Below, piece after piece: positions 1 through 64,000 of a stretch of 64,000 nucleotides of DNA (within the stretch, counting starts at the first letter, position 1; each line of letters opens with the position of its first letter). This DNA is from Jingyaoa shaoxingensis (GTDB lineage: Bacteria > Bacillota > Clostridia > Lachnospirales > Lachnospiraceae), in the NCBI RefSeq assembly GCF_014385005.1, contig NZ_JACRSZ010000003.1, forward strand, positions 124,001 to 188,000, written 5' to 3'. The notes under the pieces are model-generated. The model made no database searches and was not told the origin of the DNA. It saw nothing but the letters and a program-made list of their open reading frames with translations. The position numbers and the translations under genes were made by a program.

Positions 1-590
1 CGACTTATCAGTTTCTGAAAGCAATCATTGATACCACACCAGATTTTCGCATCGACAGTGATCACCTGATGATTATCAGCCCGGATGAGGGAGCCATGGG
101 ACGTGCCGTATATTTTTCTACTATCCTTGGGGTGGATATGGGTATGTTCTATAAACGCCGTGATTATTCTACTATCGTAAATGGCAAGAACCCAATCGTT
201 GCCCATGAATTCCTGGGGGCTTCTGTGGAAGGAAAGGACGTGGTCATCGTAGATGACATGATCTCTTCCGGTGAAAGTATGCTGGATGTTGCCAAGCAGT
301 TAAAAGACCGCAAGGCAAGACGTGTCTTCGTCTGCACCACATTTGGTCTGTTTACAGACGGATTTGAAAAATTTGATGAATTCTATGAAAAAGAATATAT
401 CTACAAGGTAATTACTACGAACCTGAATTACCGTGATCCTGAACTGTTTACCAAACCATATTACGTAGAAGCGGATATGACTAAATTTACAGCCAGCATT
501 ATGGACAGCCTGAATCATGATGTATCTCTGGAAAGTGTTATCAGCCCGACCGGAAAGATTCAGAAGCTGCTTCGCAGAATTCAGAAATAA
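1..590 (+). CDS. prs: Ribose-phosphate pyrophosphokinase, C-terminal part (5' end outside window)
   Basis: This enzyme makes PRPP from ribose 5-phosphate and ATP in the cytoplasm, feeding purine, pyrimidine, histidine and NAD synthesis. The frame is open from base 3 without a start codon, so the N-terminal half lies left of the window. The PRPP-binding loop VVIVDDMISSGESM is intact, and the preceding SPDEGAMGRA and YKRRDYS stretches match the clostridial form of the family. The protein ends at a TAA followed 24 bp later by a strong hairpin terminator. It is convergent with pgeF. The family assignment is secure; only the start is unseen. Confidence 0.93.
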   Translation, partial: TYQFLKAIIDTTPDFRIDSDHLMIISPDEGAMGRAVYFSTILGVDMGMFYKRRDYSTIVNGKNPIVAHEFLGASVEGKDVVIVDDMISSGESMLDVAKQLKDRKARRVFVCTTFGLFTDGFEKFDEFYEKEYIYKVITTNLNYRDPELFTKPYYVEADMTKFTASIMDSLNHDVSLESVISPTGKIQKLLRRIQK

Positions 591-613
591 AAATTTGAAA
601 ATTAATTTCATTC

Positions 614-649
614 AAAAAGGATTGACATGTCGTGTGCCAATCCTTTTTT
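614..649. terminator. Bidirectional intrinsic terminator between prs and pgeF
   Basis: An 11-bp perfect stem (AAAAAGGATTG paired with CAATCCTTTTT) encloses a 13-nt loop. It has T-runs on both strands and sits between two converging genes. Confidence 0.85.
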
Positions 650-666
650 GATACCAATATTCATTT

Positions 667-1542
667 TCAGCGAATCATAAGAAATGCCGCAAGATTCCCA
701 CGCTGTCCTTTAGACGCCCTGTGAGAATAGAGAAGCTGTGGGTTGCAGCAGGTACAGATATCCGTAACGGATATATGCTCTTTTGTAATTCCCGCTTCTT
801 CCAGAATAATCTCATTTGCCTTCCACAGATTCAACTGGTATTTTCCATTTTCTTTCTGGTAAAACAGTTCTTTCCAGTATTTTTCGCGAAAGCTGTCCTG
901 AAACTGTTCTATAACATCACCGCTCACTTCATAACAGTTCTGACAGATAGACGGTCCCACTGCTGCCAGGATGTCTTTCGGATCACTGCCATATTCTTCC
1001 TGCATCCGCGCTATTGTCACCTGACTGATTCTGCCTACTGTTCCTCTCCATCCGGAATGACACAGTCCGATAGCTTTCTTTACCGGATCCACCAGATAGA
1101 TTGGGACACAGTCTGCATAAAAAGTGGTCAGCACTGTCTGCGAAACATTCGTAATCAGCCCGTCTACATCACTATAATCCCTTTCTCTTGAAAATCCTTT
1201 TCCCCAGTCTTCCTCGGTGACCTTACGTACATTGGTTGTGTGAGTCTGATGTGTAAAAACCATCTTCTCTTCAGAAAATCCCACTGCATGGGCAATTCTC
1301 TGAAAATTCTCCCGCACATTTTCTTTTCTGTCGCCTCGTGCAAAGCTCAGATTCATGCTGTACAAATGCTCCTTGCTGACACCGCCCAGACGGGTGGAAA
1401 ATCCATGCAGGAACTCTTTTTCCGCTTCCAGTCTTGGATAAGTAAGCCAATATACTCCATCCTTTTCCTGTATACGGACAACCGGCTTGCTGCCGCTGCG
1501 TTTTATTGTTATTTTATGATTATGATCCAGTATTGTTTCCAC
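667..1542 (-). CDS. pgeF: PgeF/YfiH/LACC1-family protein (polyphenol oxidase or purine nucleoside phosphorylase type)
   Basis: This 291-residue family member is named peptidoglycan editing factor in E. coli; purified homologues show purine nucleoside phosphorylase and adenosine deaminase activity with a zinc centre. The family signatures HQTHTTNV, FYADCVPIYLVD and CHSGWRGTVGRI supply the His/Cys metal ligands. The start is a GTG: AAAGGAGA lies 7 nt upstream, and no ATG nearby has such a site. It is the last gene of the lepB-rbgA-rnhB-yraN-pgeF run, 21 bp after yraN. The in vivo substrate cannot be read from sequence. Confidence 0.88.
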   Translation of the reverse strand: METILDHNHKITIKRSGSKPVVRIQEKDGVYWLTYPRLEAEKEFLHGFSTRLGGVSKEHLYSMNLSFARGDRKENVRENFQRIAHAVGFSEEKMVFTHQTHTTNVRKVTEEDWGKGFSRERDYSDVDGLITNVSQTVLTTFYADCVPIYLVDPVKKAIGLCHSGWRGTVGRISQVTIARMQEEYGSDPKDILAAVGPSICQNCYEVSGDVIEQFQDSFREKYWKELFYQKENGKYQLNLWKANEIILEEAGITKEHISVTDICTCCNPQLLYSHRASKGQRGNLAAFLMIR

Positions 1543-1563
1543 TTCTGTTCTCCTTTATGCCGG

Positions 1564-1911
1564 CTATATACTGCCAAATGCATTTCTGATATGACAGATC
1601 TGTGTTCCTGTAATGCCGATTACATCAAACCGGCAAGGCATATTCTCCCATTTCTTCTGATGAAGATAATATCTGGCTGTCTGATAGATACGTTGTTGTT
1701 TCCGTACATCTACTGCCTCCAAAGGATTGCCCATCTGAAGATTTTTCCGGTATTTTACTTCTATGAATACAAGATAACGAGCATCTCTGGCAATAAGGTC
1801 AATTTCTCCTGTACGGATCCGATAATTCCGTTCCAGGATCTCATAACCTTTTTCTTCCAGATACTTTGCTGCCAGTTCTTCCTGCTCCTGTCCAATCTTC
1901 CTGCGATTCAT
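1564..1911 (-). CDS. yraN: YraN family protein (UPF0102), predicted nuclease fold
   Basis: A small 115-residue protein with the family signature GEIDLIARDARYLVFIEVK. Its Glu, Asp, Glu and Lys are the predicted PD-(D/E)XK nuclease-like active residues. The N-terminal helix (GQEQEELAAKYLEEKGY) is typical. The family is very widespread but its biochemical role is poorly defined; a link to DNA processing is inferred from fold only. It sits between rnhB and pgeF with short gaps, so probably shares their transcript. The ribosome site is weak (GCAGAGAAG), so expression may depend on translation of rnhB. Confidence 0.88.
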   Translation of the reverse strand: MNRRKIGQEQEELAAKYLEEKGYEILERNYRIRTGEIDLIARDARYLVFIEVKYRKNLQMGNPLEAVDVRKQQRIYQTARYYLHQKKWENMPCRFDVIGITGTQICHIRNAFGSI

Positions 1912-1928
1912 CTTCTCTGCCCGGCTTT

Positions 1929-2687
1929 CTATATAAAATGTGTGATAAAGGTCTTTCTGTGAATCGGTGACGGACCATATTTTTTCAGTGCTTCAATATG
2001 GGATGCTGAACCATATCCCTTATGACCCGCAAATCCATACTCTGGCATCAGCTTATCATATTCCACCATCAGTCTGTCCCTGGTCACCTTGGCAATGATA
2101 CTGGCTGCCGCAATGGACATACTCTTTGCGTCGCCTTTGATAATCGGTACCTGTACGGTTGTAATTCCAGGGATGGTAACTGCATCATTGAGGAGAATAT
2201 CCGGCTGCACAGACAGGCAGCTGACTGCCTGACGCATGGCTTCGTAGGTCGCCTGCAGAATATTAATTTCATCAATCCGTGCCGGGGATGCCATTCCAAC
2301 ACCAACCGCAACTGCCTTATCCATAATCTCATCATACAGTGCATCTCTCCTTGACGCAGATAACTTCTTAGAGTCATTCAGATATCGAATCTTACAGTCG
2401 CAGGGCAGTACTACGGCACCTGCCACTACCGGACCGGCAAGTGGCCCCCTCCCTGCTTCATCAATTCCGCAGATATGACTGCAAAAATCGTATTTTCTCT
2501 CATATTCCAACATCTTTTCGAGACGCTGCTGTTCCTTTTCTTCTTCTTCCAGTCTGCGTACACATCTGGCAAGAAGATTCTGTACACCCTTGCGCTCATC
2601 CTGCTCGTATTGCTGCATTCTGGACTGCAGTTCCTGCAAGGCACACTCTTCCAGTTCTTTTTTTATCTCTGTAATCGGCTTTCCCAT
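1929..2687 (-). CDS. rnhB: Ribonuclease HII
   Basis: Removes RNA from RNA-DNA hybrids, including single misincorporated ribonucleotides, in the cytoplasm. The catalytic signature CGIDEAGRGPLAGPVVAGA (Asp, Glu and the GRG motif that reads the RNA-DNA junction) is clear. Further acidic residues lie in the LNDSKKLS and AAASIIAKVTRD stretches. At 252 residues it carries an N-terminal helical, Glu/Arg-rich extension of about 70 residues before the catalytic core, as in many clostridial RNase HII proteins. Start ATG has GGAGAAGAT upstream. The stop of rbgA is 14 bp upstream, which points to one operon. Confidence 0.95.
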   Translation of the reverse strand: MGKPITEIKKELEECALQELQSRMQQYEQDERKGVQNLLARCVRRLEEEEKEQQRLEKMLEYERKYDFCSHICGIDEAGRGPLAGPVVAGAVVLPCDCKIRYLNDSKKLSASRRDALYDEIMDKAVAVGVGMASPARIDEINILQATYEAMRQAVSCLSVQPDILLNDAVTIPGITTVQVPIIKGDAKSMSIAAASIIAKVTRDRLMVEYDKLMPEYGFAGHKGYGSASHIEALKKYGPSPIHRKTFITHFI

Positions 2688-2701
2688 ATCTTCTCCAGTC
2701 C

Positions 2702-3556
2702 TTATTCCGCCTCAGGTAATTCCAGTGTGACCTTTCCCAGCTTTCCACTCCGAAAATCGTCCATCAGAAGCTTAGATGCCTTTCCGTAGTCCAGCTCACC
2801 ACCACGAATCAGGCAGCCACGTACTCTGGCAATCTCTTCCAGTATCTGCACTGCACTTTTCTCTTCTGACTCATCCAATTGAAAACGTTTCTCCAGAGTA
2901 CCTGGATACTGATTTTTCAGGAATGTAATCAGTTCCATGGCAAGTTCATCAATATTCAGAATCTCATCATTGATGGATCCGATCAGTGCCAGACGCAGTC
3001 CCACTGCCTGATCTTCAAACTTCGGCCAGAGGATACCCGGTGTATCCAGAAGTTCTACATTCTTGTTCAGGCGAATCCACTGTTTTCCTTTGGTTACACC
3101 CGGCTTGTTACCGGTCTTAGCACATGCTTTTCCTGCATAAGTGTTAATAAAAGTAGATTTTCCCACATTTGGGATACCAACTACCATGGCACGGACCGGA
3201 CGGTTCTTTATGCCTCTTTTCCGGTCTCTCTCGATTTTATCTTTACATGCTTCCTGAATGATGGCAGAGATTGCCTTCATTCCGGCACCACTTCTGGAAT
3301 CTACTTCCTGTACAAAGTATCCCTTGCCCTGAAAATATTCACCCCATTTTTTATTGGCGTTCTTGTCTGCCAGATCTGCCTTGTTCAGCAGAATCAGTCT
3401 GGATTTATTCTTTCCAAGTTCATCGATATCCGGATTCCTGCTGGATAACGGTACTCTCGCATCCACCAGTTCAATCACCAGATCGATTAATTTGATATCT
3501 TCCTGCATCATACGTTTTGCTTTTGTCATATGACCAGGATACCACTGATAATTCAT
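2702..3556 (-). CDS. rbgA: Ribosome biogenesis GTPase RbgA (YlqF)
   Basis: A circularly permuted GTPase needed for late assembly of the 50S subunit. The motif order shows the permutation: G4 NKAD near residue 60, then G1 GIPNVGKS near 125, then G3 DTPG near 170. The N-terminal WYPGHMTKAKR signature and C-terminal helical region of the YlqF family are present, and the length (284) is normal. AGGAGG precedes the ATG. It lies 12 bp after lepB, a neighbourhood shared by many Firmicutes. Confidence 0.95.
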   Translation of the reverse strand: MNYQWYPGHMTKAKRMMQEDIKLIDLVIELVDARVPLSSRNPDIDELGKNKSRLILLNKADLADKNANKKWGEYFQGKGYFVQEVDSRSGAGMKAISAIIQEACKDKIERDRKRGIKNRPVRAMVVGIPNVGKSTFINTYAGKACAKTGNKPGVTKGKQWIRLNKNVELLDTPGILWPKFEDQAVGLRLALIGSINDEILNIDELAMELITFLKNQYPGTLEKRFQLDESEEKSAVQILEEIARVRGCLIRGGELDYGKASKLLMDDFRSGKLGKVTLELPEAE

Positions 3557-3568
3557 AGTCTCCTCCTG

Positions 3569-4153
3569 TCAGCTGATTCGTCCGAAGCTGTCTGACGGCA
3601 GAATACGCATCCATACACGGCCTTCGATATAATCTGCGTCTACCAGTCCCACATCAGCATATCGGCTGTCTTCACTGTTGTTTCTGTTATCTCCCAGTAC
3701 AAAATACTCGGTCACGCCCAGCTTAATCTCCTCGGAAGCAAGCCCCGGATTAGTAATTGCCGGATAATCTGTCTTCTCAAGATAAACCTTACCATTGATA
3801 TAGATCATCCCATCCCTGATCTGAATGGTCTCTCCGGGCAGCCCGATCACTCTTTTAATATAAATATGTGATGTATCACTTCCATTCGGCTTGAATGCAA
3901 TGATGTCATTTCTCTTTGGGGAACCGATACGGTAGGAAAGCGTATCTATCAGCACATGGTCTCCATCTGACAGCGTCACTTCCATAGACTGTCCGGTATT
4001 GGTTCGTATCTGCCCAAAAAATAAAACCAGTACAAACGCAGCCAATACAACCACCAGAATCTCAAATATCCAGAGCAAAATGCTCTTTATCTGCTCTTGA
4101 ACAGACTTCTTCTCCTTCTGTCTTTTCCTTGGATTCCGCTTCTCTCTTCTCAT
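3569..4153 (-). CDS. lepB: Signal peptidase I
   Basis: Membrane protease that removes signal peptides from proteins exported by Sec. A basic N-terminus (MRREKRNPRKRQKEKK) is followed by one membrane segment (LLWIFEILVVVLAAFVLVLF). The catalytic Ser lies in TGQSMEVTLSDGD and the catalytic Lys in IYIKRVIGLPGE; the GDNRNNSEDSR box D/E follows. The frame stays open 18 codons further upstream, but that stretch lies in the rplS terminator hairpin. The ATG at 4153 has AAGGAG 7 nt upstream, giving 194 residues. Its place next to ffh, ftsY and secF genes makes this region rich in export functions. Confidence 0.95.
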   Translation of the reverse strand: MRREKRNPRKRQKEKKSVQEQIKSILLWIFEILVVVLAAFVLVLFFGQIRTNTGQSMEVTLSDGDHVLIDTLSYRIGSPKRNDIIAFKPNGSDTSHIYIKRVIGLPGETIQIRDGMIYINGKVYLEKTDYPAITNPGLASEEIKLGVTEYFVLGDNRNNSEDSRYADVGLVDADYIEGRVWMRILPSDSFGRIS

Positions 4154-4173
4154 ACTGTAACTCCTTGACTGAG

Positions 4174-4204
4174 ACAAAAAAAGCTGTCCGAAGACAGCTC
4201 TTTT
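4174..4204 (-). terminator. Intrinsic terminator after rplS
   Basis: On the minus strand AGCTGTC-TTCG-GACAGCT forms a stem with a stable UUCG tetraloop followed by seven T. It separates the ribosomal operon from lepB and excludes an upstream start for lepB. Confidence 0.9.
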
Positions 4205-4210
4205 CAAGTA

Positions 4211-4558
4211 TTATTTTACAAGTTCTTTTACCTTTGCGCTCTTTCCGCTACGTTCTCTTAAGTAGTTCAGTTTAGCACGTCTTACTTTACCTCTTCTGAT
4301 TACTTCTACTTTTTCAACGTTCGGGGAATGTAATGGCCATGTCTTTTCTACACCGATTCCGTTGGAGTTCTTTCTTACTGTGAATGTAGCACGTGTGCTT
4401 CCACCCTGTTTCTTAAGAACAGTTCCTTCGAAAACCTGGACACGTTCGCGGTTACCTTCCTTGATCTTACCGTAAACTTTTACAGTATCACCTACATTAA
4501 ACTGTGGCACATTCTCTTTTAACTGAGCTGCTTCGATATTTTTGATAATTTCCTGCAT
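4211..4558 (-). CDS. rplS: 50S ribosomal protein L19
   Basis: L19 of the large ribosomal subunit, at the interface with the 30S subunit. The conserved core [26 protein letters not shown] and [13 protein letters not shown] is complete. The frame is open 11 codons further upstream, but the ATG at 4558 has a canonical AAGGAGG 8 nt upstream and gives the usual 115 residues. It ends the rpsP-khpA-rimM-trmD cluster. An extra acidic gene separates it from trmD, and a leader hairpin lies upstream. Confidence 0.97.
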
Positions 4559-4616
4559 TTGTTGTTCCTCCTTATATTTTTGGATGTTCATAATACGATT
4601 CTGTAACAGAGGACCA

Positions 4617-4661
4617 TCTCTTTCTCACAACGTATATCATGATATCATGCAGAGAAAGAAA
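4617..4661 (-). promoter_or_regulatory. Hairpin in the rplS leader (possible L19 autoregulatory leader)
   Basis: On the minus strand TTTCTTTCTC pairs with GAGAAAGAGA (10 bp, one G-T wobble) around a 25-nt loop holding the palindrome ATGATATCAT. It is 58 nt upstream of the rplS start, has no following T-run, and so is not a terminator. Ribosomal-protein leaders upstream of rplS are known in Firmicutes; whether this matches that family was not tested. Confidence 0.4.
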
Positions 4662-4692
4662 TTGCAAGGAAAATTTTCGATTGTTCTGTTTT

Positions 4693-5190
4693 TTATGCCT
4701 GTTTTTCTGCTGATGTTTCTTCTTTACCGCTTTCCTCGGCAGCTGTCTCTCCCACAGATGCTTCTTCTCCGGAAACATTCTCTTCTGAAGGTGCTTCTTT
4801 CTCGGAAGCTTTCTCTTCTGAAGGAGCCTCTTCTTCACCACTTTCTTCCGGTGCTGTCTCTTCTGCAACAGTATTTTCTTCGTCTTCGAAGATATCTTCC
4901 TCAGCATCCATGCCTTCCGGAAGCTTTTCTTTTAAAGTCTTCAGTTCTTCTTCCAGGCACTCCAGCTCTGTATACATGGTATTGATCGCTGTGATCTTAT
5001 CTTCATATTCAGTGATCTCATCTTTGTGTTCTTCGTAATATGCTCTTCCAAGCGCAAGCAGCTCATCCTGAATTTTTTTCTTCTTTGCCAGGGTTTTTGT
5101 CTTTAAGGATGCGATCTCTGCCACTTCCCCTGTCTTTTTTACCATTTGCTGACCAAAAACAGATAATTTTTTACCAAAATCTTCAAACAT
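4693..5190 (-). CDS. Acidic coiled-coil protein of unknown function between trmD and rplS
   Basis: A 165-residue protein matched to no named family here. Residues 1-85 are charged and helical (KKLSVFGQQMVKKTGEVAEI and a YYEEHKDEITEYEDKI stretch), with a leucine pattern that suggests a coiled coil. Residues 90-165 are almost only Glu, Ala, Ser, Thr and Lys in short imperfect repeats (EEAPSEE, EKEAPSEE, GEEASVGE). No signal peptide or membrane segment is seen. It overlaps the end of trmD by 8 bp, so it is probably translationally coupled and co-expressed with the ribosomal operon. The repeated acidic tail could vary in length between strains. Function unknown. Confidence 0.75.
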   Translation of the reverse strand: MFEDFGKKLSVFGQQMVKKTGEVAEIASLKTKTLAKKKKIQDELLALGRAYYEEHKDEITEYEDKITAINTMYTELECLEEELKTLKEKLPEGMDAEEDIFEDEENTVAEETAPEESGEEEAPSEEKASEKEAPSEENVSGEEASVGETAAEESGKEETSAEKQA

Positions 5191-5917
5191 CTTTCATTTC
5201 CCCTTTCAGAAATTCCTGTTCTTTTTTTGTAAGCTGCGCTTTTTCCAGTAAATCAGGACGCCATTTTGCAGTCCGTATAATGGACTGTTCTCTGCGCCAT
5301 TTTTCCACATTGGCATGATGACCGGACAGCAGTACCGGCGGCACTTTCTTTCCACGCCATTCTTCCGGGCGGCTGTACTGCGGATATTCCAGAAGTGAAT
5401 CCTGAAAAGACTCTGTCTCTGCCGATACATCATTATTCAGTACACCCGGAACCAGTCTGGATATGGTATCCATCATAACAAGTGCCGGAAGTTCGCCTCC
5501 TGTCAGGACATAATCTCCGATAGATACATAATCTGTAACTACCTCTTCCAGGACACGTTCATCAATTCCCTCATAGTGTCCACAGAGGAAAACAAGTTCC
5601 TCTTCCTGCGCAAACTCTTCTGCCATCTTCTGGTTAAAGGTATGCCCCTGTGGGGTAAGATAAATGGTACGAAGCTTCCGCCCGGCCTGTTCTTCCAGTG
5701 ACTGATGCGCTGCATATACCGGTTCTGCCTGCATCACCATCCCGGCGCCTCCACCATATGGATAATCGTCTACTTTCATATGCTTGTTTCCGGCAAAATC
5801 TCTGATATTTACTGCATTCAGAGACAGTAATCCTTTTTCCATTGCCCGTCCTGTAATGCTGGTATGAAAACCCTGTTCAATCATCTCAGGGAATAGTGTC
5901 AAAACATGAAATCTCAA
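5183..5917 (-). CDS. trmD: tRNA (guanine-N1)-methyltransferase
   Basis: Methylates G37 next to the anticodon of tRNAs that read CNN codons, preventing +1 frameshifts. The knotted SPOUT-fold signatures LCGHYEGIDERVLE and SIGDYVLTGGELPA are present. The frame is open to an upstream start, but that lies inside rimM. The natural N-terminus (RFHVLTLFPEMIEQGF) begins at a TTG with GGAGGG 6 nt upstream. That TTG overlaps the rimM stop as TTGA, the analogue of the common ATGA coupling, and gives 244 residues, normal for TrmD. Confidence 0.95.
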   Translation of the reverse strand: MRFHVLTLFPEMIEQGFHTSITGRAMEKGLLSLNAVNIRDFAGNKHMKVDDYPYGGGAGMVMQAEPVYAAHQSLEEQAGRKLRTIYLTPQGHTFNQKMAEEFAQEEELVFLCGHYEGIDERVLEEVVTDYVSIGDYVLTGGELPALVMMDTISRLVPGVLNNDVSAETESFQDSLLEYPQYSRPEEWRGKKVPPVLLSGHHANVEKWRREQSIIRTAKWRPDLLEKAQLTKKEQEFLKGEMKDV

Positions 5918-6420
5918 AGCAGACCCTCCAGTAAGTGAACTGTCATGGAATTCTCTTCCAATGATACCTTTATAATACATTCTTTTATATTTGGTATCAA
6001 GACTTCTTTTTCATTTTCCATCTTTACCACATAGACATCGTTGGCACCGGTCTGAATCACTTCTGTCAGTGTCCCAAGAAATTTTCCTTCTTCGTCAGAC
6101 ACCTGAAGTCCAATCAGATCACAGATAAAATATTCTCCCGGTTTTAACTTTACCGCATTCTCGCGGGACACAAGGAGTGGTACATTTCGCAGCAGTTCTG
6201 CATCGTTCATGGAGTCTACGCCCTTTAATTTCAGGATCACCATATTCTTGAAAAACTTTACCTGTTCCACAGCCAGTGTACGCTGTCCTCTTTTTTCTTC
6301 CAGAATTACTTCTTTTAATTTCTTGAATCTTGTAACATCATCTGTCGTCGGGAATACCTTTACTTCACCTCTCACACCGTGAGGAGAAGTAATCACACCC
6401 ACCTGTAAAAACTGTTCCAT
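5914..6420 (-). CDS. rimM: Ribosome maturation factor RimM
   Basis: Binds ribosomal protein S19 and helps mature the head of the 30S subunit. The N-terminal RimM domain (VGVITSPHGVRGEVKV) and the C-terminal PRC-barrel (YFICDLIGLQVSDEEGKFLG) are both present. The ATG at 6420 follows GGAGG by only four bases; a frame-open TTG further upstream covers that site and is discarded. The length is 168 residues. It is directly followed by trmD with a 4-base overlap. Confidence 0.95.
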   Translation of the reverse strand: MEQFLQVGVITSPHGVRGEVKVFPTTDDVTRFKKLKEVILEEKRGQRTLAVEQVKFFKNMVILKLKGVDSMNDAELLRNVPLLVSRENAVKLKPGEYFICDLIGLQVSDEEGKFLGTLTEVIQTGANDVYVVKMENEKEVLIPNIKECIIKVSLEENSMTVHLLEGLL

Positions 6421-6444
6421 GTTTCCTCCGTTTTGCAATAGGAT

Positions 6445-6477
6445 AAAAGATAAGCCGCCTCAAAATGAGACAGCTTA
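6445..6477 (-). terminator. Weak terminator or attenuator hairpin between khpA and rimM
   Basis: On the minus strand AAGCTGTCTC pairs with GAGGCGGCTT (10 bp including two G-T wobbles) around ATTTT, followed by ATCTTTT. The short interrupted T-run suggests partial termination, which would lower rimM-trmD expression relative to rpsP. Confidence 0.5.
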
Positions 6478-6480
6478 AAT

Positions 6481-6711
6481 TTATTGCATAATATCTACAA
6501 TGACTTTTTTGTCGCTCTTGGATGCAGCAGCTTTTACAACGGAACGGATTGCTTTCGCAATTCTTCCCTGCTTACCAATCACTTTGCCCATATCTGATTG
6601 AGCAACTTTCAACTCAATGACTGTGGATTTTCCACTCTCTTTTTCCGTCACTACAACTTCTTCCGGATGCTCCACAAGAGACTTGGCAATTACTTCCACT
6701 AACTCTTTCAT
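6481..6711 (-). CDS. khpA: KH-domain RNA-binding protein KhpA (YlqC)
   Basis: A 76-residue single KH domain protein. The nucleic-acid-binding loop appears as VIGKQGRIAKAIRSV (GxxG = GKQG). In Firmicutes it acts with KhpB as a global RNA-binding pair affecting cell length and division. It lies 16 bp downstream of rpsP, the standard location, with GAGGTG before its ATG. Confidence 0.95.
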   Translation of the reverse strand: MKELVEVIAKSLVEHPEEVVVTEKESGKSTVIELKVAQSDMGKVIGKQGRIAKAIRSVVKAAASKSDKKVIVDIMQ

Positions 6712-6727
6712 TACCGCACCTCAATTC

Positions 6728-6973
6728 TTATTTTTCGATGCCAGCTAACTTGAACAGTTTTCCAACAACTTCTGTAGGCTGAGCGCCATTAGCAAGCCAT
6801 TTTTTAGCCAGTTCTTCATTTACATGGAACTCGCTTGGATCAGTATTTGGATTGTAAGTACCGATTTCTTCGATACATCTTCCGTCTCTAGGGGATCTGG
6901 AATCTGCAACTACGATTCTGTAGAAAGGTGCCTTCTTCTGTCCCATTCTTCTTAATCTGATTTTTACTGCCAT
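6728..6973 (-). CDS. rpsP: 30S ribosomal protein S16
   Basis: S16 of the small ribosomal subunit, 81 residues. [32 protein letters not shown] is the family's conserved N-terminus (given here only as its key pieces KIRLRRMG and [16 protein letters not shown]). The ATG follows ACGGAGGT. The 84-bp gap behind ffh holds two short palindromes (GTTGTATATACAAC and CCTGAAAACAGG) but no terminator, so read-through from ffh is likely. Confidence 0.97.
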
Positions 6974-7057
6974 TTTATTTTACCTCCGTAATTTTTGTAC
7001 CTGTTTTCAGGAAATTGTGACCAGCGTTGTATATACAACTGCCGGATTATTTATATG

Positions 7058-8407
7058 TTAAAAGGGAAGTTTAAACTTGCCTCTTTTACCCATCTTGCCT
7101 CCCATCATACCAGGGAGCTGTTTCATCATCTTTCTGGACTGTTCAAACTGTTTTACCAGACGGTTCACTTCGCTGATATCCACACCGGCACCAGCTGCAA
7201 TTCTCTTCTTTCTGGACGGATTCAGAATATCCGGGTTGGCCCGTTCCTTCGGTGTCATGGAAAGAATAATTGCTTCTGTTCTTGCAAGGGCAGATTCATC
7301 AATCATTCCCTCTATGTCCTTCATCTTGCTTCCGCCAATCCCAGGCATCATGCTGAGGACACTGGAAATACCACCCATATTCTTCATCTGGTTCATACTT
7401 TCCAGATAATCGTCGAAACCGAAGCTTGCTTTCTTCAGTTTCTGTTCCATCTCTTTGGCTTTGGCCTCATCCAGATTCGCCTGAGCCTTCTCGATCAGGG
7501 TCATGACATCGCCCATACCAAGAATTCTGGACGCCATACGTTCCGGATAGAACTGTTCCAGATCAGACAGCTTCTCTCCCATACCTGCGTACAGGATTGG
7601 CTTGCCACAGGTTGCCTTGATGGACAATGCCGCACCGCCTCTGGTATCTCCGTCCAGCTTGGTAAGAACCACACCGTCAATGCCGATCTTATCATTGAAC
7701 ATCTGGGATACATTCACCGCATCCTGACCGGTCATGGCATCTACTACAAGCAATGTCTGATCGACCTGTACGGCTTCCTTGATCTCAATCAGCTCATTCA
7801 TCATATCTTCATCTACATGAAGACGACCGGCTGTATCCAGAAATACCACATTCATATTATGTGACTTGGCATGTTCAATTGCTGCCTTGGCAATATTCAC
7901 CGGCTTCTGCTTGTCACCCATGGAAAAGACTTCCACGCCAACCTTCTCACCATTGATCTGTAACTGCTGAATTGCCGCCGGACGATATACGTCACAGGCC
8001 GCCAGGAGAGGCACTCTTCCCTTGGACTTCAGCTTCGCTGCAAGCTTTGCTGTCGTCGTTGTCTTACCTGCACCCTGAAGACCCACCATCATAATGACGG
8101 TAATCTCATTACCAGGCTTTAAGGCAATCTCCTTCATCTCAGATCCCATGAGAGAAACCAGTTCTTCATTTACAATCTTGATCACCATCTGGCCAGGATT
8201 CAGACCGTTCATGACATCTGCACCAACGGCACGCTCCTGAACAGATTTGATAAACTGCTTTACAACTTTAAAGCTGACATCGGCTTCCAGAAGTGCCATC
8301 TTGACTTCCTTCAGTGCCGTCTTCACATCACTTTCCGTCAGCTTACCCTTGCTTCGCAGGTTCTTAAACACATTTTGTAGTTTGTCGGAAAGGCTTTCAA
8401 ATGCCAT
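7058..8407 (-). CDS. ffh: Signal recognition particle protein Ffh (SRP54)
   Basis: GTPase of the signal recognition particle; binds SRP RNA and the signal sequences of nascent membrane and secreted proteins. The N domain is followed by the G domain, with P-loop GLQGAGKTTTTAKLA near residue 110, DTAGR and TKLDGDTRGG. The methionine-rich M domain follows (MNQMKNMGGISSVLSMMPG and a C-terminal QSRKMMKQLPGMMGG). The 449-residue length is normal. It lies 2 bp after ylxM and forms the start of the rpsP operon. Its receptor gene ftsY is 1.6 kb upstream. Confidence 0.97.
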   Translation of the reverse strand: MAFESLSDKLQNVFKNLRSKGKLTESDVKTALKEVKMALLEADVSFKVVKQFIKSVQERAVGADVMNGLNPGQMVIKIVNEELVSLMGSEMKEIALKPGNEITVIMMVGLQGAGKTTTTAKLAAKLKSKGRVPLLAACDVYRPAAIQQLQINGEKVGVEVFSMGDKQKPVNIAKAAIEHAKSHNMNVVFLDTAGRLHVDEDMMNELIEIKEAVQVDQTLLVVDAMTGQDAVNVSQMFNDKIGIDGVVLTKLDGDTRGGAALSIKATCGKPILYAGMGEKLSDLEQFYPERMASRILGMGDVMTLIEKAQANLDEAKAKEMEQKLKKASFGFDDYLESMNQMKNMGGISSVLSMMPGIGGSKMKDIEGMIDESALARTEAIILSMTPKERANPDILNPSRKKRIAAGAGVDISEVNRLVKQFEQSRKMMKQLPGMMGGKMGKRGKFKLPF

Positions 8408-8409
8408 TA

Positions 8410-8727
8410 TTATAATTCCTCCAGTATCTCACTGCATATCTGCTCAATATCCTGCTGGCCTTTTGCAAGTTCATGAATCTGTGTCACTTTTTCTTTAATA
8501 GAAAGGAACTTTTCGACCAGATGAAGCTGTTCTTCATAATGAGCCAGTATCTTATTGCAGCGCTTAATTAAATCGTGAACACCCTGTCTGCTGATATCGT
8601 ATTCTTTTGCTACTTCCGTGCAGGAATAGTCATTCAACACCACATCTTCATATACCTGACGCTGATGTTCTGTCAGTAACTCACCATAAAAATCATATAA
8701 TAAAGTCTGCTCTACAAATCGTTCCAT
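8410..8727 (-). CDS. ylxM: YlxM/p13-like SRP-associated helix-turn-helix protein
   Basis: Small protein (105 residues) that in streptococci modulates SRP function. The sigma-70 region-4-like helix-turn-helix is visible as [20 protein letters not shown] followed by [10 protein letters not shown]. The start at 8727 is chosen because AAAGGTGAT lies just upstream and the family normally begins a few residues before [11 protein letters not shown]; the frame extends 15 codons further up, through the promoter. It is directly followed by ffh. Confidence 0.92.
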
Positions 8728-8743
8728 ATCTATCACCTTTGAC

Positions 8744-8772
8744 ATGATATACCAATTGCTTCGCATTGTCAA
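8744..8772 (-). promoter_or_regulatory. Sigma-A type promoter for ylxM-ffh-rpsP operon
   Basis: TTGACA at 8767-8772 and TATCAT at 8744-8749 on the minus strand, spacer 17 bp, placed 16 bp before the ylxM start. The -35 box is part of a small GTCAAG/CTTGAC inverted repeat. Confidence 0.7.
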
Positions 8773-8797
8773 GTATTTTTTCTTGACGGTTTAAAAA

Positions 8798-10021
8798 TTA
8801 TGGATTGGCTCTGATCAGACGTGGTTTGTAACCAGACTCTTCCAGTGCTTTTACAATCTGATTCTTATGATCGGTACCAAATGCCTCCATGGTAATCTTC
8901 AGTTCTACTGCCTTGGAGCGGTTAGTACTGATAAACTGGTTATGTTCCAGTTTGATAACATTACCCTGCATCTTAGCAATGACAGCGGATACCTTTGTCA
9001 GTTCTCCAGGAGAGTCCGGCAATAATACAGAGACAGTAAAGATACGATCTCTCTGGATCAGTCCAAACTGTACCACAGAAGACATGGTGATCACGTCCAT
9101 GTTACCACCACTAAGCACGGAAACAATCTTTTTATTCTTTACGTCCAGATGCTTCAGTGCTGCTACCGTCAGCAGGCCGGAATTCTCAACTACCATCTTA
9201 TGATTTTCTACCATATCCAGGAATGCAACGATCAGTTCATCGTCTGTGACGGTAATCACATCATCCAGATTTTTCTGAAGATAAGGGAAAATCTTGCTTC
9301 CAGGTGTCTTCACTGCAGTACCATCTGCAATCGTATTGATGGATGGCAGTGTGGTTACTTCCCCATTTTTCAGAGATTCCTGAAGACAGTTGGCACCTGC
9401 CGGTTCCACTCCGATCACTTTAATGTTTGGATTCAGCATTTTGGCAAGCGTAGAAACGCCGGTAGCCAGTCCGCCACCGCCGACCGGAACCAGAATATAA
9501 TCTACCAATGGAAGTTCCTTAACAATTTCCATGGCAATGGTACCCTGACCGGTTGCCACACCAAGGTCATCAAACGGATGGATAAATGTATATCCGTTCT
9601 CTTCTGCCAGCTTGTACGCGTGTTCACATGCTTCATCGTATACATTGCCGTGAAGCACTACTTCAGCACCATAACTCTTGGTACGATTCACCTTCATCAG
9701 TGGTGTGGTTGTCGGCATAACAACCACCGCCTTTACTCCCAGTTCTTTGGCTGCATATGCCACACCCTGGGCATGATTGCCTGCTGATGCAGTGATCAGT
9801 CCCTTTGCCTGTTCTTCTTTTTCCAGCTTAGAAATGCGGTAATAGGCGCCACGGATTTTGTAGGCACCAGTAATCTGCATATTTTCCGGCTTCAGATATA
9901 CTTTATTGCCAGTCTGCTCACTAAAATACTTGCTGTAAACCAGCTTAGTCTCCTGTGTAACTCTTTTTACCACTTCAGCTGCTTCTTCAAAATTTTCTAA
10001 TGTTAAATCTGTAAATTCCAT
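8798..10021 (-). CDS. ilvA: Threonine ammonia-lyase (threonine deaminase)
   Basis: PLP enzyme turning threonine into 2-oxobutanoate and ammonia, the first step to isoleucine or a catabolic route to propionate. The PLP lysine lies in GAYKIRGAYYRI near residue 55, the phosphate loop is PVGGGGLATGVS, and one ACT domain (about residues 325-405) ends the protein. At 407 residues it matches the short single-ACT form rather than the long two-ACT form of E. coli IlvA, so it could be biosynthetic or catabolic. It follows ftsY by 2 bp. No leader peptide or T-box is seen, which fits translational coupling to ftsY. Confidence 0.92.
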   Translation of the reverse strand: MEFTDLTLENFEEAAEVVKRVTQETKLVYSKYFSEQTGNKVYLKPENMQITGAYKIRGAYYRISKLEKEEQAKGLITASAGNHAQGVAYAAKELGVKAVVVMPTTTPLMKVNRTKSYGAEVVLHGNVYDEACEHAYKLAEENGYTFIHPFDDLGVATGQGTIAMEIVKELPLVDYILVPVGGGGLATGVSTLAKMLNPNIKVIGVEPAGANCLQESLKNGEVTTLPSINTIADGTAVKTPGSKIFPYLQKNLDDVITVTDDELIVAFLDMVENHKMVVENSGLLTVAALKHLDVKNKKIVSVLSGGNMDVITMSSVVQFGLIQRDRIFTVSVLLPDSPGELTKVSAVIAKMQGNVIKLEHNQFISTNRSKAVELKITMEAFGTDHKNQIVKALEESGYKPRLIRANP

Positions 10022-10023
10022 CT

Positions 10024-10962
10024 TTATTCTGTTTCCTTTTCATTTAAAAATAATGCGTTTACAAACTCATCGGCGTCAAACTTCTGCAAATCGTCGATGC
10101 TTTCCCCTACTCCGATATATTTTACCGGGATGCCCAGTTCTGAATGAATGGCAATGGCAATACCTCCCTTGGCTGTTCCATCCAGCTTGGTAAGGATGAT
10201 ACCTGTGATATTGGCTGCCTCAGAAAACTCACGCGCCTGAACCAGTGCGTTCTGCCCGGTCGTTCCGTCCAGCACTACCAGTGTTTCACGGTAAGCTTCC
10301 GGATATTCTTTTTCCAGAATACGGTTAATCTTTGCCAGTTCATTCATCAAATTCTTCTTATTGTGTAGTCTTCCTGCTGTATCGCAAAGAAGTACGTCAG
10401 CATTTCTCGCCTTGGCTGCTGCTATGGCATCATAAACAACCGAAGCAGGGTCAGAGCCTTCCTGTCCGCTGATAATCTCTACACCGGCACGGTTCGCCCA
10501 CTCGGTAAGCTGTTCACCTGCTGCTGCACGGAAGGTATCTGCCGCTGCAAGGACAACCTTTTTACCCTGATCCTTTAGCTTGCCAGCAAGTTTTCCAACG
10601 CTGGTTGTCTTTCCAACACCATTCACACCAATTACCAGAACAACAGACTTGCGGTTTTCGAACTCATAAGCCGTCTCACCTACATCCATCTGTTCTTTGA
10701 TGCTCTCAATCAGATACCGCTTGCATTCTTCCGGTTCCCTGATATTATTGTCTTTTACTGCCTGCTTCAACTTTTCAATAATGGCCGTAGTTGCATTGAT
10801 TCCCAGATCCCCCATGACCAGAGTCTCTTCGATTTCATCATAAAAATCATCATCAATGCTGGAAAAACCACTGAATATATTATCAATCCCGGCAACAATA
10901 TTGTCTCTTGTCTTTGTCAGCCCTTCAGCCAGACGCTTAAAAAAACCTTTCTTTTCCTGCAT
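10024..10962 (-). CDS. ftsY: Signal recognition particle receptor FtsY
   Basis: Membrane-associated GTPase that docks the SRP-ribosome complex at the Sec translocon. A short basic N-terminus ([19 protein letters not shown]) replaces the long acidic A domain of E. coli. The NG domain follows, with P-loop [15 protein letters not shown] near residue 112, [12 protein letters not shown] and [10 protein letters not shown]. At 312 residues it is typical of Gram-positive bacteria. It lies 13 bp after smc and just before ilvA. Confidence 0.96.
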
Positions 10963-10975
10963 GAAAGATTCCTCC

Positions 10976-13900
10976 CTATTGATCTAATTCGTCTTCCACC
11001 ATATTGACGGAAACCTGTGTGGAAACCCCCTTTTCCTGCATGGTAATACCATACAGTCTGTCTGCAACAGCCATTGTTCCTCGTCTATGTGTTATAATAA
11101 TAAACTGCGTGTTTTTTGTCAACTTATGAAGATAATTTGCATATCTGGATACATTGTTTTCATCCAGTGCCGCCTCAATCTCATCCAGAAGACAGAATGG
11201 AGACGGCTTCATATTCTGAATGGCAAAAAGCAAAGCAATTGCCGTCAATGCTTTTTCACCACCGGACATCTGCATCATATTTACCAGCTTTTTGCCAGGC
11301 GGCTGTGCAATAATACGGATACCTGCCTCCAGAATATCCTCATTCTCTACCAGCTCCAGACTTCCCTTTCCTCCACCAAACAGCTCTTTGAATGCCTTCT
11401 CAAATTCCTGCTGCATAATGGCAAACTTCTCTTTAAACTGACGCCGCATACCCTCATCCAGTTCGGTAATGATCTTTTTCAGGTCTTCTCCCGCTTTTAC
11501 CAGATCTGCATGCTGGGCAGTCAGGAATTCATGACGCTCGTGAAGCTCCTTATATTCTTCTATGGCATTGACATTGACAGGTCCCAGAGCCTTGATCTCA
11601 CCCTTTAACTGAGAGATCATCTTATTAAGCTGCGGAGAATGTTCGATCTCTTCATCCCGGTACTTCTCCGCTTCGCTGGCTGTCAGTTCATATTCTTCCC
11701 ACATATAATTAATCTGACGTTCCAGATAATCCCCCAGACGTTCCTTCTGGTTATCCAGTCGGAAATGCTCTTTATCCAGATCACTGAGCTGGTTGCTTAA
11801 GTCTTCTCTCACCTGGAAAAATTCTTTGTGAGAACGGTTCTTGGTACTACGTTCTTCTGTAATCTGATTCAGTTCCTTTTCGGTATCTGCTTCTGCCTGC
11901 TGCGCATGAAGAATGGATTCCTGAATCTCCTGGATCTGGGCTTCTTTTTTCTCTGCATCTTGTCTGGAACCTGACAGATTCTCCTGAAGATTCTTCTTTT
12001 CCTCACAGAGATGCGCTTCTTCACCGTGGATACGCCGAATATTCTGCCGGATAAACTCTTCCTTCTGGTGCAGTGCAGTCGTCTGAGTATGTACCTCATT
12101 GCAGATACGGTTCTTTTCTTCCTGCTGCTGCCTCGTCTCCTCCAGTTCTGCCTGCCAGCCCTGAATCTTCGCTTCCAGACCCGCTTCCTGCTCCTTGGAA
12201 AGTTCCATTTCTTTCTCAATCTGAGTACGTTCTTCGTCAATCTCTTCCATCTGCTGACGAATCTCATTTACTTCACTTTGCAGTGATTTGTTATCCGAAA
12301 GCATTCTGGCATTCTGCGTCTGGATCTCCTGCAGTTTTAATTTCAGTGTATTCTGATTTAGATACTCTGCCTGCATCTGTTCTGTGCGTTTTACCAGTTC
12401 TTCTCTCTTGGCTGCCCGATTCTGGCGAATCTCTTCGATCTGTTTCTGAAGCTGCGTCACATGGCTTCTGGCTGACTGTACTTTTGTTTCCAGATCTTCC
12501 ATCTCTCTTCTTCGTCCCAGAAGATTGCTAGAATTCTTAAATGCACCACCGGACATGGAACCACCCGGGTTTAACAGATCACCTTCCAGTGTAACAATTC
12601 GCAGAGACTGACGGTATTTTCTGGATATGGCAATGGCATGATCGATATGATCCACAATCAGTGTCTTTCCAAGCAGATATTCCACCAGTGTCTCATAACG
12701 ATCGTCGGTATCAACCAATGTGCTTGCCACACCGATTGCACCCGGCTCATACAATGCCTGGTCGTTTCCAAGACCTCCCTTTTTATGAATCGCACTCAAC
12801 GGAAGGAATGTGGCACGTCCAAACTTGTTCTTTTTCAGATATTCAATCATGGCCTTTGCCGTATTCTCATTATCGGTAACAATATTCTGAATACTTCCGC
12901 CAAGGGCTGTCTCAATGGCAGCTTCATATTTCTTCTCCGTCTTCACCAGATCGGCAACTACTCCATAGATACCGGCCACACTGTCCTTCTTTTCCATGAC
13001 ACGGCGGATACTGTTGCCATATCCGTCATAACGCTCTGTCATATTGCGCAGGGCTTCCAGTCTGGAAACATTGCGGCTATACTCTTCCTTGGTGGTCTCC
13101 AGTTCCTTGGAGCTGCGGATCAGTTCCTGCTGGATCTCATTGATGCCTGCCTCAATCCGGGCATTTTCTTCCGTCAGATCATGGATCTTTGCTGTAATCG
13201 CATCATATTCCTTCTGATACCCTTCCCTGACAGCTTCCCGCTGATTCTGCTCCGTCTTTGCAGAAAGCATACGCTGGGTAAGCTGGGAATTACGGATCTG
13301 GATCTGTTCCTTCATGGTCTCAAAGCGCTGTAATTTTGCCTTGGTATTCGAACGTTCTCCCAGAAGGTCAATCAGGCTGTTTCGTCCTGTGGCAATCTTT
13401 TCTTCCAGCCCTTCTGCTTCTTCTGTAACTCTCTGAAGCTCCTGAACACAATTCTTTTCCTGTTCTGACGTCTCTTCCAGTTCTTTTTTCAGCTTCTGAC
13501 TGTTTGCCTCTTCTGCTTCCAGTTCCTTCCTGCATGCTTTCAGAGACTCTTCGATCCCTGCCATACGGCTCTGGAAATGCTCATCATTCATAGAAGCGGA
13601 ACGGATCTGTTCTTTTAACAGTTCAATTTGATTCTCAAGCTGCTGCTTTACCATGCGCCCCTGATTCAGTTCATTTTTCTTTTCTTCGATAGCAACATCC
13701 AGGGACTCCAGTTCCTGCTCAATTTTCTCATATTCGGTACGGATCTGCTCCAGTTTTCCCTTCACTGTCTCCATATCATGATCAGAAATCAGGATCTTAT
13801 TCTCTACCTCTTTTAACTGACCGGACATTCGTTCTTTTTCCAGTAAAAACATATTAATGTCCAGTTGTTTTAATTCATCTCTTTTTTTCAGATAAATCTT

Positions 13901-14536
13901 CGCTTTTTCAGACTGGCGTTCCAACGGTCCCACCTGTCTGGTCAGCTCTGAGAGGATATCATTAATTCGGGTCAGATTATTATTCTCGTCTTCCAGCTTC
14001 TTCTGAGCCGCCAGCTTACGTCTCTTAAACTTGACAATCCCGGCCGCTTCATCAAACAGCTCTCTTCGTTCTTCCGGTTTACCGTTCAGGATCTTATCAA
14101 TCTGCCCCTGACCGATAATGGAATAGCCTTCTTTTCCAATACCGGTATCATAAAAAAGCTCCTTTACGTCTCGCAGACGACAGGCAGTGCCATTAATCAG
14201 ATATTCACTTTCACCAGAACGGTAAAGCCTTCTGGTTACGGTAACTTCGTTATAATCTACCGGAAGCTGATGATCCGAATTATCCAGCGTAATGGCAACC
14301 ATGGCAAATCCCAGTGGCTTACGGTTCTCGGTACCGGAAAAAATAACGTCCTGCATATTGGAACCACGGAGCTGCTTTACGCTTTGTTCACCAAGCACCC
14401 ATCTTACCGCATCACCAACGTTACTTTTGCCACTTCCGTTTGGGCCAACAATACCGGTAATACCGTTATGAAACTGAAACTTCAGTTTGTTTGCAAAAGA
14501 CTTAAATCCATGTACTTCTATGCTCTTCAGATACAT
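10976..14536 (-). CDS. smc: Chromosome segregation protein SMC
   Basis: Large ATPase (1186 residues) that organises and segregates the chromosome with ScpA and ScpB. The N-terminal Walker A is GIVGPNGSGKSNVGDAV, followed by a long coiled coil (about 170-500), a hinge domain (about 505-670), a second coiled coil (about 680-1020), the ABC signature LVNMMQMSGGEKALTAIALL and Walker B FCLLDEIEAALDE near the end. Its ATG directly follows the TAG stop of rnc with no gap, so translation is coupled. The rnc-smc-ftsY order is the usual Firmicutes arrangement. Confidence 0.97.
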   Translation of the reverse strand: MYLKSIEVHGFKSFANKLKFQFHNGITGIVGPNGSGKSNVGDAVRWVLGEQSVKQLRGSNMQDVIFSGTENRKPLGFAMVAITLDNSDHQLPVDYNEVTVTRRLYRSGESEYLINGTACRLRDVKELFYDTGIGKEGYSIIGQGQIDKILNGKPEERRELFDEAAGIVKFKRRKLAAQKKLEDENNNLTRINDILSELTRQVGPLERQSEKAKIYLKKRDELKQLDINMFLLEKERMSGQLKEVENKILISDHDMETVKGKLEQIRTEYEKIEQELESLDVAIEEKKNELNQGRMVKQQLENQIELLKEQIRSASMNDEHFQSRMAGIEESLKACRKELEAEEANSQKLKKELEETSEQEKNCVQELQRVTEEAEGLEEKIATGRNSLIDLLGERSNTKAKLQRFETMKEQIQIRNSQLTQRMLSAKTEQNQREAVREGYQKEYDAITAKIHDLTEENARIEAGINEIQQELIRSSKELETTKEEYSRNVSRLEALRNMTERYDGYGNSIRRVMEKKDSVAGIYGVVADLVKTEKKYEAAIETALGGSIQNIVTDNENTAKAMIEYLKKNKFGRATFLPLSAIHKKGGLGNDQALYEPGAIGVASTLVDTDDRYETLVEYLLGKTLIVDHIDHAIAISRKYRQSLRIVTLEGDLLNPGGSMSGGAFKNSSNLLGRRREMEDLETKVQSARSHVTQLQKQIEEIRQNRAAKREELVKRTEQMQAEYLNQNTLKLKLQEIQTQNARMLSDNKSLQSEVNEIRQQMEEIDEERTQIEKEMELSKEQEAGLEAKIQGWQAELEETRQQQEEKNRICNEVHTQTTALHQKEEFIRQNIRRIHGEEAHLCEEKKNLQENLSGSRQDAEKKEAQIQEIQESILHAQQAEADTEKELNQITEERSTKNRSHKEFFQVREDLSNQLSDLDKEHFRLDNQKERLGDYLERQINYMWEEYELTASEAEKYRDEEIEHSPQLNKMISQLKGEIKALGPVNVNAIEEYKELHERHEFLTAQHADLVKAGEDLKKIITELDEGMRRQFKEKFAIMQQEFEKAFKELFGGGKGSLELVENEDILEAGIRIIAQPPGKKLVNMMQMSGGEKALTAIALLFAIQNMKPSPFCLLDEIEAALDENNVSRYANYLHKLTKNTQFIIITHRRGTMAVADRLYGITMQEKGVSTQVSVNMVEDELDQ

Positions 14537-15229
14537 CTATTTTGCCTGCCCTTTCAGGGTAATGATCGTTCGGTAAGCGGCCTGCTGTTCTGCACTCTTC
14601 TTGGTTCTACCGCTACCTTCTTCGAATCCCCTGTCACCGATAAATAACTGCATGACAAAAGTCTTATCATGATCCGGTCCCTCTTCACGTACCAGATGGT
14701 AAGACATTGGCTGTCCCTTAAAAGAACTCTGTACAATCTCCTGCAGGATAGTTTTGCTATCATAAAAGAGTTTTTTGTTCTCAATATCATTTAAAATAAA
14801 TCTGTTCACAAATTCTTTTGCATTAGCAAAACCACCGTCCAGATAAATAGCTCCGATCAGTGCTTCCATGGCATCTGATACAATGGAATCACGGAAACGT
14901 CCACCCGTCTGTTCCTCGCCCTTTCCAAGTCTCAGAAAGGATCCAAGTTCAATTACAGCCGCACACTGAGCCAAAGTCGGTTCACATACAATACTGGCGC
15001 GAAGCTTTGTCATATCGCCTTCCGGCATACCAGGATAGTTATTAAAAATGAATTCACTGCTGGAGAGCTCAAGGACTGCATCACCAAGGAATTCCAGTCT
15101 TTCATTATCTTTTAGTTTCTTTTTGGTTTCATTGGCATAGGAACTGTGTCGCATGGCATTCTCCAGTAATTCTCTGTTCTTAAATACATAGCCAATCTTA
15201 TTTTCCAGTTCTTTTAAATCTCTGTTCAT
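14537..15229 (-). CDS. rnc: Ribonuclease III
   Basis: Double-strand-specific endoribonuclease for rRNA processing and mRNA decay. The catalytic signature ERLEFLGDAVLELSSSEF lies near residue 45, and a second acidic cluster (SDAMEALIGAIYLDGG) follows. The double-stranded RNA-binding domain occupies the last 70 residues (KTILQEIVQSSFKGQPMSY to KKSAEQQAA). The 230-residue length is normal. GAGGTG precedes the ATG. An intrinsic terminator sits between acpP and this gene, so it may depend on read-through or an unseen promoter. Confidence 0.97.
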   Translation of the reverse strand: MNRDLKELENKIGYVFKNRELLENAMRHSSYANETKKKLKDNERLEFLGDAVLELSSSEFIFNNYPGMPEGDMTKLRASIVCEPTLAQCAAVIELGSFLRLGKGEEQTGGRFRDSIVSDAMEALIGAIYLDGGFANAKEFVNRFILNDIENKKLFYDSKTILQEIVQSSFKGQPMSYHLVREEGPDHDKTFVMQLFIGDRGFEEGSGRTKKSAEQQAAYRTIITLKGQAK

Positions 15230-15245
15230 GTTTCACCTCATAATT

Positions 15246-15276
15246 CAAAAAAGGGGTGCACACAACGGCACCCCCA
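15246..15276 (-). terminator. Intrinsic terminator after acpP
   Basis: On the minus strand GGGGTGC pairs with GCACCCC around an 8-nt loop and is followed by six T. It lies directly after the acpP stop and before rnc. Confidence 0.9.
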
Positions 15277-15286
15277 AAGATCAAAC

Positions 15287-15520
15287 TTACGCATCGACAG
15301 CGTTCTTGATTGCTTCTACCGCATCTCCTACAGAAACGATCTTCTCAGCTTCCTCATTCGGGATCTCAATATCAAACTCTTCTTCAATACCCATGATGAT
15401 CTGATATACATCCAGAGAATCTGCGCCAAGATCATCTACAAATGTAGTATCCATTGTGATCTCTTCTTCGTCAACATTCATAACCTCTGCAATAATCTTC
15501 TGCAGCTTTTCAAGTTCCAT
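15287..15520 (-). CDS. acpP: Acyl carrier protein
   Basis: A 77-residue acidic carrier that holds growing fatty acids on a 4'-phosphopantetheine arm. The attachment serine is in GADSLDVYQ. Abundant Glu and Asp and predicted helices fit the family. AGGAGG precedes the ATG. It follows plsX by 11 bp and is closed by a strong terminator, so plsX-acpP can form its own short mRNA, which suits a very abundant protein. Confidence 0.96.
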
Positions 15521-15531
15521 AACAGTACCTC

Positions 15532-16545
15532 CTAATTTGTTTCTTCAAGAATGTGTTCTTTTATTTTCTCATTGATACGCTCTTTACTGAATTGCGTACA
15601 CTGAAAAATCGCATGTTTGATTTCTTTGCTTGTTGCACTTCCATGGGTCTTCACAACCAGTCCCTTTAAGCCAAGCATCGGTGCTCCGCCATACTGGGTG
15701 GCATCGAAAGTCTTCAGAGTAGTCTTCAGTGCCGGCTTCACCAGAAGTGCGCCAATCTTGGAACGAAGGGTACTCATCATGCCTTTCTTGATCTGATGTA
15801 CCAACGCGGATGCGGTACCTTCGTATAACTTCAGAATAACATTTCCCACAAATGCCTCACAGACGATGACATCACAGACGCCTGCCGGAATATCTCTGGC
15901 TTCTACATTCCCGATAAAATTGATATCCTTGCATTCCTTCAGCAGTGGATAAGTCTCTTTTACCAGTGCATTGCCCTTCTCTTCCTCGGCTCCGATATTC
16001 ACCAGCCCGACTCTCGGATTCTTAATGCCAACTACATTCTCCATATAGATGGATCCCATTCTGGCAAACTGTACGAGATGTGAAGATCTGGCATCTACAT
16101 TGGCCCCACAGTCAATCAGAAGTGACACGCCTTTCTCTGTCGGGATCAGTGGTGCCAGAGGTGGTCTTTCAATTCCTCTGATTCTTCCTACAATTAACTG
16201 TCCTCCAACCAGAACGGCTCCGGTACTTCCGGAGGATATGATCGCATCAGCTTCTCCACGCTTCACCATGTTCATGCCGACTACGATAGATGAATCCTTT
16301 TTCCTGCGAATGGCATTTACCGGTGGTTCGCCTGTCTCAATCACTTCTGACGCATGAGCAATCTCGATATTCTGCGGGTCATAAGTATATTTTTTCAGCT
16401 CGTTCTGAATCACATCTTCTTTTCCCACCAGGACTACCTTGATGTCCGGATTCTCATTCACAGCTTCTACTGCTGCTTTAATAGGCTCTACAGGGGCATT
16501 GTCTCCGCCCATGGCGTCAACTGCCACTTTAATTTTTTCCTGCAT
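15532..16545 (-). CDS. plsX: Phosphate acyltransferase PlsX
   Basis: Converts acyl-ACP to acyl-phosphate, the donor used by PlsY in phospholipid synthesis; peripheral on the membrane. The N-terminal signature [12 protein letters not shown] and the stretches [12 protein letters not shown] and [10 protein letters not shown] are diagnostic. Length 337 is normal. AGGAGGTAGAGA precedes the ATG, and a good sigma-A promoter lies just upstream. In many Firmicutes rpmF precedes plsX; here rpmF is 12 kb away with yceD. Confidence 0.96.
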
Positions 16546-16571
16546 TCTCTACCTCCTGTTACACACCTATC

Positions 16572-16600
16572 ATCATACAAGACATCCATATAAAAATCAA
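16572..16600 (-). promoter_or_regulatory. Sigma-A type promoter for plsX-acpP
   Basis: TTGATT at 16595-16600 and TATGAT at 16572-16577 on the minus strand, 17-bp spacer, 26 bp before the plsX start. Confidence 0.7.
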
Positions 16601-16615
16601 CAGTTTTTCTTTTAC

Positions 16616-16653
16616 GAAAAAAGAAAGCCCATAACTTTCGCCATGGACTTTCG
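16616..16653 (-). terminator. Intrinsic terminator after the secreted subtilase
   Basis: On the minus strand GAAAGTCCAT pairs with ATGGGCTTTC (one wobble) around a 10-nt loop, followed by six T. It closes the giant-protein/subtilase transcript. Confidence 0.85.
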
Positions 16654-16673
16654 TTACGATGATAAATGTGATT

Positions 16674-17528
16674 CTACTGTGTCTTTACATAGCCCCATCC
16701 AAACGTAGTGTCATATCCCGGATCCCCTGCATCCACTACGATGCCTTTCAGATATTCTTCTGCATCTTCCTGTGTTTGCTTCTCAAACTGGGATTCGGAC
16801 AAATACTTTGCCAGTACGCCGCTGATTCTGGGCGCTGCAAAAGAGGATCCCTTCTCGCCCTGATAATTCCCGTCAGCCGACACAAATACAGCATCACTTT
16901 GCAGATACCAGAGAGAACTGACCGGCTCTCCCTGGTCATCCATATCTGCTCCGGATACACCTATCACCTCTTCCCATGCAGCCGGATAGGTCTCACTCCC
17001 AAGAGGAGTAGACAATGACAGATTTCCTGCTGCCGCCACCAGCAATACATTTCGCTTGGCCGCATATTGAATAGCTTCATGCAGTTCCTCATTATCCTGA
17101 TTCAAAGTCCAGCTCATGTTGATGATATCGGCATCATATACATCTACTGCATCATAAATAGCCCGAATAATAGCAGATCCGGTATCTGGAGCTTTCGATT
17201 GCTCTTCGCTAGCTTCCTGTGAATTCTGAGTTAGTGATATGCTGCTGTCAAAGCACTTCAGCATATAAATGTCTGTATCTGGTGCAATTTCTTTTAGGAT
17301 GTCATATACAAACGTTCCATGTCCTTCCTGATCCGTCAGATCCTGTGTGCCATCCAGATAATTCTTTCCCTGTACGTCTGACAGATTGCAGCCAGAATCC
17401 AGAATGCAGACTGTCACTTGATCTTTCACCACTTCCATAGGTGTTCCTTCCGCTGCTGCCCCCACTGTAGGGGGCAGCGTTAGAAAAATGCCAAGCAGCA
17501 CATTTGCATAAAAGTATGTTCTTCTCAT
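16674..17528 (-). CDS. Secreted S8 (subtilisin-like) serine peptidase coupled to the giant surface protein
   Basis: A minimal subtilase of 284 residues. An N-terminal signal peptide (YFYANVLLGIFLTLPPTVGA) is followed almost at once by the catalytic core: Asp in VTVCILDSGCN, His in QEGHGTFVYDI, oxyanion Asn in LVAAAGNLS and Ser in GSSFAAPRISG. There is almost no propeptide and no anchor. Its ATG overlaps the stop of the 2850-residue gene (ATGA), so the two proteins are made together and exported together. The likely role is processing of that partner or of another envelope protein; this is inference from position. The serine motif reads GSS rather than the usual GTS, which should still allow activity. 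Confidence 0.88.
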   Translation of the reverse strand: MRRTYFYANVLLGIFLTLPPTVGAAAEGTPMEVVKDQVTVCILDSGCNLSDVQGKNYLDGTQDLTDQEGHGTFVYDILKEIAPDTDIYMLKCFDSSISLTQNSQEASEEQSKAPDTGSAIIRAIYDAVDVYDADIINMSWTLNQDNEELHEAIQYAAKRNVLLVAAAGNLSLSTPLGSETYPAAWEEVIGVSGADMDDQGEPVSSLWYLQSDAVFVSADGNYQGEKGSSFAAPRISGVLAKYLSESQFEKQTQEDAEEYLKGIVVDAGDPGYDTTFGWGYVKTQ

Positions 17529-20500
17529 GAGTCACCACTATTCTGTACCGGTTCCATGCTCTCAGCAGACTGAACCTCTGGTGCCTGCGTCTCGGCAGGT
17601 GGCGGAGAAGCAGAGGTCTCTGTCTGAGGTGCTGCCGTTTCCGGTGCCGGAGGCTCCGTTTGTGGAGTCGATGTTTCCGGTGCCGGTGGCTCCGTCTGTG
17701 GAGCGGAAGTCTCTGGTGCAGAAGTCTCTGGAGGATTGGTCTCAGGTACCTGAGTCTGTGGCGGCTCCGTTTCAGGGATCTGAGTCTCCGGTGCTGTTGT
17801 TTCTGTGGTCTGGCTCTCTGGCGCAGTTGATTCAGGTACAGTTATCTCTGTTGTGTTTGTCTGTGGCTCTGTTTCCGATACTGCAGTCTCTGTCTGTGGT
17901 TCGGTTACAGTTTCTGTCAGAAGTTCGCTTTCTGTTTCTAATTTCCGGGCATTCTTACGAGACTGAGAAGCAGTCCGGTCTTTTACCACCACTTCTACAA
18001 CAAGATTTTCCCATGCGAGATAATCTGTCAACGCAATCGTATAAATATAAGATGTACTGCTTCCTCCTACCAAAGTCTGGCTCCAGTTAAGGGGAGCCGT
18101 ACTAGTTTCCTCTGACCTTGTACCTCTGGCTGATAACTTTATGGATCCAATATAATAATTACTGTTTCCAAGTGTCACAGTCAGTTTCTGAGGATTCACT
18201 CTTCCAGAAATACTGACAGGTATATCTATTTCTCCTGACAGCTCTGATTTATTTCCCTCAAAAACGCCCGATGTAATTCCATCTTTAAAAAGATCATTAT
18301 ACTGTGGTGGGAAATCAGACGTTCTCTTCAACGAACTTACCGCTTTTACTGTATATGCCACTTTAGAAGGTGTTTTCACTTCCACATATACCGATGCATT
18401 TACGGTCGTATAATTATTTTCCAAAAATGGATATGGTGTAAAAACAGCCGTTCTTAGTCCATTTTCTGTCGGATATACGGAACCATCATTTTCCCATCCC
18501 CAGTTTCCGCCAACCCCCTTCCCTGTGACAGGATTTACCGGGTCTTTTTTAGATTGCAGATTTGAACAATTCAGATAATACTGTGGGTCTTTTGTCTGAT
18601 ACATAGCACTTGCTGTAATGTCGCATCCGCTATAATCCGGTGTTGCTTTTCTTACCAGTACTTCCACTGTTTTTTCTTCATCTGCCTCAATACTGTCATT
18701 ATCCGGGGTAAATTTTACTTTCGCAGTATATGGTGTTGTTTCATTTGCATCCCATGGCTGTGCATTCGCTCCGGTCAGATCCCATTCCCATTTTCCCGGA
18801 ACAGTTTTTCCCTGGAATTCTACTTTCAGGCCTGTCACATTTTTACCTGCCAGACACATTTTCTTTTCTTCTGTCTGTCCATCCGTAAGCGCCAGCGTCA
18901 GCTCCTGACCATATACAAGCGTTATCCGTGCTGCTGTTCCTGACACCGTTGCTTTTGCCTTTCCGATAGTATACGGAACTGTCACGCTGTTTTCTGTGAT
19001 ATCCTTCCAGCAATAGTGTTCCGGATCATTTAATGTCACAGTTGCCGTATAATCTCCGGCTTCTGTTCCACCGTTATCCGCAACCGTATAAAAAGCCGTA
19101 TTTTCCAGTCCGGAATACTGTTTATTGCCATTATACGTTCTGGTTCCGGTAATTTCAGGTACTGTAATCTCTTTCTTTTTCACAGTAACATCCATGTTTA
19201 CTGTAAATTCTGCATATCCAACCGTATCATTCGGCTGGAACTTCATGATGCAGACCTGAGATGGAACAGTTGACAATACACTTCCAGGTTCTGTCCATGA
19301 CCAGGTGCCTGCGATCTCTCTTGCACCTGTACCATAGGTTACATTCCCACCAGTAAAAGTTACTTTTTCCAGCAATGTACCATACTCATATTCTCCTGTT
19401 GCTGTTGGTAATGTGATATTCATCTTGTCTTTTTCAATTTTATAGATGGTTGCTTCTGTCTCTACACCATCTGGATTTAAGATAACATATACACCACTTC
19501 CATAACTGCCATCATCTGTATTCAAAGTTGTATCCAAAGTATATCCCTGATACAGCACTTTCTTATCTTTTTCCGGCTCCATATCCGGTTTGCCATCTTT
19601 CAGGAAGGTATACGTACCTTCTTTTAATAGTCCGCCAATCTGTAACTCTTCTGTTCCGGCAGTTCCAGCTTCATTTGCCAGCATCAGCTTTGCCGTTCCG
19701 GTTGTCAGGGCACTGTCCGGGTCATAATCCCTGTCATTTACCTCCTCACAGATAACCACGACTCCAACCTGAGTCAACAGAGGTACTTTTCCTTCTGCCG
19801 GCGTATACAGATCTGCAACTGCCGGATCTGGTGTAAAGATCATGGCATATTCTGAATTCGGGGTTCCATTATTTCGTCCGAATGGCACCTTTTCCCTTTC
19901 TTCTTCTTTCCAGTCAAAGGTTCCCGGCACCTGTGTCTCAACCAGCAGATCCTTATTCGTATAAAGGGCATTTCCTTCATATTGAACGGTACTGTCCTTT
20001 ACCTTCTGACCATAGGTAAGATGATTCATCTCCGGCATTCTCAGTTCCGGTGTCATTTTCACAAGAGACGCCATATAGCTGTCAATCCTGCCTTTATGTT
20101 CCTCTCCCTGATCATCCGTATAGGTTGTCTCGATCTCCCATGTATACACCTGCTTATCAGGATCACCGGTACGATCTGCCTTTTTCAGTACGGCTTTTAC
20201 CTGAATCTGATCTGCATAAGCTCCGATCTCTCCAGTCTGATAGTTTCCACTTTCCCCATCCTGCTCTATCAGAGACTTCAGATACGCTTCCACCTCATTC
20301 TGCAACGTGTTTTCCAGTCTTTCATTTCGCTTTTCAATGGATGTATCGGTTGCAGCATAAAAATCTTCTTCTGTCAGATAATCAATCAGATTCTTTTCGT
20401 ATGGATGATCATCCGCCAGCAGTTCCATTCTGTGAAGGATCTGTTCGATAGGATCCGTTGTTGTCCAGAGAGCCGTATAAGACCGGTCTCCCATGGATCC

Positions 20501-23500
20501 TGACGGAATAACAACTTCCTTTGCTGCCTCAGTCAGATCCGTTCCGATCCATCCGGTAAATTCATATTTTTCTCTGACTGGCTGTTCCAGTACAATATCC
20601 TTACTTTCAATCGTGTAACTGTCCGGATTGTTCTTTGCACTTCCATAGGTTTTGTTGTAAGTAAGAGTATATGTCACTGGCTTCCAGTTTGCATAATAGG
20701 TACGCTCTCCGCCTTCTCCTTTTGTCACAGATACTGTTTTTGTCACATCACCCAGACCCGTTCCTGACCAGCCGGTAAACTCATATCCTTCCCTTGTCGG
20801 TGCCAAAAGTTCAAATGCTTCTTCCGTTGTATATACAGACGGATTTTTTTCTGCATTCTGTCCGCCATTCAATTCATAATGAATCGGATAGGTATTTGCT
20901 TTCCAGCCGGCATATATGGTTTCATCCTGGGCAAGAATTTCTTTTTCTGCATCAAAAGGATCTGTTGCTGCCGCATTATGATACCATCCTGTAAAGGTAT
21001 AATATTCTCTTACCGGTTCTTCTGGCAGTAAGGTTATTGGGTATCCGCTGTAACCGGTTATTTCACTGATTACTGTAGTAATTTCACCGTCCCGGACTGC
21101 ATAATTACGGTCAAAAGTAATCTTCAGTTCTTTCGCCCACCTTGCATAAAGCGTCACGCCGCCTGTCAGGATATAGGTACTTAAATCCACCGGCTGTCCC
21201 TGATATTCTTTGTCCATGTACCAGTCCATAAACTGATATCCTTCATATTCCGGAGTCAGAATATTCCATAATTTATCCCCTACATGTAAGGTTGAATATG
21301 TAAATGTGTAATATTCGGATTCATCCCCATCAAATACCGGATGTATCTGCTGTTCCTCATCCTCTCCGGTGACATACTGCGCCTTTCCCTTTACCGGACC
21401 AAAAGATATCGTTACATCACAGGTCCAGTCTGCATACAGAATCACATCTGTTTTTAGTGTTTCACCAAACAGATACGGATCTCCGGAGCAGTCTTGTGCC
21501 GTATACCAGCCGCGGAATGTCAGCCCGTCTATTGTCGGATTCGTTACTTCCCGTGTGACTTCGTTTTCTGTAAAGTATACCTGTTCATACTGTCCCATTC
21601 CGGCATAATTATACAGATACGTAATACTGTGCTTTCTGTATGCCTCAAGCGTAATCGTCAGATCCTGCGCCGGCATTACAAAACTTATCCGGTTATCCTG
21701 CACGTTAAATTCTACTGTATCATTATCACTTTTTACTTCCAGTCCTCCATAACCGTCTTTCAGTGCCACTTCCAGTTCTACTTTTTGTCCCGGCTGGATT
21801 CCCTCTTCTGTGATCTGTTCCGGATTGACAAACTGATAATGTTCAATTCCTTCTCCAGATGCAATGTTCAACTGCACTTTTCCAAAATTCATGTCCAGAT
21901 ATACATCTTTTGCATATTCCCGTCCGGTGACAGTAAGTCCGGTACTTGCACTTTCTCCTCCGTTTACAGACATTTTAACCGGACGCTGTGTGCCGTCAAA
22001 CACACTTCTGGAAAGCGAAAGATTGTAAACTCCGTTTTCATCCTTTGTAAAAGATTCTTCCTGTGCCCCGTCTTTTGGTGCCATGCGGAATTCATACTGA
22101 TTCTCTTCACTTGCACTGTTCAGACGGATATGATAATTAATCTGGTTCTCAAACCCTTCAAACCTGCGGATAAACAGATAATATGTCACTTCATATTCCT
22201 GTGTTCCCGGATACACATCATAACGCACCACGCCATTATCCGTTGTCATATAACAGAAATTACTGATCCTCGGAGAAGCATACTGTAGCTGAGAGATGCT
22301 TCCATCCTGTGCCGGTTCTCCCCATCCGTAATCCAATCCTGCAAGATCCGGATACATAGTCTGAGCCGCAGCAATCACTTCGCCCAAATTCAGTGTTCCG
22401 GTTGCATTTGCTTCACTGATTCCACCAACCATATGAGAAGAGGAAAACGATGTTTCAAATACTTTTGCATTATCCCATTCTGCTGCTTCCAACCCCCAGT
22501 TTCTGGCACACCAGTCATAAAGCAGAACGTTCACTTTCTGAGTCGTGGTTGATATGTCACATTTCTTTTCCAGATGGAATCTCTGCACCTGTTTCTTCAC
22601 CAGTGCTGATGATGCATGATCTTCATATGTTAAAACCAGATCAAGAGAAACTTCACTGCAGGCATATTTTCCTGCCAGTAATTCATCCATATAGATATAA
22701 CCTGGATTCTTATTTTTTGTCTTATCTCCAACTGTAAAGATCTCATTTCTCGGATCATCTGAAGGAACCATTTCTCCATTTATCTTCAGATTTTCGATAG
22801 TAAGCTTATATTTTCCAGATTTTACATATAACTGTTCATTCTTCTGGCATTTTCCGCCCATCAGATTCCATGTTTTCATCGGAATGGTTTCAAATCCGAA
22901 TACTGTTTTATGATCTGCATTCGCACTGGATTTTTCCCAGAGCTTTGCCAGTTCCTCTTCATCCATATAGCTCATGCTGCTGGATACGGAAGTGGACCAC
23001 AATGGCCAGCGTCCGGTATAGACCGTCCAGTTCTTGCGTATGGTCTTGAAAATCAGTCTTACTTTCAGACCAAGGGATACTACAACATCAATACCTACCT
23101 CAAATTTTAATGCTCCAAGATTCGTATTGGCTCCGCTTAAAAGATTCGTGGTATTGAAGAACAGACCTGTCAGCTCCGCATAAGCATAGAGGCTTCCGGT
23201 TATATAGGCTGTGGCAATTCCACACATGGTTACTGACAGCGTCAGCCGCAGTCCCACGCGGGCTCCTACCTTTCCAATCAGATAGATATTATTGGTTACG
23301 GAGCTCTCCAGCTTCTCCGTATAAGAGCTTCCTTTGAATTTCAGGAAGTTGTATTTGAAGCCGATGCGTTCCCCGCTTCTGGCTACGATCTCTACGCCAA
23401 AGGTTGCCAGGACTCCCACCTGTCCTACCAGATGAACCTCAAAGCCTACGGTAATAATTCCATAGAAAGAGAATCTCAGATTCAGCAGCAGGATATCAAA

Positions 23501-26077
23501 AAGATCATTATATTTCAAAGAGGTTGCCACAATGGAGTTCATGGTATCCATCAGATCTGCTACAGACTGATCATAGGATTCATAATCACCCTCTTGGATT
23601 CCTTCCGGTTTGACAATCTCACTTAAGGTATCCTTTGCTTTTGAGAATACGGTTGTTTTTCCGCCAGTAGTAGCTGTAACAGTCAGTTCAATCTTCGACA
23701 TGGACCGGATCGTCACAGACATATCGATCCAGACTTTACCACCGTCTACATTCGTCTTCACGGACAAAGACTGGGTAAAGGACAGCTTCGGCTGAACAGT
23801 CAGCATGTTCTTACCATCTTTTTTAATGTTGGCAGTTGCTGAAATGCTGATGTTTGCCGTCACCTCACTGCCCGATACCTTCAGCTTCACCACCGGTCTG
23901 CCAGGTGTCAGAGTTGCCGTCATACCTGCCAGTGCATACGTGCCTTCCCCGTACAGGTCATCCAGCATATCCTGTGTCTCCGGCGCACTCATGACGGATA
24001 CCAGCATCTGGGCTTTCAGTTCTTCATTTTCTTCCACCTGTCTGGAAAGTCTGGATGTCAGTACTTCCAGATCTTCCTCTGACAGCTGCTGATCCATCTC
24101 CACATCGTCAGTAACGTGAACATCGAAGTCTTCCAGATAATCCTCCGGGCTGGCATATCCATAAGTCAGATGTACCCCATCTGCCGTATCTTCCACGCTC
24201 AGAATCTGTGCAAACAGTACATATCCATCAAATGAGCCTTCTGTATATGCATCAATATTTATTTCATCTCTGTCTATCTCACCATCATAGAAAGCTACTA
24301 TATCGCCTTCCTGATATGTGGTATCACTGTTTTTTACCAGAATTTCACCAGGAATGTACGCTGCCTCTTCCACTTCCCCGGCATCTGCACCATCAGGATC
24401 CGCTACCGCCTGATTACTTTCTATCTCTGTTTCTGATACCTCTTCTACGACAGTTTCCAATTCTATTTCTTCCATTTTCTCTGTCTCAGAAAATGTTTCT
24501 GTCTCTAAATCCGTCTCTTCTTCAGATGCTTCATCCACAGATACCACCGGTTGATATTCCATCACATCATCCCAGAGCACGTAGGTCATATCATCAGAAA
24601 AGCCGACTACTTCTACCTGCTTTTTAAATACAGATACCACTGCTGTATCGGTATCATCTGAGTAATCTGCAAAATGCACACCTCCAGATACCATGATGCT
24701 GAAAGTTGCTCCCGGTTCAAATCCTGTCTCACCATCTTTTTCATAATAAGATCCGGAAATAGCAAATCCATCTTCTGTTTCAGTAATATCCAGTTCCGGA
24801 TCCAGCGCACCTGAACCTGCTTCCACACGAACATTCTTTTTTACTTCGTCCAGAGTCATTTCTTTCTCAGTACGAAGTGGAATGGTTCCCTGCCAGTCAA
24901 AATCTGTCAAGTCTGCTGATGTTCCGTCTTTTTCTGTTTCCTGTGCTTCTTCTGATACAAAGAAAGCATACAGCGTCAGAGACTCTTCCAGCGGTTCTGT
25001 ATAGGAAAATGCCGTAGTACATTCCGGATCCACGCACCATCCACCGAAGGTATATCCATCCTTTTCGGTATAAATCTCATTGATTGGTCTGGTTAACAGG
25101 TTTTCTCCCTTTGCGAAGATCTGTGGCTCCAGTTCCCGTCCGCCCATGGTGTCAAAAGTCACTTCGATTGCTTCCGATGCATCCACAAATCTTGCATAAA
25201 GTGTAGTTTCGCCTTCTGCAACCGCAAACTGAGAGCAGCTCTCTGTGAATGCTTCATCCTGATACCAGCTGGTGAAAATAAATCCATCTTTTTGCGGATT
25301 TTGTTCCGGGAACGGAATGGTTTCACCAGGCTTCACCATTTTGCTGTCATAGACCTGTCCATCTGCCATAAAAGTCACCTGATAAGATGACAGCACCAGT
25401 TCTTCCTGCTGACCAGATGCCAGTGTCATCTGATTTCCTTCTGGCATTTCAAGCTGAACCGCCTGTCCGGATTCATTCCTCACAGAGCAGGTGGCTCTGA
25501 CTGTTGCAGTCTCTAATGCACCCGTTACATGAACCATACCAAGTGCGCCATTGCCTTCCAGCAGGACACTTCCTTCTCCTTCCAGAAAGATTTCCGGAAT
25601 CTTTGTTTCTGCATCCATATGTAACGTCAAACTCTGACCCTTTGCAGTCTGAACATACAGCTGTTCCAGTTCTGTTCCGCTTAGCCGCAGTTCACTGACC
25701 TGATCTGCTGTAAATCTTTTTGCTTTCACATCTGACAGTTCCAGCTTTTCTGTAGCAGCCGCTGCAATTTCACCATAGTCCAGCCCTGACAATGTACACT
25801 CTTTTGCAGTAATCAGCAGATTTTTCGATTCATCTTGCGTCCGAAGCGCATCTGCTTCCTGCTGCGTGGTAACTGTCTCATATTCTCCGGTCCATGCCTT
25901 AACCCGATCAGGCAATAGAATCTTTTCTGTGCCTGTCTCCTGCACCTCGCCAGATTCCTGCACCTGGCTTCGATCCATCTCCAGTGACTGTGCCAGCCCG
26001 GTGCTACCCATTGTACTGGTCAGCATGACCACTGCCATCAGCATAGCGATCCAGCGTTGTCTCCGTTTTCTCTTCAT
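17525..26077 (-). CDS. Giant secreted protein with InlB B-type repeats (2850 aa)
   Basis: The largest gene in the window. A signal peptide (IAMLMAVVMLTSTMGSTGLA near the N-terminus) opens the protein. About 60-225 looks like a beta-rich repeat region; 233-370 holds two InlB/Listeria-Bacteroides type repeats (GYTFGGWCVDPECTTAF, LYAFF). A Glu/Thr-rich linker lies at about 510-570, and about 620-1100 is a long beta-rich region rich in Val, Ile and Gly with no recognised family. About 1486-1870 has at least five more InlB repeats (each with GW/DW and a terminal YA-W). About 2000-2650 has several Ig-like units sharing G-x-W-x-W. The last 135 residues are Pro/Thr/Glu repeats. There is no LPXTG, C-terminal membrane segment, SLH or choline-binding repeat. 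AGGGGAG precedes the ATG. A surface or secreted adhesin-like role is likely; ligand unknown. Confidence 0.88.
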   Translation of the reverse strand: MKRKRRQRWIAMLMAVVMLTSTMGSTGLAQSLEMDRSQVQESGEVQETGTEKILLPDRVKAWTGEYETVTTQQEADALRTQDESKNLLITAKECTLSGLDYGEIAAAATEKLELSDVKAKRFTADQVSELRLSGTELEQLYVQTAKGQSLTLHMDAETKIPEIFLEGEGSVLLEGNGALGMVHVTGALETATVRATCSVRNESGQAVQLEMPEGNQMTLASGQQEELVLSSYQVTFMADGQVYDSKMVKPGETIPFPEQNPQKDGFIFTSWYQDEAFTESCSQFAVAEGETTLYARFVDASEAIEVTFDTMGGRELEPQIFAKGENLLTRPINEIYTEKDGYTFGGWCVDPECTTAFSYTEPLEESLTLYAFFVSEEAQETEKDGTSADLTDFDWQGTIPLRTEKEMTLDEVKKNVRVEAGSGALDPELDITETEDGFAISGSYYEKDGETGFEPGATFSIMVSGGVHFADYSDDTDTAVVSVFKKQVEVVGFSDDMTYVLWDDVMEYQPVVSVDEASEEETDLETETFSETEKMEEIELETVVEEVSETEIESNQAVADPDGADAGEVEEAAYIPGEILVKNSDTTYQEGDIVAFYDGEIDRDEINIDAYTEGSFDGYVLFAQILSVEDTADGVHLTYGYASPEDYLEDFDVHVTDDVEMDQQLSEEDLEVLTSRLSRQVEENEELKAQMLVSVMSAPETQDMLDDLYGEGTYALAGMTATLTPGRPVVKLKVSGSEVTANISISATANIKKDGKNMLTVQPKLSFTQSLSVKTNVDGGKVWIDMSVTIRSMSKIELTVTATTGGKTTVFSKAKDTLSEIVKPEGIQEGDYESYDQSVADLMDTMNSIVATSLKYNDLFDILLLNLRFSFYGIITVGFEVHLVGQVGVLATFGVEIVARSGERIGFKYNFLKFKGSSYTEKLESSVTNNIYLIGKVGARVGLRLTLSVTMCGIATAYITGSLYAYAELTGLFFNTTNLLSGANTNLGALKFEVGIDVVVSLGLKVRLIFKTIRKNWTVYTGRWPLWSTSVSSSMSYMDEEELAKLWEKSSANADHKTVFGFETIPMKTWNLMGGKCQKNEQLYVKSGKYKLTIENLKINGEMVPSDDPRNEIFTVGDKTKNKNPGYIYMDELLAGKYACSEVSLDLVLTYEDHASSALVKKQVQRFHLEKKCDISTTTQKVNVLLYDWCARNWGLEAAEWDNAKVFETSFSSSHMVGGISEANATGTLNLGEVIAAAQTMYPDLAGLDYGWGEPAQDGSISQLQYASPRISNFCYMTTDNGVVRYDVYPGTQEYEVTYYLFIRRFEGFENQINYHIRLNSASEENQYEFRMAPKDGAQEESFTKDENGVYNLSLSRSVFDGTQRPVKMSVNGGESASTGLTVTGREYAKDVYLDMNFGKVQLNIASGEGIEHYQFVNPEQITEEGIQPGQKVELEVALKDGYGGLEVKSDNDTVEFNVQDNRISFVMPAQDLTITLEAYRKHSITYLYNYAGMGQYEQVYFTENEVTREVTNPTIDGLTFRGWYTAQDCSGDPYLFGETLKTDVILYADWTCDVTISFGPVKGKAQYVTGEDEEQQIHPVFDGDESEYYTFTYSTLHVGDKLWNILTPEYEGYQFMDWYMDKEYQGQPVDLSTYILTGGVTLYARWAKELKITFDRNYAVRDGEITTVISEITGYSGYPITLLPEEPVREYYTFTGWYHNAAATDPFDAEKEILAQDETIYAGWKANTYPIHYELNGGQNAEKNPSVYTTEEAFELLAPTREGYEFTGWSGTGLGDVTKTVSVTKGEGGERTYYANWKPVTYTLTYNKTYGSAKNNPDSYTIESKDIVLEQPVREKYEFTGWIGTDLTEAAKEVVIPSGSMGDRSYTALWTTTDPIEQILHRMELLADDHPYEKNLIDYLTEEDFYAATDTSIEKRNERLENTLQNEVEAYLKSLIEQDGESGNYQTGEIGAYADQIQVKAVLKKADRTGDPDKQVYTWEIETTYTDDQGEEHKGRIDSYMASLVKMTPELRMPEMNHLTYGQKVKDSTVQYEGNALYTNKDLLVETQVPGTFDWKEEEREKVPFGRNNGTPNSEYAMIFTPDPAVADLYTPAEGKVPLLTQVGVVVICEEVNDRDYDPDSALTTGTAKLMLANEAGTAGTEELQIGGLLKEGTYTFLKDGKPDMEPEKDKKVLYQGYTLDTTLNTDDGSYGSGVYVILNPDGVETEATIYKIEKDKMNITLPTATGEYEYGTLLEKVTFTGGNVTYGTGAREIAGTWSWTEPGSVLSTVPSQVCIMKFQPNDTVGYAEFTVNMDVTVKKKEITVPEITGTRTYNGNKQYSGLENTAFYTVADNGGTEAGDYTATVTLNDPEHYCWKDITENSVTVPYTIGKAKATVSGTAARITLVYGQELTLALTDGQTEEKKMCLAGKNVTGLKVEFQGKTVPGKWEWDLTGANAQPWDANETTPYTAKVKFTPDNDSIEADEEKTVEVLVRKATPDYSGCDITASAMYQTKDPQYYLNCSNLQSKKDPVNPVTGKGVGGNWGWENDGSVYPTENGLRTAVFTPYPFLENNYTTVNASVYVEVKTPSKVAYTVKAVSSLKRTSDFPPQYNDLFKDGITSGVFEGNKSELSGEIDIPVSISGRVNPQKLTVTLGNSNYYIGSIKLSARGTRSEETSTAPLNWSQTLVGGSSTSYIYTIALTDYLAWENLVVEVVVKDRTASQSRKNARKLETESELLTETVTEPQTETAVSETEPQTNTTEITVPESTAPESQTTETTAPETQIPETEPPQTQVPETNPPETSAPETSAPQTEPPAPETSTPQTEPPAPETAAPQTETSASPPPAETQAPEVQSAESMEPVQNSGDS
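17560..17930 (-). repeat. Pro/Thr/Glu-coding tandem repeats at the end of the giant gene
   Basis: Degenerate tandem units encode PPETSAPETSAPQTE, PPAPETSTPQTE and PPAPETAAPQTE type segments. Two adjacent copies near 17637-17700 are nearly identical in DNA (gtttccggtgccgg and ggctccgt blocks). Such arrays change length by slippage or recombination, so strain-to-strain length variation is likely. Confidence 0.75.
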
Positions 26078-26134
26078 CCTTTTTCTCCCCTTTCGGCATG
26101 TCTGTCTATTTGCAAAATAGTTCTATATTAATCA

Positions 26135-26161
26135 AAAGACTAAAAAAGAAAAATCCTTTCA
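26135..26161 (-). promoter_or_regulatory. Candidate promoter of the giant-protein gene
   Basis: After the upstream terminator only about 115 bp remain before the start, so a promoter must lie here. No good sigma-A pair is present. TGAAAG (26156-26161) and GTCTTT, 15 bp apart, resemble ECF sigma promoter spacing, and TGAAAG with CTTT recurs before the sigma gene at 28441-28468. Tentative. Confidence 0.25.
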
Positions 26162-26194
26162 CTTTATTTTCATTTTTTATAATTTTTTTTTGCA

Positions 26195-26224
26195 TAAAAA
26201 AACACCGGAACTTTGCCGATGTTT
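26195..26224 (-). terminator. Intrinsic terminator after the PrsW-type gene
   Basis: On the minus strand AACATCGG pairs with CCGGTGTT (one wobble) around CAAAGTT and runs into seven T. It separates the sigma/PrsW operon from the giant-protein gene. Confidence 0.88.
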
Positions 26225-26246
26225 TATATATATCCCAATATTCGTT

Positions 26247-26879
26247 TTATATCGTATGCTTTTTCATCAACTGGCGGGCAAAAAATATGACTGTAATGCA
26301 CAGAATCGGGAATAGATAGCCGCATCTCTGCCAGCTTCCGCCTGCTGTAACAAGAAGATTGTAGATTCCGTGGAATACTACGCAGAATCCCATAATACCT
26401 GCAATACCTATCAGCCGAAGCCAGGATCTCTGAAATACAAATGCCAGACCAAGCCCTGATGCGATCCCTCCGCATAGATGCATGGCTCCTGCTGCGATTC
26501 CTCTGAGAAACAAAAAGTTAAAATTCGCCGCCCCATTTTCCGTCAGATAACAGATGTTCTCGAATGTGGCAAAGCCAACTGCAATCAGAATGGCAGCCAT
26601 TACGATATCCTCTTCTTCCGGTTCAAAGATAAACAGCCAGAGAAGAAACGGCAGGAATTTTAAAACTTCTTCACAAACCGGTGTAATCTCCACTGCAGTA
26701 ACCAGTGTATTTGCTCCATATACCGCCATAAAAAAACTTGTCACATAAGACGCCAGCAGGCACATCACCATCCCGCAGAGAATAAAGCTGATATATTCCC
26801 TCTGTTTTCCTTTTACAAAAAGTAATGCAAGCAAGAATGGAACTCCGATACATACCAGAATATTTTCCAGACAGCTCAT
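26247..26879 (-). CDS. PrsW-family intramembrane metalloprotease
   Basis: A 210-residue multi-pass membrane protein. All PrsW motifs are visible: EEVLK in ITPVCEEVLKFLPF near residue 90, FENICY near 125, the His of GAMHLCGG near 155, and HGIYN in CVVFHGIYNLLV near 185. In Bacillus subtilis PrsW makes the first cut in the anti-sigma factor RsiW, releasing sigma-W. Here the gene overlaps the 201-residue membrane gene by 4 bp and lies in one operon with a sigma factor, so cleavage of the operon's own anti-sigma protein is the natural hypothesis. The motif match is strong; the target is inferred. Confidence 0.88.
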   Translation of the reverse strand: MSCLENILVCIGVPFLLALLFVKGKQREYISFILCGMVMCLLASYVTSFFMAVYGANTLVTAVEITPVCEEVLKFLPFLLWLFIFEPEEEDIVMAAILIAVGFATFENICYLTENGAANFNFLFLRGIAAGAMHLCGGIASGLGLAFVFQRSWLRLIGIAGIMGFCVVFHGIYNLLVTAGGSWQRCGYLFPILCITVIFFARQLMKKHTI

Positions 26880-27481
26880 TTACACTCCTCCTTCTTCAGC
26901 CAGAAAAACAGACTGCACATGGTCGCCATCAGCAGAAAATCCACAGCAAAATACAGATTGAAATGTGTATATCCTGTTGTAAAAACAGAAACAATATAAA
27001 GCAGAAGCTGCCACACAATCACAAGCACCATGGCAACCATCAGCATTCTCTTTTCCATCCGATAACCCAACAGAGCATAATAAAAGATACATGCCGTTAC
27101 CAAAGCAAACGTAACGGTAAATGGATAAGACGGACCCAAAATCTTCCAGCCGATAACCATAGCAGCTTCCACAATTGTCAGACCCAGAACCAAAACATCC
27201 AATTTTCCTCTATATCGACGTGTTTCCATCAGGCACAGTGCCAGAAGAAACAGATAGGATGCCATCCATGCCATTTCCGATACATAGAAAACCTGCGGCA
27301 CTTTTCCCATAATAACCAGATAAAGCAGATAGTACAGCGTTCCCATAGAAAAGCTGGCATAGGTACCTGCCAGAATCAGGAATCTCCGGTTTTGCATATG
27401 CAGTCCCTGTATCAGAGAAAACAACGCAAAAAGTAAAAATAATCCTATCTGTATGCCATTATCTATAATCTCAAAACTCAT
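26876..27481 (-). CDS. Polytopic membrane protein of the sigma/PrsW operon
   Basis: A 201-residue very hydrophobic protein with about seven predicted membrane segments (for example IGLFLLFALFSLIQGL, MAWMASYLFLLALCLM and LLLYIVSVFTTG), short charged loops and a C-terminal KKEECK. No catalytic motif or named family is recognised. It overlaps both neighbours by 4 bp (ATGA type), so it is made in step with the PrsW protein and the small membrane protein. It might sense a membrane signal or act as scaffold for the protease; that is inference from context. Confidence 0.75.
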   Translation of the reverse strand: MSFEIIDNGIQIGLFLLFALFSLIQGLHMQNRRFLILAGTYASFSMGTLYYLLYLVIMGKVPQVFYVSEMAWMASYLFLLALCLMETRRYRGKLDVLVLGLTIVEAAMVIGWKILGPSYPFTVTFALVTACIFYYALLGYRMEKRMLMVAMVLVIVWQLLLYIVSVFTTGYTHFNLYFAVDFLLMATMCSLFFWLKKEECK

Positions 27482-27816
27482 GACTTCTTCTCCGTATCTT
27501 TCCGCCTGTGTTCTTTAACACGAAATAGCAATGCGGTGGTGATGGATCCTAAAAAGAAAGAAAAAATTCCTACCACAATATATCCAAGCTGAGACTGACT
27601 GGCAATCAGGCTGGCTGCACCGGAATTATGCATCACAGAGCCATCCACAGCCTGGTCCATCAGTCCCGGCATAACAAGTCCCAACGAGACTACCAGTACC
27701 AGACAAGCTGCTACACATCCTGCTTCCAGCCAGCGCTGTTTCTTTCTTTGTTGTTCTTTTTGGATCTCTTCTGTTCTTTGGAAAATCAGATCCATACGTT
27801 CTTCACTGGTGCGCAT
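27478..27816 (-). CDS. Small two-helix membrane protein, candidate anti-sigma factor
   Basis: A 112-residue protein. A charged cytoplasmic N-terminus of about 30 residues (MRTSEERMDLIFQRTEEIQK then a KKQRW stretch) precedes two membrane helices (AGCVAACLVLVVSLGLVM and LGYIVVGIFSFFLGSITTAL) joined by a 25-residue Ser/Ala/Gly-rich outer loop, and a basic tail. It lacks the HxxxCxxC zinc motif of classical anti-sigma factors. Its gene overlaps the sigma gene by 14 bp and is followed by PrsW two genes later, the expected place for an anti-sigma factor. The role is inferred from position and topology only. Confidence 0.7.
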   Translation of the reverse strand: MRTSEERMDLIFQRTEEIQKEQQRKKQRWLEAGCVAACLVLVVSLGLVMPGLMDQAVDGSVMHNSGAASLIASQSQLGYIVVGIFSFFLGSITTALLFRVKEHRRKDTEKKS

Positions 27817-28357
27817 AGGTAAAGCCCTCCTTTTCCAGAATTTTTTTCATACTCTTTTTTGCACGGTGCGCCAGATTCGTAATCTGAGAAACACTTTTCC
27901 CCATTACCTGTCCCGCTTCTTCATACTTCATATTTTCAAAATAGAGAAGATACAGTACTTCCCTGTATTCATCCTTCATTTGCTCCAGTGCATGAATAAT
28001 CTGACGATTCTGCTCCTTTCGGAGAATATCTGCATCCGCACTCATAACACCGGACATCTCAAATTCTGTCTGATGGTGATCTAATAATGGAAAACGCTTC
28101 TTCTTGCAGTGCCGAAACGAAAGATTCCTCGCCGTCTTATACAGATATGCCTTAAAACACCATCCCACACTGATGGGTCGTTTCTTGGCAAACATCTGCG
28201 CAAAGGCTTCAATCATCAGATCCTCTGATTCATGATAATCCGATATATACCCACTGATATAACGGATCAGCGGATCTCCATAGCGTTCCACCAGCTCTTC
28301 TGCCGCCTTCTTATCTCCCATATAATATCGTTCATATAACCGTTCATCTGTCAACAT
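27803..28357 (-). CDS. ECF-type RNA polymerase sigma factor
   Basis: A sigma-70 family protein with region 2 (VERYGDPLIRYISGYISDYH then ESEDLMIEAFAQMF) and region 4 helix-turn-helix (EYREVLYLLYFENMKYEEAG then QVMGKSVSQITNLAHRAKK). Regions 1 and 3 are missing, as in ECF sigma factors. The frame is open to a GTG 16 codons upstream, but ATG at 28357 is preferred because it starts at the usual distance before region 2; its ribosome site is weak (GGGAAC), so the start is uncertain. It heads an overlapping operon with a small membrane protein, a polytopic membrane protein and PrsW. Likely targets are its own operon and possibly the giant gene. Confidence 0.88.
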   Translation of the reverse strand: MLTDERLYERYYMGDKKAAEELVERYGDPLIRYISGYISDYHESEDLMIEAFAQMFAKKRPISVGWCFKAYLYKTARNLSFRHCKKKRFPLLDHHQTEFEMSGVMSADADILRKEQNRQIIHALEQMKDEYREVLYLLYFENMKYEEAGQVMGKSVSQITNLAHRAKKSMKKILEKEGFTYAHQ

Positions 28358-28440
28358 TTTTTGTTCCCGTTTCTTTCCTTTACCGTAACTGTTCCATTCT
28401 TTCACAACACATAATTGTCAGATCTGAACAGTTACCTTTT

Positions 28441-28474
28441 AAAGCAGTATAACATTTTGTTTCTTTCATTTCCA
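28441..28474 (-). promoter_or_regulatory. Candidate promoter region of the sigma/PrsW operon
   Basis: On the minus strand TATACT (28446-28451) lies 17 bp after a poor -35 (TGGAAA, 28469-28474). The same stretch contains TGAAAG then CTTT 18 bp later, also seen before the giant gene. It may carry a sigma-A and a self-regulated start. Confidence 0.35.
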
Positions 28475-28517
28475 TATAAAATGCCATTCATCTTATCCGA
28501 AAAGGAATTCATAACGT

Positions 28518-28550
28518 AGAAAAGGGTCAAGTCTTTCGACTTAACCCTTG
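28518..28550 (-). terminator. Intrinsic terminator after rpmF
   Basis: On the minus strand AAGGGTTAAGTC pairs with GACTTGACCCTT (one wobble) around a GAAA tetraloop, followed by TTTTCT. Confidence 0.85.
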
Positions 28551-28568
28551 ATTCTATCTCATTTCTAA

Positions 28569-28748
28569 TTAGTCCTGAGCGATGATCTCTTTTTTATTGT
28601 AAGTACCGCAGTTCTTGCATACTCTGTGAGACATCATCAGTTCGCCGCACTTGCTGCATTTTACAAGGTTTGGAGCTACCATCTTCCAGTTAGCTCTTCT
28701 CTTGTCTCTTCTACCTTTAGAAGATTTATTCTTTGGACAGATTGACAT
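28569..28748 (-). CDS. rpmF: 50S ribosomal protein L32 (zinc-ribbon form)
   Basis: A 59-residue ribosomal protein of the large subunit. The N-terminus MSICPKNKSSKGRRDKRRAN and the two CxxC pairs (CSKC and CKNC) show the zinc-binding C+ form. It starts at an ATG three bases after the yceD stop and is closed by a tetraloop terminator. The yceD-rpmF pairing is conserved widely in bacteria. Confidence 0.95.
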   Translation of the reverse strand: MSICPKNKSSKGRRDKRRANWKMVAPNLVKCSKCGELMMSHRVCKNCGTYNKKEIIAQD

Positions 28749-28751
28749 GGT

Positions 28752-29279
28752 TTACACCTCCTTAAATTTGCTAAAGATTTCCTGGATCTGTGCCATCCTG
28801 GGATCCAAATCTGTAGGCTCACAGTCGCAAGTCTTCAGATTCAAATTGGTCCCACAGGTATTACAGAGTCCCTTACAGTCTTCCTTGCATAATACCTTTG
28901 ATGGCCAACTCACCAGTATCTCTGAACAGACAAGCTTATCCACATCCAGATTGTATCCTTCTATAAAATACTGCTCATCCAATGCCTGAATCCGTTCTTC
29001 CTCATCCAGTTTCATATCGACTTCTTTCTCGAAATCAAGTGGAATCGGTGTGTCAACTTCTTCCAGACACCGGTCACAGGGAATCGCCAGAACAACTTCT
29101 GCACTTCCCTTAATCTGTAAATTCCGTTCTCCTTTGTTCATAATCTCCAGAGACACCGGACTTTTACGAATGATAGGATAATCACCAAACGTTCCATGGA
29201 ACTGATCCATCTCCAGTTCAGCATTTATCTGCATCTTTTTCCCGTCGATTTTCAAAATATCATGTAAATCAACCTGCAT
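28752..29279 (-). CDS. yceD: YceD family protein (DUF177)
   Basis: A 175-residue protein of the DUF177 family, linked to ribosome assembly (23S rRNA accumulation in plants and E. coli studies). Conserved CDRCLEEV and, near the C-terminus, a Cys cluster (CKEDCKGLCNTCGTNLN) are typical; the latter may bind metal. It is transcribed from a consensus sigma-A promoter and directly precedes rpmF, as in most bacteria. GGAGGG lies before the ATG. Confidence 0.92.
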   Translation of the reverse strand: MQVDLHDILKIDGKKMQINAELEMDQFHGTFGDYPIIRKSPVSLEIMNKGERNLQIKGSAEVVLAIPCDRCLEEVDTPIPLDFEKEVDMKLDEEERIQALDEQYFIEGYNLDVDKLVCSEILVSWPSKVLCKEDCKGLCNTCGTNLNLKTCDCEPTDLDPRMAQIQEIFSKFKEV

Positions 29280-29309
29280 AATGCCCTCCTATCCTATCCA
29301 CACCTGTTT

Positions 29310-29338
29310 ATTATAACGATCCATGTAATATTTGTCAA
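29310..29338 (-). promoter_or_regulatory. Perfect consensus sigma-A promoter for yceD-rpmF
   Basis: TTGACA at 29333-29338 and TATAAT at 29310-29315 on the minus strand with a 17-bp spacer, 30 bp before the yceD start. Confidence 0.9.
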
Positions 29339-29356
29339 TCATTAAATTGCATTTTT

Positions 29357-29392
29357 TAAAAAACGGATATGATACCTTAGCATCATATCCGC
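29357..29392 (-). terminator. Intrinsic terminator after ackA
   Basis: On the minus strand CGGATATGAT pairs with ATCATATCCG (10 bp) around an 8-nt loop, followed by six T. Confidence 0.9.
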
Positions 29393-29419
29393 TTTCCTTT
29401 ATTCTGTCAATGATACCGA

Positions 29420-30607
29420 TTATACCAGAGCTACTGTCTCACGGCAGATTGCAAGTTCTTCGTTTGTAGGAATGACTGCAACTTTCACTTTAGAATCTGC
29501 TGTAGAGATTACACAGTCATCTCCACGTTTTCCGTTTGCTTCTGCATCTACGGAAATTCCCAGATATCCTAAGTAAGCCAGAACTTTTTCACGTACCAGA
29601 GGAGCGTTCTCTCCGATACCTGCTGTAAATGCGATAGCATCTACACCGTTCATAGCTGCTACATAAGATCCGATGTATTTTGCTACTCTGTAGCAGAATA
29701 CTTCCAGAGCTGCTGCACAGAGCTTGTTGCCCTCGTTCATGCCGCTTTCCAGATCACGGAAGTCGCTGGATACTTTGGAGATACCCTGTACACCAGACTT
29801 CTTGTTCAGTACGTTCATAACGCCTGCAATGTCCAGATTTTCTTTCTTGGCAATGAATTCCATGATAGCTGGGTCGATATCACCGGAACGTGTTCCCATT
29901 ACCAGACCTTCCAGTGGAGTCAGACCCATGGAAGTATCTACACATTTACCGTTCAGTACTGCACTGATGGATGCGCCGTTACCAAGGTGAGCAACAATGA
30001 TCTTGGAGTTGTTCAAATCCAGTCCCAGGAACTCAGCAGCATGTTTGGATACGAAGCTGTGGGATGTTCCGTGGAAGCCGTAACGACGTACAGCATATTT
30101 CTCATAATATTCATATGGAAGTCCATACAGGTATGCTTTTTCTGGCATTGTCTGATGGAAAGCAGTATCAAATACAGCTACCATAGGTACTCCCGGCATC
30201 AGGTCACGGCACGCATTGATACCGATCAGGTTAGCAGGGTTGTGAAGAGGTGCAAGGTCATTACATTCTTCGATGGCTTTTAATACTTCGTCATTGATGA
30301 CTACAGAACTTGCGAACTTCTCTCCGCCATGTACGACTCTGTGACCTACTGCATTTACTTCAGCAAGGCTCTTTACAGCACCTGTCTTTTCATTTGTCAG
30401 GGCATTCAGTACCAGCTGGATTGCTTCTTTATGTGTAGGCATTGCAGCTTCTGTTACTTCTTTTTCTCCGCCGGCTTTCTGATATGTCAGTCTTCCGTCG
30501 ATACCGATTCTTTCGCAAAGTCCTTTTGCAAGTACTGCCTCTGTATCTGAGTTGATCAGCTGATATTTCAGAGAAGAACTTCCGCAGTTAATTACTAATA
30601 CGTTCAT
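29420..30607 (-). CDS. ackA: Acetate kinase
   Basis: Makes ATP from acetyl-phosphate while releasing acetate, a main energy step in fermenting Clostridia. The family signatures [17 protein letters not shown] at the start, [27 protein letters not shown] and [10 protein letters not shown] (catalytic Arg and Asp region), and TAGIGENAP near the end are intact. The length of 395 is normal. It lies 93 bp after pta; the gap holds a hairpin without a T-run. The strong terminator after it closes the pta-ackA unit. Confidence 0.97.
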
Positions 30608-30638
30608 TGAAATCTATCCTCCATACACTTTCTTTTAT

Positions 30639-30690
30639 TCGGAGCCGCTTACGCCAGATCGCGGTCTATGTAAATCTTTACGGCTCCGAT
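30639..30690 (-). other. Hairpin between pta and ackA
   Basis: TCGGAGCCG and CGGCTCCGA form a 9-bp stem around a loop of about 33 nt, with no T-run on the minus strand. It may stabilise or mark a processing point between the two cistrons. Confidence 0.45.
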
Positions 30691-30700
30691 ATCATTCTTT

Positions 30701-31699
30701 TTAGTCTTCAGCCTGGCACTGAACTGCTGTAATAGCTACAACACCAACGATATCTTCTGCTGAGCATCCGCGGGACAGGTCATTTACAGGTTTTGCAATA
30801 CCCTGTGTGATAGGTCCGTATGCTTCTGCTTTTGCAAGTCTCTGAGCCAGCTTGTATCCAATGTTACCTGCATCCAGGTTAGGGAAAATCAGAACGTTTG
30901 CTTTACCTGCTACATCGCTGCCTGGAGCTTTGGATGATCCAACGCTTGGTACGATAGCAGCATCCAGCTGTAATTCTCCGTCCAGTTTCAGGTTTGGATT
31001 TTCTTCTTTAGCGATCTTGGTAGCTTCTACTACTTTGTCAACCAGTGCATGTTTTGCACTTCCCTTTGTAGAGTGGGAAAGCATAGCAACGATTGGTTCT
31101 TCCTGTACCAGTAACTGGAAGGATTCTGCTGAAGATGCTGCGATAGCTGCCAGTTCTTCCGGATTCGGATCCTGAACCAGTCCGCTGTCACCAAATACGA
31201 ATGCACCGTTAGCGCCGTATTCGCAGTTTGGTACTACTATCAGGAAGAATGCAGATACCAGCTTTGTACCTGGTTTTGTCTTCAGGATCTGCAGACAAGG
31301 TCTTAATGTATCGGCTGTAGAGTGGCATGCTCCGGATACCATACCGTCTGCATCACCCATCTTAACCATCATAACACCATAGTACAGATACTGATTCAGA
31401 AGAATCTCTTTAGCCTGTTCCGGTGTCATGCCTTTTTTGCTTCTTAATTCAACCAGTTTGTCGATATATCCCTGTGTCTTATCGGATGTAGCAGGGTCAA
31501 CGATAACTGCTCCTGTGATATCCAGTCCTTCGCTGCCTTTCTTTACTGCTTCTTCACTGCCGACCAGAACTACGTTCGCAATACCTTCTTTTAAGATCTG
31601 TGCGGTAGCTTCGTAAGTTCTACGGTCTTCTGTCTCCGGAAGTACGATTGTCTTCTTATTATTTCTTGCTCTTTCTTTGATAACGTCAATAAATCCCAT
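30701..31699 (-). CDS. pta: Phosphate acetyltransferase
   Basis: Converts acetyl-CoA and phosphate to acetyl-phosphate, which AckA then uses to make ATP. The short 332-residue form lacks the N-terminal regulatory domain of E. coli Pta. Signatures VLPETEDRRTYEAT, DGMVSGACHSTADTLRP and ELQLDAAIVP are present. The frame is open 13 codons further upstream, but the ATG at 31699 follows AAAGGAG by 10 nt and matches the family N-terminus (MGFIDVIKERARNN). A strong promoter lies 110 bp upstream and leaves a 5' leader with a small CTGTCA/TGACAG hairpin. Confidence 0.96.
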   Translation of the reverse strand: MGFIDVIKERARNNKKTIVLPETEDRRTYEATAQILKEGIANVVLVGSEEAVKKGSEGLDITGAVIVDPATSDKTQGYIDKLVELRSKKGMTPEQAKEILLNQYLYYGVMMVKMGDADGMVSGACHSTADTLRPCLQILKTKPGTKLVSAFFLIVVPNCEYGANGAFVFGDSGLVQDPNPEELAAIAASSAESFQLLVQEEPIVAMLSHSTKGSAKHALVDKVVEATKIAKEENPNLKLDGELQLDAAIVPSVGSSKAPGSDVAGKANVLIFPNLDAGNIGYKLAQRLAKAEAYGPITQGIAKPVNDLSRGCSAEDIVGVVAITAVQCQAED

Positions 31700-31810
31700 G
31701 ATTCTTTGACTCCTTTCGTATGATATGTTCCTGATCACTCAGGTAGTACATTTTGTACCATATACTGTCAGTTTTGACAGCAGACTGCATCACAGTCTCT
31801 CATAAATCTC

Positions 31811-31839
31811 ATTATATTATCCAAAAATTGTTTTTTCAA
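31811..31839 (-). promoter_or_regulatory. Sigma-A promoter for pta-ackA
   Basis: TTGAAA at 31834-31839 and TATAAT at 31811-31816 on the minus strand, 17-bp spacer. Confidence 0.82.
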
Positions 31840-31890
31840 CCAGGAATGCAATTTTTCGTGAATTTTTTTCCAAACACAAAAAGCGCCCAA

Positions 31891-31923
31891 GAAGAAAAGG
31901 CACCACCCTTTCGGATGATGCCC
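31891..31923 (-). terminator. Intrinsic terminator after fba
   Basis: On the minus strand GGCATCATCC pairs with GGGTGGTGCC (two wobbles) around GAAA, followed by TTTTCTTCTT. Confidence 0.85.
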
Positions 31924-31939
31924 GTATTTCTTATAAAAA

Positions 31940-32908
31940 TCAGATCTTGTCGTTACTTCCGAGAACATGAACGATCTTATGAGCAACCATATCTTTTACA
32001 GCCTGACGAGCTGGTTTCAGATACTGACGTGGGTCAAAGTGATCTGGATGTTCTGCGAAGTATTTACGGATATTACCAGTCATGGCAAGACGGATATCGG
32101 AGTCGATGTTGATCTTGCATACAGCCATCTCAGCAGCTTTTCTCAGCTGTTCTTCTGGGATACCTACTGCATCCGGCATATTTCCGCCATACTGGTTTAC
32201 CATCTTAACGAATTCCTGTGGTACGGAAGATGATCCGTGAAGTACGATAGGGAATCCCGGCAGTCTCTTAGCGCACTCTTCCAGAACGTCAAAACGCAGT
32301 GGAGGTGGAACAAGGATTCCGTCTTCGTTACGTGTACACTGATCTGCTGTGAACTTGTAAGCGCCGTGGCTTGTTCCGATTGCGATTGCAAGGGAGTCAC
32401 AACCTGTCTTGTCTACGAATTCTTCTACTTCTTCTGGACGTGTATAGCTTTCATGACCAGCTTCTACTACTACTTCGTCTTCGATGCCAGCCAGAGTACC
32501 AAGTTCAGCTTCTACTACAACGCCATGAGCGTGTGCGTATTCAACAACCTTCTTGGTCAGTTCGATATTTTCTTCAAAAGGTTTGGAAGAAGCATCGATC
32601 ATAACAGATGTAAATCCTCCGTCGATACAGCTCTTGCAAAGCTCGAAGCTGTCACCGTGATCCAGGTGCAGTGCGATTGGAATCTCCGGATTTTCAATTA
32701 CTGCTGCTTCTACTAATTTTACAAGGTATGTATGGTTCGCATAAGCACGAGCTCCTTTGGAAACCTGAAGAATAACCGGACTCTTCAGTTCTCCTGCTGC
32801 TTCTGTGATACCCTGTACGATTTCCATGTTGTTAACATTGAATGCTCCGATTGCATAACCACCATTGTATGCTTTTTTGAACATCTCAGTCGTAGTAACT
32901 AATGGCAT
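31940..32908 (-). CDS. fba: Class II fructose-bisphosphate aldolase
   Basis: Zinc-dependent glycolytic and gluconeogenic enzyme that splits fructose 1,6-bisphosphate. Visible class II features are the catalytic and metal motif ALHLDHGDSFE near residue 80, YAHAHGVVVEAELGTLAG with the metal-binding Glu, and LHGSSSVPQEFV with the phosphate site. Its 322-residue length fits the larger class IIB subgroup. A single-gene unit with its own promoter and terminator; the promoter is divergent from that of tmcAL. Confidence 0.96.
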   Translation of the reverse strand: MPLVTTTEMFKKAYNGGYAIGAFNVNNMEIVQGITEAAGELKSPVILQVSKGARAYANHTYLVKLVEAAVIENPEIPIALHLDHGDSFELCKSCIDGGFTSVMIDASSKPFEENIELTKKVVEYAHAHGVVVEAELGTLAGIEDEVVVEAGHESYTRPEEVEEFVDKTGCDSLAIAIGTSHGAYKFTADQCTRNEDGILVPPPLRFDVLEECAKRLPGFPIVLHGSSSVPQEFVKMVNQYGGNMPDAVGIPEEQLRKAAEMAVCKINIDSDIRLAMTGNIRKYFAEHPDHFDPRQYLKPARQAVKDMVAHKIVHVLGSNDKI

Positions 32909-32979
32909 AATCTTTATCTCCTTTTTATGTATTTGACTGTATCCTCAATGTATTTGTTTTGAAACAGTCCTTATCGTCT

Positions 32980-33007
32980 ATTATAAGATTTTTTTCAAAA
33001 TTATCAA
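32980..33007 (-). promoter_or_regulatory. Sigma-A promoter for fba
   Basis: TTGATA at 33002-33007 and TATAAT at 32980-32985 on the minus strand, 16-bp spacer, in very AT-rich DNA with A-tracts. Confidence 0.75.
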
Positions 33008-33076
33008 TAAGATTCTTACTTTTTTTCAAAAAAACTTTTGTGTATTTTTTTGCATTCAGCAAAACACCCTGCCGCC

Positions 33077-33105
33077 TTGCATCTTTCCAGAAATAATGCT
33101 ACACT
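33077..33105 (+). promoter_or_regulatory. Candidate promoter for structured element A and tmcAL
   Basis: TTGCAT at 33077-33082 and TACACT at 33100-33105 with a 17-bp spacer. Predicted transcription would begin about 33112, ten bases before the first helix of element A, so the RNA would form the 5' leader of tmcAL. Confidence 0.5.
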
Positions 33106-33121
33106 TTCAAAGAATTTGAAT

Positions 33122-33298
33122 ATATCAGATGTGAGATGACTCCCACCTTTTTAGGTGGCGAAGAGCAAATTAGTATCAGTGGTGGGAGTCAATCCCCCAT
33201 CTGATATAGCCTCCGGCAGGATTGCAGAGATGCGCAAAAGAAATATGTCATGCTTTGCATGACGCGCATCTCGCAGCAAGAATGCCGAGGCATTCTTG
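33122..33298 (+). ncRNA. Structured RNA element, copy A (upstream of tmcAL)
   Basis: About 177 nt, almost entirely base-paired. P1: 33122-33131 with 33198-33207 (10 bp). P2: GACTCCCACC 33138-33147 with GGTGGGAGTC 33181-33190; an alternative small hairpin pairs CCACC with GGTGG at 33154-33158. P3: 33227-33235 with 33264-33272, and inner GTCATGC/GCATGAC 33247-33253 with 33257-33263. P4: CAAGAA/TTCTTG 33277-33282 with 33293-33298. A pseudoknot can join CGGCA 33214-33218 to TGCCG 33283-33287 in the P4 loop. Copy B keeps the architecture with different paired bases. The strand is inferred from the promoter and tmcAL orientation. It could be a regulatory leader, or a non-autonomous mobile RNA element such as the HEARO/OMEGA kind; neither is proven. 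Confidence 0.65.
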
Positions 33299-33312
33299 AA
33301 TATGGAGGTTAT

Positions 33313-34581
33313 ATGAAAACAGCAGGGATTATTGCGGAATACAATCCATTTCACAACGGACATGCTTATCAGATTGAAGAGGTACGTCGACAGACTGGCG
33401 CTGATTATGTAATTATCGTCATGAGCGGAGATTTCGTCCAGCGGGGAGAACCTTCCATTGTGGACAAATATCTGCGTACCCGCATGGCGCTGGAGGGCGG
33501 CGCAGATATTGTTCTGGAGCTTCCTGTTCTGTTTGCCTGCGCAGGAGCTGAATATTTCGCCAGAGGCGGTGTCTCCATTTTAAACAGCTTGGGATGCGTA
33601 GATACTCTGTGTTTTGGTACAGAACAGAAGGATCTTTCTGATTTTGAACCTGCAGCCGATCTTCTGACAGAAGAGCCGCCTGCTTACCGACAGTGTCTTG
33701 CTTCTTATCTGAGGGAAGGAATGGGCTATCCCACTGCCAGATCTGCGGCACTTTCTGACTGTCTGGATACCGATATTTCTTTTCTGCGCAAACCGAATAA
33801 TATCCTTGCTCTGGAATATCTCTGTGCACTGAAACGTCTGGGCAGTTCCATTACTCCCTTATCCATACAACGTGTAGGTTCTGGATATCACGACCACTGC
33901 CTGACAGGGCAGTTCGCCTCTGCCACCGCCATCCGTAATTCTTTATTTGAAAGAAACACAGGATTTCAGGAATCTCTGGTATCTGATACCCTGCATGGAT
34001 ATATGCCCGAATCGGCTATTGTACTTTTAAAAAAGCATTTTGATGCCTACGGTCCGCTTTGTATACAAAACTTTTCTTCTATATTGCAGTACCGTCTCCT
34101 TACCATACAGTCGCCAGAAGAACTTTCTTCCTACTTTGATATCGACAGTTTTCTGGCAAACCGGATATTCCAGAACCGTTTTGCTTTTTCCTCTTTTTCT
34201 GACTTTACAGAACTGCTTACATCGAAAAACATGACTCGCGGACATATCCAGCGGGCACTTTTTCATATTCTTCTAAATCTCTCAGAGCCCGAAGGAACCG
34301 CCATGTTTTTTCCTCAGTACACGCGTATCCTTGGTATGAAGCGGGAATCTTCCGGTATTCTGAAATGTATGAAAAACAGTTCATCAATCCCGTTTCTGAC
34401 AAAAATGGCAGATGCTTTTAAAGTGATCGACGCTTCCACACTGTCAGAAGGCCAGAAAAAAGCCGCCTGCTGTCAGCTTCAGCAGACAACCTTTTCTTCT
34501 CATGTTTATGAATCAGTTCTATCCCAAAAATACAATACGATTTTCCGCCATGAAAATACCCGCCAGATTGTGATCCTGTAA
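33313..34581 (+). CDS. tmcAL: tRNA(Met) cytidine acetate ligase TmcAL
   Basis: Forms N4-acetylcytidine at the wobble position of elongator tRNA-Met from acetate and ATP. The nucleotidyltransferase-like N-terminus has the HxGH-type motif in IIAEYNPFHNGHAYQIEE, then VIIVMSGDFVQRGEP and DKYLRTRMALEGGADIVLELP, all diagnostic. Length 422 is normal. The frame is open upstream through element A, but the ATG at 33313 has GGAGG at 33303-33307. It is one of few plus-strand genes here and is flanked on both sides, in the same orientation, by copies of a structured RNA element. Confidence 0.93.
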   Translation: MKTAGIIAEYNPFHNGHAYQIEEVRRQTGADYVIIVMSGDFVQRGEPSIVDKYLRTRMALEGGADIVLELPVLFACAGAEYFARGGVSILNSLGCVDTLCFGTEQKDLSDFEPAADLLTEEPPAYRQCLASYLREGMGYPTARSAALSDCLDTDISFLRKPNNILALEYLCALKRLGSSITPLSIQRVGSGYHDHCLTGQFASATAIRNSLFERNTGFQESLVSDTLHGYMPESAIVLLKKHFDAYGPLCIQNFSSILQYRLLTIQSPEELSSYFDIDSFLANRIFQNRFAFSSFSDFTELLTSKNMTRGHIQRALFHILLNLSEPEGTAMFFPQYTRILGMKRESSGILKCMKNSSSIPFLTKMADAFKVIDASTLSEGQKKAACCQLQQTTFSSHVYESVLSQKYNTIFRHENTRQIVIL

Positions 34582-34603
34582 TCACATCTGACGGGTTCTT
34601 TTT
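34559..34603 (+). terminator. Intrinsic terminator overlapping the end of tmcAL
   Basis: A long stem (CCCG and CAGAT...GTGAT pairing with ATCACA and TCTGACGGG, one mismatch and one bulge) spans the tmcAL stop and is followed by TTCTTTTT. It ends right where element B begins. Confidence 0.8.
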
Positions 34604-34781
34604 ATCTCAGTCGAGAAGACTCCCACCTCTTTCAGGTGGTGAGTAATAACAATTTGTCTCAGTGGGAGTCCAATCTCCGACTGAGATAAACGCTCCGCGA
34701 GGATGCGCAGTGATTCTGTAAAGAATGTGTCAGCTTACGCTGACCAGAATCACGCGCCAAGTCTCGCGGATGCTCGACTTG
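34602..34781 (+). ncRNA. Structured RNA element, copy B (downstream of tmcAL)
   Basis: Second copy, about 180 nt. P1: 34602-34613 with 34678-34689 (12 bp, perfect). P2: GACTCCCAC 34618-34626 with GTGGGAGTC 34662-34670, with an ACCT/AGGT mini-hairpin inside. P3: GTGATTCTG 34710-34718 with CAGAATCAC 34745-34753, inner GTCAGC/GCTGAC 34729-34734 with 34739-34744. P4: CAAGTC 34758-34763 with GACTTG 34776-34781. Pseudoknot: CCGCGA 34695-34700 with TCGCGG 34764-34769. P1, P3, P4 and the pseudoknot differ in bases from copy A yet stay paired. P2 and its loop are the most conserved sequence. It lies after the tmcAL terminator and before the PFL gene's 3' end; no own promoter was found. Confidence 0.65.
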
Positions 34782-34800
34782 AATTTATCGTAATAAGTAC

Positions 34801-36177
34801 TTAATTCTTAAAGCTGTGGATCGGTGCCGGAATTCTTCCGCCTCTGTTTACAAAATCAGCACAGGAGAACTTGTTCACCGGCATGATCGGTGCATATCCA
34901 AGGAGTCCGCCAAATTCTACGATCTCTCCCACACCTTTTCCGATGACCGGAATCACTCTGACTGCAGTTGTTTTCTGGTTCACCATACCGATTGCCATCT
35001 CATCTGCGATAATACCGGAAATCGTCGTCGCCGGTGTATCTCCCGGAATTGCGATCATGTCCAGACCTACAGAGCAGACACAGGTCATGGCTTCCAGCTT
35101 TTCAATGGTCAGTGCGCCTGCCTGTACAGAATCAATCATTCCCTGATCTTCGCTGACCGGAATAAAGGCACCGCTTAATCCACCTACGTAAGAAGATGCC
35201 ATAACGCCGCCCTTCTTTACCTGGTCATTTAACAGTGCAAGGGCTGCTGTGGTTCCAGGCGCTCCGGCATATTCCAGGCCGATTTCGCAGAGGATATCTG
35301 CCACGCTGTCTCCAATTGCCGGAGTCGGTGCCAGAGACAGGTCAATAATGCCAAATGGGATATTCATTCTTCTGGAGGCTTCCTGCGCTACCAGCTGTCC
35401 CACACGGGTTACCTTAAATGCGGTCTTCTTAATGGTCTCACATAATACTTCAAAATTCTCGCCTCTTACTTTCTCCAGAGCACGTTTTACCACTCCAGGA
35501 CCGCTGACGCCTACATTAATGACTGCATCTCCTTCCGTTACACCATGGAAAGCGCCTGCCATAAATGGGTTGTCATCCGGAGCATTGCAGAATACTACAA
35601 GCTTGGCACATCCAAGAGAATCGTTCTCTTTTGTCAGTTCTGCTGTCTCAAGAATCATATCACCCAAGAGACGTACTGCATCCATATCAATACCGGTCTT
35701 GGTAGAACCCACATTCACTGAACTGCATACACGCTCTGTCTGTGCCAGAGCCTGTGGAATGGAACGAATCAAATATTCATCACTCTGGGTCATCCCCTTA
35801 CTGACCAGTGCAGAATAACCACCGATGAAGTTCACGCCCACTTTCTTGGCAGCCTTATCCAGTGTTCTGGCAATCGTCACATAATCCTCTGGCTTTTTAC
35901 ATGCACTGGATCCCACCAATGCAATCGGTGTCACAGAAATACGCTTGTTTACAATCGGAATACCATATTCATTCTCAATTGCTTCTCCTGTGGAAACCAG
36001 ATTCTCAGCCAGAGTCGTAATCTTGTTGTAAATGTTTCGGTTCAATACATCCAGATCTGCATCGATGCAGTCCAGAAGACTGATGCCCAGGGTAATGGTA
36101 CGGACATCCAGATTTTCTTCGGATATCATTTTATTTGTTTCGCTGACTTCAAATATATTAATCATTCCGTTCTCCAC
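34801..36177 (-). CDS. PFL family protein (DUF711, UPF0210)
   Basis: A 458-residue cytoplasmic protein of the DUF711/PFL family. Its fold is distantly related to glycyl-radical (pyruvate formate-lyase-like) barrels, but it has no glycyl radical motif. Conserved family stretches are [48 protein letters not shown] and [19 protein letters not shown]. It always travels with a small ACT-domain gene, here 5 bp upstream. Function is unknown in the literature I know; the ACT partner suggests control by an amino acid. Confidence 0.9.
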
Positions 36178-36182
36178 CCCGC

Positions 36183-36455
36183 TTAAATTCTGTGCATTTT
36201 GTTAAAGATCTCTTCATGCTGGCACATGATCACCACGCCGATCTCTTCTCCGACCACTTTCAGTTCTGCAGACAGAACAGAAATATCTTTTGCGGAAGCA
36301 GTCGCATCTGTTACCATCATCATATTAAAAAAACCATCTACAATTGTCTGTGAAATATCCAGAATATTTACACTATTCTCTGCCAGATATGTACACACTT
36401 TGGCGATAATACCTACTGTGTCTTTTCCTACTACTGTGATGATTGTCTTTTTCAT
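36183..36455 (-). CDS. ACT domain protein (UPF0237)
   Basis: A 90-residue single ACT domain ([19 protein letters not shown] then [19 protein letters not shown]), a ligand-binding regulatory fold for amino acids and related molecules. It begins the two-gene unit with the PFL family gene, a pairing conserved from archaea to Firmicutes. Likely an allosteric subunit for the PFL protein; the ligand is unknown. Confidence 0.92.
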
Positions 36456-36476
36456 AATGTCCTCCTATACTTTTCT

Positions 36477-37274
36477 CTATACTGTCACAAGCTGCGATAT
36501 TTCGCTGCGATCTGCGACACGGATATGAAAATCCGATGCTTTATAAGGGTTCTCACCCATTGTGACCTCTGAACAAACCGTCTCATATGCCAGGGCATCA
36601 TAATTATTCTCTTTGCTGAGATGTCCAAGAAAGATGTGTTTCAGATTATCATGTAAAATCCGGCATAACAGACGCCCTGCATTCTCATTGGACAGATGCC
36701 CGTGTGTGCCAAGTATTCTCTGCTTCAGATAATAGGGGTAAGGACCTGCCTGAAGCATGCGTATGTCATGATTAGCTTCCAGAAGCACTGCATCCAGCCC
36801 CTTCATATTCTCGATAATATAATCACTGAATACCCCCAGATCTGTAACAACTGCAACAGATGTATCTTCATGGCTGAGGCGGTATGCAGACGGCTGCGCC
36901 GCATCATGAGGAATCTCGAAAGGATGTATTGTCACATCTCCCACCCGAAAATCCTGATCCACATGGATCTCCCGGTACAGTCCTGCATCAATCTGTCCAA
37001 GGCTGCTACAATTGGCTATTGCCTTCAGCGTTCCTCTGGTACCATATATAGGAATCCCATATCTTCTGGAAAGCACTCCCAACCCCCTGACATGATCCGA
37101 ATGTTCATGGGTAACCAGAATTCCGTCAATGTCTTCCGCTGTTCTGTCAATACTGTGCAGTCCTTTTTCAATCTGTCTTGCGCTGATGCCGGCATCCACC
37201 AGCAATGCGGTCTCATCCGTTCCTGTGTAGGTGCAGTTTCCACTGCTGCCACTTGCTATACTACAAAAATCCAT
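36477..37274 (-). CDS. MBL-fold metallohydrolase (WalJ/YycJ-like)
   Basis: A 265-residue metallo-beta-lactamase fold enzyme. The metal motif THEHSDHVRGLGVLSRRYG (HxHxDH) lies near residue 56, VTDLGVFSDYI and EANHDI near the middle, and HLSNENAGRL with GHLSKENN near the end. This arrangement matches the WalJ/YycJ group, a predicted nuclease tied to DNA replication or repair in Firmicutes. Its start overlaps the coaE end by 14 bp, so it is the third gene of polA-coaE-(this gene), in keeping with a DNA-related role. Confidence 0.88.
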   Translation of the reverse strand: MDFCSIASGSSGNCTYTGTDETALLVDAGISARQIEKGLHSIDRTAEDIDGILVTHEHSDHVRGLGVLSRRYGIPIYGTRGTLKAIANCSSLGQIDAGLYREIHVDQDFRVGDVTIHPFEIPHDAAQPSAYRLSHEDTSVAVVTDLGVFSDYIIENMKGLDAVLLEANHDIRMLQAGPYPYYLKQRILGTHGHLSNENAGRLLCRILHDNLKHIFLGHLSKENNYDALAYETVCSEVTMGENPYKASDFHIRVADRSEISQLVTV

Positions 37275-37875
37275 GTGTACCTAATCCTCTATCTATTTGC
37301 TTATATGTATTTTCTACATTATCACTGCTATTGTCAATCACTAATTGACAGAATCTGCGAAATTCTTTGTCTGATTTCTGATTTTTCAGGACCGCTCTGG
37401 TCTTTTCAGGAGTATACCCTCTGGAAGAAGACAAACGGGCAATCCGCACCTCATCCTCCACATAAATGTACCAGATCTCATCACAGATCTCATCGTAATG
37501 GTCTTCCAGAAGAAGTGCCGCCTCCAATACAATAAACGGCACACTGCCTTTTTCTGTCTCTTTCTGTATCTCTTCTCTGATATAGTTCTTTACTGCCGGA
37601 TGCACAATTCTGTTCAATTCTTCCACTTTACTTCGGTCTGCAAACACAATCTTTGATAATGCAGGGCGGCAGATACTTCCGTCCTCTGTAAGAATCTCCC
37701 TGCCAAAAGTATTTACAATCCGATCAAAACAGTCTGTCCCATGCTGCATACACAGATGTGCAGCCTTGTCAAGTTCTATGACCCTTGCCTGATATTTCTT
37801 CGATAAATAGGCAAGAATAGTGCTTTTACCAGCACCCACTCCACCTGTAATCCCTAATATTTTAATGTGCTTCAT
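37261..37875 (-). CDS. coaE: Dephospho-CoA kinase
   Basis: Last step of coenzyme A synthesis, phosphorylating dephospho-CoA with ATP. P-loop GITGGVGAGKSTILAYL at the start, ELDKAAHLCMQ, VLEAALLLEDH and ARLSSSRGY (the lid Arg) are present. The chosen ATG at 37875 starts MKHIKILGIT, matching the family; the frame is open nine codons further into polA. It overlaps polA by 14 bp and the MBL gene by 14 bp, so all three are translationally coupled. The polA-coaE pairing is common in Firmicutes. Confidence 0.95.
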   Translation of the reverse strand: MKHIKILGITGGVGAGKSTILAYLSKKYQARVIELDKAAHLCMQHGTDCFDRIVNTFGREILTEDGSICRPALSKIVFADRSKVEELNRIVHPAVKNYIREEIQKETEKGSVPFIVLEAALLLEDHYDEICDEIWYIYVEDEVRIARLSSSRGYTPEKTRAVLKNQKSDKEFRRFCQLVIDNSSDNVENTYKQIDRGLGTHGFL

Positions 37876-40501
37876 ACCAGTCACTTCCACTCTGTATATC
37901 AATATCCATTTCCACCGGAAAATCTGTTACTCCCATCATTTCTTCGTGCAGAATCTCTCTTACCCGTGCTTCTTCTTCCACCGGTGCCTCCACCAGAAGT
38001 TCATCATGCACCTGAAGTACCAGACGTGCTTTCAGGTTCTCTGAATGAAGTCTCTGATCCACACGGATCATGGCAAGCTTAATGATATCTGCTGCTGTTC
38101 CCTGAATTGGCGAGTTCATGGCAATTCGCTCCCCAAAAGATCTCTGCATAAAGTTGCTGGAGGTCAGCTCCGGTACCGGGCGTCTTCTGTGGTAATAAGT
38201 AGCAATATAACCCTGTTCCTTTGCCGTAACCACTGCCTGATCTAAAAATTCTTTAATCTTGGGATAGCTGGCAAAATAATTGTTAATATATTCCGACGCT
38301 TCTTTCCTTGAAATCTTCAGATCCTGACTTAATCCAAAAGCGCTGATACCATATACAATGCCAAAGTTTACCGCTTTTGCATTTCTTCTCTGCAACGGCG
38401 TAACCTGATCCAATGGTGTATGAAATACCTGAGATGCCGTCAGGGTATGAATATCTATATTGTTCTGGAATGCGTGAATCAATGCTTCATCGCCTGACAA
38501 TGCTGCCAGAACACGCAATTCAATCTGAGAATAATCAGCATCCACAAAAATACATCCTTCTTTTGGAAGAAATACCTTACGAAACAGCCGTCCCATCTCT
38601 GTACGGATCGGTATATTCTGCAGATTCGGATCTGTGCTGCTGATTCTTCCGGTGGCTGTTACTGTCTGATGGAAAGTTCCGTGAATCCGGCCATCTTCGC
38701 CGATAAACGCTGCCAGTCCGTCTGCATAAGTGGATTTCAACTTGGCAACCTGACGGTAATCCAGAACTTTCTGAACAATCGGATAATCTGGTGCCAGATT
38801 TTCCAATATATCGGCTGCTGTAGAATATCCGCTTTTGGTCTTTTTGCTTCCTGGTAGCTGCAGTTTCTCAAACAGGATGTTCCCCAACTGTTTCGGTGAA
38901 TTGATATTAAAGGTATCACCTGCTTCTGCATAGATCTCCTGCTCCAGCTCCTGCATCTTCTCTCCCAGCTTCTGCGCATATTCTTTCAGGATACCGGCAT
39001 CTGCCCGGATTCCTTCCTTTTCCATGCCTGCCAGTGTATAGACCAATGGCATCTCCATCTCCTCAAAGAGCCTCTCCATCTCTTCTCCCTGCAGACGTTC
39101 CAGCATTACCGACATGCTGTGCAGTGCGGTATGGCTCTGGTAGCATGCCAAAAGACTAAGCCGCTCATCCTCAGCATTCAGATCGGATATCTTTATTTTG
39201 CCAAGTAATTCTGCCGCTCCCGGAATCAGTTCTTTCATATAATCCTTTGCCAAATCCTCATACGGATATTCACCTTTTAATGGATTCAAAAGATATGCGG
39301 AAATCGCACCATCCAGGATCTTTTTCTTCGCTGACTCTGAAAGCTGCAGAAATCTTAACTGTCTCTTCAGCTGTAAGGTCACTGCCTGTTCTGCTGTCTC
39401 AATCAGTTCTTCCAGTGCGGATGTCAGATACTGTTCGGTCAGGAATCCCTGATTACAGAAAAAGAATGTCTCTTCTTTCCCGCTGACTGCCAGTCCGCAA
39501 AACTCCTGTTTCTCGTCAGAGAGAAGATAAAAGCCGATCTGCTGTTCTTTTTTCAGCTTCTCCAGCCATTCCTGTGCCTGAGTCAGATCTGATGTCATAT
39601 GGAAAGATTCTGCCGTATGATTATGTTCTTCCTGACTCACTTCGAACCTGGAAAGCATGTTTTTAAATTCCAGCTTCTTGCAGAGTTCAAACGCTTCCTT
39701 CGTATAGAGATCTGTCATTCTTGCCTTCTCCATATCCAGTTCAAAAGGACTGTGGATATTAATGGTAGCAAGTTCTTTACTCATCTGAGCCATGTCATAA
39801 TGATCCCGCAGAGATTCTCTTGCTTTATTCGGCTTAATCTCATCCACATGGGCATACGCATTTTCAATGCATCCATATTCCGCAACCAGTTTGGTAGCCG
39901 TCTTCTCGCCCACACCCGGTATACCCGGAATATTATCAGAGCTGTCTCCCATAAGTGCTTTTAACTCAATAATCTGGATCGGTGTTACCTGATATTTTTC
40001 TATCACATCAGCAGTATGATAATCTTCAATCTCTGTGCCGCCTTTTTTCGTCTTCGGAATACGGATCATAATATGATCTGTAGCAAGCTGCAGCAAATCA
40101 CGGTCTCCGGATACCACAACGGCTTCCAGTCCATCCGCCTCAGCTTTTTTCGCAACAGTCCCCAGCAGGTCGTCAGCCTCATATCCTTCCAGCATCATAA
40201 GCGGTACCTGCATGGCCTCCAACATCTCCTTGATCACCGGTACCTGTTGGCGCAGTTCTTCCTGCATAGGTTTTCGTGTTCCCTTGTACTGTTCGTACAT
40301 CTTATGGCGGAAAGTCGGTGCCTTCAAGTCAAATGCCACGGCAAAATAATCCGGTTTTTCTTCATCCAGAATCTTGAACATAATGTTCAGAAAACCATAT
40401 ACTGCGTTAGTATGAAGTCCGTCTGAATTCGTCAGATCCGGAACCCCGTAATAGGCTCTGTTCAAAATACTGTGTCCGTCTATTAATACGATCTTTTCCA
40501 T
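37862..40501 (-). CDS. polA: DNA polymerase I
   Basis: Repair and Okazaki-fragment maturation polymerase, 879 residues. The 5'-3' nuclease domain (about 1-290) has IDGHSILNRAYYG, EADDLLGTVAKKA and KALMGDSSDNIPGIPGVGEKT as the metal and helix-hairpin-helix parts. The middle domain (about 300-480) lacks the DxE acidic residues of a working proofreading site, as in other Firmicutes. The polymerase domain has motif A VDADYSQIELRVLAALS, motif B RRNAKAVNFGIVYG and motif C LVLQVHDELLVE. It starts the polA-coaE-MBL unit behind an orphan zinc-finger membrane gene. Confidence 0.97.
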   Translation of the reverse strand: MEKIVLIDGHSILNRAYYGVPDLTNSDGLHTNAVYGFLNIMFKILDEEKPDYFAVAFDLKAPTFRHKMYEQYKGTRKPMQEELRQQVPVIKEMLEAMQVPLMMLEGYEADDLLGTVAKKAEADGLEAVVVSGDRDLLQLATDHIMIRIPKTKKGGTEIEDYHTADVIEKYQVTPIQIIELKALMGDSSDNIPGIPGVGEKTATKLVAEYGCIENAYAHVDEIKPNKARESLRDHYDMAQMSKELATINIHSPFELDMEKARMTDLYTKEAFELCKKLEFKNMLSRFEVSQEEHNHTAESFHMTSDLTQAQEWLEKLKKEQQIGFYLLSDEKQEFCGLAVSGKEETFFFCNQGFLTEQYLTSALEELIETAEQAVTLQLKRQLRFLQLSESAKKKILDGAISAYLLNPLKGEYPYEDLAKDYMKELIPGAAELLGKIKISDLNAEDERLSLLACYQSHTALHSMSVMLERLQGEEMERLFEEMEMPLVYTLAGMEKEGIRADAGILKEYAQKLGEKMQELEQEIYAEAGDTFNINSPKQLGNILFEKLQLPGSKKTKSGYSTAADILENLAPDYPIVQKVLDYRQVAKLKSTYADGLAAFIGEDGRIHGTFHQTVTATGRISSTDPNLQNIPIRTEMGRLFRKVFLPKEGCIFVDADYSQIELRVLAALSGDEALIHAFQNNIDIHTLTASQVFHTPLDQVTPLQRRNAKAVNFGIVYGISAFGLSQDLKISRKEASEYINNYFASYPKIKEFLDQAVVTAKEQGYIATYYHRRRPVPELTSSNFMQRSFGERIAMNSPIQGTAADIIKLAMIRVDQRLHSENLKARLVLQVHDELLVEAPVEEEARVREILHEEMMGVTDFPVEMDIDIQSGSDWYEAH

Positions 40502-40521
40502 TTTTTACTCCTGTCTTCTCA

Positions 40522-41052
40522 CTAATCCGGTATCGGTCCCGGCTCCATATTCATCTCTGTCTCCGGAACAGTCACAATCACTTGCTTCTTATGGTTCGTC
40601 TCCGGTTCCGCCACCTCCGTTGTCTTAATCTGCAACGGCATCATCTTTCCTGCATCTGACTGCTCCGGTTCCTCCTCTGCAATCCACTGGTAAGCAACTG
40701 TACCACTCAATCCTCCGTGAATCAACGCGTCCACGCCAATAAATCCCAGAATGCCCACGGCCATTCCCACTATCACATAAAAAAACTTTTTCATGAAACG
40801 GACCGATTCATTCTTCTGAAGATGGCTCTGCATCTTCTCCATATCCTCTTTCAGGATCTCCTGCATGTCAAATGATTCTGTATCATCCGAATCCAGCTTC
40901 TGAAGAGCATAATATATGGTAAAATAAACTTCCAGTTCCTCACTGCAGGCGGCGCAGTGCTGCACATGATCCAGGAACTCTTCCAGTTCTGCATCTGTAA
41001 GTTTGCGTTCAATATAAGGCATGATTTTCTGCTGTGCCATCTTACAGTCCAT
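40522..41052 (-). CDS. Zinc-finger (zf-HC2/anti-sigma-like) single-pass membrane protein
   Basis: A 176-residue protein. The N-terminal domain carries the ZAS zinc motif of anti-sigma factors (HVQHCAACSEEL, HxxxCxxC) near residue 30. One membrane helix (FFYVIVGMAVGILGFIGVDAL) lies near residue 95, followed by an outer tail of about 60 residues ending in Pro- and Glu-rich sequence. No sigma factor gene is adjacent; polA follows by 20 bp. It could restrain a sigma factor encoded elsewhere or be a general zinc-finger membrane protein. Confidence 0.78.
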   Translation of the reverse strand: MDCKMAQQKIMPYIERKLTDAELEEFLDHVQHCAACSEELEVYFTIYYALQKLDSDDTESFDMQEILKEDMEKMQSHLQKNESVRFMKKFFYVIVGMAVGILGFIGVDALIHGGLSGTVAYQWIAEEEPEQSDAGKMMPLQIKTTEVAEPETNHKKQVIVTVPETEMNMEPGPIPD

Positions 41053-41124
41053 TTGATCACCTCTACTGCTTTATAATGAATTCAGGAACGCTGACTTTTG
41101 CTTTATAGTAAAATTTTATGATAA

Positions 41125-41164
41125 GAAAAAAGTCCATCATCGTATCTTCACGATCATGGACTTT
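41125..41164 (-). terminator. Intrinsic terminator after tRNA-Leu
   Basis: On the minus strand AAGTCCATGATCGT pairs with ACGATGATGGACTT (one G-G mismatch) around GAAGAT, followed by TTTTTTCTT. Confidence 0.85.
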
Positions 41165-41185
41165 ACTTCTTTTCTATGGTTTCAC

Positions 41186-41268
41186 TGCCGGCAGCGGGAC
41201 TTGAACCCGCACGTGGTTGCCCACAACAGATTTTGAGTCTGCCTCGTCTGCCATTCCGACACGCCGGC
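41186..41268 (-). tRNA. tRNA-Leu (anticodon CAA)
   Basis: An 83-nt class II tRNA. The acceptor stem GCCGGCG pairs with the 3' end CGCTGCCGGC region (last pair G-T), anticodon loop CTCAAAA gives anticodon CAA (reads UUG), the variable arm TGGGCAACCA is long as in tRNA-Leu, and GGTTCAAGTCC is the T loop. CCA is not encoded. A sigma-A promoter and a strong terminator flank it as a single-gene unit. Confidence 0.93.
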
Positions 41269-41294
41269 TTGTGGCTGATTACCAACCGAACATT

Positions 41295-41323
41295 ATCTTA
41301 CCACAGGCGTATCAGATTTGCAA
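41295..41323 (-). promoter_or_regulatory. Sigma-A promoter for tRNA-Leu
   Basis: TTGCAA at 41318-41323 and TAAGAT at 41295-41300 on the minus strand with a 17-bp spacer, just after the stop of the LTA-synthase-like gene. Confidence 0.7.
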
Positions 41324-41330
41324 GTACTTT

Positions 41331-43136
41331 TTATTCATAGAACTGTGTCAGTTTATCCTTCTTATCGCACAAATGATTATACACTAATTTGTGATAATTC
41401 TCAATCCATTCTGACTGTACATCCTTTTCTGCCACTCTGCTGCCATCTGCGTTCATTATCATATTGGCAGTGATGGCCGGGAATTCCTTCTGCATCTCTT
41501 TCAGAAACTGCTGATATCCTGTCAGACCGATACCAGCTTTCTCCATGAGCATACCCCCCAGATAATTCAGGCTTATATTCTCCACCTGTGTAGTGTCCAT
41601 GTCATAATTGGACCACATAATATATGGGACAATATAATTGTTGTAATATACGTCATCATCGGTATCTCTGTCCAGCCCAAGCTCGCGCAGGATTACATTG
41701 GTAATATAATCCGATGGCTGATGGTCCCCGAACATCAATATAATCGTAGGCTCCTGCTGCTTTTCAAAGTATTCTACCAGTTCTTTAAATGCCTGATCAC
41801 TTTCTTTCATCAGCGTCAGATATTTCTCTGCTGCTCTTACCTGTGTACCCTGGCTCATTTCGTCTGTGAGATATATGGACTCATTAAAGTCTCCCACATC
41901 CTTACTGTAACCGCCATGATTCTGCATGGTAACTTCAAAGGTAAAGAGCTTCTCATCAGCACCTTTTTCTTCATACAATTCTATAATCTTCTGAAATGCC
42001 GCTTCATCGCTGATATAATTACGAATCTTCTTTGGTGCTGCAAAATCATCCTTAAAAAGCATCTGATCAAATCCCAGAAGCGGATATACGATATTACGGC
42101 ACCATCCGCTTCCATAATATGGATGAATTGCCGCAGTTGTGTATCCAAGTTCTCCCAGACGGGAAGCAAGACTTGGAATCTCACTTTTCACATATTGCTG
42201 ATATGGAACACTTCCGGTTGGCATAAATGCCATGGAATCCCCTGTCAGGAACTCAAATTCAGAATTTGCTGTATTGCCTCCCTTAACCGATACATAAGCA
42301 TGACCTTTAAGTACATTCTGATCCAGTGAATGAATGAATGGCATATAATCTTCACTTACGGAAAAATCTCCAAATACGGACAGGTCTGAAAATGCCTCAT
42401 TCATAATCACAATGATATTCGGCAGATCCTTCTTTTTCGTCTCTGTCTCCTCCGTTATATAATTCTGTGCAATTTCTTTTACTGCAGTATCGGAATAGCC
42501 TTCCGGTTTTTCCACTTTCATAAAACGGATATTTCCCACAAAACCGCCAACCAGTCCGTTATTGCGATACAGTACATTTGGTGTAAACAAAGTAGTATCC
42601 AGTCCTGCTGCCTCGATTACAGTGTCATTTCCCATTTCCTTTGTATATCCAAACAGGCACAGCACCATAACCAGTGCTCCTGCCATACGGGTACGGATCT
42701 TCCTGACTTTTACATTCAGTACCCTGCTGACTGCTGCAAGGGCAATAAATCCCAGCACAATGCCGATCAGCTTACCTGTAATCTCTACGTTATAATTATC
42801 TGCTACTGACACTGCTGTCCGAATGGAATAAATATCCCATGGTACAATCGGAGAGGAACGAAAAGCTACCACACAATAGTTTGCCAGACCCCCGCACATA
42901 AAAAGAAGTGTGGCAAAGGTGTATCCACCGGACACACTCCCGAATGCAAACGTACTAAACGCATAAACCAAACCGTAACATATCAAATTCAGTAAAAAAA
43001 TCGGCGGGGTAAGATCCCACGGTACATGGGTATATCCCTCCATCAGACACAATACCAATACCGGTATTACCAGTATCAGCACTGTATTGAGTAACTTTGA
43101 TTTTATTTTAAAATGTTTCCAATTCTTTCGTTTCAT
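41331..43136 (-). CDS. LTA synthase family sulfatase-like membrane enzyme
   Basis: A 601-residue polytopic enzyme. Five N-terminal membrane helices (about 15-200) are followed by an extracellular alkaline-phosphatase/sulfatase domain. IIVIMNEAFSDLSVFG supplies the metal-binding Glu. The nucleophile threonine is in GGNTANSEFEFLTG, HPYYGSGW follows, and LMFGDHQPS gives the Asp-His metal pair. Such proteins move phosphoglycerol or related groups onto lipoteichoic acid or glycans at the cell surface. The ATG at 43136 follows AAGGAAGAG; a frame-open ATG five codons earlier has no ribosome site. It follows the rhomboid-like gene by 26 bp in one unit. Confidence 0.9.
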   Translation of the reverse strand: MKRKNWKHFKIKSKLLNTVLILVIPVLVLCLMEGYTHVPWDLTPPIFLLNLICYGLVYAFSTFAFGSVSGGYTFATLLFMCGGLANYCVVAFRSSPIVPWDIYSIRTAVSVADNYNVEITGKLIGIVLGFIALAAVSRVLNVKVRKIRTRMAGALVMVLCLFGYTKEMGNDTVIEAAGLDTTLFTPNVLYRNNGLVGGFVGNIRFMKVEKPEGYSDTAVKEIAQNYITEETETKKKDLPNIIVIMNEAFSDLSVFGDFSVSEDYMPFIHSLDQNVLKGHAYVSVKGGNTANSEFEFLTGDSMAFMPTGSVPYQQYVKSEIPSLASRLGELGYTTAAIHPYYGSGWCRNIVYPLLGFDQMLFKDDFAAPKKIRNYISDEAAFQKIIELYEEKGADEKLFTFEVTMQNHGGYSKDVGDFNESIYLTDEMSQGTQVRAAEKYLTLMKESDQAFKELVEYFEKQQEPTIILMFGDHQPSDYITNVILRELGLDRDTDDDVYYNNYIVPYIMWSNYDMDTTQVENISLNYLGGMLMEKAGIGLTGYQQFLKEMQKEFPAITANMIMNADGSRVAEKDVQSEWIENYHKLVYNHLCDKKDKLTQFYE

Positions 43137-43162
43137 ATTCTCTTCCTTCATTATGGGAGTTC

Positions 43163-44014
43163 TTAAGAACGATGCACATGTTCATGGGTGAACAGATGAT
43201 CCTGACAGTATTCATAATTACCGTCACACTTGGAACAGAAACGAAACTCCAGATTGTCTCCATCCAGCTCTGTGCGTCCGCAGACTGCACACTTATGTCT
43301 GGTAATAGTTCCATTGGCATTCTTGTGCTCTGTAGGCCGTCCCTGATTCATAGCCTTCTGATAATTCCATTTCCGCTTCTGGTTCTGATAGGAATATCTC
43401 TTCAGATTCCTGGTTCCAATAAAATATACGATAAAGTTCAGCATGGACATTACCATCATGATCTTATAGATCCATCCACTGCTGATAAAATTCAGCACCA
43501 GAATTACCGCATAAAAAATCCCCAGCCACTTCATCTTGATCGGTATCAGAAAATACAGCATCACCTGTGTATCCGGATAGGTTGCCGAAAATGCAAGGAA
43601 AATGGACAGGTTTACATAATAGGTCGTAAACAATGTGCCAAACATAACATTGCCGCCCAGAATACCGTACAGTATAAAGGATCCCAACACCATGGCAAGC
43701 ACTCCGCCGAAGATATATACATTATATCGGAAAGCTCCCCAGGTATGTTCCAGTGTATTTCCTACCGAATAATAGAAAAACAGCATGATAATCGTAAACA
43801 GATCCAGTGACGACGGTGGCACCAGCAACCATGTCACAATCCTCCATACCTGACCATGCAGAATATAATACGGTTCCAGTGTCAGGTAATTGAAAATATC
43901 CGGTGTAAATACTTCCATAAGATAACCAGCCACATAAAAAGCAATAATATAAGCCGATAGATTGCGCACCGCATATCTTCCGAACTTTCGTTCCATTTTG
44001 TTTAAAAGCTTCAT
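43163..44014 (-). CDS. Rhomboid/Derlin-like membrane protein with C-terminal zinc ribbon, no catalytic serine
   Basis: A 283-residue protein with about six membrane helices. The loop sequence HGQVWRIVTWLLVPP near residue 55 matches the WR element of rhomboid-like proteins. LFFYYSVGNTLEHTWGAFRY resembles the second and third helices. No GxSG serine motif or partner His is found, so it is likely a non-proteolytic rhomboid-like (Derlin-type) protein. The last 50 residues hold Cys pairs (KCAVCGRTE, FCSKCDG) and several His, a probable zinc ribbon on the cytoplasmic side. The ATG at 44014 has AAAGGAG 7 nt upstream. It shares a strong promoter with the LTA-synthase-like gene. Confidence 0.78.
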   Translation of the reverse strand: MKLLNKMERKFGRYAVRNLSAYIIAFYVAGYLMEVFTPDIFNYLTLEPYYILHGQVWRIVTWLLVPPSSLDLFTIIMLFFYYSVGNTLEHTWGAFRYNVYIFGGVLAMVLGSFILYGILGGNVMFGTLFTTYYVNLSIFLAFSATYPDTQVMLYFLIPIKMKWLGIFYAVILVLNFISSGWIYKIMMVMSMLNFIVYFIGTRNLKRYSYQNQKRKWNYQKAMNQGRPTEHKNANGTITRHKCAVCGRTELDGDNLEFRFCSKCDGNYEYCQDHLFTHEHVHRS

Positions 44015-44048
44015 TGATGAACTCCTTTTCTTCAAACTTCTACGTCAC

Positions 44049-44077
44049 ATTATAGATTTTTCCTATTTGTTTGTCAA
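44049..44077 (-). promoter_or_regulatory. Perfect consensus sigma-A promoter for the rhomboid-like/LTA-synthase unit
   Basis: TTGACA at 44072-44077 and TATAAT at 44049-44054 on the minus strand, 17-bp spacer. It is back to back with the aroC promoter, the two -35 boxes lying 14 bp apart. Confidence 0.9.
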
Positions 44078-44091
44078 CGAAACGAACCTAC

Positions 44092-44120
44092 TTTACAATT
44101 ATTTCATAATTCGTTATACT
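44092..44120 (+). promoter_or_regulatory. Sigma-A promoter for aroC
   Basis: TTTACA at 44092-44097 and TATACT at 44115-44120, 17-bp spacer, 32 bp before the aroC start. Confidence 0.8.
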
Positions 44121-44152
44121 AAAAGTCATTGATGAATGATAAGGAGGCTACT

Positions 44153-45256
44153 ATGTCTGGTTCTATATATGGTAAACATTTTCAGATCTCTACCTGGGGA
44201 GAATCCCATGGAAAAGCACTTGGTGTTGTCGTTGATGGCTGTCCTGCCGGCATTTCTCTGTGTGAGGAGGATATTCAGAAGTCCCTGAATCGTAGAAAAC
44301 CTGGGCAGAACCGCTATTCCACCCCGCGCAGTGAAGATGATGCAGTAGAAATCCTGTCCGGAGTATTTGAAGGGAAGACCACCGGCACTCCAATTTCCCT
44401 GATCGTCTTTAATAAACAGCAACGTTCTGCCGATTATTCCGAGATCGCATCTTATTATCGTCCGGGACATGCTGATTATACTTTTGACGAAAAATATGGT
44501 TTTAGGGATTATCGCGGCGGCGGACGTTCTTCTGGCCGTGAGACTATTGGCCGTGTGGCTGCCGGCGCCATTGCTACGAAGATTCTGGATCAGCTCGGCA
44601 TTCAGATCACAGCTTACAGCAAATCCATCGGTCCTGTAGTAATCTCACCAGAGCGTTTCGACCTGTCTCAGCGCGATTCGAATCCGCTGGCTATGCCGGA
44701 TGCTGTTGCAGCAGAAGAAGCTGCAGCCTATCTGGATAGCTGCAGGAAAAACGGAGATTCCAGTGGAGGCATGGTGGAATGCCGGGTAACAGGCATGATA
44801 CCGGGACTTGGAGATCCAGTATTTGAAAAGCTCTCTGCCAATCTTGCTAAGGCAATGTTCTCTATCGGAGCAGTAAAGTCCTTTGAACTGGGTGACGGCA
44901 TTGCAGCTTCCCAGGCAAAAGGAAGCACCAACAATGATGCCTTCTCTCTGGATAATTCCGGTAATATTGTAAAATCTACCAACCACAGCGGCGGCACACT
45001 GGGCGGCATCAGCGATGGCAATGATCTGCTGTTCCGGGTAGGCTTCAAGCCAACTCCATCTATCTCTGCATCTCAGCAGACGGTAAATAAAGACCGGAAA
45101 GAGATCTCTGTCAGCATTAAAGGGCGTCACGATCCAATCATTGTACCACGTGCTGTGGTTGTCGTAGAATCCATGGCAGCACTCACTCTGACAGATGCTC
45201 TCTTCTCCAATATGTACACTCGAATGGATCATATTCTGGATTTTTACCGCCGATAG
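44153..45256 (+). CDS. aroC: Chorismate synthase
   Basis: Last step of the shikimate pathway, converting EPSP to chorismate with reduced FMN. The signatures SIYGKHFQISTWGESHGKAL, RRKPGQNRYSTPR and FRDYRGGGRSSGRETIGRVAAGA are complete, as is the C-terminal KPTPSISASQQTV. The ATG at 44153 has AAGGAGG six bases upstream; a frame-open ATG further up is weaker. The length of 367 is normal. It is a single-gene unit away from other aromatic pathway genes. Confidence 0.97.
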   Translation: MSGSIYGKHFQISTWGESHGKALGVVVDGCPAGISLCEEDIQKSLNRRKPGQNRYSTPRSEDDAVEILSGVFEGKTTGTPISLIVFNKQQRSADYSEIASYYRPGHADYTFDEKYGFRDYRGGGRSSGRETIGRVAAGAIATKILDQLGIQITAYSKSIGPVVISPERFDLSQRDSNPLAMPDAVAAEEAAAYLDSCRKNGDSSGGMVECRVTGMIPGLGDPVFEKLSANLAKAMFSIGAVKSFELGDGIAASQAKGSTNNDAFSLDNSGNIVKSTNHSGGTLGGISDGNDLLFRVGFKPTPSISASQQTVNKDRKEISVSIKGRHDPIIVPRAVVVVESMAALTLTDALFSNMYTRMDHILDFYRR

Positions 45257-45307
45257 TTTCTGCTAACACAATAAGTTTTTATACATCAGGTGGATTTTTT
45301 GCCTATA

Positions 45308-45365
45308 AAAACAGCAGATTTACATTTTATTCCTCTGAATTTCCTGTAAATCTGCTGTTTTATTT
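45308..45365. terminator. Bidirectional terminator between aroC and the lactonase gene
   Basis: A 17-bp perfect inverted repeat (45308-45324 with 45345-45361) flanked by A- and T-runs lies between two converging genes. Confidence 0.9.
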
Positions 45366-45398
45366 TGTATATTTTGTTCCAGTAAAACCTTTTCCTGT

Positions 45399-46481
45399 CT
45401 ATGCCTGCGTTTTACCCTCCTCAGCCCCTGACAGCTTATAGATCAGAATACAGTTCGGTGTATCTATGGATATCGGTCGTCCTTTCATAATCAGAGTCCT
45501 CTTCTCATAATCAATGGTGAAGAAACGGATCTCATTGGATTCATGATTCAAGGTAATTAATGTCTTCTCATCCGGAAATACTTCAATATCCTTCGGGTAT
45601 TTTCCACTGATCGGAAGCTTCAGTATCTCAGAAACCATTCCAGTCTCCTGATTAATCTCATAGATTGCCACACTGTTATCACCTGCGGTAGAACAATACA
45701 GATATTTGCCACTTGGTGAAATACGAAGTCCTGAGCTGGCGCATCCGATCTCCTGCACATCCATACGGGTATCTACTTTCTGGATCAGTTCAAACCTCGG
45801 TACCTTCTCGCTTCCATCATAAGAATATACCAGAAGCTCATTGCTCAATTCACAGTTCACATAAGCAAATCTGCCGTCTTTACTGAAACGAATCAATCTC
45901 GGTCCGGACTCCAGATCACATCTTACAATATCCAGCAGTGTCAGTTTGCCGCTGGTTGGATTGACCTTATAGATATTAATATGATCAATTCCACAATCTA
46001 CCACGCACAAAAACTTTCCATCCGGTGTCGGCATGGCGCAACTGATATGCGGACGGAAATTTCGCTCTGCCACACTGAACAGCCCCTTATGAAAAATACC
46101 ATCCAGTACACTTCCCAGCCGGCCATCCCGGTGGGTATGCACTACCGTAATCTTTCCGTCATGATATCCGGCCACAAAAAGGAACTTGCCCTGTTGGTCT
46201 GTGGAAAGGAAGCATCCTCTCATTCCGTCAATTCCCACCTTGTTAATTGCAGTCAAATCTCCCGTTTTCTGGTTAATCTTCAGTACCTCTACTCCTTCAT
46301 CTGCAATGGAATAGAGATATTTGCCATTGGTAGATGTGGTTAGATGTGATGCATTATTTACCGGCACTACTGCACGCTCCGTCATATAACCTGCTTCCAC
46401 ATCCATATCATATACATGAACTCCCACACTGCTTCCATGAGTATACGTACCTACATATGCAACATATCTATCTTTGCCCAT
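45399..46481 (-). CDS. Lactonase family beta-propeller (6-phosphogluconolactonase YbhE-like)
   Basis: A 360-residue protein with repeated beta-propeller blades, each with a D/N-G-K-(F/Y)-L-(Y/C) turn (TNGKYLYS, PDGKFLCV, SKDGRFAYV, SPSGKYLYCS). The N-terminus YVAYVGTYTHGSSVGVHVYD is typical of the YbhE/carboxy-cis,cis-muconate cyclase-like family. Some members hydrolyse 6-phosphogluconolactone; others have different lactones. No signal peptide, so cytoplasmic. Carried alone with its own promoter. Substrate uncertain. Confidence 0.85.
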   Translation of the reverse strand: MGKDRYVAYVGTYTHGSSVGVHVYDMDVEAGYMTERAVVPVNNASHLTTSTNGKYLYSIADEGVEVLKINQKTGDLTAINKVGIDGMRGCFLSTDQQGKFLFVAGYHDGKITVVHTHRDGRLGSVLDGIFHKGLFSVAERNFRPHISCAMPTPDGKFLCVVDCGIDHINIYKVNPTSGKLTLLDIVRCDLESGPRLIRFSKDGRFAYVNCELSNELLVYSYDGSEKVPRFELIQKVDTRMDVQEIGCASSGLRISPSGKYLYCSTAGDNSVAIYEINQETGMVSEILKLPISGKYPKDIEVFPDEKTLITLNHESNEIRFFTIDYEKRTLIMKGRPISIDTPNCILIYKLSGAEEGKTQA

Positions 46482-46518
46482 ACCAAATATGTCCTTTCAC
46501 ATGAGTAAATTTATATTC

Positions 46519-46547
46519 AATATAACACAATCTGACCTTTTTGTTAA
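46519..46547 (-). promoter_or_regulatory. Sigma-A promoter for the lactonase gene
   Basis: TTAACA at 46542-46547 and TATATT at 46519-46524 on the minus strand, 17-bp spacer. Confidence 0.7.
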
Positions 46548-46602
46548 TACAGTTCCAAAATCTTTTCTGCAATTTTATTTTTCTTCTTCGCAGAAATTAA
46601 AT

Positions 46603-47520
46603 CTACAATCTTAATAGCTTTGGTATATCTGGCTGTCCCCATCCCTGACGGTTGCGCTCCATTCCCAGATCTTTTGACGCTTCTTTTAGACGCATTTTTA
46701 CTTCCACATTGGACAGCCATGGTTCTTTTTCCAGAAGAAGTGCAACGGCACCAGATATTATGGGAGTTGCCATGGATGTTCCACTTTTTTTGCAGTAATA
46801 ATTCTTATTGCCGGTATAAAAGGCATTACAGGACCAGATCTGGCTTCCAGGTGCTACCAGATCTGGTTTACATACACATGCCATCGTAGGACCACGTCCG
46901 GAATACCAGTTATTTTCTTCCTCTGACATTCCTACCGTGATGACCTTCCGACTGTTCCCCGGTGCCGTAATGGTATAATGTTTAGGACCCAGATTACCTG
47001 CTGCGCATACTACTACAATTCCAAGATCCCACGCCATTTCCACCGCCTCAATCAGTTTCTGATCCTGTTCATTTCCTTCTTTTACGCTGCCTACCGAGAT
47101 ATTCATAATTCGAATATGATATTGCCTGCAGTAGCGGATTACCCATTGAATACCACGAATCACCTGCTCCCGGTGCCCATTTCCGTTTTTATCCAACACC
47201 TTCAGACTGATCAAATCTGCCTGAGGCGCAATTCCGCGATATTCTCTCTGAATAGTTCCTTCCCCGCACAGAATCCCCGATACATGAGTTCCATGTCCAT
47301 AATCATCATAAGCTCTGACCGCCCCATTGACAAAATCCCGAAAAAGAATCAGACGTTTTTTCAAATCGGGATGTTTTGCCACACCGGTATCCAACACTGC
47401 AACCCGCACGCCTTTTCCTGTCCACCCCTCCCGCCAGGCTTTTTCGGCACGCAACTCTTTTACTGCCTGCTTCAAATCAATCCCCCATTTCTGACTTTTT
47501 GCATCAGACAACATATACAT
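46603..47520 (-). CDS. S8 family serine peptidase without signal peptide
   Basis: A 305-residue subtilase with full triad: Asp in VRVAVLDTGVAKHPD, His in YGHGTHVSGIL, oxyanion Asn in VVCAAGNLGP and Ser in KSGTSMATPIISG. No signal peptide or membrane segment; a short N-terminal stretch (AVKELRAEKAWREGW) resembles intracellular subtilases. The start is uncertain: the ATG at 47520 has no clear ribosome site. It is head-to-head with a second subtilase only 17 bp away. Confidence 0.85.
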   Translation of the reverse strand: MYMLSDAKSQKWGIDLKQAVKELRAEKAWREGWTGKGVRVAVLDTGVAKHPDLKKRLILFRDFVNGAVRAYDDYGHGTHVSGILCGEGTIQREYRGIAPQADLISLKVLDKNGNGHREQVIRGIQWVIRYCRQYHIRIMNISVGSVKEGNEQDQKLIEAVEMAWDLGIVVVCAAGNLGPKHYTITAPGNSRKVITVGMSEEENNWYSGRGPTMACVCKPDLVAPGSQIWSCNAFYTGNKNYYCKKSGTSMATPIISGAVALLLEKEPWLSNVEVKMRLKEASKDLGMERNRQGWGQPDIPKLLRL

Positions 47521-47537
47521 ATCAAAAAGGTGATTTC

Positions 47538-49265
47538 ATGATTACTGACACAATCGAAAATATGGTACTATCTAATACTTATGCAGACTTAATTGTCCCT
47601 GTTCAGTCTGATACGGAGGATTTTCTGAAAAATTACAGCCAGTATGGTGCCCAGCTTTTTGGCGGGCGGCTTGGCATGATTCATGTGTCAAGAGAAACCG
47701 ACGGTCTGAACCAACGAATATCCTACTCCTCCATTCCCAAACTCTATACTACACTGGATTATGAAAGCCTGATCTCTTCCGGTATCCTGCGGGTGCAGAC
47801 ACAGCCTTCCCTTAGTTACCGTGGAAAAGGTGTTCTTCTGGGATTTCTGGATACCGGCATCGACTATACCAGCCCTGCCTTTCTTACACCAGGCGGACAG
47901 ACCCGGATCCTGGGGCTATGGGATCAGACGATTGTATCCGGAATTACACCATATGATCTGGGATATGGAACCGCTTATACATCGGAAGAAATCAACCTGG
48001 CACTTCAATCAGATCGTCCATTTGATCTGATTCCTTCTATGGACACCAACGGACATGGCACCTTCCTGGCAGGTATAGCTGCCGGTTCCCCGGACAGATC
48101 CGGACAGTTTCTGAGCGCTGCACCGGAAGCAGATCTTGCCGTTGTGAAACTCAAAGATGCCAAACCATATCTGCAAAACTATTTTCTGGCAGACACAGAG
48201 CAGCCTGTTTTCCAGGAAACTGATATCATGATGGGGATCAGATACCTCGTTATTCTCTCTATTCTTTCTGAAAAACCTCTTGTCATCTGTCTGGGACTGG
48301 GCACAAACCAGGGCGATCACAGCGGAAACAACGCTCTGGATCGTCTGCTTACTTATTATGTGGATTATCAGAACTGTTTCTGTACCTGTGCCGGTGGAAA
48401 TGAAACCGGTGCCGGGCACCATTTTTCTTCTATTGCACCATTTTCTCCTGAAAGTACTATGGCTGAGATTAACGTTCCCTCTGCGCATTCTGGATTCTGT
48501 CTGGAAATATGGGCATCTTCTCCGGCTCTGTATACCCTTACCGTCACTTCCCCCCTTGGTGAAAGCACCTCGGCAATCACGCCTAAACAGGGGACACAGA
48601 CCACCTATCGTTTTTTTGCTGAGCGCTCTGTTCTGGAAGTTCGATATGAAATCGCTGAATTTAATTCAGGATTTCAACTCATCTTCCTGAGATTTCTGAC
48701 CCCTACAGAGGGGATCTGGACTCTTCGCCTTCTCAACAGCAGCCAGATTCAGACGGATATCCATATGTGGCTTCCCATAAAAGGACTTCTGCGAAATGAT
48801 GTATTCTTTCTTGTGCCCGACCCGGATACAACTGTTACCGGTCCGGGAAACACTCCTTCTTTGATTACTCTGGGCGGTTACGATACAAAGACCGGCAGTA
48901 TCTGGGCTTCATCCAGCAGAGGCTATACACTGTCTGGACAGGTCAAACCGGATCTTACTGCTCCTGCCGTGGAAGTCTATGGTCCGTCTCCTTCCCGCCT
49001 AAGTACTTCCGGTCTGCCATCTCTGGATTCTTTTACACGTAAAACAGGGACTTCCGCAGCTTCTGCTCTGGCAGCAGGTGCACTTGCCCTTCTGATCAAC
49101 TGGAGTATGGAACATGACAGTGACTATTTTCCATTTCTGACCAACCGTTCCGCAAAAAATTATCTGATACGCGGTGCACGCAGGAGAAACGTATATTCTT
49201 ATCCTAATCGGGAATGGGGTTATGGGGAACTGGATCTGTACGGAGTATTTGAATCGCTCCTGTAA
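47538..49265 (+). CDS. Csp-like S8 family serine peptidase
   Basis: A 575-residue subtilase of the clostridial CspB-like type. The triad is present: Asp in VLLGFLDTGIDYTSP, His in DTNGHGTFLAGIAAG and Ser in GTSAASALAAGALALL. A beta-rich insertion (about 320-460) lies between His and Ser, as in Csp germination proteases. The frame is open 54 codons further upstream, inside the opposite gene, but the ATG at 47538 has AAAAAGGTGAT. No signal peptide, as in Csp proteins, which are packed in the spore. A role in spore germination is plausible by similarity to CspB; not proven here. Confidence 0.85.
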   Translation: MITDTIENMVLSNTYADLIVPVQSDTEDFLKNYSQYGAQLFGGRLGMIHVSRETDGLNQRISYSSIPKLYTTLDYESLISSGILRVQTQPSLSYRGKGVLLGFLDTGIDYTSPAFLTPGGQTRILGLWDQTIVSGITPYDLGYGTAYTSEEINLALQSDRPFDLIPSMDTNGHGTFLAGIAAGSPDRSGQFLSAAPEADLAVVKLKDAKPYLQNYFLADTEQPVFQETDIMMGIRYLVILSILSEKPLVICLGLGTNQGDHSGNNALDRLLTYYVDYQNCFCTCAGGNETGAGHHFSSIAPFSPESTMAEINVPSAHSGFCLEIWASSPALYTLTVTSPLGESTSAITPKQGTQTTYRFFAERSVLEVRYEIAEFNSGFQLIFLRFLTPTEGIWTLRLLNSSQIQTDIHMWLPIKGLLRNDVFFLVPDPDTTVTGPGNTPSLITLGGYDTKTGSIWASSSRGYTLSGQVKPDLTAPAVEVYGPSPSRLSTSGLPSLDSFTRKTGTSAASALAAGALALLINWSMEHDSDYFPFLTNRSAKNYLIRGARRRNVYSYPNREWGYGELDLYGVFESLL

Positions 49266-49321
49266 CAAAAATGTATCTCCTGCATACTGTGAACTGTATA
49301 GAAAAACATGGAGGATTTCTC

Positions 49322-49573
49322 ATGAGTGATTTAACAGCAACAAACTGCGGATGTGACAATGGATGTAATTCAGGATGTAGTTCAGGCACTAATTCTCTTT
49401 TTGGTAACGGAAACTGCGGATGTTCCATTATCTGGATTATCCTGCTCCTGAATGTATTCTGTGGCAACGGATGCGGTCAGTCTTCCTGTGGCTGTGGCAG
49501 CGACAATAACAACTGTCTTCTGATTCTGTTACTACTTTTATGCTGTAATGGAGACTGTGGCCTGAACTTCTAG
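49322..49573 (+). CDS. Small Cys/Gly/Asn-rich hydrophobic protein
   Basis: An 83-residue protein with about 17 cysteines in CG, GC and CC pairs (NCGCDNGCNSGCSSG) around two hydrophobic blocks (CSIIWIILLLNVFCG and CLLILLLLLCCNG). Such proteins occur in spore-forming Clostridia and are often labelled chorion-class high-cysteine proteins; a spore-coat role is possible but unproven. The ATG at 49322 follows GGAGG. It lies just after the Csp-like subtilase on the same strand. Confidence 0.75.
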   Translation: MSDLTATNCGCDNGCNSGCSSGTNSLFGNGNCGCSIIWIILLLNVFCGNGCGQSSCGCGSDNNNCLLILLLLLCCNGDCGLNF

Positions 49574-49636
49574 TTCTTCCCATCATAACTGTCTGGTGCC
49601 TTCTCAGTGGGTTCTGAACAGTTACGTTCCTTTCTC

Positions 49637-49676
49637 TCAAAAAGAGGTGTGTGCCCAAATTGTGACACACACTTCT
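49637..49676 (-). terminator. Terminator after the small minus-strand gene
   Basis: On the minus strand GTGTGTG pairs with CACACAC, extended across one mismatch, with a 12-nt loop and TTTTT following. Its position supports transcription of the small gene at 49688-49870. Confidence 0.6.
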
Positions 49677-49687
49677 TTCCCTGTATA

Positions 49688-49870
49688 TTATTCTTTGCTT
49701 TTTTCATTTTCCTGTCTGTCTTCCAGTTCCGGCCTTTTTTTCTGTAATTCCCTTTGTTTCTTCTGTATCTTTTTTTGTTCATTTTCCATTTTCTGTCTCA
49801 TACATTCTTCATCTATCTCATAAAAAGCATTACCATCAATAACAATATGCGTTTTCACTTTCCGGTTCAT
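49688..49870 (-). CDS. Small charged hypothetical protein
   Basis: A 60-residue protein: a neat N-terminal beta/loop (VKTHIVIDGNAFYEIDEECM) followed by a Lys/Glu/Gln-rich helix (KIQKKQRELQKKRPELED) to the end. The ribosome site is poor (AAAGAGG touches the ATG). A terminator lies just downstream. Function unknown. Confidence 0.5.
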   Translation of the reverse strand: MNRKVKTHIVIDGNAFYEIDEECMRQKMENEQKKIQKKQRELQKKRPELEDRQENEKSKE

Positions 49871-49982
49871 CCTCTTTCATTTTTCTATACTGTTAAGATA
49901 TGTATACGGAGAAATCATTGTGTATTTCTATCAGAAATACATTCTGCTCCTTTTGCATATACTAAACAAAAAGAGGATTTTT

Positions 49983-50309
49983 ATGGAAAGTAATCATGAC
50001 AATGGCATTCCTGCTGTAGATCAGATCGCCAATGGCAGTAATCTTCAGATGTATAAAGCGGTGATCCCTTATCTGCCAAGAACCTTGCAGAAAAACTGTA
50101 TCCTGATGATTAAGATGATGGAGATGAACAATCTGCTGTCCTACTATAACAGCCCAATGTCTGCCTGCTCCGCTCCTCCGGAAAAGATCAGTCCGGAGGA
50201 TCTTCTGTCTGAAATCCGGCAATATGCGGATGATACGCAAAATCAACAGATCGATCAGATGCTGAATCTGCTTTCTGCCCTGAAACTGTATCAGACTTAC
50301 TGTGAATAA
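49983..50309 (+). CDS. Hypothetical protein of a two-gene unit near cinA
   Basis: A 108-residue, mostly helical soluble protein with AVIPYLPRTLQKNCILMIKM and LLSEIRQYADDTQNQQIDQM. No motif recognised. The ATG at 49983 has GAGG 7 nt upstream; the frame extends further up without a ribosome site. It is followed 26 bp later by another small gene. Confidence 0.65.
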   Translation: MESNHDNGIPAVDQIANGSNLQMYKAVIPYLPRTLQKNCILMIKMMEMNNLLSYYNSPMSACSAPPEKISPEDLLSEIRQYADDTQNQQIDQMLNLLSALKLYQTYCE

Positions 50310-50335
50310 CAGAGTCTTAACTGAAAGGAGTAGCT

Positions 50336-50623
50336 ATGGATTCTAACTGGATACATGATCAGTCACTTTCCGGGATTGATCCCCGTAAACTGAAACAATT
50401 ATCCGCCCTTGCTGAACATGGGAATGGTCTGGGACAAAAAGAGCTGCTGCCTTTTCTGCTGGCAGCAGCTTCCAAATCTGAAAAACAACATATGAACTTT
50501 TCCTCTGCTGAAACACAAATGATTCTCTCTGTCCTGAAAAAGAACAAATCTCCGGAAGAACAGACGCAAATCGACCGTGTTGTGCAAATTTTTCAACAAA
50601 TGCAGAGCCGTTCCCGTCACTGA
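50336..50623 (+). CDS. Hypothetical helical protein of a two-gene unit near cinA
   Basis: A 95-residue helical protein (GIDPRKLKQLSALAEHGNGL then FSSAETQMILSVLKKNKSPE). AAAGGAG precedes the ATG. It overlaps the 3' end of the convergent cinA by 7 bp. No family recognised; the second half, with a conserved-looking F-x-x-x-E-x-x-x-I-L pattern, may be a small regulator or spore-related protein. Confidence 0.68.
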   Translation: MDSNWIHDQSLSGIDPRKLKQLSALAEHGNGLGQKELLPFLLAAASKSEKQHMNFSSAETQMILSVLKKNKSPEEQTQIDRVVQIFQQMQSRSRH

Positions 50624-51771
50624 TCCGTCAGAATACACTCACGCAGCAGCAACAATGCAGATACCGCTGACTGTTCCCGGATCTGACTGCGGTTTCCTTT
50701 GAAATGATACTCTCTTACAACAGTCCTGTTCTTATAACAGCAGCCAATATATACCAGACCAACCGGTTTTCCCTCTTCTGCTGCCGGTCCGGCAAGTCCT
50801 GTCAGTGAAATACAGACATCCGCTCCGGTAGCAAATACTCCGTTTTTCGCCATCTCCTTTGCAGTACGGTCACTGACTGCACCATATTCCTTCAAAGTTG
50901 TTTTCTTTACTTCCAGAAGTTTTCTCTTTGCTCTGTTACAGTAAGTCACAAATCCTTGCTTGAATACCTCTGATGCTCCCGGTACAGCCGTAAATCTGGC
51001 GGCCAGAAGACCTCCCGTCAGTGATTCTGCTGTTGTCAGTGTCAGATCCCGTTCCTTCAGAAGACTAAGTACAGATGCTTCCAGTGTCACAGCATCATCT
51101 GTAGTATAAACCTGATCTCCGAATTTCTCAAGGAAGGCCTTTAGAACCGGCTTTAATGTTTTTTTAGCGGCATGTTCTTCCAAAGCACGTGCGCAGATTC
51201 TGACAATCACTTCACCTGTGCAGGCAGTGACAGAAATATCTGTTTCAGGATTTTTCTTCTGAATCTCTGCTGCCAGTTTCTTTGCTGCATTCCCCTGATC
51301 TCCGCAGATTTTGACTGTTGCTGAATACACAATATCCTTCTGTTCTTTCTGAAGCATCTTGAACAGTTCTTTTTCAAAAATTCCATGCAGATCCTCTTCG
51401 CTGCCCGGAAGCAAGATCACTGTTTTGTCTTCCCTGCGCATCACCAGACCAGGACAGGTTCCACCGTGACGTTCCAGAACCATGTCGAGATCTGTCTTCT
51501 GTGTTTCTTCTCTTCTGAAAACTTTTTCTGCAATCACTGTTCTGACCGTTTCAAGATCTTCACAGTCCATACACAGCACTATAATAACAGACGTACGTTC
51601 CAATGCTTCGTGAACCATGTCGGCAAGATGAATGTTCTTTCTGCTCACACTCATATGTCCTACTACCGGAGATCCAATCTGTGCACACTTTTCCATAATA
51701 TATGCTGTCTGTATATCAGAACACTTACCCGGCAACAAATCTGTTTCTACTGAAATCAACTCTATGTCCAT
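50617..51771 (-). CDS. cinA: CinA-like protein with decayed first domain, intact nicotinamide deamidase domain
   Basis: A 384-residue protein with CinA layout. The C-terminal PncC-type domain (about 225-384) is intact: TTAESLTGGLLAARFTAVPG, KQGFVTYCNRAKRKLLEV, GAVSDRTAKEMA and ISLTGLAGP. This domain hydrolyses NMN to nicotinate mononucleotide. The N-terminal molybdopterin-binding-like (ADP-ribose pyrophosphatase) domain is recognisable by ELISVETDLLPG but has lost the family's GGLGPT motif, so that activity is doubtful. The ATG at 51771 has GGAGG 5 nt upstream. It follows pgsA by 55 bp. Confidence 0.85.
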   Translation of the reverse strand: MDIELISVETDLLPGKCSDIQTAYIMEKCAQIGSPVVGHMSVSRKNIHLADMVHEALERTSVIIVLCMDCEDLETVRTVIAEKVFRREETQKTDLDMVLERHGGTCPGLVMRREDKTVILLPGSEEDLHGIFEKELFKMLQKEQKDIVYSATVKICGDQGNAAKKLAAEIQKKNPETDISVTACTGEVIVRICARALEEHAAKKTLKPVLKAFLEKFGDQVYTTDDAVTLEASVLSLLKERDLTLTTAESLTGGLLAARFTAVPGASEVFKQGFVTYCNRAKRKLLEVKKTTLKEYGAVSDRTAKEMAKNGVFATGADVCISLTGLAGPAAEEGKPVGLVYIGCCYKNRTVVREYHFKGNRSQIREQSAVSALLLLRECILTDQ

Positions 51772-51826
51772 TTTATCCTCCACTGAGTTTTCTGACTCTA
51801 TTTACGTGTCTCTTATCTGACTGAAT

Positions 51827-52363
51827 TTATGACTGCATACTCAATACTTTTTTATTCTTCCAGATATAATCAGCCAGTGATACTACTGTAAGAATCAAAG
51901 CAATCCACATGAAAACATTCTCCAGCACAGTGAATATTCCACCCAGGTTTGCAATCAGCAGGATGATCATTATCATCTGTGATACGGTCTTGAACTTTCC
52001 CCACCAACTCGCTGCTATAACAATTCCGTTATCTGCTGCAATCAGGCGGAAACCGCTTATTGCAAACTCACGACTGATGATGATGATTACCATCCATGCC
52101 GGAAGACGATCCATTGATACCAGACAGATCATTGCCGCACTTACCAGAAGCTTATCTGCCAGCGGATCCATAAATTTCCCGAAATTAGTTACCAGATGAT
52201 TCTTTCTGGCAATATAACCATCCAGAAAGTCAGTGATACTTGCAATAATAAAAATAACAAGTGCTGCAAATCTTCCGTTTCCATCCGGTGCAATCTGCAT
52301 GATCATAACAAATGGAATAATCAGAAACATTCTGATTGATGTTAACGTATTAGGCAAATTCAT
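51827..52363 (-). CDS. pgsA: CDP-diacylglycerol-glycerol-3-phosphate 3-phosphatidyltransferase
   Basis: Makes phosphatidylglycerophosphate, first step to phosphatidylglycerol, in the membrane. The CDP-alcohol phosphotransferase motif reads DFLDGYIARKN then FGKFMDPLADKLL (D-G-x2-A-R-x8-G-x3-D-x3-D). About four to six membrane helices and 178 residues are typical. Its start overlaps the rimO end by 14 bp. The rimO-pgsA-cinA order is a common Firmicutes arrangement. Confidence 0.95.
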   Translation of the reverse strand: MNLPNTLTSIRMFLIIPFVMIMQIAPDGNGRFAALVIFIIASITDFLDGYIARKNHLVTNFGKFMDPLADKLLVSAAMICLVSMDRLPAWMVIIIISREFAISGFRLIAADNGIVIAASWWGKFKTVSQMIMIILLIANLGGIFTVLENVFMWIALILTVVSLADYIWKNKKVLSMQS

Positions 52364-53684
52364 TTTCCAACTCTCCTGTCAAATCGTATTCCAGTGCTCC
52401 GGTGATTTTCACTTTTGCGAAATCTCCGGACATCAGTGTCTCTGCTGTGTCAATAAACAAATATCCATCGATTCCAGGTGCATCTGCATAGGTACGTGCC
52501 ACATATACATTCTCATCGGAAAGATAGCCTTCCACCATGGCCAGCATGGTTCTTCCTATCTTTTCTTCGTTCTTATCCAGGGATACTTCCTGCTGAAGTT
52601 CCATCAGTTCTTCCTGACGGTCTTTTTTCACCTCTTCATCGATCTGGTCTTCCATGGCTGCTGCAGGTGTATCCTCTTCCTGAGAATATGTGAACACTCC
52701 CAGACGGTCAAATTCCATCTCATCTACAAACGTCATCAGTTCTTCATGATCTTCCTGCGTTTCTCCCGGGAATCCGGTAATGAGTGTGGTACGAAGAGCT
52801 ATATCCGGTATCTCTTTCCGAAGTTTTCCAATAATCTCTTCCAGCTGTGCTCTGGTTGTTCTGCGCCCCATTCGCTTCAGGATACGGTCGCTGGCATGCT
52901 GAATCGGCAGATCCAGATAATGACAGATCTTCTTTTCATCCCGAATAGTCTCGATCAGTTCATCATAGATCTCTTCCGGATAACAGTATAATACCCTGAT
53001 CCAGCGGATACCTTTTACCTCACATAGCTTTTTCAGCAGAATATGCAGAGACTTCTTCCCATAAAGGTCGGTTCCGTAAATAGTTGTCTCCTGGGCGACC
53101 AGAATCAGCTCCTTTACTCCCTGATCCGCCAGATCCTGTGCTTCTTTTAGCAGGCGCTCCATCGGAACACTGCGGTAATTGCCACGAATCTTAGGAATAA
53201 TACAATAAGTACAATGCTTGTCGCATCCTTCTGCAATCTTCAGGTGTGCATAATGCCCTCCTGTGGTCACCACACGCTTGGCATCAATCTCAACCAGACG
53301 GTCCACATCCTGAATATCCAGTTCTTTCTGACCTGCCAGTGTCTTCTCAATCACATCAAAGATCTCATCATGCGCAGTAGTACCGATAACCGCATCCACT
53401 TCTTCGATCTCATCAATGATCTCCTGCTTATAACGCTGTGCCAGGCATCCTGTTACAATTAGCGCCTTGCAGCTTCCTGACTTACGGTATTCTGCCATCT
53501 CCAGAATATTCTGTATGCTTTCTTCTTTCGCATCATGAATAAAGCAGCAGGTATTAATGACGATTACGTCTGCCTGTGTCTCATCATCTGTCAGGGTAAA
53601 TCCCTTCTGCGTCAGAAGACCGAGCATCTGTTCTGAATCTACCAGGTTTTTATCACATCCAAGTGATATGAATAAAATATTCAT
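52350..53684 (-). CDS. rimO: Ribosomal protein S12 methylthiotransferase RimO
   Basis: Radical SAM enzyme that adds a methylthio group to an aspartate of ribosomal protein S12. N-terminal UPF0004 domain (SLGCDKNLVDSEQMLGLL with cluster-binding Cys), radical SAM CxxxCxxC in CDKHCTYCIIP near residue 148, and a C-terminal TRAM domain are present. The C-x-K-N-L-V-D-S-E pattern separates RimO from MiaB. Length 444 is normal. It follows the DUF308 gene by 3 bp. Confidence 0.95.
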   Translation of the reverse strand: MNILFISLGCDKNLVDSEQMLGLLTQKGFTLTDDETQADVIVINTCCFIHDAKEESIQNILEMAEYRKSGSCKALIVTGCLAQRYKQEIIDEIEEVDAVIGTTAHDEIFDVIEKTLAGQKELDIQDVDRLVEIDAKRVVTTGGHYAHLKIAEGCDKHCTYCIIPKIRGNYRSVPMERLLKEAQDLADQGVKELILVAQETTIYGTDLYGKKSLHILLKKLCEVKGIRWIRVLYCYPEEIYDELIETIRDEKKICHYLDLPIQHASDRILKRMGRRTTRAQLEEIIGKLRKEIPDIALRTTLITGFPGETQEDHEELMTFVDEMEFDRLGVFTYSQEEDTPAAAMEDQIDEEVKKDRQEELMELQQEVSLDKNEEKIGRTMLAMVEGYLSDENVYVARTYADAPGIDGYLFIDTAETLMSGDFAKVKITGALEYDLTGELENEFA

Positions 53685-53687
53685 CCA

Positions 53688-54560
53688 TTACTCCTCATCC
53701 GGTGTCTTTGCCTCTTCTTCGGCCACCGGTTCTGTCTCCTTGTTATTGCTCTCTGTTTCATCTTCAAGTTCTTCCATCTGTATATCAGCCTTTTCTTCTG
53801 TCTCTATCTCACAGTCACTGTATACCGGAAAATCCTCTTTTTCATTACCTTTTGCTTCTTTTTCTTCTTTCGCCGCCTTCTTGCGGAAAAATGTGCTGCT
53901 TCCCACAATCTTGGATTTCTTCTTTTCTTTCGGGACATTATCCTCCTCTGAGGCTTCCATGTCGATAATGTCTGCTCCTTTCGTGGATACCGCATATGGA
54001 TCTGCCGGCATTCTCTTCAGTCTCCGAAAACAGATTCCGGTCCAGAAAATGCTGATCAGATTCCCAATTCCATCCACAAGCAGGGATGCACCCGTAAGAA
54101 TAACAACCACATGCTGCTGTTCATCAAATGGATTGGCAACCAGTACTGCTCCCATAATAAGAAGTACCAGTGCCCATACCAGCATAATGTACCACCTGGC
54201 TGCTCCCAGTTTCTTCAGATCAAGCGCACTCTGTATTTTTACAATTCCTCCCAGCAAGGCCACAATTCCCATGGCAAATGGAATAATCTCAAGCATATAT
54301 TCCATCTTCATCAAAATATAGCATCCTGTGGAGATGCATACCACACCAATCACAAGGTCTGGCTGCATCACATTCATAAAACGATCCTTCGTAAAATACA
54401 GGATCATATGTGCACCGCCAAATATAATCATTCCGATTCCAAATACAAAGCAGAAGGTATGCACCGATATGTCCGGCCAGATGACCAGCACCAATCCCAG
54501 CACAATATAGGCAACTGACAGCAGGCAAAAGCTTTTCTTTACTTCTCTGCCATTCTCCAT
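53688..54560 (-). CDS. DUF308/HdeD-like membrane protein with acidic tail
   Basis: A 290-residue protein with six membrane helices (about 8-185; for example SVAYIVLGLVLVIWPDI and ALVLLIMGAVLVANPF), each helix pair following the DUF308 pattern. The cytoplasmic C-terminal 100 residues are highly charged and Glu-rich (SEEDNVPKEKKKSKIVG, KKAAKEEKEAKGNEKE). E. coli HdeD is acid-stress related; function here unknown. It lies between rpoZ and rimO with short gaps on both sides. Confidence 0.82.
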   Translation of the reverse strand: MENGREVKKSFCLLSVAYIVLGLVLVIWPDISVHTFCFVFGIGMIIFGGAHMILYFTKDRFMNVMQPDLVIGVVCISTGCYILMKMEYMLEIIPFAMGIVALLGGIVKIQSALDLKKLGAARWYIMLVWALVLLIMGAVLVANPFDEQQHVVVILTGASLLVDGIGNLISIFWTGICFRRLKRMPADPYAVSTKGADIIDMEASEEDNVPKEKKKSKIVGSSTFFRKKAAKEEKEAKGNEKEDFPVYSDCEIETEEKADIQMEELEDETESNNKETEPVAEEEAKTPDEE

Positions 54561-54586
54561 AATCTTCCTCCGGTGCGGATCAGTCT

Positions 54587-54928
54587 CTATTCTTCCACTG
54601 TCTCTTCTGCCGCTTCATTTGCAACGGTTTCTATCATACCCGGCTCTGTCTTCAGATCCATTGCCAGCTTTGCCTCCATTTCCTCAGCCTCTTCTTCTGC
54701 TGTCTCTGGCATGATCTTCAGAAGTCCTTTGTTCAGTTCATCTACCGCAATGCTCAGTGGCTTGTGAATCTTCGGCATAGACATCGGATCTTTTCCGTCG
54801 ATAATCTGTCTTGCTCTCTTTGCAGTTGCAAGAACGATAGAATAACGGCTGTTAACTACCGGGGTATCACCGTCTTCTACCTCGCTGTTTACTACTTTAA
54901 TTAATTCTGTGTAAGATGGATGTAACAT
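54587..54928 (-). CDS. rpoZ: RNA polymerase omega subunit
   Basis: Small RNA polymerase subunit that aids assembly of beta-prime. The core SRYSIVLATAKRARQIIDG is diagnostic; MLHPSYTELIKVV precedes it. A C-terminal acidic extension (EEAEEMEAKLAMDLKTEPG and beyond) lengthens it to 113 residues compared with about 70-90 in many species. It follows gmk by 21 bp, the usual gmk-rpoZ pair. Confidence 0.93.
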   Translation of the reverse strand: MLHPSYTELIKVVNSEVEDGDTPVVNSRYSIVLATAKRARQIIDGKDPMSMPKIHKPLSIAVDELNKGLLKIMPETAEEEAEEMEAKLAMDLKTEPGMIETVANEAAEETVEE

Positions 54929-54949
54929 AAATTTTTCCTCCTCAAATTT

Positions 54950-55579
54950 TTATAAAAATCTTTTTAGATCTTCTTTTAATGTATCAATAAATTGTCTTCT
55001 CTGGTCTACTCTGTGGTGCTGGCTCTGAATAATCTCATGAGTTTCTTTCACACAGGTTTCCAGATCATCATTCACAATCAGATAATCATACTGTTCAATA
55101 AACTCAGCTTCTTCTACAGCACGGTGCAGGCGTTTTCTGACTACTTCATCTGTTTCTGTTCCACGTCCGCGAAGTCTCTCTTCCAATACAGATGCACTTG
55201 GCGGTACCATAAAGAGAAGCAGTGTATCCGGGAATTGTTTTTTGATCTTCAACGCTCCCTGAATCTCAATTTCGAGAATCACATCTTTTCCATTCTCTAA
55301 CTGCTGCTGTACATATTCCTTCGGTGTACCGTAATAGTTCTCCACATAGGATGCATATTCAATCAGGCGGTTTTCATGAATCATCTCTTCAAATTCTTCT
55401 TTTGATTTAAAGAAATAATGCACTCCGTCTACCTCTCCTGGTCTTGGTGATCTGGTCGTTGCTGACACAGACAATGCATAATTGTCATACTTTTCCAACA
55501 GTTCATGCACCAGAGTTCCCTTCCCGGTACCTGCAAATCCTGAAATAACCAGTAAAATTCCCTTTGATCTACAACTCAT
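54950..55579 (-). CDS. gmk: Guanylate kinase
   Basis: Phosphorylates GMP to GDP. P-loop GFAGTGKGTLVHELLEKY near the start, SATTRSPRPGEVDGVHYFF and EIEIQGALKIKKQFPDTLL show the GMP-binding and lid parts. 209 residues is normal. Its start overlaps remA by 11 bp. The P-loop has T where many members have S, which is conservative. Confidence 0.95.
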   Translation of the reverse strand: MSCRSKGILLVISGFAGTGKGTLVHELLEKYDNYALSVSATTRSPRPGEVDGVHYFFKSKEEFEEMIHENRLIEYASYVENYYGTPKEYVQQQLENGKDVILEIEIQGALKIKKQFPDTLLLFMVPPSASVLEERLRGRGTETDEVVRKRLHRAVEEAEFIEQYDYLIVNDDLETCVKETHEIIQSQHHRVDQRRQFIDTLKEDLKRFL

Positions 55580-55841
55580 CTGTCTCTCCCTTCAGCTCAT
55601 CTGCATTAAAATGAAATCTTTTCACCAGTGTCTCCGGCTGCAGCGCAGACAAAATTATGTGATCTTCTTCTGTGACAATCACGGATTTCGTTCTTCTTCC
55701 CTGTGTTGCGTCAATAACTTTTCCAATCTGTTTGGCATTCTGTACCATACGCTTTACCGGTGCTGCATCCGGACTGACCACTGCGATCACCTTGGCTGTA
55801 TTGACTACATTACCAAATCCGATATTCATTAATCTTGCCAA
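55569..55841 (-). CDS. remA: RemA-like regulator (DUF370)
   Basis: A 90-residue DUF370 protein (MNIGFGNVVNTAKVIAVVSP, GKVIDATQGRRTKSVIVTE). In Bacillus RemA is a DNA-binding activator of biofilm matrix and osmoprotection genes, forming a ring of subunits. It lies between yicC and gmk with an 11-bp overlap, as in most Firmicutes. Its targets in this organism are not visible. Confidence 0.93.
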   Translation of the reverse strand: MARLMNIGFGNVVNTAKVIAVVSPDAAPVKRMVQNAKQIGKVIDATQGRRTKSVIVTEEDHIILSALQPETLVKRFHFNADELKGETDEL

Positions 55842-55853
55842 AAAAATCTACCC

Positions 55854-56732
55854 CTATTCGATATTTTGTATCTGTTCCCGTACTTTTTCGATCTCTGTCT
55901 TTAAATTAATGGCACGGTTGGATGTTTCCAGGTCATTGGCCTTTGACAAAATTGTATTCGCCTCACGGTTCATCTCCTGGGCAAGAAAATCCAGCTTTCT
56001 TCCTACACTGCCGCCACTCAGGAGTTCTTCTCTCATGCTCTCAATATGGCTTCGCAGACGTACAGTCTCTTCATCTGTACAGATTTTGTCAGCAAAAAGA
56101 ATTACTTCTGCAGCAATCCTTCCTTCTTCCATCTGCGCATCCCCAAGCAGTTCCTCTACTTTCATGGTCAGCTTCTCCCGGTATTCTGCCATAATCTGCG
56201 GATAGCGGTCTTCGATCGCATCCACGTCCTTAATCATACCATCCAGCTTATCATAGAGATCTTCCTTTAGCCTCTCTCCCTCTGTGATACGGCTCTCTAC
56301 GAACTTCTCGCAGGCTTCCTTCAGTGCTGACTCCAAAACAGCCCATATCTCTTTTTCATCTACAGTCTGTTCTTCCATAGTAAAAACTTCCGGGCATCTG
56401 CCAAGTGCGCTCACACTGATATCATCTCTCAGGCCAAAAGTCTCTGTCATCTGACGGTAGTACTTCAGATACTGTGCTGCAATTGCTTCATTGTATTTTA
56501 AAGATACATTCTCTTCTGTGAAATCTTCATATGTAATAAAGACATCTACCTTGCCTCTCTGAATATAATTCTTCAGAAAGGTACGAATAGCTGATTCAAA
56601 GAAACTGAGTTTCTTCGGCATCTTAATGGTGACATCAAAATATCTGTGATTCACAGCTTTCATTTCCACTGTAAATTTGCGGTTTCCCTGCAGATTCTCC
56701 GCTCTGCCGAAACCTGTCATACTTTTTATCAT
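55854..56732 (-). CDS. yicC: YicC family endoribonuclease
   Basis: A 292-residue protein of the YicC/YloC family, shown in E. coli and Bacillus to act as an endoribonuclease. MIKSMTGFGRAE begins the protein and the C-terminal DUF1732 part (GRKLDFLAQEMNREANTILS then KANDLE) closes it. A strong promoter lies about 50 bp upstream of the start, so it leads the yicC-remA-gmk-rpoZ unit. Confidence 0.94.
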   Translation of the reverse strand: MIKSMTGFGRAENLQGNRKFTVEMKAVNHRYFDVTIKMPKKLSFFESAIRTFLKNYIQRGKVDVFITYEDFTEENVSLKYNEAIAAQYLKYYRQMTETFGLRDDISVSALGRCPEVFTMEEQTVDEKEIWAVLESALKEACEKFVESRITEGERLKEDLYDKLDGMIKDVDAIEDRYPQIMAEYREKLTMKVEELLGDAQMEEGRIAAEVILFADKICTDEETVRLRSHIESMREELLSGGSVGRKLDFLAQEMNREANTILSKANDLETSNRAINLKTEIEKVREQIQNIE

Positions 56733-56782
56733 GATATGTACTCATCCTTTTCGTTTTATGACATACTCAGCCACGTTAAGTT

Positions 56783-56811
56783 ATTATAAATCAATTTACA
56801 GTGGCAGTCAA
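56783..56811 (-). promoter_or_regulatory. Sigma-A promoter for yicC-remA-gmk-rpoZ
   Basis: TTGACT at 56806-56811 and TATAAT at 56783-56788 on the minus strand, 17-bp spacer. Confidence 0.85.
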
Positions 56812-56836
56812 TTGGATTGTTTTTATTTTATGACAC

Positions 56837-58579
56837 TTACTTTGTAACTTCCTGTATCCCGGTAATATCCGTCGGCACCAGCATGGAATAATTTGTGTGA
56901 TAGATGACAAATCCAGGTCTCGCACCGGACACCTTCTTGACAAACTTACGTTCCACATAATCTACTTCTGCCTTTTCTGCTTCTCTGTTTTTCGAATAAT
57001 ATGCTGCCAGCCTGGCTGCTTCTTCAAAAGTCCTATCCGGAAGTTCTTCTCCGTTGGTCTTCACTATCACATGGGAACCAGGACACCCCTTTGCATGGAA
57101 CCACCAGTCATTTCCCACAGCAGTCTTGAATGTAAGATCTTCATTCTGGAAATTATTTTTTCCCACATAGATATCATATCCGTCTGAGGAAACATAATGA
57201 AACGGTCTGGATGTGATCTTCACTCTTTTTCCTGTATAATGTCTCCTGATATAGCCATACTCCGTAAGTTCTTCTTTAATCTGTACCAGGTCTTCTTCTG
57301 AACGTGCGATATCCAGAGCCGTACTGATGGATTCCAGATGTTCGATCTCACCTTTTGTCTCCTCTGTCAGTTTTACAGATGCCTCCCAGGTACGCTTTAA
57401 CTTATTATACTTTTCGAAATAATGCTGTGCATTCTCCTGGGGAGATTTTGTATCATCCAGCGGAATGGTAATCTCTTTGTTATCGTAGTAATTTAGGCAG
57501 GTCAGCTTCTTCGCCCCTTCTTCCAGGTTATATCCATAGGTGTTAATCAGTTCTCCGTAAATCCTGAATTTTTCTCTTTTCTCGGTATCCTTCAGTTGCT
57601 TCTGCTGCAAATCATACTTTTTCCGGTTACGGTCCAGTGCTGTCTGAACAATTCTGCGCAGATCCGCAGATCGCTGACGGATACGGGTAATTACATTCCT
57701 CGTTGCGTAATAATGCTCCAGCATACCGGAAACTGTATCAAACTTCTCCTCTGTAAAATCGTCATACTGACTCAGATGCACCACACTGAAATCCACAGGA
57801 ACCTGACCTTCATATACTATATTCGGTGCCAGCTGACCGGATTTTACTGTATCCACCACCAGATCAAACTGATGCTCCAGATGGGTCAGTTCTGTTTCTG
57901 AAAAACTGTTGGCACTTCTTCCGGAATCCAGAGAAGCGCGGTGACAGATCTCCTCTGCAATCAACGGACTGATTCCTGTCATAGAACAATAAATGCTTTT
58001 TGCCAGTGGCATTGGCTTGGAAGAAACCGCAGCAATAAACTCGCTGCTCTTATAATTCAGTGGATTAAGTTTTTCCTGAGTCTCCGGAATAAAATAAGAC
58101 CGCCCCGGAAGAACCTCCCGGACAGAGCTGATCTGGGAGGAAATATGCTTGATGCTGTCTATGATCATTCCTTCTTCATTACAGAAAATGATATTAGAAT
58201 GCTTTCCCATAATCTCCACAACCAGAGTTTTATGACACACATCTCCCAGTTCATTCAGATGTTCTATCTCAAAATTAATAATACGTTCCAGTCCAGGCTG
58301 CCAGATTCTGGTAAATTTTCCGCCCCCAATGTGCTTACGCAGCAACATACAAAAATTAGGTGCCGTCATAGGTGCCGGTTTATTCTGTTCTGTAAAATAG
58401 ATCAGCGGGAGGCTGGCTCCCGCAGAAATCAGCAGCCGGTACTGCTGACGTCTTTCACTTTTTATGGTAAACATCAGCTCATCTGACTCCGGCTGTGCAA
58501 TTTTGCTGATTCTTCCGCCCAGGATACAGGTATTTAACTCCTGTACCATTCCGGCAATTACAAGTCCGTCTAATGCCAT
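56837..58579 (-). CDS. rqcH: Rqc2 homologue RqcH (NFACT family)
   Basis: Ribosome quality control factor that adds C-terminal alanine tails to peptides on stalled 50S subunits; formerly called fibronectin-binding protein. The NFACT-N domain (MALDGLVIAGMVQELN, GGRISKIAQPESDEL), a central helical/coiled-coil part (about 290-430) and the NFACT-R domain (GNDWWFHAKGCPGSHVIVK, DYVERKFVKKVSGARPG) are in order. Of two close ATGs, the second at 58579 is chosen, with GAGGAAT 6-9 nt upstream. 580 residues is normal. Confidence 0.92.
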   Translation of the reverse strand: MALDGLVIAGMVQELNTCILGGRISKIAQPESDELMFTIKSERRQQYRLLISAGASLPLIYFTEQNKPAPMTAPNFCMLLRKHIGGGKFTRIWQPGLERIINFEIEHLNELGDVCHKTLVVEIMGKHSNIIFCNEEGMIIDSIKHISSQISSVREVLPGRSYFIPETQEKLNPLNYKSSEFIAAVSSKPMPLAKSIYCSMTGISPLIAEEICHRASLDSGRSANSFSETELTHLEHQFDLVVDTVKSGQLAPNIVYEGQVPVDFSVVHLSQYDDFTEEKFDTVSGMLEHYYATRNVITRIRQRSADLRRIVQTALDRNRKKYDLQQKQLKDTEKREKFRIYGELINTYGYNLEEGAKKLTCLNYYDNKEITIPLDDTKSPQENAQHYFEKYNKLKRTWEASVKLTEETKGEIEHLESISTALDIARSEEDLVQIKEELTEYGYIRRHYTGKRVKITSRPFHYVSSDGYDIYVGKNNFQNEDLTFKTAVGNDWWFHAKGCPGSHVIVKTNGEELPDRTFEEAARLAAYYSKNREAEKAEVDYVERKFVKKVSGARPGFVIYHTNYSMLVPTDITGIQEVTK

Positions 58580-58641
58580 AAGCATATTCCTCGTCTTTCT
58601 AAAAATATCTCGAACAAGAATACTAAAAAAGTATCTTGGTA

Positions 58642-58680
58642 AAACAGCCCGAAACTTTTCTGTAAAGCTTCAGGCTGTTT
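58642..58680 (-). terminator. Intrinsic terminator after leuS
   Basis: On the minus strand AAACAGCC-T-GAA pairs with TTC-G-GGCTGTTT, followed by TTTTACC and, 20 bases on, TTTTTT. Confidence 0.7.
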
Positions 58681-58704
58681 GTATGTCATTCATAATTATA
58701 CTGC

Positions 58705-61110
58705 TTATTTCTGTACGATATTGATAATCTTCTTCGGTACATAGATTTCTTTTACAATGGTACCTGTGAGCTTATCTGCAATTGCTTCTTTTCCTGCTGC
58801 GATAGCGGTTTCTTTGTCTACATCCAGCGGAAGTTTTACAACTGCCTTTGTCTTACCGTTAATCTGAACCGGAAGTTCAATGGTATTCTCAATGGTCTTA
58901 GTCTCTTCGAATTCCGGCCATTTCTGCTGATAAAGATGTCCTTCAAATCCGCATGCCTGCCAGATCTCCTCTGTAATATGCGGAGCCACCGGATTCAGCA
59001 ATGTCAGGAAAGTCTTGTATTCTGCATGATTGATGCCGTCTTTTGCGAAATCATTCAGCAGAGCCATCAGCGCTGCAATGGCTGTATTGTATTTCAGATT
59101 CTCAAAGTCATTGCTGACTTTCTTGATGGTCTGATGCATCTTTGTCTCATAATTGCTTCTGTAGGTATCGCCTTCTGTCAGTACATCCTGCAGTTTCCAT
59201 ACTCTTTCCAGGAATCTGCGGCATCCTTTTACACCATTTTCTGACCAGGAAGCACTTAGATCAAAGGCTCCAATGAACATTTCATAAGTTCTTAAGGTAT
59301 CTGCGCCGTAATCCATTACGATATCATCCGGATTTACTACATTTCCTCTGGACTTAGACATCTTTTCACCATTCTCACCAAGGATCATACCATGGGAGGT
59401 ACGCTTCTGATATGGTTCAGGAGTCGGCACTACGCCCTGATCATACAGGAATCTGTGCCAGAATCTGGAGTACAGCAGATGAAGGGTTGTATGCTCCATA
59501 CCACCGTTGTACCAGTCAACTGGCAGCCAGTATTTTAATGCTTCCGGACTAGCCAGTGCTTCTGCATTAGTTGGATCTGTATAACGCAGAAAATACCAGG
59601 ATGATCCGGCCCACTGAGGCATAGTATCAGTCTCTCTCTGTGCAGGTCCTCCACAACAAGGGCAGGTAGTGTTTACCCAATCTTTCATGGCTGCCAGAGG
59701 TGATTCTCCGTTATCGGTCGGCATATAGCTCGCTACATCCGGCAGTTCCAGAGGAAGTTCGCTTTCAGGAAGTGGAACGTAACCACATTTATCGCAGTGC
59801 ACAATCGGAATCGGTTCTCCCCAGTAACGCTGACGTGAGAATACCCAGTCTCTTAACTTGAAGTTGGTCTTGCCTCGACCGATCTTCTTTTCTTCCAGGA
59901 ACTCGATCATTTTCTTCTTGGCGTCTGCCACTTCCATTCCATTCAGAAAATCAGAGTTAACCAGTTTACCAGTTGCTACATCTGTAAAAGCTTCTTCCTG
60001 TACGTTTTCTCCCCCTGCTACGACTTCAATAATTGGCAGGTTGAATTTCTTTGCAAATTCCCAGTCACGAGTATCATGAGCAGGCACTGCCATAATAGCA
60101 CCTGTTCCGTAACTCATCAGTACATAATCAGATACCCAGATCGGGATTTCTTTTCCATTAACCGGATTGACTGCCTTCAGCCCTTCAATTACTACACCTG
60201 TCTTATCCTTTGCCAGTTCAGAACGTTCGAAATCAGATTTTCTTGCTGCCTGTTCCTGATATGCATGAATCTCATCCAGATTCTGAATATCTGTCTGGTA
60301 TTTTTCTAACATCGGATGTTCCGGAGATACTACCATATAGGTTGCTCCGAACAGAGTATCCGGTCTTGTAGTATAAACAGTCAGATAGTCGTCTTTTCCT
60401 GCGATGGCAAAGTCGACTTCTGCACCCTGGCTCTTACCGATCCAGTTCTTCTGGGACACTTTGACACGTTCGATATAATCCACATGATCCAGACCTTCCA
60501 GGAGCTTGTCTGCGTATTCTGTAATCTTCAGCATCCACTGACTCTTTACCTTACGCACCACCGGCGCTCCGCATCGTTCGCAGACACCATTTACCACTTC
60601 TTCGTTTGCCAGCCCCACCTTACAGGATGTACACCAGTTAATCGGCATCTCACTCTTATAAGCCAATCCTGCCTTAAACAGCTTCAGGAAAATCCACTGT
60701 GTCCATTTGTAATACTGTGGATCTGTAGTATTGATCTCACGATCCCAGTCGAAGGAATAACCAAGAGAATGGAGCTGTTCCTTGAATCTTTTTACATTGT
60801 TCGCCGTAACAATCTTCGGATGAATCTTGTTCTTAATGGCGTAGTTCTCTGTCGGCAGACCAAATGCATCCCATCCCATCGGATAAAGTACATTGTATCC
60901 CTGCATTCTTCTTTTTCTCGCCACAATATCCAGTGCGGTATATGGTCTTGGATGTCCTACATGAAGTCCCTGTCCTGATGGATATGGGAATTCAACCAGT
61001 GCATAATATTTTGGTTTTGTGTAATCATTTGTTGCTGCAAATGCTTTTTCATCATCCCAGATCTTCTGCCACTTCTGTTCAATGGCTCTGTGATTGTATG
61101 GTACAGCCAT
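58705..61110 (-). CDS. leuS: Leucyl-tRNA synthetase
   Basis: Charges tRNA-Leu. Class I features: HIGH-like HVGHP in [20 protein letters not shown] near residue 45, KMSKS in [15 protein letters not shown] near residue 570, and the CP1 editing insert (about 220-400, with [20 protein letters not shown]). Cys pairs CTSC and CERC form a zinc knuckle. Length 801 is normal. The 100-bp leader has a strong promoter and is too short for a T-box. AGGAGG precedes the ATG. Confidence 0.96.
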
Positions 61111-61162
61111 TCCTTTTTCCTCCTATATTTCATACAGTTTCCTGTAAATTTTCGCTTTTTTA

Positions 61163-61191
61163 ATTCTATGCTTTTCCCCGTAGTTTGTCAA
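61163..61191 (-). promoter_or_regulatory. Sigma-A promoter for leuS
   Basis: TTGACA at 61186-61191 and TAGAAT at 61163-61168 on the minus strand, 17-bp spacer, 53 bp before the start codon. Confidence 0.82.
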
Positions 61192-61210
61192 GCACTGCGC
61201 AGGTTTGAGC

Positions 61211-62971
61211 CTACTGATAATCAGATATGACAATCTGAATGCTTCTCTGCCCCCGGTATTCATTAATCGTCGGATAGTATATCACAGAAAGTGTGATACC
61301 GGTCTTCCGGTTTTGGAACAACTTCTCTGTCTCAGCATATCCATATTTATCCTCCAGATAAGTCCGAAATACTTCCACATCTCCAAAATACAGAGCGTCC
61401 ATTACGATACCGGATGTGTCTGTCACTTGCATTTTTATTACATTCCGATTCTGTCCCAGGATTCTTGCACCAAGGATACTTACATCTTTCTCAGCAAAGA
61501 CCGGCTTTTTATTGGCAGTGCCAAAAGGTTCCAGCACATTCAATTCTTCAATCAGATGTTCTGTAATATAACTGATCGGCATTGGCACATCAATGCAGAT
61601 CTTTTCCGTCAAATCTTCTTCTGTCAAATGTGCGGCAATATTTAAGCGTTCCCTCAAAGGCTGGATATTCTCCCTCTCCAGAGAGCAGCCAGCAGCCATA
61701 GGGTGTCCTCCATAATTCAAAAACAGGTCATCACACTTCTGCATCTCTTCGAACATGGAATACCCTTCTATGGATCTTCCAGAACCCTTCACTGACTTTT
61801 CTCCATTTGTCAGTACAAAAACAGGACGATAATAGCGTTCCCTGATTCTTCCTGCAATGATACCGGCAATGCTCTCATGACAATCCGGCAGATATACAAT
61901 CAATACCTTATCATCTTTTAAAGAAGTACTCTCAATCTGTTTTACTGCTTCTTCGTACCCCTGTCTGGTCAGTTCCTTACGCTCTGTATTCAGGCTCAGC
62001 AGTTCTTCTGCCAGAACTTCCGCCCTTTCCCCGGATCCACACAGAAGCAGTTCCAGTGCCTTTTTTGCGGTAGTAAGACGGCCACTGGCATTGATACATG
62101 GGCCGATTACAAAACCAATGTGATAGGAATTGATCTCTCTGTCTTCCAGTCCATTGACACGAATCAATGCCTTTAGTCCTATATTCTGCGTATGATTCAG
62201 CCGTTTTAATCCCTCTTTCACAATAATGCGGTTCTCACCCGTCAGCTTCATCACATCTCCCACTGTGGCAATAGCGGCATACTCAATCAGATTCTCTATC
62301 TCTCTGTCTGGAAAGCTCTTTTTCCGGTATAATTCCTGCATCAATTTGTAAGCCACTGCCCCTCCACACAGATCTTTATATGGATAAGGGCAGTCTGGCT
62401 GATGAGGATTCACTACAACATCTGCATCCGGAAGAATCGCGTGAACTTTTCCATCCTCTTCTCTTGTTCGAAGTTCATGGTGGTCTGTCACAATCACTGT
62501 CATACCCAGCTTTTTGGCATACGCAATCTGGTCTATGGCAGAGATCCCATTATCACAGGTCAGTATCGTATCGATTCCATCCTCCCACGCATTTTGCACA
62601 AGCTGTTCATTGATCCCATATCCGTCGCGGATACGATCCGGAATCTCATAATCTACGATCGCACCGCATTTTTTCAGTCCTGTATACAGGATATAGGTAG
62701 CCGTCACCCCGTCTATATCATAATCCCCAATAATTCGAATTGCTGCCTTTTCTTTCATTTTGAAAAGAAGCAGATCTGCAGCCTCCCCAATTCCTTTCAT
62801 TTCTTCCGGATCATGCATATCTGCAATGGTCCCGTAAAGATATTCCCGCAGTGCATCATCACCTGTCACATCACGGTTACGGATCAGTCTGGCCGTCACC
62901 TGGTCAATATGATATTTCTCACCTATTGCCTTAAAATCTGCCCGTTTGGCAGCTACTACCCACTTTTTCAT
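61211..62971 (-). CDS. recJ: Single-stranded-DNA exonuclease RecJ
   Basis: 5'-3' single-strand exonuclease for repair and replication restart. The DHH phosphoesterase motifs appear as IIGDYDIDGVTATYIL near residue 80, TCDNGISAIDQI and VIVTDHHELR; the DHHA1 domain has GGHPMAAGCSLE near residue 400; an OB-fold-like end follows. 586 residues is on the short side for RecJ but complete. GAGGAG precedes the ATG. It lies downstream of secF after a terminator. Confidence 0.94.
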   Translation of the reverse strand: MKKWVVAAKRADFKAIGEKYHIDQVTARLIRNRDVTGDDALREYLYGTIADMHDPEEMKGIGEAADLLLFKMKEKAAIRIIGDYDIDGVTATYILYTGLKKCGAIVDYEIPDRIRDGYGINEQLVQNAWEDGIDTILTCDNGISAIDQIAYAKKLGMTVIVTDHHELRTREEDGKVHAILPDADVVVNPHQPDCPYPYKDLCGGAVAYKLMQELYRKKSFPDREIENLIEYAAIATVGDVMKLTGENRIIVKEGLKRLNHTQNIGLKALIRVNGLEDREINSYHIGFVIGPCINASGRLTTAKKALELLLCGSGERAEVLAEELLSLNTERKELTRQGYEEAVKQIESTSLKDDKVLIVYLPDCHESIAGIIAGRIRERYYRPVFVLTNGEKSVKGSGRSIEGYSMFEEMQKCDDLFLNYGGHPMAAGCSLERENIQPLRERLNIAAHLTEEDLTEKICIDVPMPISYITEHLIEELNVLEPFGTANKKPVFAEKDVSILGARILGQNRNVIKMQVTDTSGIVMDALYFGDVEVFRTYLEDKYGYAETEKLFQNRKTGITLSVIYYPTINEYRGQRSIQIVISDYQ

Positions 62972-63052
62972 ATTTCTCCTCGCTTATCTCTCGTCTGATC
63001 TTTTTCCAGTCAGGACGCTTCTGATAAACGTAAATATCCTTCACATTTATCA

Positions 63053-63082
63053 GAAACGCCCCGGCATTGCTGTCGGGGCGGC
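63053..63082 (-). terminator. Terminator after secF
   Basis: On the minus strand CGCCCCG pairs with CGGGGCG (7 bp, GC-rich) around a 10-nt loop, followed by TTTCT. A second inverted repeat (63019-63028 with 63046-63055) partly overlaps it. Confidence 0.7.
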
Positions 63083-63096
63083 TGTCTGTTTACTGC

Positions 63097-63999
63097 TTAT
63101 TTTTTCTTTTTGTCTTTGATCTTTGTCTTCATTACATACCACAGTGGACCAGTAATACATACAGATGAATAGCCACCGCAAAGCACACCTACCATCAATG
63201 GAAGTGCGAATTCACGTATGGAGCTTACTCCCATGATAAACAGGATCGCGATCATAACAAAGGTTGTAAATGAAGTATAAATACTTCTGGTCAGTGTCTG
63301 TGTGATACTGGTATTTACAATATCCTTATAATCCTTGCCCTTCATCAGCTTCATGTTCTCTCTGATACGGTCAAAGATAACAATGGTTGCATTGATGGAA
63401 TAACCTACCAGAGTCAGCATGCAGGCAATAAAGGTATTACCTACACTGATCCACAGTACAACATAGCACATCAATACTACCAGCACATCATGTATGAGAG
63501 CAATTACTGCACTGGTTGCAAAACGTACATCTTTGAAACGGAACCAGATATATAACAGCATACAGATGGTTGCAATGATAACTGCTACTATTGCATCTGA
63601 CTTCATCTCAGCACTTACAGTGGAGGAAATACTTTCTTCAGAAATAGTTGACTCGTCTACACCGAATTCATCTACCAGCTTCTGTTCCAGTTTCTGTCTC
63701 TCGTCTACCGATAATTCTCTTGTCTTAATAATAACCTGATTGCCACCTGTTACCTTCTGCATCTGAATGTTTGCATCCTTGGTTACCTCCTGAACAACCG
63801 GTGCAACCTTTGCATCCAGTTCTTCAATAGAGAAATCTTCATTGAATGTAACCGTGGTAGAAGTACCGCCCATAAACTCAAGGCTGTAATTCAGAATTTT
63901 GCCGTCATTCTTTTCATGCATCAGCATTCCTGCCGGTCCGATCAGAATCACTACAATAGAAAGAATAAAGAAAATCTTGCTCTTTCCAACAAAATCAAA
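63097..63999 (-). CDS. secF: Protein translocase subunit SecF or SecDF C-terminal half (5' end outside window)
   Basis: Membrane subunit that, with SecD, uses the proton gradient to help protein export through SecYEG. The signature GYSINATIVIFDRIRENM (with the conserved Asp and Arg) lies about two thirds along, and the LEFMGGTS start of the periplasmic part is clear. The frame stays open to the window edge (FDFVGKSKIFFILSIVVILI, the first membrane helix), so an internal GTG at 63951 is not the real start. Whether a separate SecF or the end of a fused SecDF cannot be told from here. Confidence 0.92.
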   Translation of the reverse strand, partial: FDFVGKSKIFFILSIVVILIGPAGMLMHEKNDGKILNYSLEFMGGTSTTVTFNEDFSIEELDAKVAPVVQEVTKDANIQMQKVTGGNQVIIKTRELSVDERQKLEQKLVDEFGVDESTISEESISSTVSAEMKSDAIVAVIIATICMLLYIWFRFKDVRFATSAVIALIHDVLVVLMCYVVLWISVGNTFIACMLTLVGYSINATIVIFDRIRENMKLMKGKDYKDIVNTSITQTLTRSIYTSFTTFVMIAILFIMGVSSIREFALPLMVGVLCGGYSSVCITGPLWYVMKTKIKDKKKK

Positions 64000-64000
64000 T

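Follow-up and report, generated by a model that had tools for sequence, protein, structure and literature searches.

Results

Two copies of a folded element flank tmcAL

In the window, which is the whole stretch of 64,000 nt that was analysed, a gene for a protein of 422 aa, for which we keep the name tmcAL given by the earlier note, lies between two copies, A and B, of a non-coding element, both on the + strand and both with the helices P1, P2, P3 and P4. The features are given below, with scores from R1, a covariance model based on alignment A3, which comprises 15 sequences sharing one P1 type.

33121..33125, +, TATAT, the target pentamer of copy A, presumably host DNA, given its TATAT guide class and a sister insertion with empty sites in the same genome
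33126..33300, +, copy A of the element (type A), 175 nt, starting with C and ending with CTTGAA (R1 match 33122-33300, 143.8 bits)
33138..33190, +, P2 of copy A, GACTCCCACC / GGTGGGAGTC
33140-33158, +, alternative short hairpin from the P2 5' arm of copy A, resembling IS605 left-end hairpins
33204..33208, +, guide ATATA of copy A, complement of the TATAT target and outer part of the P1 3' arm (33198-33208)
33211..33222, +, conserved core CTCCGGCAGGAT of copy A, from the sequence and the family alignment
33223..33275, +, P3 of copy A, with an apical hairpin at 33247-33263
33277..33298, +, terminal hairpin P4 of copy A, CAAGAATGCC / GGCATTCTTG, after which the element ends with AA (helix 5 of the covariation test)
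33313..34581, +, tmcAL, between the copies and outside the element (Pfam HIGH_NTase1, 4.5e-128)
34601..34605, +, TTTAT, the target pentamer of copy B, within the T-rich run that follows a hairpin, recognised by eye, at the end of tmcAL
34606..34783, +, copy B of the element (type B), 178 nt, starting with CTCAGTCG and ending with GACTTGAA (R1 match 34602-34783, 105.8 bits)
34618..34670, +, P2 of copy B, with CCACCT/AGGTGG as short-hairpin alternative
34686..34690, +, guide ATAAA of copy B, complement of the TTTAT target
34691..34704, +, conserved core CGCTCCGCGAGGAT of copy B, with TCCGCGAG as an 8-nt complement to part of P4
34705..34757, +, P3 of copy B, with an apical hairpin at 34729-34744
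34758..34781, +, terminal hairpin P4 of copy B, CAAGTC / GACTTG, followed by AA (helix 5 of the covariation test)
34801-36177, opposite strand, DUF711 gene (PF05167), just past copy B

The earlier note had described two such same-strand copies with P1 to P4, and these are present in the sequence. Its boundaries (33122-33298 and 34602-34781) pointed to the right place, but the mobile units, the ends of which were set by comparing empty and filled sites of sister copies, are 33126-33300 and 34606-34783; likewise its P1 helix exists, but the outer 5 nt of the 5' arm (33121-33125 and 34601-34605) are target DNA. A + strand promoter that it had placed at 33077-33105 was not recovered by a consensus promoter scan. 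It could match the element to no known family by eye, and in line with this an Rfam search with both copies, at the gathering cut-off and at E values up to 10, returned nothing relevant. The R1 scan found no further copies in the window, its two other matches lying in the palindromic P1/P2 regions, read from the opposite strand.

Copy A ends 3 nt ahead of the likely ribosome-binding site (GGAGGT) of tmcAL, the closest proteins to which are five at 85-97% identity. Copy B follows the hairpin at the end of tmcAL, which the terminator scan does not list.

The helices covary

Both copies fold better than dinucleotide shuffles (z -8.60 for A and -9.96 for B; none of 200 shuffles equally good), with the P4 stretch partly paired with the core instead in the single-sequence fold of copy A and paired otherwise in that of copy B. 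RNAalifold on a MAFFT alignment of all types gave 12 pairs only, because P1 was misaligned, and was therefore replaced by a subset alignment with a hand-drawn structure. Across 80 aligned family members, fitted to the model and including 18 rows that are wrong-strand, partial or odd and were later dropped, 51 of 54 pairs changed on both sides, and the 690 double-changed cells observed exceed the 163.5 of shuffles and the 83 to 116 of slid controls. After these 18 rows had been removed and the other 62 thinned to the 38 below 88% identity, at least two Watson-Crick types were found for 16/16 pairs of P1, 6/9 of P2, 16/17 of P3 including its apical hairpin, and 10/10 of P4.

The compensatory change that the earlier note had seen between two copies extends over the aligned members of the family. 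Its conclusion, that such change speaks for an RNA and against DNA, fails nonetheless: covariation does not single out RNA, because elements of the IS200/IS605 type act as folded single-stranded DNA, for which the same covariation is expected. The pseudoknot between core and P4 that it had proposed (CGGCA with TGCCG of P4 in copy A, an option that we base on the family-level test) is possible. Among 48 distinct core/P4 pairs out of 61 rows (one more row was left out) the mean longest complement was 4.81 nt, compared to 4.09 after shuffling, with none of 1000 shuffles as high. Judged by these complements, the pseudoknot is favoured on average across the family but not in every member, several short forms having 3-nt core/P4 complements only.

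A dispersed family with long and short forms

When a pattern derived from P2 was scanned over the genome collection, at least 120 loci were obtained, which among the matches listed belong mostly to Lachnospiraceae or to the genera Blautia, Coprococcus, Anaerobutyricum and Hespellia; five of the loci (L006, L021, L104, L108 and L109) look like chance. R1 matched all 14 genomes that had been picked for holding pattern matches, with 2 to 96 matches per genome, counts that may include partial and opposite-strand matches. Of 120 genomes drawn from the family to which G001 belongs (a Coprococcus comes genome, itself counted; we take the family to be Lachnospiraceae), 24 were positive, as were at least two of 398 genomes of the phylum (one of them G001), the large searches scoring few candidates per genome and losing weak matches. 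The pattern scan gave no match in viral contigs, and a distant blastn search with copy B gave none in plasmids and phages.

Unit sizes range from about 110 to 190 nt across the family, too short to code for a transposase. Long forms of about 175-190 nt consist of P1, P2, P3 with its apical hairpin and P4, whereas P2 is missing from the short forms (about 127 and 111 nt), which are likewise numerous; in G002, 11 matches to the 127-nt form were listed, three of which were read. Many copies lie at contig ends. One copy resides inside the P2 loop of another (L192:135-311), and near 3240-3450 of L007 a copy is either nested in a P2 loop or a partial copy lies beside a full one. One subfamily (L274-L284 and L304-L311, in G025 and G116) has the right end CTTGAC in place of CTTGAA and the target TTTAA; the P2 loop of this subfamily, AAGCGTTAGC, is similar to the hairpin at the right end of an IS605 in L196.

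The element moves and inserts precisely

In G005, two IS605 copies (L387/L388) carry the 127-nt form of the element inside tnpA at TATAT^C, whereas the tnpA copies of L368 and L396 in the same genome read through. As two interrupted IS605 copies are present, the interrupted IS itself probably multiplied with the help of TnpA made by other copies. That the element forms the right end of a tnpA had been considered for this arrangement and was ruled out in favour of an insertion into tnpA. In Blautia, L025 and L049 become as long as the sites of their relatives, L253 and L254, once the stretch that begins with C and finishes with GAA is taken out, with insertion after TTTAT and TATAT, respectively; in both cases the sister pentamer differs from that of the filled site, so that only the length is demonstrated there. 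The host origin of the pentamer is proven for TATAT only, by the empty sites in the same genome. No empty site was found for TTTAA insertions, and none was obtained for the copies of G016, the genus of which is represented by 2 genomes.

No target duplication was detected among 87 copies, the best z of 3.1 in 180 tests not being taken as real. Insertion is thus precise, 3' of a host pentamer and with neither duplication nor loss of target DNA. By eye the ends, C(TC/TT/AG).. and ..CTTGAA, form no terminal inverted repeats, and palindromes, namely P1 and P4, lie close to both termini. Copies A and B beside tmcAL go back to two separate insertions and differ in their guides.

In Blautia glucerasea, a type-B copy likewise lies upstream of a tmcAL homologue (L012; G002:C109:102754-102936), which is probably a coincidence. 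A conserved position ahead of tmcAL was not found at this site, where three of three aligned Blautia relatives lack the element, the intergenic DNA being too diverged to place the junction; in G353 two flank matches about 200 bases apart are consistent with a shared insertion.

Guides follow targets

The complementarity between target and P1 3' arm seen in the window (TATAT with ATATA in copy A, TTTAT with ATAAA in copy B) follows the subfamilies. In a table of three guide classes, comprising 114 of 177 rows matched by a regular expression (the remainder being other guides and some chance matches), 57 of 81 copies with a TTTAT guide were at TTTAT, the other 24 being at other pentamers, while 15 of 20 with a TATAT guide were at TATAT and 10 of 13 with a TTTAA guide at TTTAA; a crossing between guide and target class occurred once among the 114 copies. 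Exact matches amounted to 72%, with a permutation expectation of 39% and a permutation maximum of 51%, values which, like the Fisher tests below, overstate independence because the copies share descent. From these counts, the landing site seems to be picked by base pairing with the internal guide.

Within a single subfamily of 48 copies, seven are at TTCAT, and directly 5' of the hairpin foot six of these seven, compared to one of the 41 others, have ATGA instead of ATAA (Fisher p 4e-6, with the reservation just made). This suggests that the effective guide of this subfamily sits where IS608 has its own. The P1 3' arm complement follows TTCAT in 2/7 of these copies as opposed to 0/41 (Fisher 0.019, read likewise). 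In types A and B we saw by eye no guide copy beside P2, the complement being present only in P1.

In G016 (L293-L297), G123 (L290-L292) and G094 (L312-L315), the P1 arms of the copies differ strongly, or at the guide, and are still self-complementary, while by eye the other parts are much more alike.

Strand and flanks

Mispairs in P2-P4 are mostly G-T (35, compared to 10 A-C), as if it were the + strand that folds. The bias is reversed in P1, with 8 G-T and 25 A-C, 13 of the latter falling in two of 16 pairs. Around 110 copies, flanking frames (called mechanically at >=90 aa, some copies having no frame on one side) run in the same or the opposite direction as the element in 68 and 33 cases downstream, and in 61 and 38 cases upstream. 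The P2-P4 mispairs and the frame orientation would fit a top strand that lies on the lagging-strand template; an RNA is compatible with both as well. Within the 40 nt to the left of the element, 11 of 68 copies have a strong predicted hairpin (MFE -14 or lower); the same was seen for 4 of the 68 right flanks and for 10 of 680 windows at a distance.

Comparison with IS605, TnpA and TnpB

A left-end hairpin, CTCCCACC..GGTGGTGAG, is common to the element and to left ends of IS605 in the same genomes; the likeness covers 28 positions (nhmmer E 0.0026 for L196), and by eye both the P2a hairpin of the element and the IS605 hairpin have an extra base on the 3' side. The 127- and 111-nt forms, in which this hairpin is missing, have spread, so that it is not needed. 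For the right end of the element, no counterpart was found in any IS605 recovered here.

When R1 was run over 48 loci, nearly all around TnpA/TnpB matches, element ends were seen only in L200, which is a truncated ordinary copy, and a search with the right end alone returned the known copies L387/L388, L393-L395, L167 and L200 and nothing new; in the open frames surrounding L393-L395, no transposase was recognised by eye. No autonomous partner with matching ends was found among the TnpA and TnpB loci searched.

Of the 26 genomes with the element, 19 had a Y1_Tnp match; among 28 others (19 of them listed without an element match, 9 absent from that listing), 18 had one, so that Y1_Tnp is not associated with the element. 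No Y1_Tnp match was obtained in G008, G014, G016, G025, G080, G100 and G128, at least some of which are metagenome bins. Longer Y1-like frames (about 235-310 aa) with a RAYT-like look occur in G098, G071, G049, G123, G024 and G039, and also in the element-negative genomes G018 and G029.

PF07282 (TnpB) was detected in four of seven carriers (G007, G008, G012 and G013) and not found in G002, G006 and G014. At a contig end, G006 has the N-terminus of a TnpB (HTH_OrfB_IS605, E 6e-23). A frame in G002 resembles by eye the neighbour of tnpA in L198 and has no Pfam match. No TnpB gene was recognised beside an element copy.

Discussion

The element of the tmcAL locus is mobile and in all likelihood not a regulator of tmcAL. 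From our point of view, each copy is probably a non-autonomous member of the IS200/IS605 type of transposons, namely a palindrome-associated transposable element (PATE). One strand would fold into P1-P4, probably while single-stranded on the lagging-strand template, and a Y1 (HUH) TnpA, provided in trans, would bind one of the subterminal hairpins; its cuts would fall, on the left, 3' of the T-rich host pentamer and, on the right, at the end CTTGAA. The folded strand would then insert 3' of a new pentamer picked by pairing with the guide ATAAA, ATATA or TTAAA. Analogy and the target statistics support this putative mechanism, but not the enzyme. In outline, this agrees with one of the possibilities raised in the earlier note, a non-autonomous mobile element derived from IS200/IS605; the HEARO/OMEGA version of that proposal gained no support, with no Rfam match and no TnpB gene recognised beside a copy.

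The element could instead be mobilised by another enzyme or through an RNA intermediate, for example by a reverse transcriptase acting in trans, with the guide pairing in the manner of group II exon-binding sites. Such a route, which we regard as improbable, would account for the strong RNA-like covariation and for the missing association with a Y1 transposase; the strong hairpins in 11 of 68 left flanks would fit it as well, since group IIC introns insert directly after terminator hairpins. However, no group II-like ends were seen by eye, the guide beside the hairpin foot is IS608-like, and terminator tails are good T-rich targets, so that a T-rich target alone can explain the left-flank hairpins. 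The pseudoknotted, covarying fold and the TnpB that several carriers contain (G007, G008, G012 and G013, and its N-terminus in G006) could also be taken to indicate a standalone functional RNA, an OMEGA-like guide RNA or another ncRNA, spread by duplication. We consider this quite improbable, as no Rfam match was obtained, no TnpB gene was recognised beside a copy and the copies are inserted exactly, one of them interrupting a gene.

A role as cis-regulator of tmcAL, which had been another suggestion of the earlier note, is extremely improbable. It could draw on the position of copy A 3 nt ahead of the likely ribosome-binding site and on the Blautia copy (L012) that is also upstream of a tmcAL homologue, but that site is empty in three of three aligned relatives, members of the family lie at many unrelated loci, one of them interrupting the tnpA of an IS605, and in 33 of 101 scorable copies the downstream frame is opposite to the element. 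With tens of copies in some genomes, two beside tmcAL need no special role.

Returning to the IS200/IS605-type transposon, one could speculate that it rewrites its own guide from the landing site, so that the copy gains a new target preference. This would proceed by insertion at an imperfect pentamer followed by template switching in the P1 hairpin, by which the inner arm becomes the complement of the new flank, and it would explain the differing and yet self-complementary P1 arms in G016, G123 and G094. We consider such rewriting conceivable but unlikely; if true, the element would be a naturally self-retargeting, guide-programmed DNA transposon.

To our knowledge, most of what is known about guide-directed targeting by IS200/IS605 elements comes from model elements and from engineering. 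The present family is a natural one, in which a genome can contain up to dozens of copies. As it comprises several guides and, for these, several targets that match, the pairing between guide and target is open to study by comparison alone. It further provides a warning that strong covariation and a pseudoknot can mark folded transposon DNA, so that surveys for RNA motifs may report elements of this kind as ncRNAs. In addition, unmasked copies may confuse the assembly and annotation of these gut genomes. In a search of open-licence PMC papers, no such element of Lachnospiraceae was found.

Like the HEARO/OMEGA RNAs, which are structured and associated with mobility, the element combines a fold with movement, but it has neither an Rfam match nor a recognised nuclease gene beside its copies. 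With the REP/REPIN sequences moved by RAYT (TnpAREP), it shares an intergenic location, a high copy number and hairpins, which in REP/REPIN are recognised as single-stranded DNA (PMC6006769); in contrast, it is much longer, a GTAG/GTGG tag was not noticed by eye and no RAYT is linked to it.

IS608 inserts its top strand, on the lagging strand, 3' of a tetranucleotide and has its guide 5' to a hairpin foot, as described in PMC5934647 and PMC6006769, and guide-directed targeting has been treated for such model elements and in engineering (PMC5934647). The exact insertion 3' of a T-rich oligonucleotide that is kept on the left and the guide 5' of a hairpin are common to our element and to IS608/ISDra2 (PMC5934647). 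Unlike those, it has no tnpA or tnpB inside, it uses the pentamers TTTAT, TATAT and TTTAA, and in most copies a hairpin lies between target and guide.

The element also resembles the PATEs, defined as too short for a transposase, with near-terminal palindromes related to IS605 and with neither terminal inverted repeats nor target duplication (PMC3119063), of which examples of the IS200/IS605 type are known from Haloquadratum and Halanaerobium (PMC3119063, PMC7290912). The element fits this definition in size, palindromes, ends and target, and may do so in its kinship to IS605, of which it shares the left-end hairpin while its right end matches none found here; its fold is unusually elaborate. 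As in the PATEs of both papers, it is non-coding and multicopy, has palindromes near its ends and makes no target duplication, and there too internal deletions between direct repeats occur and some shortened forms may still spread (PMC3119063, PMC7290912). It differs in that, apart from one hairpin, its ends have no counterpart in the IS605 copies found here, that it has four covarying helices and a possible pseudoknot, and that its guides vary between subfamilies, tracking their targets.
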